This document shows, in pieces, positions 1 through 39,534 of a stretch of DNA of 39,534 nt. The position numbers and the translations under genes were made by a program. The DNA is from Ignavibacteria bacterium (GTDB lineage: Bacteria > Bacteroidota > Ignavibacteria > UBA10030): contig VGWB01000009.1 in NCBI GenBank assembly GCA_016873755.1, positions 1 to 39,534 on the forward strand, given 5' to 3'. Under the pieces are notes generated by a model, which did no database searches, was not told where the DNA came from, and saw nothing but the letters and a program-made list of their open reading frames with translations. Numbering within the stretch: the first letter of the stretch is position 1; each line of letters begins with the position of its first letter.

Positions 1-2535
1 ATCCGTCCCCGGCGGGCCGATGGAGAAAACCTTCAGTGCGTGGCTCAGGCCATCCGGCCGGGCGAGCGGGTTGCTGATCCCATCAAACGCGGTCACATAC
101 AACGGCCCGCGGACAGCTCCAACCTCGATGGTCAGCACTACTTGCCCGCTCGGCGTTGAGACAACCGCCGATTCCTCACGCTTGAGAAGTCGAGCGTTGA
201 ACGCAGCGAGCGTGTCCCTGTAGAAGATGCCGTAACGTTTCGCTGCCCGCACCCTGATGGAGATTGTTCCGCCTCCAAGGAGTTGCTGACTCGTGTCGAT
301 GAAGGCCCTCATCGTCCCCGGGATATTCATGAACCTTAACTGTGTCGCCCCGGAAGGCTGCGTCAGCATGCCGCTCAGACTGCCGGGCCTCAACTCATCC
401 GAACTGGCAGCGACCACCTCGATGAATTCGCTCAGGATCGGATTCTGGAGAAATCCCAGTGCGAGCGTCGGCGCATGACTGGAGTCGCTGTACTCAAACA
501 CCGCCCTCATCATGAGGTTGTAACCATCAAACTGATGATTATTGAGGGCGCTGACCTCTCTCAGAGTCTGCCACCTGCTGGGCGCCACGGGGTGATTCGG
601 ACCACGGTAGATGAAGGAGTAGTCATCGGACGTCGTGTTGTCAATAGCCATGTACGTCCCGACGGTGTCATCCTCATCTTCCATAAACCCTACGTAAATA
701 GGACCCGCGAGGTTGGTGAGCGAGGATGCATAAGGCGTCAGATCCACATCAACAAATGAGCCCAAGGGGTACTTGTCTCGGTTGACTTTCACGAGGAAGG
801 GCGGGATAATATCAGCGCCCGGTTTACCGTTGTCGTCCCCCCATACGTGCAAATTGAAGTCCTTGTCATCGCCCGGCAGCGCGGTACCATTCGAGAACTC
901 CTGGTTGAAGGCGACAAAGAGCCTCGCTTTGCGGAGGACGTTCCCCTTTACGGCCGGCTGAAAGCGCACGGCCATCCCCAGCGTCGTGCGGGTGTTGCCG
1001 AAGCCGATGTACGGGGCGTACTGGGAATAAGGGTCCGGCATCCCGTCATCATACTTCTCTTCTGCCGTGAACATCACGAGTTCGCCCGATCCGCTGTACG
1101 AATAGATGCCCGACGCCGTCGGGTGGGTGTTCATCGCAACAAAAACCACAGATCTGTACAGCGTCCCGAGCTCGGGCGACGTGAATACTGTTCCGCCAGC
1201 AACATCGCGCACACGAATCGCGGTTGGTCCCGATTCGACCGCGCGCACGGAAACCCCTGTTGGAAGAGTGAACGTTATCCTGAAATCCTTCGCATTCGAA
1301 AATGCAATATACTGGGCCGCCTGCTGGCGCAACGTATCTGTGCGCAGCACATTGGGATCGCTGTAATCGCCTGTCAGTGTCGGGCGGGAACCCAATAGCC
1401 CGCGGTAGCGATAGGCGGGATCAACTGCCCCGGAAACCACCCAGTTGGCTGTGAAGAAATTGCCGAGGGTCGCAGCAAACGTGGCGCTGTATCCTGACTG
1501 GCCGAGGGCAAGCTCGAATCCGCGCACTCCGGTGCTCTTGTTCTGTGTGAGGTTGGTGATGAATGTCAGGCCATACTGTTCAGCGACATAGAGCGTCCAG
1601 AGCGCCGCTCGACTGTAGTCATCAAGCGTGTTGTTCCAGTTCATCAGCGTCACGTTGGTGTTAGCCAGGTAGCCAGCCGAACTCCTGAGGCCAAAGCCGC
1701 AGAGATGCTCCGAGTACTCAGAAAGCCCTTCATTGAAGAACGTCACCTCATGAGGATCGTAATTCCAGTGGATAAGGTGCTGAAACTCGTGGGAGAGGGT
1801 CGACAACGCATCCCGCGTTCGTCGCTTGCCGTTAAGGTAGATGCCCGGATAGGAGTCGATGTAAAGCATGTCGCGCCGGTTGCTCGTGCTGACAGCGCCG
1901 CTGGTAGGATCGACATCAACGGAATAGAAAAAACCGATGACGAATCCGCCCGTCCCGGTCCATCCATCCTGGATGTCGCAGATGAGAAAATGGGTCTTCC
2001 CATCCCCCTTCCCTTTCTCGAAGTTCGCATCGATGTTCGGTGGATTCCCGAACACCTGTCGGTCGATCTCAAGAATGCCCTTCGTGGAATCGAGGGATGA
2101 GCTCGACGTGGAGTGTTCCAGCGCGGTCAGGATCGCATTCACCTCGTCCATGGTCACGTGGTTGTTTGCCATTTCCTGCAGAGCGACCCACACGTAGCTC
2201 AGGGTTCCCTGAGCCATGAGCTCAGCCCGAACCGTGTCGAACTTGCTCTTCTCAATGTTGAAGACCCAGAAGACGTGCTGGTCGCCGACCATCAGCTCAC
2301 GGGCTCCTTTCTTCAGAGAGAGCTGACGCATGGACTCGACGATGCCCGGCGATTCGACCTGCGTACGGAGCCAGGCTTCGCGGATCAGCTTCTCATCGTT
2401 GATGAGAGAGGTGCCGCACCGCGCGCTGCCCGCGAGCGTAGCGGGTGCAACATCCTGCGTCCACGCGATTCGGCCAAGAGCCACGCTCAGAAGCAGACAG
2501 ATCAACGCCGTTCTGCTACCGTTCCTCAACGACAC
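1..2535 (-). CDS. Secreted M30-like zinc metallopeptidase, 3' end cut by window edge
   Basis: At least 845 residues are visible and the frame is still open at the window edge. The N-terminus is a clear signal peptide: a basic stretch, a Leu-rich core (ALICLLLSVALG) and a likely cleavage site near AWTQD. The zinc signature HEFQH lies at about residues 249-253, with a downstream Glu at about 269 in the context FFNEGLSEYSE, the arrangement of HExxH...E gluzincin/M30 (hyicolysin-like) peptidases. The remainder reads as beta-rich, non-catalytic sequence. The start is uncertain: GTG at 2535 or in-frame TTG at 2529, both overlapping the end of the upstream small gene. An exported enzyme in a type IX secretion genome could be T9SS cargo, but the C-terminal sorting domain that would prove it lies outside the window. 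Confidence 0.78.
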   Translation of the reverse strand, partial: MSLRNGSRTALICLLLSVALGRIAWTQDVAPATLAGSARCGTSLINDEKLIREAWLRTQVESPGIVESMRQLSLKKGARELMVGDQHVFWVFNIEKSKFDTVRAELMAQGTLSYVWVALQEMANNHVTMDEVNAILTALEHSTSSSSLDSTKGILEIDRQVFGNPPNIDANFEKGKGDGKTHFLICDIQDGWTGTGGFVIGFFYSVDVDPTSGAVSTSNRRDMLYIDSYPGIYLNGKRRTRDALSTLSHEFQHLIHWNYDPHEVTFFNEGLSEYSEHLCGFGLRSSAGYLANTNVTLMNWNNTLDDYSRAALWTLYVAEQYGLTFITNLTQNKSTGVRGFELALGQSGYSATFAATLGNFFTANWVVSGAVDPAYRYRGLLGSRPTLTGDYSDPNVLRTDTLRQQAAQYIAFSNAKDFRITFTLPTGVSVRAVESGPTAIRVRDVAGGTVFTSPELGTLYRSVVFVAMNTHPTASGIYSYSGSGELVMFTAEEKYDDGMPDPYSQYAPYIGFGNTRTTLGMAVRFQPAVKGNVLRKARLFVAFNQEFSNGTALPGDDKDFNLHVWGDDNGKPGADIIPPFLVKVNRDKYPLGSFVDVDLTPYASSLTNLAGPIYVGFMEDEDDTVGTYMAIDNTTSDDYSFIYRGPNHPVAPSRWQTLREVSALNNHQFDGYNLMMRAVFEYSDSSHAPTLALGFLQNPILSEFIEVVAASSDELRPGSLSGMLTQPSGATQLRFMNIPGTMRAFIDTSQQLLGGGTISIRVRAAKRYGIFYRDTLAAFNARLLKREESAVVSTPSGQVVLTIEVGAVRGPLYVTAFDGISNPLARPDGLSHALKVFSIGPPGTD

Positions 2536-2848
2536 GATACCGTTCAATGATGAGTGTTGGTTTGATTGACTTGCGCAGCAGCGGACGGCACGATACTTCA
2601 ACCCTCCTTCCCTGCAGTTTCAACAATTCAGTATACACTCTTGTCGAGTCTTTGTTGATGGGGTGCATCACACCGTCGGGCGTCTGCAGCGAAAGCTGCG
2701 TAAATGGCTCGTTCCCGGTCACATACAGGATTCCGGTCAACTCCTGTGCACTGCCTGATTCTGCGGCTCGCTGACCGTGACAGCCGTTCCACGCCGCGAC
2801 GGCGAACATCATCACAAGCGAAAACACCTTTGCCGGTTGACTTCTCAC
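2516..2848 (-). CDS. Small exported protein of unknown function, OB-fold-like
   Basis: A 110-residue protein with an N-terminal signal (MRSQPAKVFSLVMMFAVAAWNGC). The Cys at about residue 23 could be lipidated, but WNGC is a poor lipobox. The mature part has a short beta-rich pattern (LTGILYVTGNEPF, then LSLQTPDGVMHPI and VEVSCRPL) resembling small OB-fold periplasmic or lipid-anchored proteins; no catalytic residues stand out. It starts with GTG, with AGGTGAG just upstream, 7 bases after the flippase stop. Its last codons overlap the start of the metallopeptidase gene, so the three genes are probably cotranscribed. Function not recognised. Confidence 0.68.
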   Translation of the reverse strand: MRSQPAKVFSLVMMFAVAAWNGCHGQRAAESGSAQELTGILYVTGNEPFTQLSLQTPDGVMHPINKDSTRVYTELLKLQGRRVEVSCRPLLRKSIKPTLIIERYRVVEER

Positions 2849-2855
2849 GTCTCAC

Positions 2856-4334
2856 CTACTGTGATTTCGTAAACAGTCGCGCGACTGCCTCTTTCGTATG
2901 GGCAAGATCGGCAGGATCGAAGACTCTCATAGCGTAGATGATGAGCACAAAAGCTGCACAGAAGCCCGTTTTGATCAGGATGCTGAGTGCCGCACCCGGT
3001 TCGAGTCCCAGCAGGAAGAACGGGACCAGCACAACGGCCGCAGCGACCCCCGCGCGGATGATCTTAGGCCACTCATAGGACACATGATACAACCGCTGAG
3101 ATGGGAAATAAATTCCTGTTGCCATCACGACGTAGCTCAGGAGCGTGGCTATCGCCGCGCCCATGAGGCCGAATTGAGGAATGAGCGCGAAATTCGCGGC
3201 AACGTTCACCAGCGCACCCGCGCCCGTTGCATAGGGAAGATATCGAGTTTTCTTCTCAAGGTATACACCGACCACGAAATTCACATAGGCACCGGTGAAT
3301 ACATACGCCAGCAAAATGACAGGTACGATCGCAAGCCCTCCCCAGTAGTCCGGGTGGATGAAATACCGCCCCAGAACTCGAATCCGGACGAGGTCTTCGA
3401 CGAACACCGACCCCACCACCAGGACAAACAGCATGAAGGCAACGAAGTACGTGAAGACCTTGCCGAAGAGCTCCTTTGCGTCCTTATCCTTTGCATGCGT
3501 CAGGAAGAACGGACGCCACGCATAGTCGAACATCCCGACAACCAGCATCATCAGCACGCCAAGACGATAATTGGCTTGATACACACCGAGCGTCGCATCG
3601 TCAGTCAGCGCCTTCACGATCGGGCGATCGATCACCTGGATAGCGATTGATGCAAGGCCGGCGGGTATGTAGGGTAGTCCGAAACGGATCATTTCGCTAT
3701 ACAGCTGTTTCGAGAAGCGAAACGTCAGCTGCGGCCAGGCCAGCCGAAGCAGGAAGAGAAACGTGAACGCCGAGGCAAACAGGTTTGCCTGAAACACCGC
3801 CTCAATCTTCATCTTCAGGACAACGAGAAAGATGATCGTCAGGATAACAGTGACGACGATGTTGAGAACCCGCAGGCCCGCAAACGTCTTCGCTTTGTTT
3901 TCCATCCGCAGATACGCGAACGGAATGATCGCCAGCGTATCGAAGAAGAGTATCCAGCCGGCATACTGGATGAGATGTGCTTGCGTCGGATCAACACCGA
4001 TCCATGCGGCAATGGAGGGGGCAGAGACGTGAATGAGGAGGGAAAATATGATCGAGGTCGCGACAAGCGAGAAGAACGGCGTGCTGAAGTTCTGCTCCTT
4101 GTCCCCGATCTCCCTGGAGGAGACAAAGCGCATGTAGGCATTATCCATGCCGTAGCAGTATGCCACGAACACGAATGCCACGTAAGCATAGATGTTCGCG
4201 ACGACGCCGTATTCGGCACTCAGGAGGTAATTGGTGTAGAACGGAACGAGAAGGAAGTTGAGAAACCGCCCGATGATAGAGCTGAGGCCGTAGATGGCAG
4301 CCTCTTTGCCGAGACGGAAGACCTTGTCAATCAT
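2856..4334 (-). CDS. Polysaccharide flippase, Wzx/MATE-like membrane protein
   Basis: A 492-residue integral membrane protein made almost wholly of hydrophobic helices (about 12-14), with the N-terminal pattern of oligosaccharide flippases (GKEAAIYGLSSIIGRFLNFLL). The family moves lipid-linked saccharide units across the inner membrane. This is a second flippase, about 9.5 kb from the one inside the polysaccharide locus and separated from it by accA, the thioesterase and the Trm112 gene, so it may serve another glycan. It starts 35 bases after the Trm112 stop. The start ATG lacks an obvious ribosome binding site. Substrate cannot be read from the sequence. Confidence 0.85.
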   Translation of the reverse strand: MIDKVFRLGKEAAIYGLSSIIGRFLNFLLVPFYTNYLLSAEYGVVANIYAYVAFVFVAYCYGMDNAYMRFVSSREIGDKEQNFSTPFFSLVATSIIFSLLIHVSAPSIAAWIGVDPTQAHLIQYAGWILFFDTLAIIPFAYLRMENKAKTFAGLRVLNIVVTVILTIIFLVVLKMKIEAVFQANLFASAFTFLFLLRLAWPQLTFRFSKQLYSEMIRFGLPYIPAGLASIAIQVIDRPIVKALTDDATLGVYQANYRLGVLMMLVVGMFDYAWRPFFLTHAKDKDAKELFGKVFTYFVAFMLFVLVVGSVFVEDLVRIRVLGRYFIHPDYWGGLAIVPVILLAYVFTGAYVNFVVGVYLEKKTRYLPYATGAGALVNVAANFALIPQFGLMGAAIATLLSYVVMATGIYFPSQRLYHVSYEWPKIIRAGVAAAVVLVPFFLLGLEPGAALSILIKTGFCAAFVLIIYAMRVFDPADLAHTKEAVARLFTKSQ

Positions 4335-4369
4335 GGAGGCGGAATCGTCGAGGGGGAGAGATCAGGTGG

Positions 4370-4534
4370 TCACGTCTTCTTCTCGTCATCGATCAGCATG
4401 ATCGGTATGTCGTCCTTGACCTGGTAGACATGTCCGCACTTCTTGCAGGTGAGCGTATTCTGTTCCGGCTTGTAGTCCAGGTCCCCTTTGCACTTCGGGC
4501 AGCAGAGGATCTCGAGCAGTTCAGGTTTGAGCAT
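4370..4534 (-). CDS. Trm112 family zinc-ribbon protein
   Basis: A 54-residue protein, MLKPELLEILCCPKCKG..., with two Cys pairs (CPKC and CKKC) and the family's hydrophobic end (DDIPIML). Trm112-like proteins are small activator partners or zinc-ribbon subunits of methyltransferases; no methyltransferase partner is encoded nearby. An in-frame ATG lies upstream at 4558, but the ATG at 4534 is preceded by AAAGGAG at good spacing and begins exactly at the family's usual N-terminus, so I chose it. The gene is followed by the flippase and preceded by a roughly 95-base gap with no recognisable signal. Confidence 0.88.
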   Translation of the reverse strand: MLKPELLEILCCPKCKGDLDYKPEQNTLTCKKCGHVYQVKDDIPIMLIDDEKKT

Positions 4535-4630
4535 GCAAGCTCCTTTGGAGGTTGCCAAGATTCACTGTCGATCGGCAGGTTCGTGATGAATCAGGCTCGG
4601 TAGAACATGAGTTATCCACCACTGTGCCCG

Positions 4631-5044
4631 TTATTTCATAGCCTCTTGAAGAGTCTGCAGGAATAACGCCGGAGCCCGTGTCGGCTTGCCGGTCTCCGCG
4701 TTGACAAACCCGTGGACGGTGTATCCTTCCACAACTGGATCCGTCTCTCCTTCGGCTGTAATGACATACTCAATGCGGATACGCGCAACGGGCAGCTCTT
4801 TCACCACCGTTTGAACGGAGAGGAGATCATCGTAGCGTGCGGACTTCTTGTACCGGGCAAATGCTTCGATCACCGGTAGCAGGATCCCCTGTTTTTCGAT
4901 CTCGGTGTAAGGCAACCCCAGAGAACGGAGAAGGTCCGACCGCGCTTGCTCGAAGTACTCGAAGTACTTGCCGTAGTACACCGACCGCATCTGGTCCGTA
5001 TCGGCGTACCGCACACGAATCGATGTGGAATGCTTGATCATCAT
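4631..5044 (-). CDS. YbgC/FadM-type acyl-CoA thioesterase (hotdog fold)
   Basis: A 137-residue protein with the 4-hydroxybenzoyl-CoA thioesterase signature near the N-terminus: VRYADTDQMRSVYYGKYFEYFEQAR, which includes the presumed catalytic Asp at about residue 17 and the helix that follows it. The length matches single-domain hotdog thioesterases, which hydrolyse acyl-CoA or acyl-ACP thioesters. It begins 13 bases after the accA stop, so it is probably cotranscribed with that fatty-acid-synthesis gene. Either of two adjacent ATG codons could be the start. The physiological substrate cannot be inferred. It is not a Tol-Pal-linked ybgC here, since no tol genes are adjacent. Confidence 0.85.
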   Translation of the reverse strand: MMIKHSTSIRVRYADTDQMRSVYYGKYFEYFEQARSDLLRSLGLPYTEIEKQGILLPVIEAFARYKKSARYDDLLSVQTVVKELPVARIRIEYVITAEGETDPVVEGYTVHGFVNAETGKPTRAPALFLQTLQEAMK

Positions 5045-5057
5045 AAGCCGCCCCGCA

Positions 5058-6008
5058 TCATTCTTTCCACGCGCCCATCCTGCAGAATTTCTCCACCCTC
5101 TTCTCGACGAGCTTCTCAGGCTTGATCTTCCCGAGCTCTTTCAGTTCTTCAAGAAGGGTGTTCTTCAGCGTCATCGCTGCTGCTTCGTGATTCCGATGTG
5201 CACCTCCGGGAGGCTCAGAGACGATCCTGTCGATGATTCCCTGCTGAAGCAGGTCTGGAGCACTCAGCTTCAGGGCTTCCGCGGCCTGCTCCTTGAAATC
5301 CCAGCTCCGCCAGAGGATACTCGAACAGGATTCAGGGGCAATCACAGAGTACCACGCGTTTTCGAACATCAGGATCCGGTCACCGACCCCAATGCCCAGG
5401 GCACCGCCGGAGGCTCCCTCACCGATGATCACCACGACGATCGGGACGGGGAGATGTGACATCTCGAACAGGTTGCGCGCGATCGCTTCGGCCTGGCCGC
5501 GCTCCTCGGCCTCGATGCCGGGATATGCTCCCGGTGTATCCAGCAATGTAATGACGGGTTTCTTGAACTTGGCGGCAAGTCTCATCAACCGGAGTGCTTT
5601 GCGATATCCTTCGGGATTGGGCATCCCGAAATTCCGGTAGAGATTGGACTTGGTGTCCCTCCCCTTCTGTTGGCCGACGATCATAACGGTCCGGCCTTCG
5701 AGTCTCCCAAATCCTCCAACGATTGCCCTGTCGTCACCGTGGTATCGGTCACCGTGGAGCTCGACAAAGTCTTCCGTCATCAAATTGATATAATCGAGCG
5801 TATACGGTCGATCGGGGTGGCGGGCAAGCTGGACCCGCTGCCAGCGTGTGAGACCAGAAAAGATCGATTCACGAAGTTGATTCACTCTTTCCTCAAGCTT
5901 TGTGATTTCATCAGCGATATCGAGGTTATCAGCGTACTTGCGCATCTCGAGGATTTTCTGTTCCAACTCGATAACTGGCTTTTCGAAATCCAGTACTAAT
6001 TTTGCCAT
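5058..6008 (-). CDS. accA: Acetyl-CoA carboxylase carboxyltransferase subunit alpha
   Basis: A 316-residue protein matching AccA over its full usual length. The N-terminal coiled region ([20 protein letters not shown]), the [16 protein letters not shown] segment and the crotonase-fold core ([23 protein letters not shown], then [20 protein letters not shown]) are all present. With AccD it transfers carboxyl from carboxybiotin to acetyl-CoA, giving malonyl-CoA for fatty acid synthesis. The start ATG has AAAGGA upstream, lying within the last codons of the preceding glycosyltransferase fusion gene, whose stop is only 2 bases away. accD is in the same window but about 22 kb away, on the far side of the polysaccharide locus. 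Confidence 0.97.
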
Positions 6009-6010
6009 CG

Positions 6011-8176
6011 TCAGTTTCCTTTGTCTTCTGAGGATGAACGTACGGCTGCACGGCCCCTTGCTCGTGTCCCTTTCGGCGGAAGCACGTGTTCCTCCGGTCG
6101 ATTCTGGAGAAGTTGAGGTCCGGCGGATCGTCTCCGTGACTGAAAGAAGGCCTTCAAGAGGATCTCAACATCGAGTGCGAGCGATTGATTCTTCGCGTAG
6201 TAAACATTGTACTGCTCGAGTTCATCCGCTGTGAGCGATCGGCTGCCCTGAAGCTGGGTAAGCCCCGTCAGCCCCGGTTTCCCCAGATACAGTCCTAGAC
6301 GTGCGCGCTCGGGCTCCTTCTCGCGGTCGACATGAGAGGGTTGCTGAACTGCTCCGATCGGTGGACCAACCAGGCTCAATCTGCCGGCAAGAACGGCTGG
6401 CAGCTGCAGGATGAATACTGACGGCGATGTTCCTTTGAGGAGCTTTTTGAAATATACAAAAGGATACGCCGAAATCAAGAGCAGCAGAGTGAACCCGAGG
6501 TCAAAGGCTCGTTTGAGCAGGCGATTCGACGTTTTCTCGAGGTTATACGTGATTTGAACGAGTGGCAGTTCATCAAGCGAATCGACGCTTCCCTTGCCGA
6601 TGATGACTTCAAGAGTGTTCGGTACGAGGTGAAAATTGACCGCATGCTCGCGCGTCCGATTGATGACGGAGAGGATGTCCGTGTACGACAGAACCTGCGT
6701 CGAGAAGATGACGTCGCTGATCTTCAAGTCATGAATGACCTTGCCGATGTTATCGATGCTACCCACGATCGACAGCCCCGCAATCTGATCACCGATTCGT
6801 CTCCGATTGAGGTCGACGAACCCGAGCACATCGTAGCCATCCCCGACCCGGCTGCGGAGGCGTCTCAACAGCTCCTGCGCAGATCGGTCCGTGCCAACGA
6901 TCAGAGTGCGACGGCCAAAGATTGTCTTGCGCCCTTCTGCAACGCTTTTGCCCAGCGCGCGCAGTATCAGCCGCCACGACGGCAGGAACACGGTGCTGAA
7001 GAACCCTGACAGGATCGTCACCCCACGGCTGAACCCGTAGTCCTTGAAAAAGAAGACGAGGGCGGAAATGAAGATATAGCTCAGCAGCGTCGCAACGATC
7101 GTTCGACTGAGCGACATGCGCCGGTGTGTGTAGACACCGGCTGAGTACAGGCTCACGACGACGATCACGGCGGGAACGGTGTAGACGATCGGATAGGCGT
7201 GGACCGGCAACCGAAAGACCGTCCCAAACCACACCAGCTCTCCAAGTATGACACCCAGATCAACCAAAATGATGTCGATGAGCGCAAACCGCAGCGGCTT
7301 GAAAAAGGCCTTCAGCATGGCGAGTCGCCAAGAGACGCCGATGGCCAATCGCAGAAACAGGGCGAAGAGGTGCGAGCGACTCAGGTGTTTCCTCACAAAG
7401 AGGTGCATGGCCTCGTAGAACGTGCGTATCTCGTCGAGGTTGCTTCGCTTCGTGCTCTCTCCCTTATAGTGTATGATCTTCGTTAAATGCACGTAGTAGT
7501 TTTTCCATCCTGCCTGCTGGATCCGGTAGCACCAATCGAGATCCTCCCCGTACATGAAGAATGCCTCATCCAGCCCACCGACCCGCTCGTATGCCTCGCG
7601 GCGCACCATCATAAAGGAGCCACTGACAGCGTCGATCTCGTACGTCTCATCGGGACTCAGGTATGTCAGATTGTATCGGCCGAACAACCGGGTGTTCGGG
7701 AAGAGCGAGCTCAGCCCCGACATTTTTGTAAACGCAACCCAGGGAGTGGGGAAACTCCTCCTGCACGCCAACTGAAACGTGCCGTCCGGATTGAGGATCT
7801 TGCAGCCTGCGAGGCCCACATCCGGATTCTCATCGAAGAATTTGACCATCACCCGCAGCGTATCCTCTTGCACGAGCGTATCGGGATTGATAAGGAGGAA
7901 GTACTTACCCCGCGCACGCTTGAGCGCAAGATTGTTCGCCTTTGCGAAGCCCAGGTTGGTCTTGCTGGCAGTCAACGTCGCAGAAGGGAAACGCCGCCGG
8001 ACCATTTCGACGCTTCCGTCATCCGAAGCGTTGTCGACAACGATGATTTCTCCCCTGACGCCTCTCATCGCCTTCTGCAGGGACACAAGCGCGTGATGAA
8101 GAAAATCACGCACGTTGTAGTTGACGATGATGATGGAGAGCTGCACAGAGCCACTATGTTGTCTCTTGCCACGCAT
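6011..8176 (-). CDS. Fusion of GT2 glycosyltransferase and degenerate polyprenyl-phosphate phosphoglycosyl transferase
   Basis: A 721-residue fusion. Residues about 12-260 are a GT-A family 2 glycosyltransferase ([19 protein letters not shown], a LLINPDT motif in place of Dx[10 protein letters not shown]). Residues about 290-410 hold several membrane helices. About 420-545 is a nucleotide-binding-like CoA_binding_3 domain ([14 protein letters not shown]). About 550-680 resembles the bacterial sugar transferase domain ([51 protein letters not shown]). The central part of that domain is missing: there is no KFRSM and no Asp-Glu before the SLVGPP motif, so transferase activity is doubtful. The ATG lies 9 bases from an inverted repeat and has no ribosome binding site; GTG at 8146 would give the more usual GT2 start ([11 protein letters not shown]). 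Confidence 0.85.
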
Positions 8177-8185
8177 GTAAGAATG

Positions 8186-8211
8186 TCACGCAAAGACGCA
8201 GAGCCGCAAAG
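8186..8211. repeat. Inverted terminal repeat, left arm
   Basis: A 26-base arm beginning tcacgcaaagacgcagagcc. It pairs with the reverse complement of 8319-8344, with mismatches at 4 positions. It encodes the tail of the 38-codon relic frame (SLRLCVFA then TGA), read on the minus strand. Confidence 0.8.
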
Positions 8212-8234
8212 AAAGCCCACAAGGCCCGCGATTT

Positions 8235-8302
8235 CTATTCTTCCTGAAGTCTGTTGACAATGCGCGTAATGCCATTATTTTGGCAATCTGATTCTCGGTC
8301 AT
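8235..8302 (-). pseudogene. Internally deleted GxxExxxY-family gene remnant
   Basis: Two pieces of one gene are joined. 8302-8279 reads MTENQIAK, the canonical GxxExxxY N-terminus, preceded by a good ribosome binding site (GGAAGGGGA). 8276-8235 reads NGITRIVNRLQEE plus stop TAG, the canonical C-terminus, in another frame. The roughly 100 central codons expected for this family are gone, including the GxxExxxY motif. The N-terminal frame runs through the junction and ends after 38 codons at 8186 within the terminal repeat. GxxExxxY proteins belong to the PD-(D/E)XK nuclease-like superfamily; this copy cannot be functional. Confidence 0.75.
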
Positions 8303-8318
8303 TCCCCTTCCTACCATC

Positions 8319-8344
8319 CTTGGCGGCTTCGCGCCTTTGCGTGA
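8319..8344. repeat. Inverted terminal repeat, right arm
   Basis: A 26-base arm beginning cttggcggcttcgcgccttt and ending gcgtga. It lies one base from the stop codon of the DPM1-like glycosyltransferase gene and is the inverted partner of 8186-8211. Confidence 0.8.
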
Positions 8345-8345
8345 G

Positions 8346-9068
8346 TCAATATCTCTTTCCTTTCACCAAGCTCTTGAACTTCAGCTTCCACACCATCCAG
8401 ACAGCTTCATAGACAATATGCTTGGACATCTTCGATTGACCGACCCGTCGATCGACGAAGACGATGGGCAGCTCGAACAGGCGAAATCCCTTCCTCCATG
8501 CACGGAAGTTCATTTCAATTTGAAATGCGTACCCGTTCGAGTGTATTGCGTCAAGGTCAATGCTCTCCAGTACCCTGCGGTTGAAGCACTTGAAGCCGCT
8601 CGTGGCATCTTTCACCGGCATACCCGTCACAACGCGTGTGTAGACGTTCGCCCCGTAGCTGAGGATCAGCCTGCGCAGCGGCCAGTTCACGACGTTGACA
8701 CCGGAGACGTACCGCGACCCGATAACGAGATCGTATTTCTCTGCTCGCGCGAGGAGGTTGGGGAGTTCGGCCGGGTCATGCGAGAAATCTGCATCCATCT
8801 CAAACACATAATCATAACCGTTCGCCAGCGCATACTTGAAACCTGTAACGTACGCCGTTCCCAGCCCCATCTTCCCCGGGCGCTCGAGCAGGTGGACTCT
8901 CGAATCCGCCTTCTGCAGCTCGCGAACGATCCCTGCGGTCCCATCCGGGGAGTTGTCGTCAACGATCAGCACCTCAAAATGCGTCCCAAGACCGAGAACC
9001 GTAGGGACTAGTTTCGGCAGATTATCCGCCTCATTGAAGGTCGGTATGACAACGAGACATCGTTTCAT
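8346..9068 (-). CDS. DPM1-like polyprenol-monophosphate glycosyltransferase (GT2)
   Basis: A 240-residue GT2 enzyme of the dolichyl/polyprenol-phosphate mannose synthase type. It shows VVIPTFNEADNLPKLV at the N-terminus, IVDDNSPDGT at about 35-43, the metal-binding MDADFSHDP at 91-99, GSRY at 117-120 and DATSGFKCFNR, all diagnostic for this group. Family members move a sugar from a nucleotide donor to a polyprenyl phosphate on the cytoplasmic face. It lacks the C-terminal membrane domain of some relatives. The open frame extends well upstream, but that extension is low-complexity, out-of-frame antisense of the DegT gene. The ATG at 9068, with AAGGAG 12 bases upstream, is the family start. The sugar donor is unknown. 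Confidence 0.92.
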   Translation of the reverse strand: MKRCLVVIPTFNEADNLPKLVPTVLGLGTHFEVLIVDDNSPDGTAGIVRELQKADSRVHLLERPGKMGLGTAYVTGFKYALANGYDYVFEMDADFSHDPAELPNLLARAEKYDLVIGSRYVSGVNVVNWPLRRLILSYGANVYTRVVTGMPVKDATSGFKCFNRRVLESIDLDAIHSNGYAFQIEMNFRAWRKGFRLFELPIVFVDRRVGQSKMSKHIVYEAVWMVWKLKFKSLVKGKRY

Positions 9069-9115
9069 CTTTGTAACGGGCTCCTTGTGCAGGGGACGGA
9101 TGAACAGTAAATGCT

Positions 9116-10237
9116 CTACCTGTCGAGCGCCTCTCGCACAGCCGCAACAATGTACTGCTGCTGTTCTTCTGTGAGTTCCGTATGCATGGGTAACGAGAGC
9201 ACCTCTGACGCGGCCTGCTCTGTGACGGGAAGCGACACCTGGGGACTGCCTACCTGCACATAGGCCTGCTGCCGATGGAGCGGCACGGGATAATAGATCG
9301 CATGAGGCACCTTCTGAGCTGCAAGATGCTGCGCGACGCCATCCCGACTCTTCACACGTAGAGTGTACTGGTGAAAGATGTGCCGAGCATACGGAGCTTC
9401 GTACGGCGTGACGACACCGGCCCCCTCGAACAGCCTGTTGTAGGTTCTCGCTGCGCTCCGGCGTGCTTCGTGCCAATTCTCCAGATGCTTGAGTTTGACA
9501 TTCAGGATCGCCGCCTGGAGAGTATCAAGCCGACTGTTCACCCCGAGGATCTCGTGGTAGTAGCGCTTCTTCGAGCCGTGCACGACGATCATTCGAGCTT
9601 TTCCAGCTACTTCGGCATCATTCGTCACAACCATTCCCGCGTCTCCGAACGCACCGAGGTTCTTACTCGGAAAGAAACTGATGCATCCCACCGTTCCTAG
9701 ACCGCCGACTTTCTTCCCCTTGTATTCGGCACCCATCGCTTGTGCGACATCCTCGATGATCGGTATCCCGTGCTTTGCGGCTGTCTCGATGATGGGATCC
9801 ATGTCCGCTGACTGCCCATAGAGATGGACCGGCAGGATGGCCTTCGTCTTCCTGGTGATCGCGGCGTCGATATGTCCGGGATTCAAATTGAATGTGAGGG
9901 GATCGATATCAACATACAGCGGCTTCGCGCCTAGGAAAACGATCGTCTCCGTCGTTGCGACGAATGTGAACGGCGTCGTGATGACCTCATCCCCCGGGCC
10001 GATGCCCAGAGCCATCATCGCTACCAGCAATGCATCCGTCCCGGACGCGCAGCCAACAGCGTATCTCGTGCCGAGATACGACGCGGCGGCAGCCTCGAAT
10101 TCGCCGACCTCTCTTCCCAGAATATATTGGCCCGAATCGAGCACGCGGTGAACGGCCTCATCGATTTCAGGTTTGATCTTCTGGTACTGCGTGACCAGAT
10201 CTACCATCTGCAGCTTCGGTGGATTCATCTTAGGCAT
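9116..10237 (-). CDS. DegT/DnrJ/EryC1/StrS-family sugar aminotransferase
   Basis: A 373-residue PLP-dependent aminotransferase. The PLP-binding Lys is at about residue 192 in SFFPSKNLGAFGDAG; IEDVAQAMGA at 161-170 and ASGTDAL at 64-70 are the other cofactor motifs. The family aminates keto-sugars on nucleotide carriers. In this locus the likely substrate comes from RmlB (dTDP-4-keto-6-deoxyglucose, possibly isomerised by the cupin), though a WbpE-like role on a UDP-keto sugar is equally possible from sequence alone. ATG at 10237 is preceded by GGGAGAGG and overlaps the last 8 bases of the phosphoglycosyl transferase gene. Confidence 0.93.
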   Translation of the reverse strand: MPKMNPPKLQMVDLVTQYQKIKPEIDEAVHRVLDSGQYILGREVGEFEAAAASYLGTRYAVGCASGTDALLVAMMALGIGPGDEVITTPFTFVATTETIVFLGAKPLYVDIDPLTFNLNPGHIDAAITRKTKAILPVHLYGQSADMDPIIETAAKHGIPIIEDVAQAMGAEYKGKKVGGLGTVGCISFFPSKNLGAFGDAGMVVTNDAEVAGKARMIVVHGSKKRYYHEILGVNSRLDTLQAAILNVKLKHLENWHEARRSAARTYNRLFEGAGVVTPYEAPYARHIFHQYTLRVKSRDGVAQHLAAQKVPHAIYYPVPLHRQQAYVQVGSPQVSLPVTEQAASEVLSLPMHTELTEEQQQYIVAAVREALDR

Positions 10238-11645
10238 GCCCTCTCCCTGTGATCATCACGTAGAAGGTATTAAAGAGTATTTTCAGATCCATTCGCCACG
10301 ACATGTTCTCGATGTAGAAGAGATCGTACTTGAGCTTGAATCTTACGTCCTCGATCGACTCATCGTATTTATGCTTCACCTGAGCCCAGCCGGTGATACC
10401 GGGCCGTACCTTGAGACGGCGTTTGTAGAGTGGAAGTTCTGTCGCGAGCTTCTCGACAAAGAACGGGCGTTCCGGACGCGGACCGACTAGGCTCATGTCC
10501 CCGGTAAGCACGTTGATGAATTGCGGTACCTCGTCGATGTGCAGGCGACGAATGAATTTTCCCACTCTCGTCACGCGCGGATCCTTCTTTGATGCCCAGA
10601 TGGGTCCCGAATGCTTCTCGGCGTCGGAGTACATGGAACGGAACTTAACCATCTTGAAGATTCTCCCGTTGCGACCCACGCGCTCCTGTTTGTAAAAGAC
10701 CGGCCCCGGGGAATCGATTTTGATGAAGAGGGGAACCAGTATCCACAGCGGTAAGCCTACCAACAGAATGGCAGCAGCGACGGTGATATCGACGAAGCGT
10801 TTGAGCGATTCCTCCCAGGGCCTCATGATGTCAGGCATCACGTCGATCAGCGGAAAGCCGTAGATGGAGCTGATACGTGCTTGTCCGCTCACGATGTCAT
10901 ACATATCCGGCATGATCTTGAGGCCGACTTCAAACCCGTTGCAGGCGTTGATGATATCGATCAGCTTCTCATGCTCCGTCGAGTCGAGCCCAATCAGCAA
11001 TTCCCTGATGTTGTACTGGCGAATCAGCGACGCCAGTTCGTCGATTGATCCGACAACAGGGACGCCTCGGTAGTCAACCCCCCTTGCCCTCTTCGCCGAC
11101 GATGATTTTCGCACTTTCACGAACCCGACCACGTGGTAGCCGAGCGCCGGATACTTCATCACCATATCACAGAGTTCGTACGCCTTGTGTGACCAGCCAA
11201 CGATGAACGTGTTGCGCGCCCCGATCCCCGCTTCCAGCAGCCGCCTCTGCATCGCGCGAATGCCCAGCCTGCCGACGCTGACGAAGAGAAACAAGAGGAA
11301 CCAATAGGCCACGATCAACGCCCTGAGTCCGGGCTGCGTGCCTGTCGGCTCATCGTCGATGAAGACGAGGAAAAAGAGAACGAGTGCGCCGATGCCGGTC
11401 GTCCGAAAGAGCGTAATCAGTTCGTCCAGTCTGGATTGAGCGTACCACGATCGGTACAGGCCGAAGAACGCAAACAGCAGGAGCCAATACACGTAGACAG
11501 CGAACATCGGCAAGAGCAACTCCGGCTCGATAGGGTAGGAAAACCAGCCGCTACGGACCCGGAGCCAGAAATAGACCACGTAGGCAAGATTGATGGTAAG
11601 GAAGTCTAAAGCCAGAAGGAGAAGGCGCTCAGTCTTATATGACAT
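10230..11645 (-). CDS. Polyprenyl-phosphate phosphoglycosyl transferase (WbaP/WcaJ type), priming enzyme
   Basis: A 471-residue protein with the full layout of the long PNPT family: four N-terminal membrane helices (about 8-125), a CoA_binding_3-like domain (NTFIVGWSHKAYEL at about 145-158), a re-entrant hydrophobic helix (about 288-310), then the catalytic domain with KFRSM at 334-338, the Asp-Glu pair at 371-372 (HIDEVPQ), SLVGPRPE and RPGITGWAQV. It transfers a sugar-1-phosphate to undecaprenyl phosphate to begin the repeat unit. It is the intact counterpart of the degenerate domain in the 6011-8176 fusion. It lies 9 bases downstream of the GT2 gene and overlaps the aminotransferase start. 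Confidence 0.95.
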   Translation of the reverse strand: MSYKTERLLLLALDFLTINLAYVVYFWLRVRSGWFSYPIEPELLLPMFAVYVYWLLLFAFFGLYRSWYAQSRLDELITLFRTTGIGALVLFFLVFIDDEPTGTQPGLRALIVAYWFLLFLFVSVGRLGIRAMQRRLLEAGIGARNTFIVGWSHKAYELCDMVMKYPALGYHVVGFVKVRKSSSAKRARGVDYRGVPVVGSIDELASLIRQYNIRELLIGLDSTEHEKLIDIINACNGFEVGLKIMPDMYDIVSGQARISSIYGFPLIDVMPDIMRPWEESLKRFVDITVAAAILLVGLPLWILVPLFIKIDSPGPVFYKQERVGRNGRIFKMVKFRSMYSDAEKHSGPIWASKKDPRVTRVGKFIRRLHIDEVPQFINVLTGDMSLVGPRPERPFFVEKLATELPLYKRRLKVRPGITGWAQVKHKYDESIEDVRFKLKYDLFYIENMSWRMDLKILFNTFYVMITGRGHA

Positions 11646-11654
11646 ACGTCATTC

Positions 11655-12446
11655 TCAGGAATGAACCGAAACCCTGCCGCGATACTTCCAGAACAAGTAA
11701 AGAATCCCCTTGAGATGCAACCACGAGAGCCGCGTGAACAGCTTGCGCTTTGTAACGCGCTGTTCGAAGTGGACAATGCTTGTCAGCGGAACATAGTATA
11801 CCTTCCATCCGACCTTCTGCATCCTGAGACAGTAGTCAATATCTTCAGGCCCGTAGAAGATCTTGTCATCAAACAACCCGACCTCCTCCATAGCCGTTCG
11901 CCGGATGATCTGGCACGCGCCGATGACGTAGTCCACAGCGCGAACATCACACCGGTCCCATTCTGCCATTTCGTGATTTCTCAGTGTCTTGCTGTTGCGG
12001 GCGATTTTCAGGAAGTCGAAGCGGCGCAGAATCAAAGCCAGCGGTGTCGGGAACCGGCGACCGCTCGGCTGTACGATGTCGTTCGGGAACACCAGCTTGC
12101 AGCCGGCCAGTCCGGCATCCGGCGTCGCATCCATGAAGTCAACCAGAATCTTGAGAGAATTTTCCTTCAGCACCATGTCCGCATCAAGCGTCAGAACGTA
12201 CCGACCGCGGGCAATCTTCAATCCCTGGTTCCGCGATGGCGCAACTCCCCTGTTCTGTGAGTTCCGAATCAGCGTGACCCGCGGGAATTTTTCCCGGACC
12301 ACCTCCGAGGTTCCATCCCGCGAGTTGTTGTCTATCACGATGATTTCGTACGTGATCCCTTGCGTCCGCTGCAAAACGGAGAGCAGCAACTGCTGGAGCA
12401 TCTCCTTCATTCGCCATGAGATAATGACAATGGAGATATCAATCAT
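11655..12446 (-). CDS. Glycosyltransferase family 2
   Basis: A 263-residue soluble GT-A enzyme: ISIVIISWRM at the N-terminus, VIDNNSRDGTSEVV, the LDADMVL metal-binding motif at about 92-98 and a GPEDIDYCLRM acceptor-site motif. It resembles rhamnosyl- and N-acetylglucosaminyl-type transferases that elongate lipid-linked saccharides, but donor and acceptor cannot be told from sequence. The start ATG overlaps the stop of the upstream polymerase gene by 4 bases (ATGA), indicating translational coupling. Confidence 0.92.
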   Translation of the reverse strand: MIDISIVIISWRMKEMLQQLLLSVLQRTQGITYEIIVIDNNSRDGTSEVVREKFPRVTLIRNSQNRGVAPSRNQGLKIARGRYVLTLDADMVLKENSLKILVDFMDATPDAGLAGCKLVFPNDIVQPSGRRFPTPLALILRRFDFLKIARNSKTLRNHEMAEWDRCDVRAVDYVIGACQIIRRTAMEEVGLFDDKIFYGPEDIDYCLRMQKVGWKVYYVPLTSIVHFEQRVTKRKLFTRLSWLHLKGILYLFWKYRGRVSVHS

Positions 12447-13882
12447 GTTCGACGGCTCGCATCAGCTTGGGAAGATCGCCATTCGCCAGCCCGCTGCGCA
12501 AAAGCCACGGCAATGCCACAACCGACCCAGAAGTGGGGTTCGAAGAGCTGATCCAGCGTGAGACTCATAAGTATGAACGAACAGAGCGAGGCCAGGAGGG
12601 CGAACGTGAGCACCTGTTCCGAACCGACTCGGGCCCGCAGCAAAGCTCGCGCGAGATAGAAAACCAGGACGCCGATAAATGTGAGACTCGGCACGAAACC
12701 GATTACGCCCGTCTCAGCGATAATCCGAAGAGCCGTGTTGTGGGCAGATCGACCAAGACCTGTGGACAGGTCACCTTCCTGATACGTATCAAAGGTCTTC
12801 TCAAACGCTCCGAACCCAACGCCCAGAACGGGATTTTCCTCAATCATGCGTCGGGTTACCCCCAGAATGGTAAGCCGCTGGCCAATGGATGCATCCTTCC
12901 CGCCCACGACCGATTCCACGCGACGAGACAATGTGAACAGATCGACGAGCCTCGAGCCCACATCGGTCGTCAAGACGACACCGAGTGCACCCACGAAGCC
13001 AATGAGGACAGCGAAGCCCACGAACCTCTTGGCACCCCGCTGGGAGAGGAGCATGAACGCCGCAAATGCCACAATGAGGACGGCGAGCACTGCCAGCGCC
13101 GAACGGGAAACGGTGGCAACAACCGTAACCGTCAGGATGGCGGTGGATCCCACGAAGGCGAGTCGGGCCGCGAGCCTCCTCGCCGCCAAGGCCAACCCTC
13201 CGCTGACAGCCAGCGCCATCAGTAGGTATGAGGCATAGTAGTTCACGTCTTCAAACAGGCTGAAGTACACCCGCCCCGTGAGAATTCTCACAATCGACGT
13301 GGAGGATGCCTCATAGATCCCATACATGCTCACGGCGGTTGCGACGAGCACAAGAACGCTGAGCAGCTTCCTGTAAAGCGCATCATCATTCTCCTCGCGC
13401 AGCAAGTAGTACACACCCGCTGCGGTCAGGGCACTTACAGCAAACTGGATCAGGGCTTTCAGACTTTCCGCCATCGCCGACGTACTGAGGAGACTCGGCA
13501 AGAAGAATAGCAGCATCGGGATCGTCAGGTGGAGTACGGGAAAACGCCCTATCATCATGAGATCGCGAACGACGATTCTCCAGAGGAAGAAGAGGAGAAA
13601 CAACCCCGAGTAGATATCATAAAGGCCAAACCCGCCGAACGACTCAATACCGATCCCCGCATGTGCTAGAGGCAGCAACGCCACCAAGAGCACCAATCTC
13701 ACTCGCGTGTTGACCGATGCGACAAGCACAGCGAGAGCGAGAAACCCGAGAGCAATGTGAAGCTCCTTTGCGAGGAATAAAGCGGCAAGTCCGAGCGCAG
13801 CGATGCCGAGCCCGAGACCCCACCGGGTGAGCGGCATCGGCAAGCCGATACGACCCGCGCGATGTGTGAGGTCACTGCTCAT
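12443..13882 (-). CDS. O-antigen polymerase/ligase-family protein (Wzy-like)
   Basis: A 479-residue membrane protein with about 10-12 helices. It carries the Wzy_C family loop GVGFGAFEKTFDTY followed by RSAHNTALRIIAETGVIGF, the large periplasmic loop shared by O-antigen polymerases and WaaL-type ligases. Its position between the flippase and glycosyltransferase genes, with wzz nearby, favours a polymerase over a ligase. The start overlaps the end of the flippase gene by 11 bases and the end overlaps the GT2 gene by 4. Confidence 0.88.
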   Translation of the reverse strand: MSSDLTHRAGRIGLPMPLTRWGLGLGIAALGLAALFLAKELHIALGFLALAVLVASVNTRVRLVLLVALLPLAHAGIGIESFGGFGLYDIYSGLFLLFFLWRIVVRDLMMIGRFPVLHLTIPMLLFFLPSLLSTSAMAESLKALIQFAVSALTAAGVYYLLREENDDALYRKLLSVLVLVATAVSMYGIYEASSTSIVRILTGRVYFSLFEDVNYYASYLLMALAVSGGLALAARRLAARLAFVGSTAILTVTVVATVSRSALAVLAVLIVAFAAFMLLSQRGAKRFVGFAVLIGFVGALGVVLTTDVGSRLVDLFTLSRRVESVVGGKDASIGQRLTILGVTRRMIEENPVLGVGFGAFEKTFDTYQEGDLSTGLGRSAHNTALRIIAETGVIGFVPSLTFIGVLVFYLARALLRARVGSEQVLTFALLASLCSFILMSLTLDQLFEPHFWVGCGIAVAFAQRAGEWRSSQADASRRT

Positions 13883-15350
13883 GCCGGAAAGCCCTTTTCA
13901 GTCTGGTGACCAACTGCTCTCTGCGGTTCAAGATCACCAGGAATGGTGAATAGAGAAGAAGGAACGCCAGACATTTCGCCACCATGAGCCCCAGTTGATC
14001 CGCTAGACTAAACCCTGTTGAACCTGGCAAAGCAAGTGAGACAGCAAATACCGCCACGATGCTGTAGAGACCGGGGACAAGCGTTTTCGCAAGAGCCCTA
14101 CCGGTATCTGCGCGGCGTAGACCAAAGACGAGGCTTGTCCGAACATGCAGCAGAATCAGAAAGATGCCATACGAAAGGCTTGCTGCGATTGCGATTGCAG
14201 AAGGTCCCCGCCCCGTTGCAGCAGCAACAACGTACAGAGCAGCAGCAACAAGAACGGAGGCGGACTGCGTAGTAACGTACTCCCGGCGTCGCCCCAGCGC
14301 CATAAGTGCGTACAAGGGAAGGGGGACGGCGACGAGAAAGTACATCCCGTTGGACAAGAGCCCGATGATCGTGGTTGCACCCGTGAACTCCGGAAGGAGT
14401 GCCGCAATCAGGAACTCCGAGGTGAAGTAGATCCCGACGACCAGCAAAGGCGCAAGATAGCTTGTTACGCTTATTGCCTGTGCGTAGAGCGGGTACAGCG
14501 ACTCAGCCTCGCCGGTCTCACCAAACGCTTCACTGAAGCGCGGATACAACACTGCCGTAATGGCTTGCGACCCGCTGATGGGAAGCTGAATGAGTAATGC
14601 CGCAAGCCCGTAGAGTCCGAGGTCTTTCTTTGAGAGCATCCACGACGCAGCCACGCGATCGAGGCTTATCATCAGAATGTACAGGAGTCCGCCGAGAAAC
14701 AACGGAAACCCGACGACCGCGAGCTGCTTGGCGAGCGTGCTGTCAATCATCGGTCGGAATCGTCCCCAGTAGCGGCAAACAAAGAACGCACTCGTCGCTA
14801 CGGAGGCAAGCAAAAAAGCGCCAAGCGCCCCCCACAGCTCGAACGCGACAACAAGACCACAGACCGCCAGCGTTCGAATCAACTCAAAGAACGATTCAAC
14901 CTGGCTTGAGAGTATAAACTCCTTGTCCGTCCGAAGCACCATGAGGAAGAATCGATTCACCTGGTCGGAGAACAAGATCAGCGAGACAACTGCGAGCCCT
15001 ATGCTCAGTTGCGGGGCCTGGATGAGACCGCTGAGACTCACCGCACCCGCCACGAAGACCCCAATGGACGCCAAAGCAATCACGCCGCCGTAGATTGTAT
15101 CGGCCACCTGCAGCGCCCGCGTGTCTTCACGCCTCCCCCGCAGGAAGGGAATCTCCTTGTCTCCGGCGTGGCGAAGCCCCAGATGCAGCTGGTCCCCGTA
15201 CATGAGCACCAGCGACAGGATGATCCAGTAGCCGTACTCCTCCGGGCCAAGGACTTTGGCCACCACCAGGTTGCGAACCGCGCTAAGACCAAGAAGGACA
15301 TAGCGACTCGCTGAGAACAAGATCCCTTCTGCCAGAAGCCCTTTCCTCAT
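13872..15350 (-). CDS. Polysaccharide flippase of the cluster (Wzx-like)
   Basis: A 492-residue protein with about 12-14 membrane helices and the MATE/Wzx N-terminal pattern (ASRYVLLGLSAVRNLVVAKVLGPEEYG). It would flip undecaprenyl-linked repeat units from the cytoplasmic to the periplasmic face before polymerisation by the overlapping downstream gene. It is the same length as the flippase at 2856-4334 but differs strongly in sequence, so it is not a recent duplicate. It starts 11 bases after the GT4 stop. Substrate cannot be assigned. Confidence 0.9.
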   Translation of the reverse strand: MRKGLLAEGILFSASRYVLLGLSAVRNLVVAKVLGPEEYGYWIILSLVLMYGDQLHLGLRHAGDKEIPFLRGRREDTRALQVADTIYGGVIALASIGVFVAGAVSLSGLIQAPQLSIGLAVVSLILFSDQVNRFFLMVLRTDKEFILSSQVESFFELIRTLAVCGLVVAFELWGALGAFLLASVATSAFFVCRYWGRFRPMIDSTLAKQLAVVGFPLFLGGLLYILMISLDRVAASWMLSKKDLGLYGLAALLIQLPISGSQAITAVLYPRFSEAFGETGEAESLYPLYAQAISVTSYLAPLLVVGIYFTSEFLIAALLPEFTGATTIIGLLSNGMYFLVAVPLPLYALMALGRRREYVTTQSASVLVAAALYVVAAATGRGPSAIAIAASLSYGIFLILLHVRTSLVFGLRRADTGRALAKTLVPGLYSIVAVFAVSLALPGSTGFSLADQLGLMVAKCLAFLLLYSPFLVILNRREQLVTRLKRAFRHEQ

Positions 15351-15361
15351 ACGATCAATGC

Positions 15362-16528
15362 CTACCCCTGAGAAGGTTCTTGTGAATCATGACCTGCCAT
15401 TGAGCTTCTCGTTGAGTCATCGGTGACGAGCTCAAGGAACAACCTCTCGTACATCTGCGCAATCCTCTCCCATGAATGGTGCTCCAAGAACACCCGGTGC
15501 GCTTGCTGGGCCAGCAAGCGATAACGTCCCGGATCTCTCGTGAACTCTTCCATTTCGCTCCGCATCTGCTCGGGAGTCTGTACCACGCGCACGTATGCCT
15601 CATGGTCTCGCACGTTCCCCACCGCTGTTGTCACAAGTGGTGTCCGGGAAGCAAAGCTTTCGTACATGACGAGCGGCGAACATTCCACCTCCGATCCAAA
15701 GAGAAAGAGATCCGCCTCCCGGTATGCCGCCACGACGTCATCCCTCGAAAGCCCGCTGAAGAGCACCACTCTGCGGTCCAGCTTTTCGTTCATCCTGCAC
15801 AAGGGAAAGCAGCTATACCATCCATGCCGATGTGGCCGCTCTCCAATCACAACCAGTGTGCAGTCCTTGTTCTGGAACCTTCGAAAGGCTTTGAGGACGA
15901 AGAGATGTCCCTTGTCGAAGTAGTGGTTGGAAACCATCAGGAACAAGCACGGCGTTTCAATACCATGCTTACTTTTGAATCCCGGCGTCGCCCGCTCAAA
16001 CTCCTCCTGCGACGCCCCGTTGGGAATGATCACGGCCTTGCCTTCAAGCCCATGAGTATCTCCGAACTCCTTGTCTTGATACCGCGCCGAGGTGTAGACA
16101 AGACGATCGTAGTTGACAAGGTAGCGTGGAAGTTGCCGGAAATACTCGCGATATCGCCGATGATGAAGTCTGGAGTATCCAAGCGGTGCTAGAATCTTCT
16201 TTGCCCTCATCCGGCCCAGCTCGGGCAAGACGAGATCAGTCGTCCAGGTTTGCGCGGCGTAGTTGAAGATCACGTCGAATTCAAACTCGCGGATAAAGCG
16301 GAGGTAGTCTTCTCGAGCGCCGCTGATCCCCTTCACGGCGTTGCCGCGGACATCGAACCCTCGTACCGCCACGCCGTTGAGTATCTGTTCCTTGCGGCGC
16401 GGATCGCTCGACGTTGCCACCGTCACCGCGTGCCCGCGACGAGCAAGCCGTTCGGACAGTTGCTTGACAACCTCCTGTGCGCCCCCTTTCGACGGCTCAT
16501 AGAACTCAACCGTGAACAGGAGTTTCAT
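15362..16528 (-). CDS. Glycosyltransferase family 4 (GT-B fold)
   Basis: A 388-residue GT-B enzyme with the classic GT4 N-terminus (FYEPSKGGAQEVVKQLSERLARRGHAV) and the C-terminal EX7E motif (VECSPLVMYESFASRTPLV) that binds the donor nucleotide-sugar phosphate. IIPNGASQEEF marks the interdomain region. Likely a retaining transferase adding a sugar to the lipid-linked unit at the cytoplasmic membrane. It begins one base after the stop of the CgeB-like gene, so the two are cotranscribed. Donor and linkage are unknown. Confidence 0.93.
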   Translation of the reverse strand: MKLLFTVEFYEPSKGGAQEVVKQLSERLARRGHAVTVATSSDPRRKEQILNGVAVRGFDVRGNAVKGISGAREDYLRFIREFEFDVIFNYAAQTWTTDLVLPELGRMRAKKILAPLGYSRLHHRRYREYFRQLPRYLVNYDRLVYTSARYQDKEFGDTHGLEGKAVIIPNGASQEEFERATPGFKSKHGIETPCLFLMVSNHYFDKGHLFVLKAFRRFQNKDCTLVVIGERPHRHGWYSCFPLCRMNEKLDRRVVLFSGLSRDDVVAAYREADLFLFGSEVECSPLVMYESFASRTPLVTTAVGNVRDHEAYVRVVQTPEQMRSEMEEFTRDPGRYRLLAQQAHRVFLEHHSWERIAQMYERLFLELVTDDSTRSSMAGHDSQEPSQG

Positions 16529-16529
16529 T

Positions 16530-17597
16530 CTATTTCATGAGCCCCACGATGCGGAGGATCTCGTTGATCCGGTGTTCGTATGTGTGCTCTCTGAGCGTCC
16601 GCTCATAGCCTGCTCGGCGTATCCGTTCGCGCTCTTCTTCATGAGTGAGATAGAATCGCGCCTTATCCACCAGCTCATCAAGATCCCGGAACACCTCGAT
16701 CTCCTTTCCTGAAGCATAGTATTCCTCGAGCTGCTCTGCGTTGCCCGTCAGGAGGAATCCTCCCGTGCCCGGGATCTCGAAGTTCCTCCCTTTGATCTGG
16801 GGCCGCTGCCGCCGCAGCATTGTCGACACCGTATCACGAATCTCTCTTAGTGAATTCAGAAGAATTGTGTTATCAGCGCGACGTTTGAGCACAATTTTCG
16901 CCACAGGCTTCCAACCGAAGGAGATGGATGACTCGGTGAAATTCAGATTGACCTTGCTCCGCGAAAAGATTTCGAGCATCCGCCCATGGCTGACCCGCCC
17001 GTTCGACCAGCCTCGACCCCAACAATCCACGTGAACGCCCCGCGCTGACACATAGTCGATCGACTTGCGCCTCGAGGAGTGGGCCTGCCCCACGAAACTC
17101 ACGTCGTGCGTGGGCAGCCCGCTGACGGGTTGGTAGCGAAAATGGTTGCACGCCCACTGCGTCTTGATCACCCCTGGGTGACCCAGGCGCCGATATCTCT
17201 CCGCGGAGAGCGCATCGGTCGTGGCAACCCAATGGAAGCAAGGAGCAACGTGCCGTGAGAATATGTCGAATCTCCAGTGGTCGTCGCAAAACCAGTTGAG
17301 CGTCCTCGTGCGCTCCGATCGAGTAATCGTGCGAAGGGTCTCTTTCTCGATCTCGTCGGTGAAGAGGACGAAGAAGCAAAGATGTGGTCGAAGTTCATCG
17401 ATAGTGGCAGTGAGCTTCGCGCTCATTCCCCGCCGCCCCAAGCTCCTGAGTAATACGTCGAACGCAAAGTCGTGCGCTTCGACGTTCTTCATCCGGCTGA
17501 GCGTTTCAAAGAAGCTCTCATATTCGAAGCTCAGTCCCCGCCGCGGGTCACCGTAGTCATGTTTCAGCCCAACATACAGAACGCGAATCGCATCCAT
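16530..17597 (-). CDS. CgeB/YkvP-like glycosyltransferase (GT-B)
   Basis: A 355-residue protein starting MDAIRVLYVGLKHDYGDP. It resembles the CgeB/spore-coat group of GT-B transferases: a DHWRFDIFSRH segment in the first half, a middle NLNFTESS, and the donor-site region ending in EIPGTGGFLLTGNAEQLEEYY followed by a C-terminal helix with EERERIRRAGYERTLREHTYEHR. This C-terminal layout is typical of the family and makes the fold assignment solid. A glycosyltransferase role in the cluster is inferred; no member of this type here can be tied to a particular sugar. AAGAAG lies just before the ATG. Confidence 0.82.
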   Translation of the reverse strand: MDAIRVLYVGLKHDYGDPRRGLSFEYESFFETLSRMKNVEAHDFAFDVLLRSLGRRGMSAKLTATIDELRPHLCFFVLFTDEIEKETLRTITRSERTRTLNWFCDDHWRFDIFSRHVAPCFHWVATTDALSAERYRRLGHPGVIKTQWACNHFRYQPVSGLPTHDVSFVGQAHSSRRKSIDYVSARGVHVDCWGRGWSNGRVSHGRMLEIFSRSKVNLNFTESSISFGWKPVAKIVLKRRADNTILLNSLREIRDTVSTMLRRQRPQIKGRNFEIPGTGGFLLTGNAEQLEEYYASGKEIEVFRDLDELVDKARFYLTHEEERERIRRAGYERTLREHTYEHRINEILRIVGLMK

Positions 17598-17686
17598 GGC
17601 TTCTTAACCTCGAACAGTCACTCCCCGCTGGGTCCGGCGTATCTGGTCAGCCACGACCAAACGATATATGCGGAAGAGCGGTGTTC

Positions 17687-18700
17687 TCAACGGACGGGAG
17701 TGGAATGACCGTCCCGCTTTGCCCTTCGCTTCGGGATTAGTCGGAACCATCCCTTCGCGAGGCGCTGGTAGTCATCGGGTCGAGCCTCGCGGATGGTTTC
17801 GAGGCGTTCGGCCACGAACGCAAGTGCGGTACTGGTGAGGAGCGAAATGAAGAAGAACACGAGGACAATGATTCTCTTCTTCGGGCGGTATGGAAGCTCG
17901 GGAACGACTGCCCTGTCCAACACCAGGAGTGTCGGCGTGTCGCGCTCCTCCTCGATTCTGGCTTGCTGCACAAGCGGCTGGAGGCTTTCAAAGAGCCGCA
18001 GCTGGTTCTCGTACTCCCGGTAGACGGGATTGTTCTGTTCAGTGACGCCGGCAAATCCATGCTCCTTCTGGTACTTTTTCAGCTCGGCTTCGGCCTTTCT
18101 GAGATCCGCCAGACTCTCGTTGACGCGTGCCTCCAGGAATTTTCTGTTGCTTTGTGCTTCGCGGTTCGCGAGCTCCCTGTTGTGTTCATCCAGAAGCTGG
18201 ACGAAATAGTCTGCCATCGCAGCGGACCGAAATGCATCCTTATCCGCCACATCGACGCGCAGTGTTCCCTCCTCACTGACCCTGAAATCAACGTTCGACA
18301 CGAGCTCCTCCACAGCATCGCTAACGGAGTTGTTCCTGACCTGATACACCCTCACCAGATCGAATCTCGCAACGACCTGCTCGAGCAGCGGGCGGCTCTT
18401 GAGAACCGCGATGTAGCTGTACAGGTCGGGAGATTGACCGAGCGAACCAAATCCGCGCAAGGGATTCAATTGCCGCAAGAGCGTTGAGGAGGAGAAGGAT
18501 AGCCCGGAGAGGATGTTCTGATTCTTCGGCGGCAGAATTGTTGTGTGAGACTGATACCACTTGGGGAGCAGGAAGCTCACCCCGGCCGCGATGCCCGTCA
18601 CCACGATAACATGCGTCATGATAAACCACTTCCACCGGCTCAACACCAACAGTGAATCAAAGAGACCCGACCGTGCTGCTGCGGTTTGTTCTTGTTCCAT
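17687..18700 (-). CDS. Wzz-family polysaccharide chain-length determinant
   Basis: A 337-residue inner-membrane protein with two membrane helices, one near residue 35 (WKWFIMTHVIVVTGIAAGVSF) and one near 285 (IIVLVFFFISLLTSTALAFVAE), flanking a periplasmic domain rich in coiled coil (about 180-255). The sequence PELPYRPKKR before the second helix is the usual Pro-rich motif. Wzz proteins set the modal length of polymerised glycans. There is no C-terminal tyrosine-kinase domain (no Walker motifs), so this is the kinase-less form. It follows the exporter gene by 54 bases; an 89-base gap without a clear signal separates it from the CgeB-like gene. Confidence 0.92.
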   Translation of the reverse strand: MEQEQTAAARSGLFDSLLVLSRWKWFIMTHVIVVTGIAAGVSFLLPKWYQSHTTILPPKNQNILSGLSFSSSTLLRQLNPLRGFGSLGQSPDLYSYIAVLKSRPLLEQVVARFDLVRVYQVRNNSVSDAVEELVSNVDFRVSEEGTLRVDVADKDAFRSAAMADYFVQLLDEHNRELANREAQSNRKFLEARVNESLADLRKAEAELKKYQKEHGFAGVTEQNNPVYREYENQLRLFESLQPLVQQARIEEERDTPTLLVLDRAVVPELPYRPKKRIIVLVFFFISLLTSTALAFVAERLETIREARPDDYQRLAKGWFRLIPKRRAKRDGHSTPVR

Positions 18701-18754
18701 ACGAAGGCGACCTCGAATGTGTAATTGCCTGGTCTATGAGCTTCACACGACAGC

Positions 18755-20506
18755 TTATTGGCGCGAGACCTGGATCGCAAGGATCACCGCCGTCGCCAGA
18801 GCGGCTGTCGCAGAAATCACATCCCTGAAGACGGATATGTAATGGGAGAAATCACGAATCGGCTTCTTCGGCACCCAGATCTGATCGCCGACTTCGATGC
18901 TCGTTTTCTCCGGCTCGATCCACTCGAGCGTTCCCTTCTTGATGATACGCGCATCGTCAGCAATCGCCAGCTCAGAGAAGCCGCCCGCGCGCTGGATGTA
19001 ATACGCAAAACCAGCGCCCGGGACGTGCGGAACGTAGCCCGGATTCGCCACCTGACCCTGGACAAGAACCGTCCGATGGTTAGCGGCAATGTAGACGACA
19101 TCCTCGTGACGAAGAAAGATGTCCTGTGTCGTATCTTGTCCCTCGATCAACTTGACGAAATCAACAATCACGGGGTGGCGTGCGAGCTTGATGTCAAGGG
19201 AGAAGTACGCGCTGTCCGCAGAGGTGATCTGTTGAGAACGAAGGTGACGCAACAGCTCGAGCTGCGGATCGAAAAGGTCCTTCATCCGATCATCTTTCCT
19301 CATAAGCACAGAGCCGTTGAGCAACGCGTTGTCAGTCACACCGCCTGCGTCGGCCAGGATCTTTGAAAGCCGCGTGCTGCTCCGGCTGATCGGATAGATG
19401 CCGGGCACCTTCACCTCCCCCGCGACGAAGACGGTGTAGTTCTTCCTTTCATCCGCAACGGACTTGACCAGGATGCGGTCTCCGCGTTGGAGACCCGTAT
19501 AGGGAGCTTTCATCCCGGGCGCTTCCTTGAGACTCACGGCAATCTCTTCCACCCCCTCCGCGTCCTTGTCGAGTCGAGAGATGATGACCCGTCCAGAATC
19601 AGCCGATTTCGTGAGACCCTGAGCCAGTTGGACAATATCGAGGAGGTCGTCACCCTCAACAAACTCGTACCGGCCAGGCGCATTCACCGCACCATAGATG
19701 GCCACGAACTCCCTTGCCAGGTTCCTCTCGGGAACAAGGATGACGTCTCCGTCGAGCAAGAAGGGGTTGTACCGATCTTCGCCGGTAGCATAGAACTTGG
19801 GAATGTCGACATGCAGTGTGTCTCGAGTACGACGAATCAGAGTGATGTTGCGCGTCGAGGCACGTTCATAAATCGTCGCGGCGTAATTGACTTTCGGCAG
19901 GTTGACCGCCTCAATGGGTGCGAGGGGATCCGACGCTTCGGGAGGGATGACTGGCATAGCCGCCGTGGGCGTTGGCGACACAGAGCTGGCCCCGTCGATC
20001 AGTACCTTTTCAACCCGGTCGATCGGGCCGGCGATGTATTGCCCTTGTTTCAGCACAGCGCCGCGTAAGGTCACAATGAAACTCCTGGGCTTCAACAACG
20101 CCACGGTGATGTCACCGACTGGGTACTTCTTCCGAATCATCTCGTGCACCTGCTGTTTCACGTCGGTGAGACGGCGGTTCTGTACATCGGCATCGCCGAC
20201 GGTGGGCACGATCAAACGACCTTCAGGCGTCACCGGCACTGAAAAGCTCAGGATCGTCGGTCCCGACACAGCGATTTGGAAGATATCCGAAGGTCCGACA
20301 ATGTATGCCGAAGGGTCGATCGGGCCTTCCATGGGAAATCCTTTCAGAGCCTCAATGGTTCTTTGGTCCCGGTCAATCATGCTCTGGATCGCGCGCGACT
20401 CCAGCGACTTGTCGAGAAGTCCGGATCTGTCAAGCACCTGCGAAACGAGCGAAGTCACACTCCACATCGTGCACAGGCACATCATTGCGAAAAGACGTGA
20501 AACCAT
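18755..20506 (-). CDS. Wza-type polysaccharide export protein with SLBB domains
   Basis: A 583-residue protein with an N-terminal signal peptide (MVSRLFAMMCLCTMWSVTS), a Poly_export domain at about 65-170 (YIVGPSDIFQIAVSGP, GRLIVPTVGD) and several SLBB-like repeats, for example IYGAVNAPGRYEFVEGDD, VFVAGEVKVPGIYPIS and VLVQGQVANPGYVPHV. A hydrophobic C-terminal helix ends the protein. The family forms the outer-membrane export channel for capsule or exopolysaccharide. There is no convincing lipobox Cys. The ATG has AAGGAG upstream, directly after the wecB stop, so the genes are coupled. Confidence 0.93.
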   Translation of the reverse strand: MVSRLFAMMCLCTMWSVTSLVSQVLDRSGLLDKSLESRAIQSMIDRDQRTIEALKGFPMEGPIDPSAYIVGPSDIFQIAVSGPTILSFSVPVTPEGRLIVPTVGDADVQNRRLTDVKQQVHEMIRKKYPVGDITVALLKPRSFIVTLRGAVLKQGQYIAGPIDRVEKVLIDGASSVSPTPTAAMPVIPPEASDPLAPIEAVNLPKVNYAATIYERASTRNITLIRRTRDTLHVDIPKFYATGEDRYNPFLLDGDVILVPERNLAREFVAIYGAVNAPGRYEFVEGDDLLDIVQLAQGLTKSADSGRVIISRLDKDAEGVEEIAVSLKEAPGMKAPYTGLQRGDRILVKSVADERKNYTVFVAGEVKVPGIYPISRSSTRLSKILADAGGVTDNALLNGSVLMRKDDRMKDLFDPQLELLRHLRSQQITSADSAYFSLDIKLARHPVIVDFVKLIEGQDTTQDIFLRHEDVVYIAANHRTVLVQGQVANPGYVPHVPGAGFAYYIQRAGGFSELAIADDARIIKKGTLEWIEPEKTSIEVGDQIWVPKKPIRDFSHYISVFRDVISATAALATAVILAIQVSRQ

Positions 20507-20521
20507 GGTGTAACGCTCTCC

Positions 20522-21619
20522 TTAGGTCTTGTCTCTTAATATCGCAGCAATTCGTTCAGCCGCGTGTCCATCCCAGAGCTCAGGGATTCGCCCTTTTTTG
20601 AGCTGGCCATCCAAGATCTCGAAGCTTCTACGGACGATGAGACCAACATCCAAACCGCAGAGTTGATTCGTGCCGATTTCCACTGTGATCGGGCGTTCGG
20701 TGTTTTCCCGGAGAGTCAGACACGGAATGCCCAGAAACGTGGTTTCTTCCTGGATTCCCCCCGAGTCGGTCAATACGAGCTGTGCCTGCTCCATCAGATT
20801 CAGAAACTCCAGATACCCGATCGGCTCGGACAGGCGAAGATTCTCGATCGCGCTCGATCGTTCCGCAAGCTTCAATTGCTCGAGCATCTTTCGAGTACGA
20901 GGGTGAACCGGAAAAATGATGGTCGTACGAGGGGACAGGCGCTCAAAAATCGTCAGAATCTTTTCGAGGCCCTCACGGGTGTCGACATTGGTCGGCCGAT
21001 GCAGGGTCACGAGCGTAAAGGCTCGCGGTGCAACACTGAATTCGTTTGCCACGGAAAGTCGTTTTGCCTTCTCCCGATATCGAACCAGCGAGTCGATCAT
21101 CACGTTACCGACAAGGTAGATCTTGCCTATGTCGATACCTTCCCGCTTCAAATTTGCCACGCCGCTCGGCTCCGTCACGAAGAGAAACTCCGAGACGGCA
21201 TCTGTCAAGAGACGATTGATCTCTTCGGGCATTGAACGGTCAAAACTCCGTAGCCCCGCTTCGATATGCGCGACCGGAACACCCGCTTTCACGCTGACAA
21301 GGCTAGCGGCCACGGTTGAGTTGACATCTCCGACCACCACGACGAGATCCGGCCTCTGAGCTTCAAGGACTTTCTCGAGCTCGACCATGATCTTTGCGGT
21401 CTGCTGGGCATGAGAGCCGGAGCCGACCCCCAGGTAGAAATCGGGATGGGGCAACTCAAGATCGTCAAAGAAAACTTTTGACATCGTCTCATCGTAGTGC
21501 TGTCCGGTATGGACGATGAGGTGACGGATGGTATCCCCGTACTGCTGCAATGCTTTGTGCAAAGGAGCCACCTTCATGAAATTCGGTCTGGCTCCGACAA
21601 CGCTGAGTATCGTCTTCAA
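20522..21619 (-). CDS. wecB: UDP-N-acetylglucosamine 2-epimerase (non-hydrolysing)
   Basis: A 365-residue protein of normal length for the family. GARPNFMKVAPL at 9-20, VVGDVNST at about 96-103, AHIEAGLRS, MPEEINR, LHRPTNVD and LTDSGGIQEE are the conserved substrate and nucleotide contacts. It interconverts UDP-GlcNAc and UDP-ManNAc in the cytoplasm, supplying ManNAc or derived sugars. No UDP-ManNAc dehydrogenase gene is in the window. The start codon is TTG; there is no alternative ATG near the conserved N-terminus. A gap of 84 bases follows rmlB. Confidence 0.95.
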   Translation of the reverse strand: MKTILSVVGARPNFMKVAPLHKALQQYGDTIRHLIVHTGQHYDETMSKVFFDDLELPHPDFYLGVGSGSHAQQTAKIMVELEKVLEAQRPDLVVVVGDVNSTVAASLVSVKAGVPVAHIEAGLRSFDRSMPEEINRLLTDAVSEFLFVTEPSGVANLKREGIDIGKIYLVGNVMIDSLVRYREKAKRLSVANEFSVAPRAFTLVTLHRPTNVDTREGLEKILTIFERLSPRTTIIFPVHPRTRKMLEQLKLAERSSAIENLRLSEPIGYLEFLNLMEQAQLVLTDSGGIQEETTFLGIPCLTLRENTERPITVEIGTNQLCGLDVGLIVRRSFEILDGQLKKGRIPELWDGHAAERIAAILRDKT

Positions 21620-21703
21620 TCCCGTTCTTTCAAGCCATCAGGTCTGCTTACGCGCGTTCCGTATCTGTCGTTTGGCCAAAGCCCACCGCCTGCTGCCTCC
21701 TCC

Positions 21704-22732
21704 CTACTCCTTGCTGGTCATTCCTCGCTCCCCATACATCATCTTGTAGTACTGCTGATATTCTCCGCTTACGATCCGTTTCCACCATTCCTCGTTACGA
21801 CGGTACCACTCGACAGTCTCGACAATTCCCTCGTCGAACGGCTTGCGGGGGGTCCATCCAAGCTCACGATCCATCTTGCCTGCATCCATGGCATAGCGAC
21901 GGTCATGTCCGGGCCGGTCCTCGACGAACTGTATCAACGATTCAGGTTTGTTCAGGTGCTTGAGAATGCGTCGGACAACATCGATGTTTCTCAGTTCCGT
22001 GTTTCCACCAATGTTGTAGGTCTCGCCGTCCTTGCCCTCGTGGAGGACAAGGTCGATGGCCGCACAGTGATCGTCCACGTGGATCCAATCGCGGATGTTG
22101 CCGCCGTCCCCGTACACGGGGAGGGGCTTATCGGTCATCGCGTTGAGGATCATGAGGGGGATGAGCTTCTCCGGGAATTGGTAAGGGCCGTAGTTGTTCG
22201 AGCAGCGGGTGATCATGATCGGCAGCCCGAACGTGTGGTGGTACGCGAGCGCCAGAAGATCTGCGGAGGCTTTGCTCGACGCGTACGGGCTGTTCGGATG
22301 TAGCGGCGTGGATTCCACGAATTTCCCTTCGGGACCAAGCGAGCCGTAGACCTCATCGGTCGACACCTGAAGAAATTTCTTCAACCGGTGCCTCTTCGCT
22401 GCCTCCAACAGCACTCCCGTCCCTTCGACGTTCGTCCTTACGAACTCTATTGCCTCGAGGATGCTTCTATCCACGTGTGATTCCGCTGCAAAGTTGACAA
22501 TCGCATCGACATGGTAACGCTCGAGTATCTCGTAGACGAGCTGAGCATCGCAAATGTCGCCCTGCAGAAACGTGTGCCGCAGGTTTCCTTGGATCTCCGT
22601 CAGGTTCTCGAGGTTTCCGGCATACGTCAACTTGTCAAGATTCACGATGCGGTATTCGGGATACCTTCGCAGCATGAACATCACGAAGTTGCTGCCAATG
22701 AATCCTGCCCCCCCTGTCACAAGAAGCGTCAT
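21704..22732 (-). CDS. rfbB: dTDP-glucose 4,6-dehydratase
   Basis: A 342-residue extended SDR enzyme (RmlB). The NAD-binding GGAGFIGSN at 7-15, the catalytic Thr-Asp-Glu at 125-127 (STDEVYG), Tyr and Lys of the YxxxK pair at 150 and 154 (SPYASSKASAD), and NNYGPYQFPEKLIP are all present. It converts dTDP-glucose to dTDP-4-keto-6-deoxyglucose. The thymidylyltransferase RmlA and reductase RmlD genes are not in this window, so rhamnose is not assured. The gene starts 9 bases after the cupin stop. Confidence 0.96.
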   Translation of the reverse strand: MTLLVTGGAGFIGSNFVMFMLRRYPEYRIVNLDKLTYAGNLENLTEIQGNLRHTFLQGDICDAQLVYEILERYHVDAIVNFAAESHVDRSILEAIEFVRTNVEGTGVLLEAAKRHRLKKFLQVSTDEVYGSLGPEGKFVESTPLHPNSPYASSKASADLLALAYHHTFGLPIMITRCSNNYGPYQFPEKLIPLMILNAMTDKPLPVYGDGGNIRDWIHVDDHCAAIDLVLHEGKDGETYNIGGNTELRNIDVVRRILKHLNKPESLIQFVEDRPGHDRRYAMDAGKMDRELGWTPRKPFDEGIVETVEWYRRNEEWWKRIVSGEYQQYYKMMYGERGMTSKE

Positions 22733-22741
22733 ACGGGAATC

Positions 22742-23218
22742 TCACTCGATGTGAAACGGGTTTGCTGGATCGTCTTCGTGCCGGATTTCATCCACAGGGT
22801 TCCTCCGCCCTTCTCCAGCATACAGGCGGTTTGGCACATTGATGGACCATCCGTCTTTCGGGCCGACATTCCTATAGGCGTGCACGACGCCCGCAGGTAT
22901 GATGACGGAGCACGGCCGATCCGCGCCGGCTTCAAGGACCATCCTCCTGCCGTACGTTGGTGACTCTTTCCGATTGTCCCATAAATAGATTTGAAATGTG
23001 GAAGGACCCAGGAAGCAGAAGAAATCGGCCTGCTCGCGGTGTTCGTGAGGACCTCGTACGACTCCGGGTCGGGTAGACGAGAGATATCCCATCACCGGCA
23101 GAAATTGCCCGCTCACCTCATCAGACCGATAGAGTTCCATCAGCCAGCCGCGATGATCGGAATGCTTCACGAGCTGGCGAACGATCACTCCCTCGATTGG
23201 CCCATCCTGAAAGCGCAT
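22742..23218 (-). CDS. RmlC-like sugar epimerase/isomerase (divergent cupin)
   Basis: A 158-residue cupin. It keeps RmlC hallmarks: DHRGWLMELY near residue 21, RGPHEHR with His at 58, IIPAGVVHAYRNVG with His at 113, and Tyr at 133. It departs where RmlC has a catalytic Lys after the first motif (here the residues are ADFF). A true 3,5-epimerase or a related keto-sugar isomerase are both possible. The open frame begins at 23254, but the ATG at 23218 has AAGAG 8 bases upstream and starts at the family N-terminus. It is the first gene after the promoter at 23415-23443 and lies directly upstream of rmlB. Confidence 0.72.
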   Translation of the reverse strand: MRFQDGPIEGVIVRQLVKHSDHRGWLMELYRSDEVSGQFLPVMGYLSSTRPGVVRGPHEHREQADFFCFLGPSTFQIYLWDNRKESPTYGRRMVLEAGADRPCSVIIPAGVVHAYRNVGPKDGWSINVPNRLYAGEGRRNPVDEIRHEDDPANPFHIE

Positions 23219-23414
23219 GGCATTTGCTCTTAAGCAGACGAATTTACGAAACAATGCGCGAATACGAAAGGCGGAAATGCCCCGACAAGACTCTTAAACA
23301 GCAATACATGCACTATGGAAAAAACCGAAACGGAAAAACAGCGACAGGTCTAATCGTGCGGTAACAAGAGGTAGGGAAGCGTTGAATCCAGTTGTTGGTT
23401 ATCAGTCCAACAAT
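23219..23414 (-). other. Leader of the polysaccharide operon
   Basis: About 195 bases lie between the predicted start site and the first gene. I see no open frame with a ribosome binding site. Features present are two T-rich tracts on the coding strand (opposite 23319-23324 and 23334-23338), an inverted repeat at its beginning, and a GGTAACAA copy at 23360-23367 that repeats the same 8 bases at 23417-23424 inside the promoter. A leader this long allows regulation of elongation or translation, but no known riboswitch or JUMPStart motif was recognised. Confidence 0.4.
23392..23413. repeat. Inverted repeat on the transcription start, operator candidate
   Basis: Perfect 7-base arms (ttgttgg at 23392-23398, ccaacaa at 23407-23413) separated by 8 bases. 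The outer arm begins one base beyond the -10 box, so the repeat spans the expected start site near 23408. This is the usual place for a repressor operator; it could also form a hairpin at the 5' end of the transcript. Function is inferred from position only. Confidence 0.45.
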
Positions 23415-23443
23415 ATGGTAACAAAATTCCGGGCCAGAGTCAA
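23415..23443 (-). promoter_or_regulatory. Sigma-70-like promoter of the polysaccharide operon
   Basis: On the minus strand, -35 TTGACT (23443-23438), a 17-base spacer and -10 TACCAT (23420-23415), just downstream of the argS stop at 23473. It would drive the cupin gene, rmlB and the following cluster. Confidence 0.65.
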
Positions 23444-23472
23444 CCCGCACTGCGATGGTCTGCTGATCGTGC

Positions 23473-25131
23473 TCACATGCGGTCCGGCGCCGTAATTCCA
23501 AGGATTTTGCAGCCATTTGCCAGGACAATTTTCGATGCGAGGCACAGGGCAAGCCTTGCCATCGATAGCTCCCGCTCCTGCGTGACAACTCGATGCTCGT
23601 GATAGAACTTGTGGAACGCCGTGGCGATATCGTGCAGGTAGCTGGTGAGTCGCTGCGGCTCGAAGCTGAGGCCGGCAGATTGAATGGTCTCGGGGAAATC
23701 AAGAAGAAGCTTGACAAGCTCGATTTCTTCCGGCTGCTTCAGAAGATCAAGCTTTAACCGCGAAGCATCTGCATCCGCCGCGGGCTGAGGAAGCCCTTCG
23801 CTTTCGGCGAAGCGCAGGATACTGGCGATCCGCGCATGCGCATACTGGACATAATAAACGGGATTCTTCTCCGATTGCTCCTTCGCAAGGTTCAAGTCGA
23901 ACTCCAGATGACTCGACACCGAGCGCATCAGGAAGAAGAAACGCACTGCATCGGGGCCAACCTCGTCTATCAACTCATCGAGGGTAACAAAATTTGCTGA
24001 CCTCTTGGACATTTTGACTTGCTGGCCATCCCGGAAGAGCGTCACGAACTGATGAATGACAACTTTGACGTTCTCGGCGTCGTAGCCGAGCGCCTTGACT
24101 CCCGCGAGCACATCGGGAATGGTCGCGATATGGTCCGCTCCGAATATGTCGACAACAAGCTCAAAACCCCGGCGGAACTTTTCGCGGTGATAGGCAATGT
24201 CGGGCAGCCGGTACGTCGGTTCACCCGTGCTCTTAAGCATCACGCGGTCCTGTTCAAGGCCGAGCGCGGTTGCCCGGAGCCACACGGCTCCGTCCTTGTC
24301 GTAGGCGAGCCCCTTCGCCCGCAACTCCGAGATCACCTCCTGAATCTTGCCGCTCGTATACAGCGAGTCCTCATTGTAGAAAACATCAAACACCACGCTC
24401 ATGCGGGCGAGAACTTTCTTAATACCGTCGAAGAGGATTCTCTCGGCGACGGTCTGGCACAGACGGATCGTTTCTTCCGTCTCGGACACCAGCAGAGACT
24501 CCCCCCTCTCCGCCTTCAAATGTTGGGCGATATCCGTTATGTAATCTCCCTGGTATCCATCTTCAGGAAATGGATAGGAAGCATCGAAGAGCTGGCGATA
24601 GCGGGCATAGGTCGATTCCGCGAGCAGCCGCATTTGGCGGCCGGCATTGTTGTAGTAGTACTCACGCGTGACGTCATGGCCGGTCCATTGAAGAAGGCTG
24701 GCAATCGTGTCGCCGATGGCCGCCTGGCGACCGTGGCCCACGCTGAGAGGACCCGTGGGATTCGCACTGACGAACTCGACCTGCGTCTTTTTCCCCCCGC
24801 CAATCGTCGATCTGCCAAACTCCGATCCCTCACGAAGGATCGTAGCCAACTGATGCGTGAAGAACCGTTCTGTGAATCGGAAATTGATGAACCCCGGGCC
24901 AGCAACTTCGACGGCGGCGACATCTTCGGGATCGATCGTCATGGCGGAGACGATCTCCTGCGCTACAGTCCGGGGATTCTTGCCCAACGACCTGGCCAGC
25001 AGCAAGGCCACGTTTGTCGTGATGTCGCCGTGGGCCTCCAGGCGCGGCTTCTCAAAGGTGAGGCGGACCCCGCCGTCGTATTTCAGCGTCTCGAGCGCGG
25101 CCGCAACTTTTTGAGCCAGATAGCTTTTCAT
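23473..25131 (-). CDS. argS: Arginyl-tRNA synthetase
   Basis: A 552-residue class I synthetase that charges tRNA-Arg. The N-terminal Arg_tRNA_synt_N domain (about 1-85), the HIGH-region NPTGPLSVGHGRQAAIGDT (first His replaced by Ser), the KMSKS-like VKMSKRSANFVTLDEL and the C-terminal DALR anticodon-binding domain (YYVQYAHARIASILRFAE onward) are in order. The open frame continues upstream to 25425, but that part is antisense-like sequence over rsfS. The family N-terminus MKSYLAQKVAAALE fixes the ATG at 25131, 7 bases after the rsfS stop. The polysaccharide operon promoter lies in the gap downstream. Confidence 0.95.
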   Translation of the reverse strand: MKSYLAQKVAAALETLKYDGGVRLTFEKPRLEAHGDITTNVALLLARSLGKNPRTVAQEIVSAMTIDPEDVAAVEVAGPGFINFRFTERFFTHQLATILREGSEFGRSTIGGGKKTQVEFVSANPTGPLSVGHGRQAAIGDTIASLLQWTGHDVTREYYYNNAGRQMRLLAESTYARYRQLFDASYPFPEDGYQGDYITDIAQHLKAERGESLLVSETEETIRLCQTVAERILFDGIKKVLARMSVVFDVFYNEDSLYTSGKIQEVISELRAKGLAYDKDGAVWLRATALGLEQDRVMLKSTGEPTYRLPDIAYHREKFRRGFELVVDIFGADHIATIPDVLAGVKALGYDAENVKVVIHQFVTLFRDGQQVKMSKRSANFVTLDELIDEVGPDAVRFFFLMRSVSSHLEFDLNLAKEQSEKNPVYYVQYAHARIASILRFAESEGLPQPAADADASRLKLDLLKQPEEIELVKLLLDFPETIQSAGLSFEPQRLTSYLHDIATAFHKFYHEHRVVTQERELSMARLALCLASKIVLANGCKILGITAPDRM

Positions 25132-25138
25132 TCCATTA

Positions 25139-25576
25139 TCATGCCTTACCGTGGCGCCTTTTTCTCTCTCGGACCCCAGACCCGGGAACCGATCTAGCCC
25201 GTAGAGTGATCCGCGCATGTGGGTGAGTGACCCGATCATGCACGGCAGTGCTTTTGGCATCGCCCCACAACCGCTCGAGGTTGTAGAACGACCGGGCTTC
25301 TTTCTTGAAAACGTGCACAACGACATCGACATAATCCAGCAACACCCACCTGAGGGCTCGGAAACCTTCCGAATGCCACAATCGCGCCCCGATTTGCTCT
25401 GTCCCGTCGCGAACCGCATCGGCAATCGCTTTCACCTGAGTGTCGGAATCCGCTGAGCAGATAACGAAGAAGTCAGTCGGCGCACCCAACTTCCGGAGAT
25501 CCAACATGACGACATCCGCGGCCTTCTTGGAGAGGGCAAAATCAGCAATTCGTTTTGCGAGCGTTCTCGAGGTCAA
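25139..25576 (-). CDS. rsfS: Ribosomal silencing factor RsfS (Iojap/DUF143)
   Basis: A 145-residue protein: ADVVMLDLRKLGAPTDFFVICSADSDTQVKAIADAV, then ARLWHSEGFRALRWVLLDYVDVVVHVF and YNLERLWGDA, which are the family's core motifs. RsfS binds ribosomal protein uL14 and blocks subunit joining under starvation. The C-terminal roughly 35 residues after the core are extra, basic and probably disordered. Two TTG starts are possible; I chose the one at 25576 because GGAGGA sits 7 bases before it, while the TTG at 25591 has none. The upstream gene is the LytR_C protein, and rsfS-argS are adjacent. Confidence 0.9.
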   Translation of the reverse strand: MTSRTLAKRIADFALSKKAADVVMLDLRKLGAPTDFFVICSADSDTQVKAIADAVRDGTEQIGARLWHSEGFRALRWVLLDYVDVVVHVFKKEARSFYNLERLWGDAKSTAVHDRVTHPHARITLRARSVPGSGVRERKRRHGKA

Positions 25577-25595
25577 GAATGAGTCCTCCAATCGG

Positions 25596-26126
25596 TCATT
25601 GCATGGGTTTGAGGGAGCGAAAGTCCTTTCCGATCACGACGGTCACGTCGAGGTACCTGTTCCGGTCGATCTCCTGGACAACGCGTTGGTCGGAGACTCC
25701 GAGTGCCCGAGCGACCTGATGTGCGGCCTGCATGTTTCCCGCACGGTCGATCACACGGGTGAAGGCGAGATCTGATTCCCGATAGTTTCCTATTTCCACA
25801 ACGTCAAATCCCCGGGCACGCAAGTAATCCGTGAAACGCTGGCTCAGCTTCGGAGTTCCCGTCGCATTGAGCACATCGAGCTGAATCACGTGGGTTCTGC
25901 TCCCCTGCATGATCTCAGGCTCTACCGGCGGATCGATGAACGCGCGATACACAAACGAGTACGCGAGAATCAGAACGACGACACCAAACCCGACGAGAGC
26001 TGCGCTGCCTGTCAGTCTTTTCCAGGCACTCGGACTTCTTTTCGATCGTTTGGGAGAAGTGTCGCGAGCGCCGCTCAGCTCTGGCTGCTCGGCGTCGCTG
26101 CGATTCGGACGGCTGGTATCGGTCAT
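25596..26126 (-). CDS. LytR C-terminal domain protein, membrane-anchored
   Basis: A 176-residue protein. Residues 1-38 are polar and basic (cytoplasmic), a single membrane helix lies at about 39-65 (LTGSAALVGFGVVVLILAYS), and the outside part, about 80-176, matches the LytR_C domain: HVIQLDVLNATGTPKLSQRFTDYLRARGFDVVEIGN, then ARALGVSDQRVVQEIDRNRYLDVTVVIGKDF. That domain is found at the end of cell-envelope LytR proteins and on its own next to rsfS in this group; its exact role is unclear. The ATG has no ribosome binding site and begins only 11 bases beyond the T-tract of an intrinsic terminator. Confidence 0.85.
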   Translation of the reverse strand: MTDTSRPNRSDAEQPELSGARDTSPKRSKRSPSAWKRLTGSAALVGFGVVVLILAYSFVYRAFIDPPVEPEIMQGSRTHVIQLDVLNATGTPKLSQRFTDYLRARGFDVVEIGNYRESDLAFTRVIDRAGNMQAAHQVARALGVSDQRVVQEIDRNRYLDVTVVIGKDFRSLKPMQ

Positions 26127-26137
26127 GCGGCGTCAAC

Positions 26138-26188
26138 AAAAAAAACCGAACAGGCGCCCGCTTCCCTCGGGCAGGCACTGCTCGGTTT
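26138..26188 (-). terminator. Intrinsic terminator after the small exported protein gene
   Basis: Minus-strand hairpin with outer arms AAACCGA and TCGGTTT (26188-26182 with 26149-26143) and a GC-rich inner stem (cgggc 26168-26172 with gcccg 26156-26160), followed by a run of T; eight As appear on the plus strand at 26138-26145. Confidence 0.8.
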
Positions 26189-26219
26189 CACAAAACGACA
26201 ATTGATCAACAGCCACAAA

Positions 26220-26726
26220 TCAGCGTTTATCTTCCTCGTATCGGTCGATCCCATTGAAAAAATTATAGGAGCGGTAGCTATTCCCCAACCAATAGAGCGG
26301 CGGCAGCTGGCGGTATTCAACATGGAACAGGGTATTCTTCCAAGGCCTGTAGTTCAGTTCTGCCCGGCTCAGGTACAACCCACCCAGATCCTGCTGGAAT
26401 TTGCTCCCAAACGAACTGAATGGGGAGTGCATCAAGCTTATGTCAGCCCGAATGTCCAGCGCATCGGAGAACTTGTACATCAGGCTGTTTGTGTAGACTC
26501 CGAGCGAAAGACCCTGACCTCCGAACGACTGGTACGACAGGGAAAAACTGTGATGCATCGAGAGCTTGTTGGGATCAAACCACCCAAATAGCAGCCTTCC
26601 CTCATCCGGACGAATGATGGATTCAGTCACACTTGGTTTCGGCTCGACCTTCGCTTTGAACTGCGCCAAGGCAGCAGAGGTACACAGCAGCAGCGCAACA
26701 TTCGCATAGACAACCATTCTCCTCAT
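26220..26726 (-). CDS. Small exported protein, probably outer-membrane or periplasmic, unknown function
   Basis: A 168-residue protein with a signal peptide (MRRMVVYANVALLLCTSAALA, cleavage before QFKAKV). The mature part alternates aromatic and polar residues in beta-strand fashion (HHSFSLSYQSFGGQGLSLGVYTNS, ADISLMHSPFSSFG, RAELNYRPWKNTLFHVEYRQLPP), which suggests a small beta-sheet protein in the outer membrane or periplasm. No enzyme motif seen. The frame opens at 26792, but ATG at 26726 has GGAGG 8 bases upstream. It has its own promoter (26764-26792) and terminator (26138-26188), so it is a single-gene unit. Confidence 0.8.
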   Translation of the reverse strand: MRRMVVYANVALLLCTSAALAQFKAKVEPKPSVTESIIRPDEGRLLFGWFDPNKLSMHHSFSLSYQSFGGQGLSLGVYTNSLMYKFSDALDIRADISLMHSPFSSFGSKFQQDLGGLYLSRAELNYRPWKNTLFHVEYRQLPPLYWLGNSYRSYNFFNGIDRYEEDKR

Positions 26727-26763
26727 AGCTGTTCCCTCCAATTGATGGGCTCGAACCATCAGA

Positions 26764-26792
26764 ATGATACTCAATTGCGAATTGATTGTCAA
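26764..26792 (-). promoter_or_regulatory. Near-consensus sigma-70 promoter
   Basis: On the minus strand: -35 TTGACA (26792-26787), exactly 17 bases, -10 TATCAT (26769-26764), about 37 bases before the ATG at 26726. The -35 box overlaps the stop codon of the GlmU-like gene. Confidence 0.85.
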
Positions 26793-27598
26793 GAACCACG
26801 GGGCGGGTTTGACGTAGCTCCCTGCGCGACACGCGACTCCAGAATGATTCGCGCCTGGTCAAGCTGCTGGACAGTGTTGATTCCGTGGATTTCCTCAACT
26901 TGCTGGGCACGCAATCCTGAAACCAGCCAATGATGCTTCCAGAAATACCCGAAGACGTCCGTGAGATAGTACTCGTTTTGCACGTTGTGTGGAGTAATAT
27001 GGTGCAATCCCTCGAACAGCTTCTTCTTGTCAAACAAATAGATGCCCGAATTGATTTCCCGAATCCGACGAACCTCTTCCGAAGCATCCCGATGCTCGAC
27101 GATTTGACGGACTGAGCCATCCGGATTTCGGATAATGCGGCCGTAGCCGGTCGGGTCGTCCATCATCGCCGTGAGTATCGTTGCCACCGCACGGGCGCTG
27201 AGGTGATGCTCAATCAACCTCCGCATCGTGCACTGTGTGAGGAGAGGAACGTCGCCTGAAAGGACAAGCACGGTTCCGTCAAAATCCGCGAGTGCGTCCT
27301 CGGCTTGCAGGACGGCGTCACCGGTTCCGAGCTGTGGTTCCTGAGCCACGCACCGGGCGTCGGGATGCGACACGCTCAGGTAGTTGGTCACCAACTCGCG
27401 CTGGTGTCCAACGATGACAATAACCCGCGACGCCCCCAGCGCATACGCGAGATCCGCAACGTAGTGCACCATGGGCTTACCGTTGAGCTCATACATCACC
27501 TTCGCGCGGGTCGGATCTTTCATCCGTTTTCCATGTCCCGCTGCCATGATCAAAGCGGCAAAGCTGCCTGTTGCGTTCCCTTCCGCGTTTGTTACCAT
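26789..27598 (-). CDS. GlmU-type UDP-N-acetylglucosamine pyrophosphorylase domain, stand-alone
   Basis: A 269-residue nucleotidyltransferase: FAALIMAAGHGKRMKDPTRAKVMYELNGKPMVHYV at the N-terminus (nucleotide-binding loop), then AQEPQLGTGDAVLQAE, VLVLSGDVPLL, TGYGRIIRN and NEYYLTDVF, the signatures of the uridyltransferase half of GlmU. The C-terminal left-handed beta-helix acetyltransferase half is absent and the frame ends cleanly, so this is a one-domain enzyme, not a broken gene. It would make UDP-GlcNAc from GlcNAc-1-P and UTP, precursor of the WecB substrate; specificity is inferred. The ATG lies 13 bases after the panC stop. Confidence 0.85.
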   Translation of the reverse strand: MVTNAEGNATGSFAALIMAAGHGKRMKDPTRAKVMYELNGKPMVHYVADLAYALGASRVIVIVGHQRELVTNYLSVSHPDARCVAQEPQLGTGDAVLQAEDALADFDGTVLVLSGDVPLLTQCTMRRLIEHHLSARAVATILTAMMDDPTGYGRIIRNPDGSVRQIVEHRDASEEVRRIREINSGIYLFDKKKLFEGLHHITPHNVQNEYYLTDVFGYFWKHHWLVSGLRAQQVEEIHGINTVQQLDQARIILESRVAQGATSNPPRGS

Positions 27599-27611
27599 TT
27601 GGGCTTCGTGA

Positions 27612-28463
27612 TCAAGAAATTGGTATAGTCATGTTGTCGATCAAACGCGTCGAGCCAAACCAAACAGCCAGAGCGATAAGAACCGACGGCGGCTCGAGCA
27701 GCTCAGTCTCCTGGAATGACGCGGGGCGAACAAATGCGACATAGTCGATCTTGGCGGGCGCCGCATCAGCAAGCAGAGCAAGCATCTGGGATCGGATATG
27801 CGCCGCCGATCGTTCTCCCCGCGCGATCAACATCTCCGCGTGTTTGAGTGCCCGGAAGAGAGCGGTCGCCCGCAAGCGTTCATCCGCACTCAGATAAACG
27901 TTGCGGGAGCTCAACGCAAGTCCATCCTGCTCACGAACCGTGGGTCCGACAAGGATTTGGACATCGAAGTTCAGTTCGCGTGCCATCTTCGTGACAAGGA
28001 ATGCCTGCTGTGCATCCTTCTGCCCAAAAACTGCAAGGTGCGGCTTCGTGGTGTTAAGAATCTTCGCGACAACAGTGGTGACGCCGCGAAAATGTGTTGG
28101 TCGGAATTTGCCTTCCAAGACCGCTGAAACCCCCTCGACATCTACAAAGGTCGCGGATCCGTCGGGATACATCTCCTTGGTATCTGGACAAAATAAGGTG
28201 TCTGCGCCGGCCTCAGCTGCAAGCTTCAGGTCTCGATCAAGGTCACGGGGATAGCGCTCGAAGTCTTCCGTCGGGCCAAACTGTGTCGGATTGACGAACA
28301 GAGTTGCGATTACGGTGTCACAGTGTGAACGGGCGAGCCGGACGAGGCTGAGATGGCCTTCGTGGAGATAGCCCATCGTCGGGACAACCCCAATGCGCTT
28401 CCCCCGCGCGCGCAGTAACTCAGCCACCGCCTGCATCTCGGCAACGTGCTGGATGACTTGCAT
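27612..28463 (-). CDS. panC: Pantothenate synthetase
   Basis: A 283-residue enzyme of normal length that joins pantoate and beta-alanine with ATP. PTMGYLHEGHLSLVRLAR at about 28-45 holds the HxGH ATP-binding motif; FVNPTQFGPTEDFERYPRD, FGQKDAQQA and the KMSKS-equivalent LALSSRNVYLS are present. It lies between accD and the GlmU-like gene in the same run, so it is likely cotranscribed. The start is ATG; no strong ribosome binding site precedes it. Other pantothenate genes (panB, panD) are not in the window. Confidence 0.97.
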   Translation of the reverse strand: MQVIQHVAEMQAVAELLRARGKRIGVVPTMGYLHEGHLSLVRLARSHCDTVIATLFVNPTQFGPTEDFERYPRDLDRDLKLAAEAGADTLFCPDTKEMYPDGSATFVDVEGVSAVLEGKFRPTHFRGVTTVVAKILNTTKPHLAVFGQKDAQQAFLVTKMARELNFDVQILVGPTVREQDGLALSSRNVYLSADERLRATALFRALKHAEMLIARGERSAAHIRSQMLALLADAAPAKIDYVAFVRPASFQETELLEPPSVLIALAVWFGSTRLIDNMTIPIS

Positions 28464-28521
28464 ACTCAGATGATCCTGGTGCTGAATCCGGATCTCAGGC
28501 CAAGGTGGAATGGCCGATGGA

Positions 28522-29364
28522 TCACTCCTGGAACATCCTCAAGAGCTTAGTGATGGTCTCTCGCAATTCCTTCCGGTGGACAACGACATCCACAAATCCT
28601 TTCTCCTGCAGGAACTCCGCGCGTTGAAAGCCTTTCGGGAGATCCCTGCCGATGGTCTGGCGAATGACGCGGGGCCCGGCAAACCCGATGAGCGCACCCG
28701 GCTCGGCGATGTTGACGTCTCCCAGCATCGCGTAGCTGGCAGTAACGCCACCGGTTGTCGGATCGGTCAACACCGAGACGTAGGGAATTCCTGCGTCCGA
28801 AAGCTGAGCAAGCTTTGCGCTTGTTTTCGCCATCTGCATGAGCGAAAAAGCAGCTTCCATCATTCTCGCACCCCCGGTGGAAGAGATAATCACCAGCGGG
28901 GTCTTTTTCTTGAGCGCCCGGTCTATGGCACGCGCAACTTTCTCCCCGACCACCGAGCCCATGCTCCCACCAATAAACGAGAAATCCATGCAGGCAATGA
29001 CGATGGGAATGCCGTTGATCTTCGCTGTGCCCGTTCGAACGGCCTCGTTCAGCCCGCTCTTACGCATCGAATCCTTCAGCCGATCAGCGTAGCGCTTGGT
29101 ATCAACGAAATTGAGAGGATCGACAGACCGCATCTTGGCATCCGTTTCTTTGAACGATTTCGGATCCAGGAGCAGGTTGAAATACTCCTTGCTCCCAATG
29201 CGGAAATGATAGCGGCATTTCTGACAGGTATAGTAGCTCTGCTCGAGTTGCTTCCGGTGGATGATCTCACCACAGCCCTCGCATTTGGTCCATTGGCCGT
29301 CGGGGATGTCTCGCTTTGGACCCTCGGATACGATGTTCACTTTCGAGCGTCTGAACCAGGCCAT
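28522..29364 (-). CDS. accD: Acetyl-CoA carboxylase carboxyltransferase subunit beta
   Basis: A 280-residue AccD. The N-terminal zinc ribbon has Cys at about 28, 31, 47 and 50 (CEGC, CQKC), followed by the carboxyltransferase core (VIACMDFSFIGGSMGSVVGEK, IISSTGGARMMEAAFSLMQMAKTSA, TTGGVTASYAMLGDVNIAEPGALIGFAGPRVI). It pairs with AccA (5058-6008 here) to form the transferase. AAGGAG lies immediately before the ATG. It sits between tsaB and panC. Confidence 0.97.
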   Translation of the reverse strand: MAWFRRSKVNIVSEGPKRDIPDGQWTKCEGCGEIIHRKQLEQSYYTCQKCRYHFRIGSKEYFNLLLDPKSFKETDAKMRSVDPLNFVDTKRYADRLKDSMRKSGLNEAVRTGTAKINGIPIVIACMDFSFIGGSMGSVVGEKVARAIDRALKKKTPLVIISSTGGARMMEAAFSLMQMAKTSAKLAQLSDAGIPYVSVLTDPTTGGVTASYAMLGDVNIAEPGALIGFAGPRVIRQTIGRDLPKGFQRAEFLQEKGFVDVVVHRKELRETITKLLRMFQE

Positions 29365-29403
29365 GAAATTCTCCTTAAGTAGTCCCCCCGGTTTGTTCCT
29401 TCG

Positions 29404-30084
29404 CTACGACACGGGCGATCCGCGAACGACGAAGTCCTTGAGATACAGCGGCTCGCTGGACACGAGGTTTGCAGATTCCCCCTTGAGCGCCTTCGCGCGC
29501 CCGACACGGGCAACAACGGAGCCACGACAGAATTGGTGCACATGCTCAACCAACGAGCCTCCTCCCCCTCTGCTCACCCGCTCTGTTGAATCGGTGACGA
29601 CAAGCGTCCTGCTATCACCCTCGGCGACGCGTACCACCTGATCAGCTTTCAAAATACCTAGAGGCTCGACCAAGCGAACGCCAGTCGGTGTGACTGCGTA
29701 CTTGGACACGTAGAACTCGTCCCTCTTTGCATCGATCGCGACGACCACGCCGGATATGTCAGGGTACCGTTCCCGGGCCGCCTCGGCGATCGCCTCGAAT
29801 GTCGGAACAAGAACGAGCGGCGTTCGCAGCGTGAAGCACAACCCTTTCGCCGTGCTGAGACCGATGCGCAGGCCGGTGAACGATCCGGGACCTTCCGAGA
29901 CCGCGACGGCGCCGACGTCGGTCAACGAAATTCCCGCTTCAGAGACAACCTCCTGAACGAGCGTGAGGAGCTTTTCCGAATGAATGTGCGACTCAATGAG
30001 CGAACGCTCAATGGCCGGCCTCCCCTCGAGAGAGAGCCCTGTCGCACAGACAGCCGTCGACGTCTCGATACCCAGCACGGTCAT
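29404..30084 (-). CDS. tsaB: tRNA threonylcarbamoyladenosine biosynthesis protein TsaB
   Basis: A 226-residue member of the ASKHA/Kae1-like fold: GIETSTAVCATGLSL at the N-terminus, LLTLVQEVVSEAGISLTDVGAVAVSEGPGSFTGLRIGLSTAKGL, the usual signature, and VVVAIDAKRDEFYVSKY. TsaB is the non-catalytic partner of TsaD in making t6A at position 37 of ANN-decoding tRNAs. It overlaps tsaE by 4 bases (ATGA), and tsaE-tsaB adjacency supports both calls. tsaD is not in the window. Confidence 0.95.
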   Translation of the reverse strand: MTVLGIETSTAVCATGLSLEGRPAIERSLIESHIHSEKLLTLVQEVVSEAGISLTDVGAVAVSEGPGSFTGLRIGLSTAKGLCFTLRTPLVLVPTFEAIAEAARERYPDISGVVVAIDAKRDEFYVSKYAVTPTGVRLVEPLGILKADQVVRVAEGDSRTLVVTDSTERVSRGGGGSLVEHVHQFCRGSVVARVGRAKALKGESANLVSSEPLYLKDFVVRGSPVS

Positions 30085-30569
30085 GACAGCCCTGCGCGCC
30101 TTTCCCCGTCCGGCTGCAAGGCTCCGCCTGCGACCCTTGCAATCTCGATCCGTCGTTCATGTTCAGCAACCCCGTAGCTGAGATGCACATCGTACCGCTC
30201 AACTGGAAGAAGATCGCTGAGGAGCTCGGCCCACTCGATGAGGCAAATAGCGTCGCCATAGAAGAACTCTTCGAACCCGATGTCGTACACTTCCTCCAGT
30301 GATTTCACGCGGTACAGATCAAGATGGTAGATGAGCAGTTCGTCGCCCCGGCTGTCTCTTCCTTCATATCGATTGAGAATAACGAAGCTTGGGCTGGTCA
30401 CCGGATTTCGGGCGTGGAACGCCTCGCACACTCCCTTGACAAATCGAGTTTTTCCGGTCCCCAGTTCTCCCGAGAGGGCGACGACGTCCCCTCGCTTCAG
30501 CGTCGCCGCGAAGGACCTTGCTGCATCGATCGTCTCGCGTTCTGAAAAAGTTATGATCTGTTGCTCCAA
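30081..30569 (-). CDS. tsaE: tRNA threonylcarbamoyladenosine biosynthesis ATPase TsaE
   Basis: A 162-residue P-loop ATPase. Walker A GELGTGKT lies at about 34-41, with SPSFVILNRYEG, then IYHLDLYRV and a CLIEWAELLSDLLP strand that are typical of the family. TsaE acts with TsaB and TsaD in t6A synthesis. The start codon must be TTG at 30569: the porX stop codon is in frame just upstream and no ATG or GTG lies in between. No good ribosome binding site precedes it, so translation may depend on coupling to porX, whose stop is 12 bases away. Confidence 0.95.
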   Translation of the reverse strand: MEQQIITFSERETIDAARSFAATLKRGDVVALSGELGTGKTRFVKGVCEAFHARNPVTSPSFVILNRYEGRDSRGDELLIYHLDLYRVKSLEEVYDIGFEEFFYGDAICLIEWAELLSDLLPVERYDVHLSYGVAEHERRIEIARVAGGALQPDGERRAGLS

Positions 30570-30581
30570 GGGACAGAGAGC

Positions 30582-32144
30582 TTATCTCGGCACGAGCTTG
30601 ACGACAGGAAGCATCATCTCTTCCATCGAGACTCCGCCGTGTTGGAAACTGTCACGATACTGGCTGAGGTACTTATGATAGTCTGTCGGATAGACGAAAT
30701 AATAGTCTTCCTTGGCCAGAATGTAGTTGGTTGTTACGCTCTCGCGCGGAAGCTTGAAATCCGCGGGATACTTCACAAATATGGCTTGACGTTCGTCGAC
30801 ACGGAGGTTGCGGCCAAACTTGTACCGGAGGTTTGTCGACGCCTCGCGGTCGCCGATGACCTTCGCCCCGCGGAGACAGCGAACACTACCGTGGTCCGTT
30901 GTGACCAGGATGGTCGCATTCCTCTGCGTGGCGAGGGACTTGAGCATATTGAAGAGCGACGAATGCAGGAACCAGGAGCGGGTGAGAGACCGATATGCTG
31001 CCTCATCGGGCGCGATCTCCTTCAGCAGGGGAGAATCGGATCTTCCGTGGGCCAGCATATCGACGAAATTGACAACGACCGCTGTGAGCTTGCTCCTGGT
31101 GTAGGACAGGATGTTCGACTCGACCTGCCGACCGAATTCCGCATCAAGGATCTTGACGTACTTCGACTCCGGCTTCAGCTGGATCCGTTTCCGCTCAAGG
31201 AGCTTATCGAGGAGTTGATGCTCGTTCCTGTTTCGACTGTTGTCGTCATCCTCGCCCGCCTGCCAGATTTCCGGAAACCGCTTCTCCAGGTCGATCGGGA
31301 AGAGGCCGCTGAAAATCGCATTGCGGGCGTACGGCGTCGCGGTCGGCAGGATGCTGCAGTGAAAGAACCGCTCGACGGCGTAGTAGTCGGCCAAAAGGCG
31401 CTCCATCACGAGCCATTGATCCAGTCGGAGGCAATCGATAACAAAGAGAAAGACAGGCCCGTCTTTCTCCAGCTCCGGAATGACAAACTTCTCGACGACA
31501 TCAGTCGAAAGCACAGGTCGCTCTGCCGTTCCCTCAGTCCAGTCGCGATAGTTCTTCTCCACAAATCGGCCAAACTCTGCATTGCACTCCCGTTTCTGGT
31601 CGAGAAGAGTCTGACGCAAGCCCAACTCAGGGTGCTCGTCGAGCTCCATATCCCAGTCCGTGAGCTTGGCGTAAAGGTCATACCACTGGTTGTGATCCAT
31701 CGGGCTCATCAGGGCTTGCGAAATCTCCCGGAATTCCTTCGCATAGTCCCGTGAGACGTATTCACTCGTAATTTTCCTCGCCTCCAGAAACTTCTTGCAG
31801 GCCATCAGGATCTGACTTGGGTTTACCGGCTTGATCAGGTAATCACTTATCTTGCCCCCGATGGCATCCTCCATCAGGCTTTCGGCCTCATTCTTCGTCA
31901 CCATCACGACGGGCAGATTCGGATACATGTCTTTGATCTTGGAAAGAGTCTCCAGGCCGCCCATCCCCGGCATCATCTCGTCCAGGAACACGAGGTCATA
32001 GCCCTTTTCCTTGACCATCTCCAGCGCATCGTCGCCGTTCGTCGCCGTATCGACCTGATAGCCCTTTTCTTCGAGGAGTCGCAGGTGTGCCTTCAGGAGA
32101 TCTATCTCGTCGTCGATCCAGAGAATTTGTCTTGTGATTTCCAT
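30582..32144 (-). CDS. porX: PorX: response regulator with PglZ phosphatase-like domain (type IX secretion control)
   Basis: A 520-residue protein. Receiver domain at about 1-125: DD at 11-12, phospho-acceptor Asp55 (VFLDEMMPG), Thr83, Lys105. A helical linker follows, then a PglZ (alkaline-phosphatase-like) domain at about 205-515 with the expected metal and nucleophile residues: Asp237, Thr270 (PTATPYARNA), Asp362 and His366 (DMLAHG), Asp417-His418 (TDHG), His502 (QHGG). This layout is that of PorX, the regulator of T9SS genes in Porphyromonas and Flavobacterium. No porY histidine kinase gene is near. A promoter (32166-32194) and AGGAGAGG precede the ATG. It lies directly after sprA in the same orientation. 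Confidence 0.94.
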   Translation of the reverse strand: MEITRQILWIDDEIDLLKAHLRLLEEKGYQVDTATNGDDALEMVKEKGYDLVFLDEMMPGMGGLETLSKIKDMYPNLPVVMVTKNEAESLMEDAIGGKISDYLIKPVNPSQILMACKKFLEARKITSEYVSRDYAKEFREISQALMSPMDHNQWYDLYAKLTDWDMELDEHPELGLRQTLLDQKRECNAEFGRFVEKNYRDWTEGTAERPVLSTDVVEKFVIPELEKDGPVFLFVIDCLRLDQWLVMERLLADYYAVERFFHCSILPTATPYARNAIFSGLFPIDLEKRFPEIWQAGEDDDNSRNRNEHQLLDKLLERKRIQLKPESKYVKILDAEFGRQVESNILSYTRSKLTAVVVNFVDMLAHGRSDSPLLKEIAPDEAAYRSLTRSWFLHSSLFNMLKSLATQRNATILVTTDHGSVRCLRGAKVIGDREASTNLRYKFGRNLRVDERQAIFVKYPADFKLPRESVTTNYILAKEDYYFVYPTDYHKYLSQYRDSFQHGGVSMEEMMLPVVKLVPR

Positions 32145-32165
32145 CGACTACCTCTCCTGCCTTTC

Positions 32166-32194
32166 AAAGTACCCAATAAAGCCCAGAGAATCAA
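32166..32194 (-). promoter_or_regulatory. Promoter of porX
   Basis: On the minus strand: -35 TTGATT (32194-32189), 17-base spacer, -10 TACTTT (32171-32166), about 22 bases before the porX ATG. The ribosome binding site AGGAGAGG is opposite 32151-32158. Likely drives the porX-tsaE-tsaB-accD-panC-GlmU-like run. Confidence 0.55.
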
Positions 32195-32259
32195 CGAAAG
32201 CTCTTCAGCCTCACGCCATTCCGCTCTATCCGTGTGATCATGACTTCGGGCTTGCCAGA

Positions 32260-35200
32260 CTACGGCTGGATAGCAACGCGAACATCGAGACCTCCCTCGT
32301 TCGTCGTTGAGCCGGGTATGCGGGATCCACCCGCATCAGGTTTCAGTTTCGAGTACTTGTAATAGATGGATGCCGTCACGCGCGAGCTGAGGATGTAACG
32401 AATTCTCGGCTCGATGCTCGTGCGGCTCGAACCCTCCAACGGCGTCCCGTCCTTCTTGAAGTTGACGGCTTTCAGGTCGTACACCCTCCGAGAGTCCTTC
32501 CGGTAGCTGAACGTGAAACTCATTTGAAGATCGTTTGAGAGGGAGAGACCGAAGAACGGGATCTCGAATCCCTGTCGCGAGTAGTCTGCGGAGACCGCTA
32601 TCTCGGTCGATCCGGATTCGACGATGTTCTGGGCTGAAGGGGTGAGATCGTAGCTCGTCGAAGTCCCCAATCTGAAGTTCATGCCGAAATTCCCTTTCAG
32701 CAGCTGCTTGAACGTGACACTGACGCCCAGAAGCGGCGAGAACTGCTGAGTGATCTGCTGACTCTCGGTGACCTCGTCGCCTGTCGGAGAGATCTTCCAC
32801 CTGCGCTTATAGCCGGATTGGAAGCTATGATCGAGGCTCACCCGCGTAGCAAAGCTTTCAAACAGCGGGAGCTTTTCCAGGCCGTCCCACCGCAGGGTCC
32901 AGTTCGGCCTCGGCCAGATGCTGCCGATCAACTTTCGAGTGAAGGGAAGTGCTTCCATGCCGTTCTCGAATGCTTCTGCCAGTTTTGCATCGTTCGAGCG
33001 CGCGTCGTTCTTGTCGATGCGCAGTTTCTCATACCCTTTCTGCACATCCTCAATGCTCGTTCGAAAGAACTTGAAGAACAGGACAGGCGGGAAGGAGAGA
33101 TACGAGCGATCCACGTCGCCGCTGATGAGCTTGTTCGTCTCAAAGGCAACACCAAGAGAGTCCGACTGCAGCGTTCGGTTAGCACTATACGACCAGCCGA
33201 CATTCCAGTTGATCTCCAGGCTTGCGCCCTCCCAGAGTGGACGCGACGTGCGCATCGAGATCCGGTTGCTCTGTGAATAGTTGTCAGTAAGGTTGCCGCC
33301 CGGCGCACGTATGCCGGGAACGCTGTAGCCCGTGATGAACGGGAATTTCCCTTTCGTTTTGATGATGACATCGCCATGCGGATTGGACGCCAATCCGAGC
33401 TGGTACATCAGCGAGGGACCGTAGTCCGGAAGGGAGTTCTGAAAGAACGGTACGCGCTCGAAAAGATTTGAGAATCCCGGCCGCCCGATCACCCCACTGT
33501 TCTGGCTCCTGTTCTGTTGAGTAAAGGAGACGCTGAACTTCTCGAAGTCAAAGACTGGAATCTTGAAAAGAATTCGAGTAGCACGGTCCAATCCATCGAG
33601 GAGATTGAACGGCTTGGAGGGTGCTGTCGTGTCCTCCGGGGGTGGTGTGACCGTCGGGGGCTTCGCCGGCCAGATCTCATTGCCGATGGTTTGGAGGTTC
33701 ACGTCAAACGTCACCGAGAGATTTCCGGTATTGCCGGCGGACTTCCCGAGCGCGCCGGCCTGGGGATTGTTCGTCCAGTCGTACCGCGCACCGTAGCGTG
33801 CGGTGGCTGAGAGAATCTTGTCGAGCTTGAGGATCGGCGGTATCATAATTCGAGGATTCAGGGTAATCGTTTGACCGTAGCTGAGATCTGTGCCAAAGTC
33901 AATGAGCTTGGCCTTGCCGAACATATCACCCAGAATTGCTCCGAACGAACGCTGGCGACCGAGCGAGTCTGTCTCGAAATTCAGAAGGCTGCTCTGAACG
34001 TCCACCGCGTAATCCATCCCCAGATTCAGCAGGCCCGCTTCGGTAAGCTGCCACGAGAAATTGAGCGAGCGACTCGATGCGAAGTTGCGAACGACGGGCT
34101 TCGCTGCTGTCTGGTTACGAGCCTGTTCAACGGTCTGTGCCCGAGCGAGCGTTGCCGAGACGTTGAATCCTCTCGGCGCATAGTGAACTTTCAGATCCTT
34201 CCACGGCTTGAAAAGGAAGAAGTCGCCAAAAATGGAGAATGGAGAGACATAGGCCTTGTCGCTAAACTGGAGCCCATACCCGACCCGGCTGTTCCATTGC
34301 CACTGGTTGAACGATTCAATGGTTGGACTCCTCCGCGTGGTTTGGGTATAGGAATACGCGAAGGAAAGCCGGTTGATGGTCTCCCTCACGAGCCAGTGGT
34401 CGACGGGGATGTTCAATTTTATGTTGGGAAGACTATAAGTTTCTGTCACGTTGACGGTCTGCGCCTGAAGACGGACCGCCTCTTCGATCTTGTTCGCTTC
34501 GGCATCGGATTCTCCCTTATCTTTGGCGATGTCCGCCGTTCGCTGTGCTGCTTGACCGACAGGTATGTCCGTTCCGGGTACGTATCTGGGATTCTGTATC
34601 TGCTCGACGTGCGAGTACGTGAACGACAGACTCGTTCCGGTCCAGCTGCGAGGGAAAAACCGCTCAAATCCGATCGAAGTCGAGAGCGCCCAGTTTCTGT
34701 CTGTGTTCCGTGTCCCGAACCGGTCCTCCAGAGCGTGGAAGTTGGGGTCACGTTGGGTCATGTTCACAGAGATCGTCGCGACGTCCGCGAGCTTAACGGT
34801 CGTATCGAAGCGATACGCCCATCCCGGCGTGTCATCCACTTCCGTTAAGCGGAGCTCGTTAACCCACACCTCGCCGGTCACTTCGCCAGCCCCCTTGCCT
34901 TCAGGATTTGTAACCCCGATAACAATCAGCCTGACATTCGTCAATGTCGGATTGCCACGAACCTGGTAGCTCGATCCCGGAGGTCCACTGGCTGCAGGGA
35001 CGCTCGCGCTGAGCGCCTGGATGCTATCACGGCCCAGCTTGATGGCCGTGATCTCGCTGAACGGTATGTTCAGTTCGTTCTGCGGATCCCACCCCGGGCG
35101 GATGGGGGCCCGGTACTCATAGTAGTTCAGCGAGTCCGATCCGAACCGGATGAAGAGCTCCAGATCATAGTCGGTCGTGTCGCGGAATCGCATGCTGAAT

Positions 35201-38200
35201 CCCGGCCGATCATCTCCGTGCACGAACATCTTCATCGCACGGTAGCTGAAAAGGTCGAGAGGGCGCACCGGATAGCGCTTCAGGGCTTGCCTCGATTCTC
35301 CGTCCTTCAAACCGCTGACAACGAGGTTGAGTGATTGCTCGTTGAGCCGTATGTCGAGATCCGGGCGAGTCCGATCCTTGGCAAGCGGCAATCCGGGTGG
35401 GGACGCATAATCGGGATTATCCTCCCTGTTCACGACGCTGACACGGAACGTGCTGTCGTTCTTGACGAGTTCCTCCCACTGGTTCCCGACCAGGCTAAAC
35501 TCCGCGATACGAACCAGAACCTCATCCGTTGCCCCTGTCATCCACAGACGGACACCCTCAACGGTTGAGAAGCTCGGCTCGCCGACTTTGCGCGTGTACT
35601 CATTGAGCGGCAACCGGATCTGGTACCACCGGTTAGCACCGCCTGTGACCATCTTCTGGAACTCGGCGCTGGTTGTGTCGAGCGAAATCTCATACTCGTA
35701 GTAGCTGTTGACCCGGTCGAGGACGTTGTTGCGGTTGATGTCCTCAGTATCGGGGAACCGCCCAGCCTCACTGTTCGAGTTGCCCTCCGTGCCGTTTACG
35801 CCGCTGTAGTCTTCGGGTCGCAGCGAGCCCAACACCGGCCTCGACCAGTTGTCACCGGAGGGATCGCCGGAGTACTGTGGGTACTTTCGGACGAATTCTG
35901 CATAGGCCGTGCGCTCCTGATCGTCGGCGAGTCCGTCCATTCCGACGTCTTCACCGACACCGAGAATTCCATTGCGGATTCCGCCATCGAGACCATCTTC
36001 CGTGTGGAGCTTTGCCGGTTCGCCGGGCCGATTTGGGATGACCATCTCTCCGATGATCCCGAGATCGATGTTCAGTTTGACCGTCGGTTGTATCTGATCG
36101 AGTCGCACCCACAACTCGATGAAGTTGATGTTTTCGTCGAGGAGATTCGTCGCCGTCGAGCCGATGAGCGTCTGTATTCCTCCCCAAGCATTGCGGCGAT
36201 TTGCCAACAGCTTTGTCTCAAGATCCATCGAGTAATTGAACCTTCCGCGATCCTGTGGCTTGAAGTGCAGGTTCAAGACCGTTATCTGGTTCTCCTCAGG
36301 CCGCACGCTCTTGTTCGGACGTAGATCCGTGGGACCGATGTCACTCGGAAGGACATTGTACCACGCGAACCTCCCTTTGTACTCACTCTTTTCATAGAGC
36401 GTCAGCTTGGCCTGATCCTCAAGCGGGTGCATATACTCCGGAACAGCTGCCTCACGCCACGCACCAAAGTTAACGCTCATGGGAATGGGCCGACGGGCTC
36501 CCTCAAAGTCATCGATGTAGGCGATGCCCTTTCCGGCGTCCTGAGAAATCGGACTCTTGCGCGTGTTGGGATCCGGGAGCATGTATGCACCTTCACCACG
36601 CAGGGTAAGGGTCGACGGGGCGTTCGTCTGGATACCCGGCAGCCAATTCAGCGCACGTGTAAGGAAATCGAGCTCGAAGTCTGTCCCGCCGTCGATGCCA
36701 AAGATGGTGTTGCTGATAGGCTCCTCGCCAAGCCTCACCTTGTCGCTGAGCGTCTGCTGGTTCAGGTTCATTACCGTGAAGCCAAACGCCGATTTCTTCC
36801 CCAAGTTGAGTTCACCGCGGGCACCGAGGAGTGATTTGGAGGCAAGCTGGAAGAGGTCGTTCGCTTCGTATTGGATCTGCAAATTCGCCCCGGGAACGAG
36901 CAAACTCTGATTCTTTATGTTCACCTGGCCCGAGATGTAGTCGACCGTATAGTCGATGTTGGGCGCTGCCTGCTGGCCATTCACGATGACCTTGACGCTG
37001 TTCTCGACGACATTGAATCCGATCGAATACGTTGCTGCGATCGAGGAGGTAATTGTGCCCTTGATCAGGAACTTGTTCCGCTGGCTGTTGGAGGCACCAT
37101 TGAATGTGGTGTCGTAGACCTCGTGGAATGTGAAGGAATCGGCATCCGCGATCGTTCGCCCTCGAGCCAGGAAGTACTGTCTGATGCCTTCACGGAACGG
37201 CTCAGTCCGAGGAAAGATCAATTCTCCGCGCGCCTCGTCGATCGTCAAGCCGGGCGAGTAGTCGAACTTCCCGTCAGGTGGGGATCCGGGGTTTTCTCCG
37301 TATCGATCAAGCCCAAACATCTCGATCAGGTTGTAAGCTCCGAGGATATTGTCCTGCGGTTCGGTACCAGGAACCTCATACAGGATCTTCAGCTCGAATC
37401 CCTCCTTCTTGATGCCGCGCCCGCCGAGCGGATAGATGTTCTTCAGCATCATCCGCCAAGCTGTTCTGAATTGCGGTCCAAGCCTCTGGGGTCGCACGAG
37501 CTTCATAATAAGCTTCAACGTTTTCGACGTGTCGCGCGAACCGAAATTTCCGACGTCAATACTCTTACGCGTGTCCGTCGGGTCAGGCAACGTATATGCA
37601 ACAGCAACAGCTTGCTCCGGCTGGATCGCGCGGTTAAGCGAAATGTAGCCGGCATACTCGTGGAAGGTGTAATCGGAGCCCGGATCCAGACGGATGAAGC
37701 GTCCAACTTCAACCTCGCCCGGAACGGCACTGAACTCCGTACCCCGGGCAGGCAGGTCATTCTGCGTCTGTCTGACCCTCTGCTGATCAAGAAAGGCCAC
37801 GACATCCCGCTCGTTTGGATCCTCGTTACCGATTCGCGTCACCCACACCTCAATGTCGCGGATTTGCTTGAGCGCGTTGACGATCGGAGGGATATTCAGA
37901 TACGCCGAGTCAAACCAGGCGATGTACGACGTATCGACGAAGTAGTGATCTCGAGAGTAGTCGGTCGCGCGCTTTACAAAGGGAGTCGGCCTGCCGCCGC
38001 CAGAAACTGACAACTCCCTGATCTGACCTTTTTTTTGCGACGCGACGGTTGTCAGCTTCAAGGGCCCAAACTGGAACCCCGCCTTAATCCCAAACAAAGC
38101 CTGACTGCTCGAAATGAAGGACGAATTCGTGGTGAGAGAGACGTTTCCTGCCTCGACGCTCTGAACAATATCGTCTTCATAACCGGTGTACCGAACCTTC

Positions 38201-39189
38201 AGCTGGTTCTCATACTCAAATGTTCGCTGCGTGTTCCAATCGGCATCTATCTTGAGCTTATCGCCGATCTCCCCCTTGACGTTGACCTGAACCTCCTGAC
38301 TGAAATCCGGCTCATTCCGACTTTGGCCAAGGGGGTTATTGACGAAAAGATCCGACTTGGTGTTGCGGAATGCGCCGTGGATGTCAACCGCACCGTTGAT
38401 TTGCAGCCGGATGATATTTGGCCCGAAAATACTGAACAGCGGGTTCTTGGGGACAGGTATCTCGATGTTCGTCACCTGACCGAAGAGATCTCCCAGTCCT
38501 TTCTTTTTCTCGGCCTCGATTTCATATGCCTGCGCGAGCGTTTCCCAGTTTTTCCGAATCGTCTGCCGCATCCGCAGTCGCCTGTACTCCTCAAAGGTTA
38601 GATCGAGCGGAATGCGAGTATCGGCCTTGTCAAACGTCCGTCGGACACGGTAGACATATCGGGATGAGTCGAGATCGTGCTGCATGCGCACAAGAGCCGG
38701 GTCAGGCAGGTACAGCGGGTGAGATTTCGGCTGGATCGCGTCGACCATGGCCGCGTCCCGCCTGACGTGTCCAAAGTGCTCGAGGCGCGCTGACGAATCG
38801 CGCGGCAGAGCGCGGATCGAATCAAGCATGCGTGCCGCGGTCTGGCTCACCGAGGTCGTGTCAATTGAAGCGCGCCGTATCTCAAGTGCGCGGGCGCGGC
38901 GGGAAAGAACACCGGTACGCTTCGGCGTCGTGTCCTGAACCTGGACAGCCATAGCCGAGCCGCCTGGCACATCCTCAGACGCAAAAACCGCGACAGAAAG
39001 CGCGCCGGGTCCTCGCGCCACTGAGGCAGAAGATGCCGGAGTGCTTAAGGAGTGGTCGCTGGGAGGAAGAACAGAACCGAGGCAAGTGATGAGAATGGAA
39101 ACAGCGATCAACAACAGCATCCGTCCTGCCAACCGCGGCGGAATGCGTTCCGGCACCCTTGAATTCCGTGATTCGCTACCGTTTCTCAC
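32260..39189 (-). CDS. sprA: SprA/Sov: giant outer-membrane translocon of type IX secretion
   Basis: About 2309 residues, close to the roughly 2400 of Flavobacterium SprA. Such proteins form the very large beta-barrel pore of the T9SS. After a signal-anchor-like segment (RMLLLIAVSILITCLGS) and a low-complexity stretch, the sequence is long runs of amphipathic strands with SprA-type repeats (INGAVDIHGAFRN, VNVKGEIGDKLKIDADWN) and ends in strand-rich, aromatic sequence. The start is uncertain: the open frame reaches a GTG at 39234 without a ribosome binding site; GTG at 39189 has AGGGG 5 bases upstream and leaves a basic stretch before the hydrophobic segment, so I chose it; ATG at 39120 is a third option. 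It lies 115 bases from porX. Confidence 0.94.
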   Translation of the reverse strand: MRNGSESRNSRVPERIPPRLAGRMLLLIAVSILITCLGSVLPPSDHSLSTPASSASVARGPGALSVAVFASEDVPGGSAMAVQVQDTTPKRTGVLSRRARALEIRRASIDTTSVSQTAARMLDSIRALPRDSSARLEHFGHVRRDAAMVDAIQPKSHPLYLPDPALVRMQHDLDSSRYVYRVRRTFDKADTRIPLDLTFEEYRRLRMRQTIRKNWETLAQAYEIEAEKKKGLGDLFGQVTNIEIPVPKNPLFSIFGPNIIRLQINGAVDIHGAFRNTKSDLFVNNPLGQSRNEPDFSQEVQVNVKGEIGDKLKIDADWNTQRTFEYENQLKVRYTGYEDDIVQSVEAGNVSLTTNSSFISSSQALFGIKAGFQFGPLKLTTVASQKKGQIRELSVSGGGRPTPFVKRATDYSRDHYFVDTSYIAWFDSAYLNIPPIVNALKQIRDIEVWVTRIGNEDPNERDVVAFLDQQRVRQTQNDLPARGTEFSAVPGEVEVGRFIRLDPGSDYTFHEYAGYISLNRAIQPEQAVAVAYTLPDPTDTRKSIDVGNFGSRDTSKTLKLIMKLVRPQRLGPQFRTAWRMMLKNIYPLGGRGIKKEGFELKILYEVPGTEPQDNILGAYNLIEMFGLDRYGENPGSPPDGKFDYSPGLTIDEARGELIFPRTEPFREGIRQYFLARGRTIADADSFTFHEVYDTTFNGASNSQRNKFLIKGTITSSIAATYSIGFNVVENSVKVIVNGQQAAPNIDYTVDYISGQVNIKNQSLLVPGANLQIQYEANDLFQLASKSLLGARGELNLGKKSAFGFTVMNLNQQTLSDKVRLGEEPISNTIFGIDGGTDFELDFLTRALNWLPGIQTNAPSTLTLRGEGAYMLPDPNTRKSPISQDAGKGIAYIDDFEGARRPIPMSVNFGAWREAAVPEYMHPLEDQAKLTLYEKSEYKGRFAWYNVLPSDIGPTDLRPNKSVRPEENQITVLNLHFKPQDRGRFNYSMDLETKLLANRRNAWGGIQTLIGSTATNLLDENINFIELWVRLDQIQPTVKLNIDLGIIGEMVIPNRPGEPAKLHTEDGLDGGIRNGILGVGEDVGMDGLADDQERTAYAEFVRKYPQYSGDPSGDNWSRPVLGSLRPEDYSGVNGTEGNSNSEAGRFPDTEDINRNNVLDRVNSYYEYEISLDTTSAEFQKMVTGGANRWYQIRLPLNEYTRKVGEPSFSTVEGVRLWMTGATDEVLVRIAEFSLVGNQWEELVKNDSTFRVSVVNREDNPDYASPPGLPLAKDRTRPDLDIRLNEQSLNLVVSGLKDGESRQALKRYPVRPLDLFSYRAMKMFVHGDDRPGFSMRFRDTTDYDLELFIRFGSDSLNYYEYRAPIRPGWDPQNELNIPFSEITAIKLGRDSIQALSASVPAASGPPGSSYQVRGNPTLTNVRLIVIGVTNPEGKGAGEVTGEVWVNELRLTEVDDTPGWAYRFDTTVKLADVATISVNMTQRDPNFHALEDRFGTRNTDRNWALSTSIGFERFFPRSWTGTSLSFTYSHVEQIQNPRYVPGTDIPVGQAAQRTADIAKDKGESDAEANKIEEAVRLQAQTVNVTETYSLPNIKLNIPVDHWLVRETINRLSFAYSYTQTTRRSPTIESFNQWQWNSRVGYGLQFSDKAYVSPFSIFGDFFLFKPWKDLKVHYAPRGFNVSATLARAQTVEQARNQTAAKPVVRNFASSRSLNFSWQLTEAGLLNLGMDYAVDVQSSLLNFETDSLGRQRSFGAILGDMFGKAKLIDFGTDLSYGQTITLNPRIMIPPILKLDKILSATARYGARYDWTNNPQAGALGKSAGNTGNLSVTFDVNLQTIGNEIWPAKPPTVTPPPEDTTAPSKPFNLLDGLDRATRILFKIPVFDFEKFSVSFTQQNRSQNSGVIGRPGFSNLFERVPFFQNSLPDYGPSLMYQLGLASNPHGDVIIKTKGKFPFITGYSVPGIRAPGGNLTDNYSQSNRISMRTSRPLWEGASLEINWNVGWSYSANRTLQSDSLGVAFETNKLISGDVDRSYLSFPPVLFFKFFRTSIEDVQKGYEKLRIDKNDARSNDAKLAEAFENGMEALPFTRKLIGSIWPRPNWTLRWDGLEKLPLFESFATRVSLDHSFQSGYKRRWKISPTGDEVTESQQITQQFSPLLGVSVTFKQLLKGNFGMNFRLGTSTSYDLTPSAQNIVESGSTEIAVSADYSRQGFEIPFFGLSLSNDLQMSFTFSYRKDSRRVYDLKAVNFKKDGTPLEGSSRTSIEPRIRYILSSRVTASIYYKYSKLKPDAGGSRIPGSTTNEGGLDVRVAIQP

Positions 39190-39534
39190 GCAACCCCTGT
39201 TGAACCTATACCTAACACAATCACGAAACAACACACTTCAAGATATCAGCACCCTGCTGCGGTAGCGAATTGATCGATAGATCTCCAACACCTGATAAGG
39301 GGTCCGGTCTTTGTTGATGCGAGAACTTAGCAAAAAGGAAAATGAATATCAAGTCAGAGCCTGTTTCCCGCGGCGTTTCCGTGAGCGTGTCTGTCACGCC
39401 CCCACAAGTTCGGAGCAGGCACACCTTTGAAGCGATTTCACTGCTCGGAAGCGGTCACGGAATCCTGCCCGCCAGTTTGTCGACTCGCTCGGCAGACGGG
39501 GATCCGTGGTGGCCCCGAGAAGAATGAAACGAGG
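39190..39534. other. Region upstream of sprA, no gene recognised
   Basis: The 345 bases hold the sprA promoter (39324-39352) and a leader of about 130 bases. A plus-strand frame of 61 codons at 39342-39527 has AAGGA before its ATG, but its translation has no recognisable family and it runs over the promoter on the other strand, so I do not call it a gene. On the minus strand a frame open from the window edge ends at a TGA near 39399; it may be the end of an upstream gene but is too short to judge. Confidence 0.4.
39324..39352 (-). promoter_or_regulatory. Promoter of sprA
   Basis: On the minus strand: -35 TTGATA (39352-39347), 17-base T-rich spacer, -10 TAAGTT (39329-39324). It gives a leader of about 130 bases to the preferred GTG start. 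Same geometry as the three other promoters in the window. Confidence 0.6.

Follow-up and report, generated by a model that had tools for sequence, protein, structure and literature searches.

Two described systems stand closest to the element reported here. In the first, REP/REPIN palindromes accompany RAYT (HUH tyrosine) transposases, in arrangements described as REPtrons and TIRtrons (PMC3733652, PMC3116915). The second is the S23-encoding intervening sequence of 23S rRNA, which is roughly 450-bp long, carries a small ORF and has inverted ends; its mobility was already suspected, and in Coxiella three tandem heptamers are located ahead of the start codon (PMC4990558).

GxxExxY elements, in which a gene of the GxxExxY family lies between inverted arms, resemble the REP/RAYT systems in that a small gene is placed within inverted repeats, gene-less palindromes are dispersed in the same genome, and the repeat type is tied to the protein. 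They differ in having a PD-(D/E)XK instead of an HUH fold and arms in which three or four heptamers form an array. Membership in the REP/RAYT group was rejected: an HUH tyrosine transposase is absent, and the full copies belong to PF13366 (PD-(D/E)XK family) with a Cas4-like predicted fold. The 23S rRNA intervening sequence shares with GxxExxY elements their size, small ORF, inverted ends and three tandem heptamers, whereas the GxxExxY protein and its units are different, the elements are intergenic, and no RNA-level pairing constraint was seen in them.

The locus under study lies in the window, i.e., the whole analyzed stretch of 39,534 nucleotides from an Ignavibacteria bacterium (contig VGWB01000009.1). 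It is a relic with a length of 159 bases that fills the gap between two polysaccharide genes, both of glycosyltransferase type, and is bounded by an inverted repeat of 26 nt (8186-8211 / 8319-8344; 22/26 matching, 85% complementary, 107 nt apart). Its features are the following.

8346..9476, minus strand: glycosyltransferase family 2 gene before the relic; its stop codon is 1 base from the relic
8186..8344, minus strand: whole relic, a GxxExxY element that has lost ~319 bp from the middle of the gene, from end-to-end alignment with copies L024, L025, L026 and L179
8319..8344, minus strand: upstream arm TCACGCAAAG-GCGCGAAG-CCGCCAAG, three heptamer units with spacers 1,1
8279..8302, minus strand: gene start, first 8 codons MTENQIAK, aligned with MTENEIAK of L024
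8277..8278, minus strand: junction of the deletion, position approximate; relative to L025, ~319 bp are absent, and the breakpoint is somewhere within ATAAT/GGCATT
8235..8276, minus strand: gene end, last 13 codons NGITRIVNRLQEE and TAG stop, in a frame other than that of the start
8186..8211, plus strand, read inward: downstream arm TCACGCAAAG-ACGCAGAG-CCGCAAAG, from inverted-repeat and unit-pattern matches
6011..8176, minus strand: gene after the relic with GT2, CoA-binding and bacterial sugar transferase domains; its start is 9 bases from the relic

The reading frame changes at the junction because the loss of ~319 bp is not a multiple of three. In frame 0 of the minus strand, AGGAAGGGGA is followed by MTENQIAK, with a purine-rich, ribosome-binding-like stretch ahead of these codons, and frame 2 ends in NGITRIVNRLQEE*. 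The arms, frames and neighbours thus confirmed the anatomy given in an earlier note on this DNA, namely inverted repeats around fused MTENQIAK and NGITRIVNRLQEE pieces between polysaccharide genes. The relic was also considered as an S23 intervening sequence and rejected as such, its position being between two glycosyltransferase genes and its remnants being those of GxxExxY. Elsewhere in the window, a very long ORF of 2324 codons was noted (32260-39234, minus strand).

As for the two peptide pieces, the earlier note had taken them for the start and end of a GxxExxY gene. The profile search with the 36-aa fused peptide gave no match, the GxxExxY (TIGR04256/PF13366) cut-off not being reached, and the family assignment therefore rests on alignment to full copies, which do pass this profile. 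L024, L025 and L026 are GxxExxY copies of genomes in the same family; the relic shares their arms, start and end and lacks ~319 bp between ATAAT and GGCATT, and its alignment scores against full copies were far above those of shuffles for most copies. The stretch NGITRIVNRLQEE-stop aligns with GISRVVNGLQEV* of L024 and with GITRIVNKL of L115. In addition, 9/21 GxxExxY elements with an ENxI start have TCACGC in both arms, as against 0/127 others; the relic has both traits, so that its subfamily fits its arm type. Full-length genes with arms of the relic type, whose existence had been postulated, occur in relatives (L024, L025, L026, L179).

The arms were further searched for with a strict degenerate pattern of three CRCNNAG units with spacers 1-3, the same pattern backwards serving as a control. 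It gave 24 matches in the 3.97 Mb genome, both relic arms among them, vs 3 for the control. Since both arms fit this pattern and the relic aligns lengthwise to full GxxExxY copies, the combination of arms and gene remnants is beyond chance. Judged by these alignments, the relic is the remnant of a GxxExxY gene and no working member of the family. Its own genome (G000) contains three GxxExxY genes, two full and one truncated, all with arms spelled differently from those of the relic; the truncated gene (L004, C52:422-595) still has its downstream arm.

The proposed likeness to MITEs holds in part. As in MITEs, the relic is internally deleted with its arms retained around a deleted parent gene. 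Unlike them, it is present as one 159-bp copy in its own genome, with no dispersed copies, and is therefore a dead deletion derivative and not an amplified MITE; the parent relation to a transposase is putative.

GxxExxY genes were present in 46/61 related genomes, with up to 12 copies in each; the genomes are mostly metagenome-assembled, one per species. Arms were counted as present when the inverted-repeat score around the gene was 15 or higher, with shifted windows of the same loci as a control, for 33 loci from the order and 77 from many phyla and archaea. This score was reached at 79% of the order loci (n=33; shifted windows, 1.1%) and at 88% of the cross-phylum loci (n=77; shifted windows, 4.5%). 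Both sides of the gene had two-unit inward arms at 23/33 and 46/80 loci vs 0/118 and 1/287 in the respective controls, and arms were found at 23/30 additional loci from named genomes, among which are several isolates. An arm typically consists of three tandem CRCNNAG-like heptamers with a period of 8-10 bp, and unit spacing was equal in both arms of the element in 50/60 cases (22% expected by chance). Mismatches in arm pairing were of the sense-wobble type in 256 cases and of the A.C type in 260; therefore, with no strand-specific wobble bias, the arms appear to matter as DNA, with selection or copying acting at the DNA level. At seven loci (L065, L067, L077, L130, L132, L134, L139), the GxxExxY gene is bordered on each side not by a single arm but by a whole small palindrome. 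Carriage of GxxExxY by plasmids or phages was considered and rejected, with matches in just 7/72,556 plasmids and one viral contig.

Orthologous sites in sister genomes were located using element flanks as probes, and they proved to be filled, empty or deletion-derived in different genomes, including the empty sites expected for a mobile unit. The L194 site is full in G041 and empty in G046 and G054; the L180 site is full in G025 and empty in G009 and G021; the L025 site is full in G009 and G025 and empty in G029, while G027 has a different palindrome there. At the L195 site, the element is full in G046, clean in five genomes of another family (g10), and represented in G041 by a deletion derivative with arms and a gene remnant, the nearest parallel to the window relic. 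The L193 and L181 sites have single-arm scars in sisters. The suggestion that GxxExxY genes are mobile units is thus borne out as regards the flanking arms and the presence and absence at orthologous sites, and it lacks the target duplication: neither this nor a defined outer end was evident for gene-bearing copies in the sister-site comparisons. Among the copies compared, no recent near-identical gene-bearing copies were found at two sites of one genome, and high-identity gene-bearing pairs checked by their flanks were at orthologous sites. Because GxxExxY genes lie nearly always between inverted arms and come and go at conserved sites, the family is probably the marker of a mobile element of a kind not yet described.

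The S23 genes of the same genomes also have inverted tandem arms (72% vs 3% in the control). Those at L145-L174, S23 / four-helix-bundle genes (TIGR02436) from the same order, have inverted arms of 7-8 bp units such as GTTAGCT, GAACAGT and similar. Arms common to S23 and GxxExxY were ruled out, as the units differ, CRCNNAG being found in 0/30 S23 cases.

Arrays of three units occur widely without a gene: 1934 were counted across 61 genomes vs 49 in the control, far outnumbering the 203 GxxExxY genes. The numbers of arrays and genes are correlated across genomes (rho 0.78; control arrays, 0.11), so that arms unconnected with GxxExxY genes, which would have spoken against the earlier note, were not what was found. 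The correlation was 0.55 after subtraction of two arrays (the arms) per gene and lost significance after subtraction of four; the partial correlation given S23 number was 0.71, and the 15 genomes with no GxxExxY gene have 0-5 arrays. In G000 and G031, many three-unit arrays sit within larger palindromes with outer repeats. A gene-less palindrome family of ~136 bp in G000 (L298-L303) is bounded by the outer ends CTAGAAACTC..CCGAAAACC, with arms of the CCACGAAG type inside; its members, at C5:34715, C7:372, C43:1316, C32:5568, C34:11306 and C16:2898, show 82-98% identity to the query copy. A second gene-less class in G031 (L312, L320, L328) is built of four units separated by spacers of 1,2,3, its outer ends being of the CTAGTGCCA type, and its unit spacing is that of the GxxExxY elements L175, L183 and L187.

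These gene-less elements bear on the main rival explanation, which we regard as unlikely: that the arm-gene-arm units are mobile and are moved by another enzyme, GxxExxY being cargo or a helper. The gene-less elements of G000 and G031 have CTAG-ended outer repeats, and when G031 was compared with G029, CTAG or a variant was found on both sides of filled sites and once at empty ones, an apparent duplication that is a mark of a transposase; L316 is the clearest case, the poorer empty-site alignments of L310 and L324 making their CTAG reading weaker. CTAG-type outer repeats were found on 0/127 gene-bearing copies, and because of this another enzyme may move the amplified gene-less elements. In addition, S23 genes of the same genomes have other arms, which makes one shared mover unlikely.

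The relation between arm type and protein also argues against a foreign mover. On the GxxExxY protein tree, which was a quick one under a simple model, the arm unit class changes 9 times vs 18.5 when shuffled (0/300). Shuffling of arms among elements of the same genome, the sole control for host phylogeny, breaks the correlation between arm and protein (4/1000 after orthologous copies were dropped); in the cross-phylum set alone, the value was 1/1000. For most of the protein identity range, arms are no more alike within one genome than between genomes. As far as the compared sequences go, arm type follows the GxxExxY protein and not the genome.

A second alternative, distinctly improbable in our opinion, is homing, in which gene-less palindromes are cut by the nuclease and acquire the gene through repair, gene-less arrays being targets and not derivatives. 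It agrees with the L197 site, where G046 has the full element and G041 a bare palindrome, and with G031, in which the gene-bearing L187 shares arm class and outer bases with the gene-less L320, L328 and L336. However, at several sites filled in one genome (L194, L180), the sisters are clean and have no palindrome, and the L195 derivative and the window relic keep gene remnants, which identifies them as deletions.

It is very improbable that GxxExxY is an immobile gene with arms acting as operators or transcription signals: the arms do lie near start and stop codons, but the presence and absence at orthologous sites, the great excess of gene-less arrays over genes and the inward symmetry of arms on both sides are against this. 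An RNA stem formed by the arms, as in 23S rRNA intervening sequences, is disfavoured to the point of being scarcely credible, since, despite the similar anatomy and three tandem heptamers of the Coxiella element (PMC4990558), arm pairing has no G.U bias and the examined sites lie between protein genes.

As for the GxxExxY protein itself, residues D67, K79 and Q91 are invariant and E77 is near-invariant. According to the Foldseek analysis of its AlphaFold2 model (pLDDT 95.7), the nearest structures are SSO0001 and lambda-type exonucleases (probability 0.96–0.99), the matches being moderate (best E 7e-3, TM about 0.5). SSO0001 is a Cas4 protein. The fold is thus predicted to be Cas4/lambda-exonuclease-like; GxxExxY resembles these PD-(D/E)XK nucleases in the predicted fold and the above residues, and differs in that a PDB search gave no sequence relative with a significant E-value. 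A literature search by family names and unit strings, within open-licence papers, found no paper giving a function for GxxExxY.

We consider it reasonably likely that the window contains a dead, internally deleted arm-GxxExxY-arm mobile unit whose arms served as recognition sites for its own nuclease-like protein acting with host repair. Such a unit consists of an arm, the GxxExxY gene and an inverted arm, each arm typically of three tandem degenerate CRCNNAG-type heptamers. Genome comparison shows that the unit inserts mostly in intergenic DNA, is inherited for a time and decays by internal deletion with the arms spared. Most likely, the element's own PD-(D/E)XK protein, predicted to be Cas4/lambda-exonuclease-like, recognizes the arms as double-stranded DNA. 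Every subfamily of the protein would read a unit spelling and spacing of its own, and the ends would be cut or processed by this protein while the unit is copied or inserted with the help of host repair.

More tentatively, and with somewhat less than even confidence, GxxExxY proteins across many bacterial phyla and archaea may be the movers of one class of mobile element, acting as Cas4-like PD-(D/E)XK nucleases that read subfamily-specific spaced heptamers in their own arms, S23 four-helix proteins being a parallel, unrelated system with heptamers of its own that would explain the rRNA intervening sequences. The co-variation of arm and protein, together with the presence and absence at orthologous sites, gives this widespread family a testable role. 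The link between GxxExxY and the arms accounts for a large class of dispersed palindromes, and the long-standing puzzle of rRNA intervening sequences that encode S23 can be set in the same frame.
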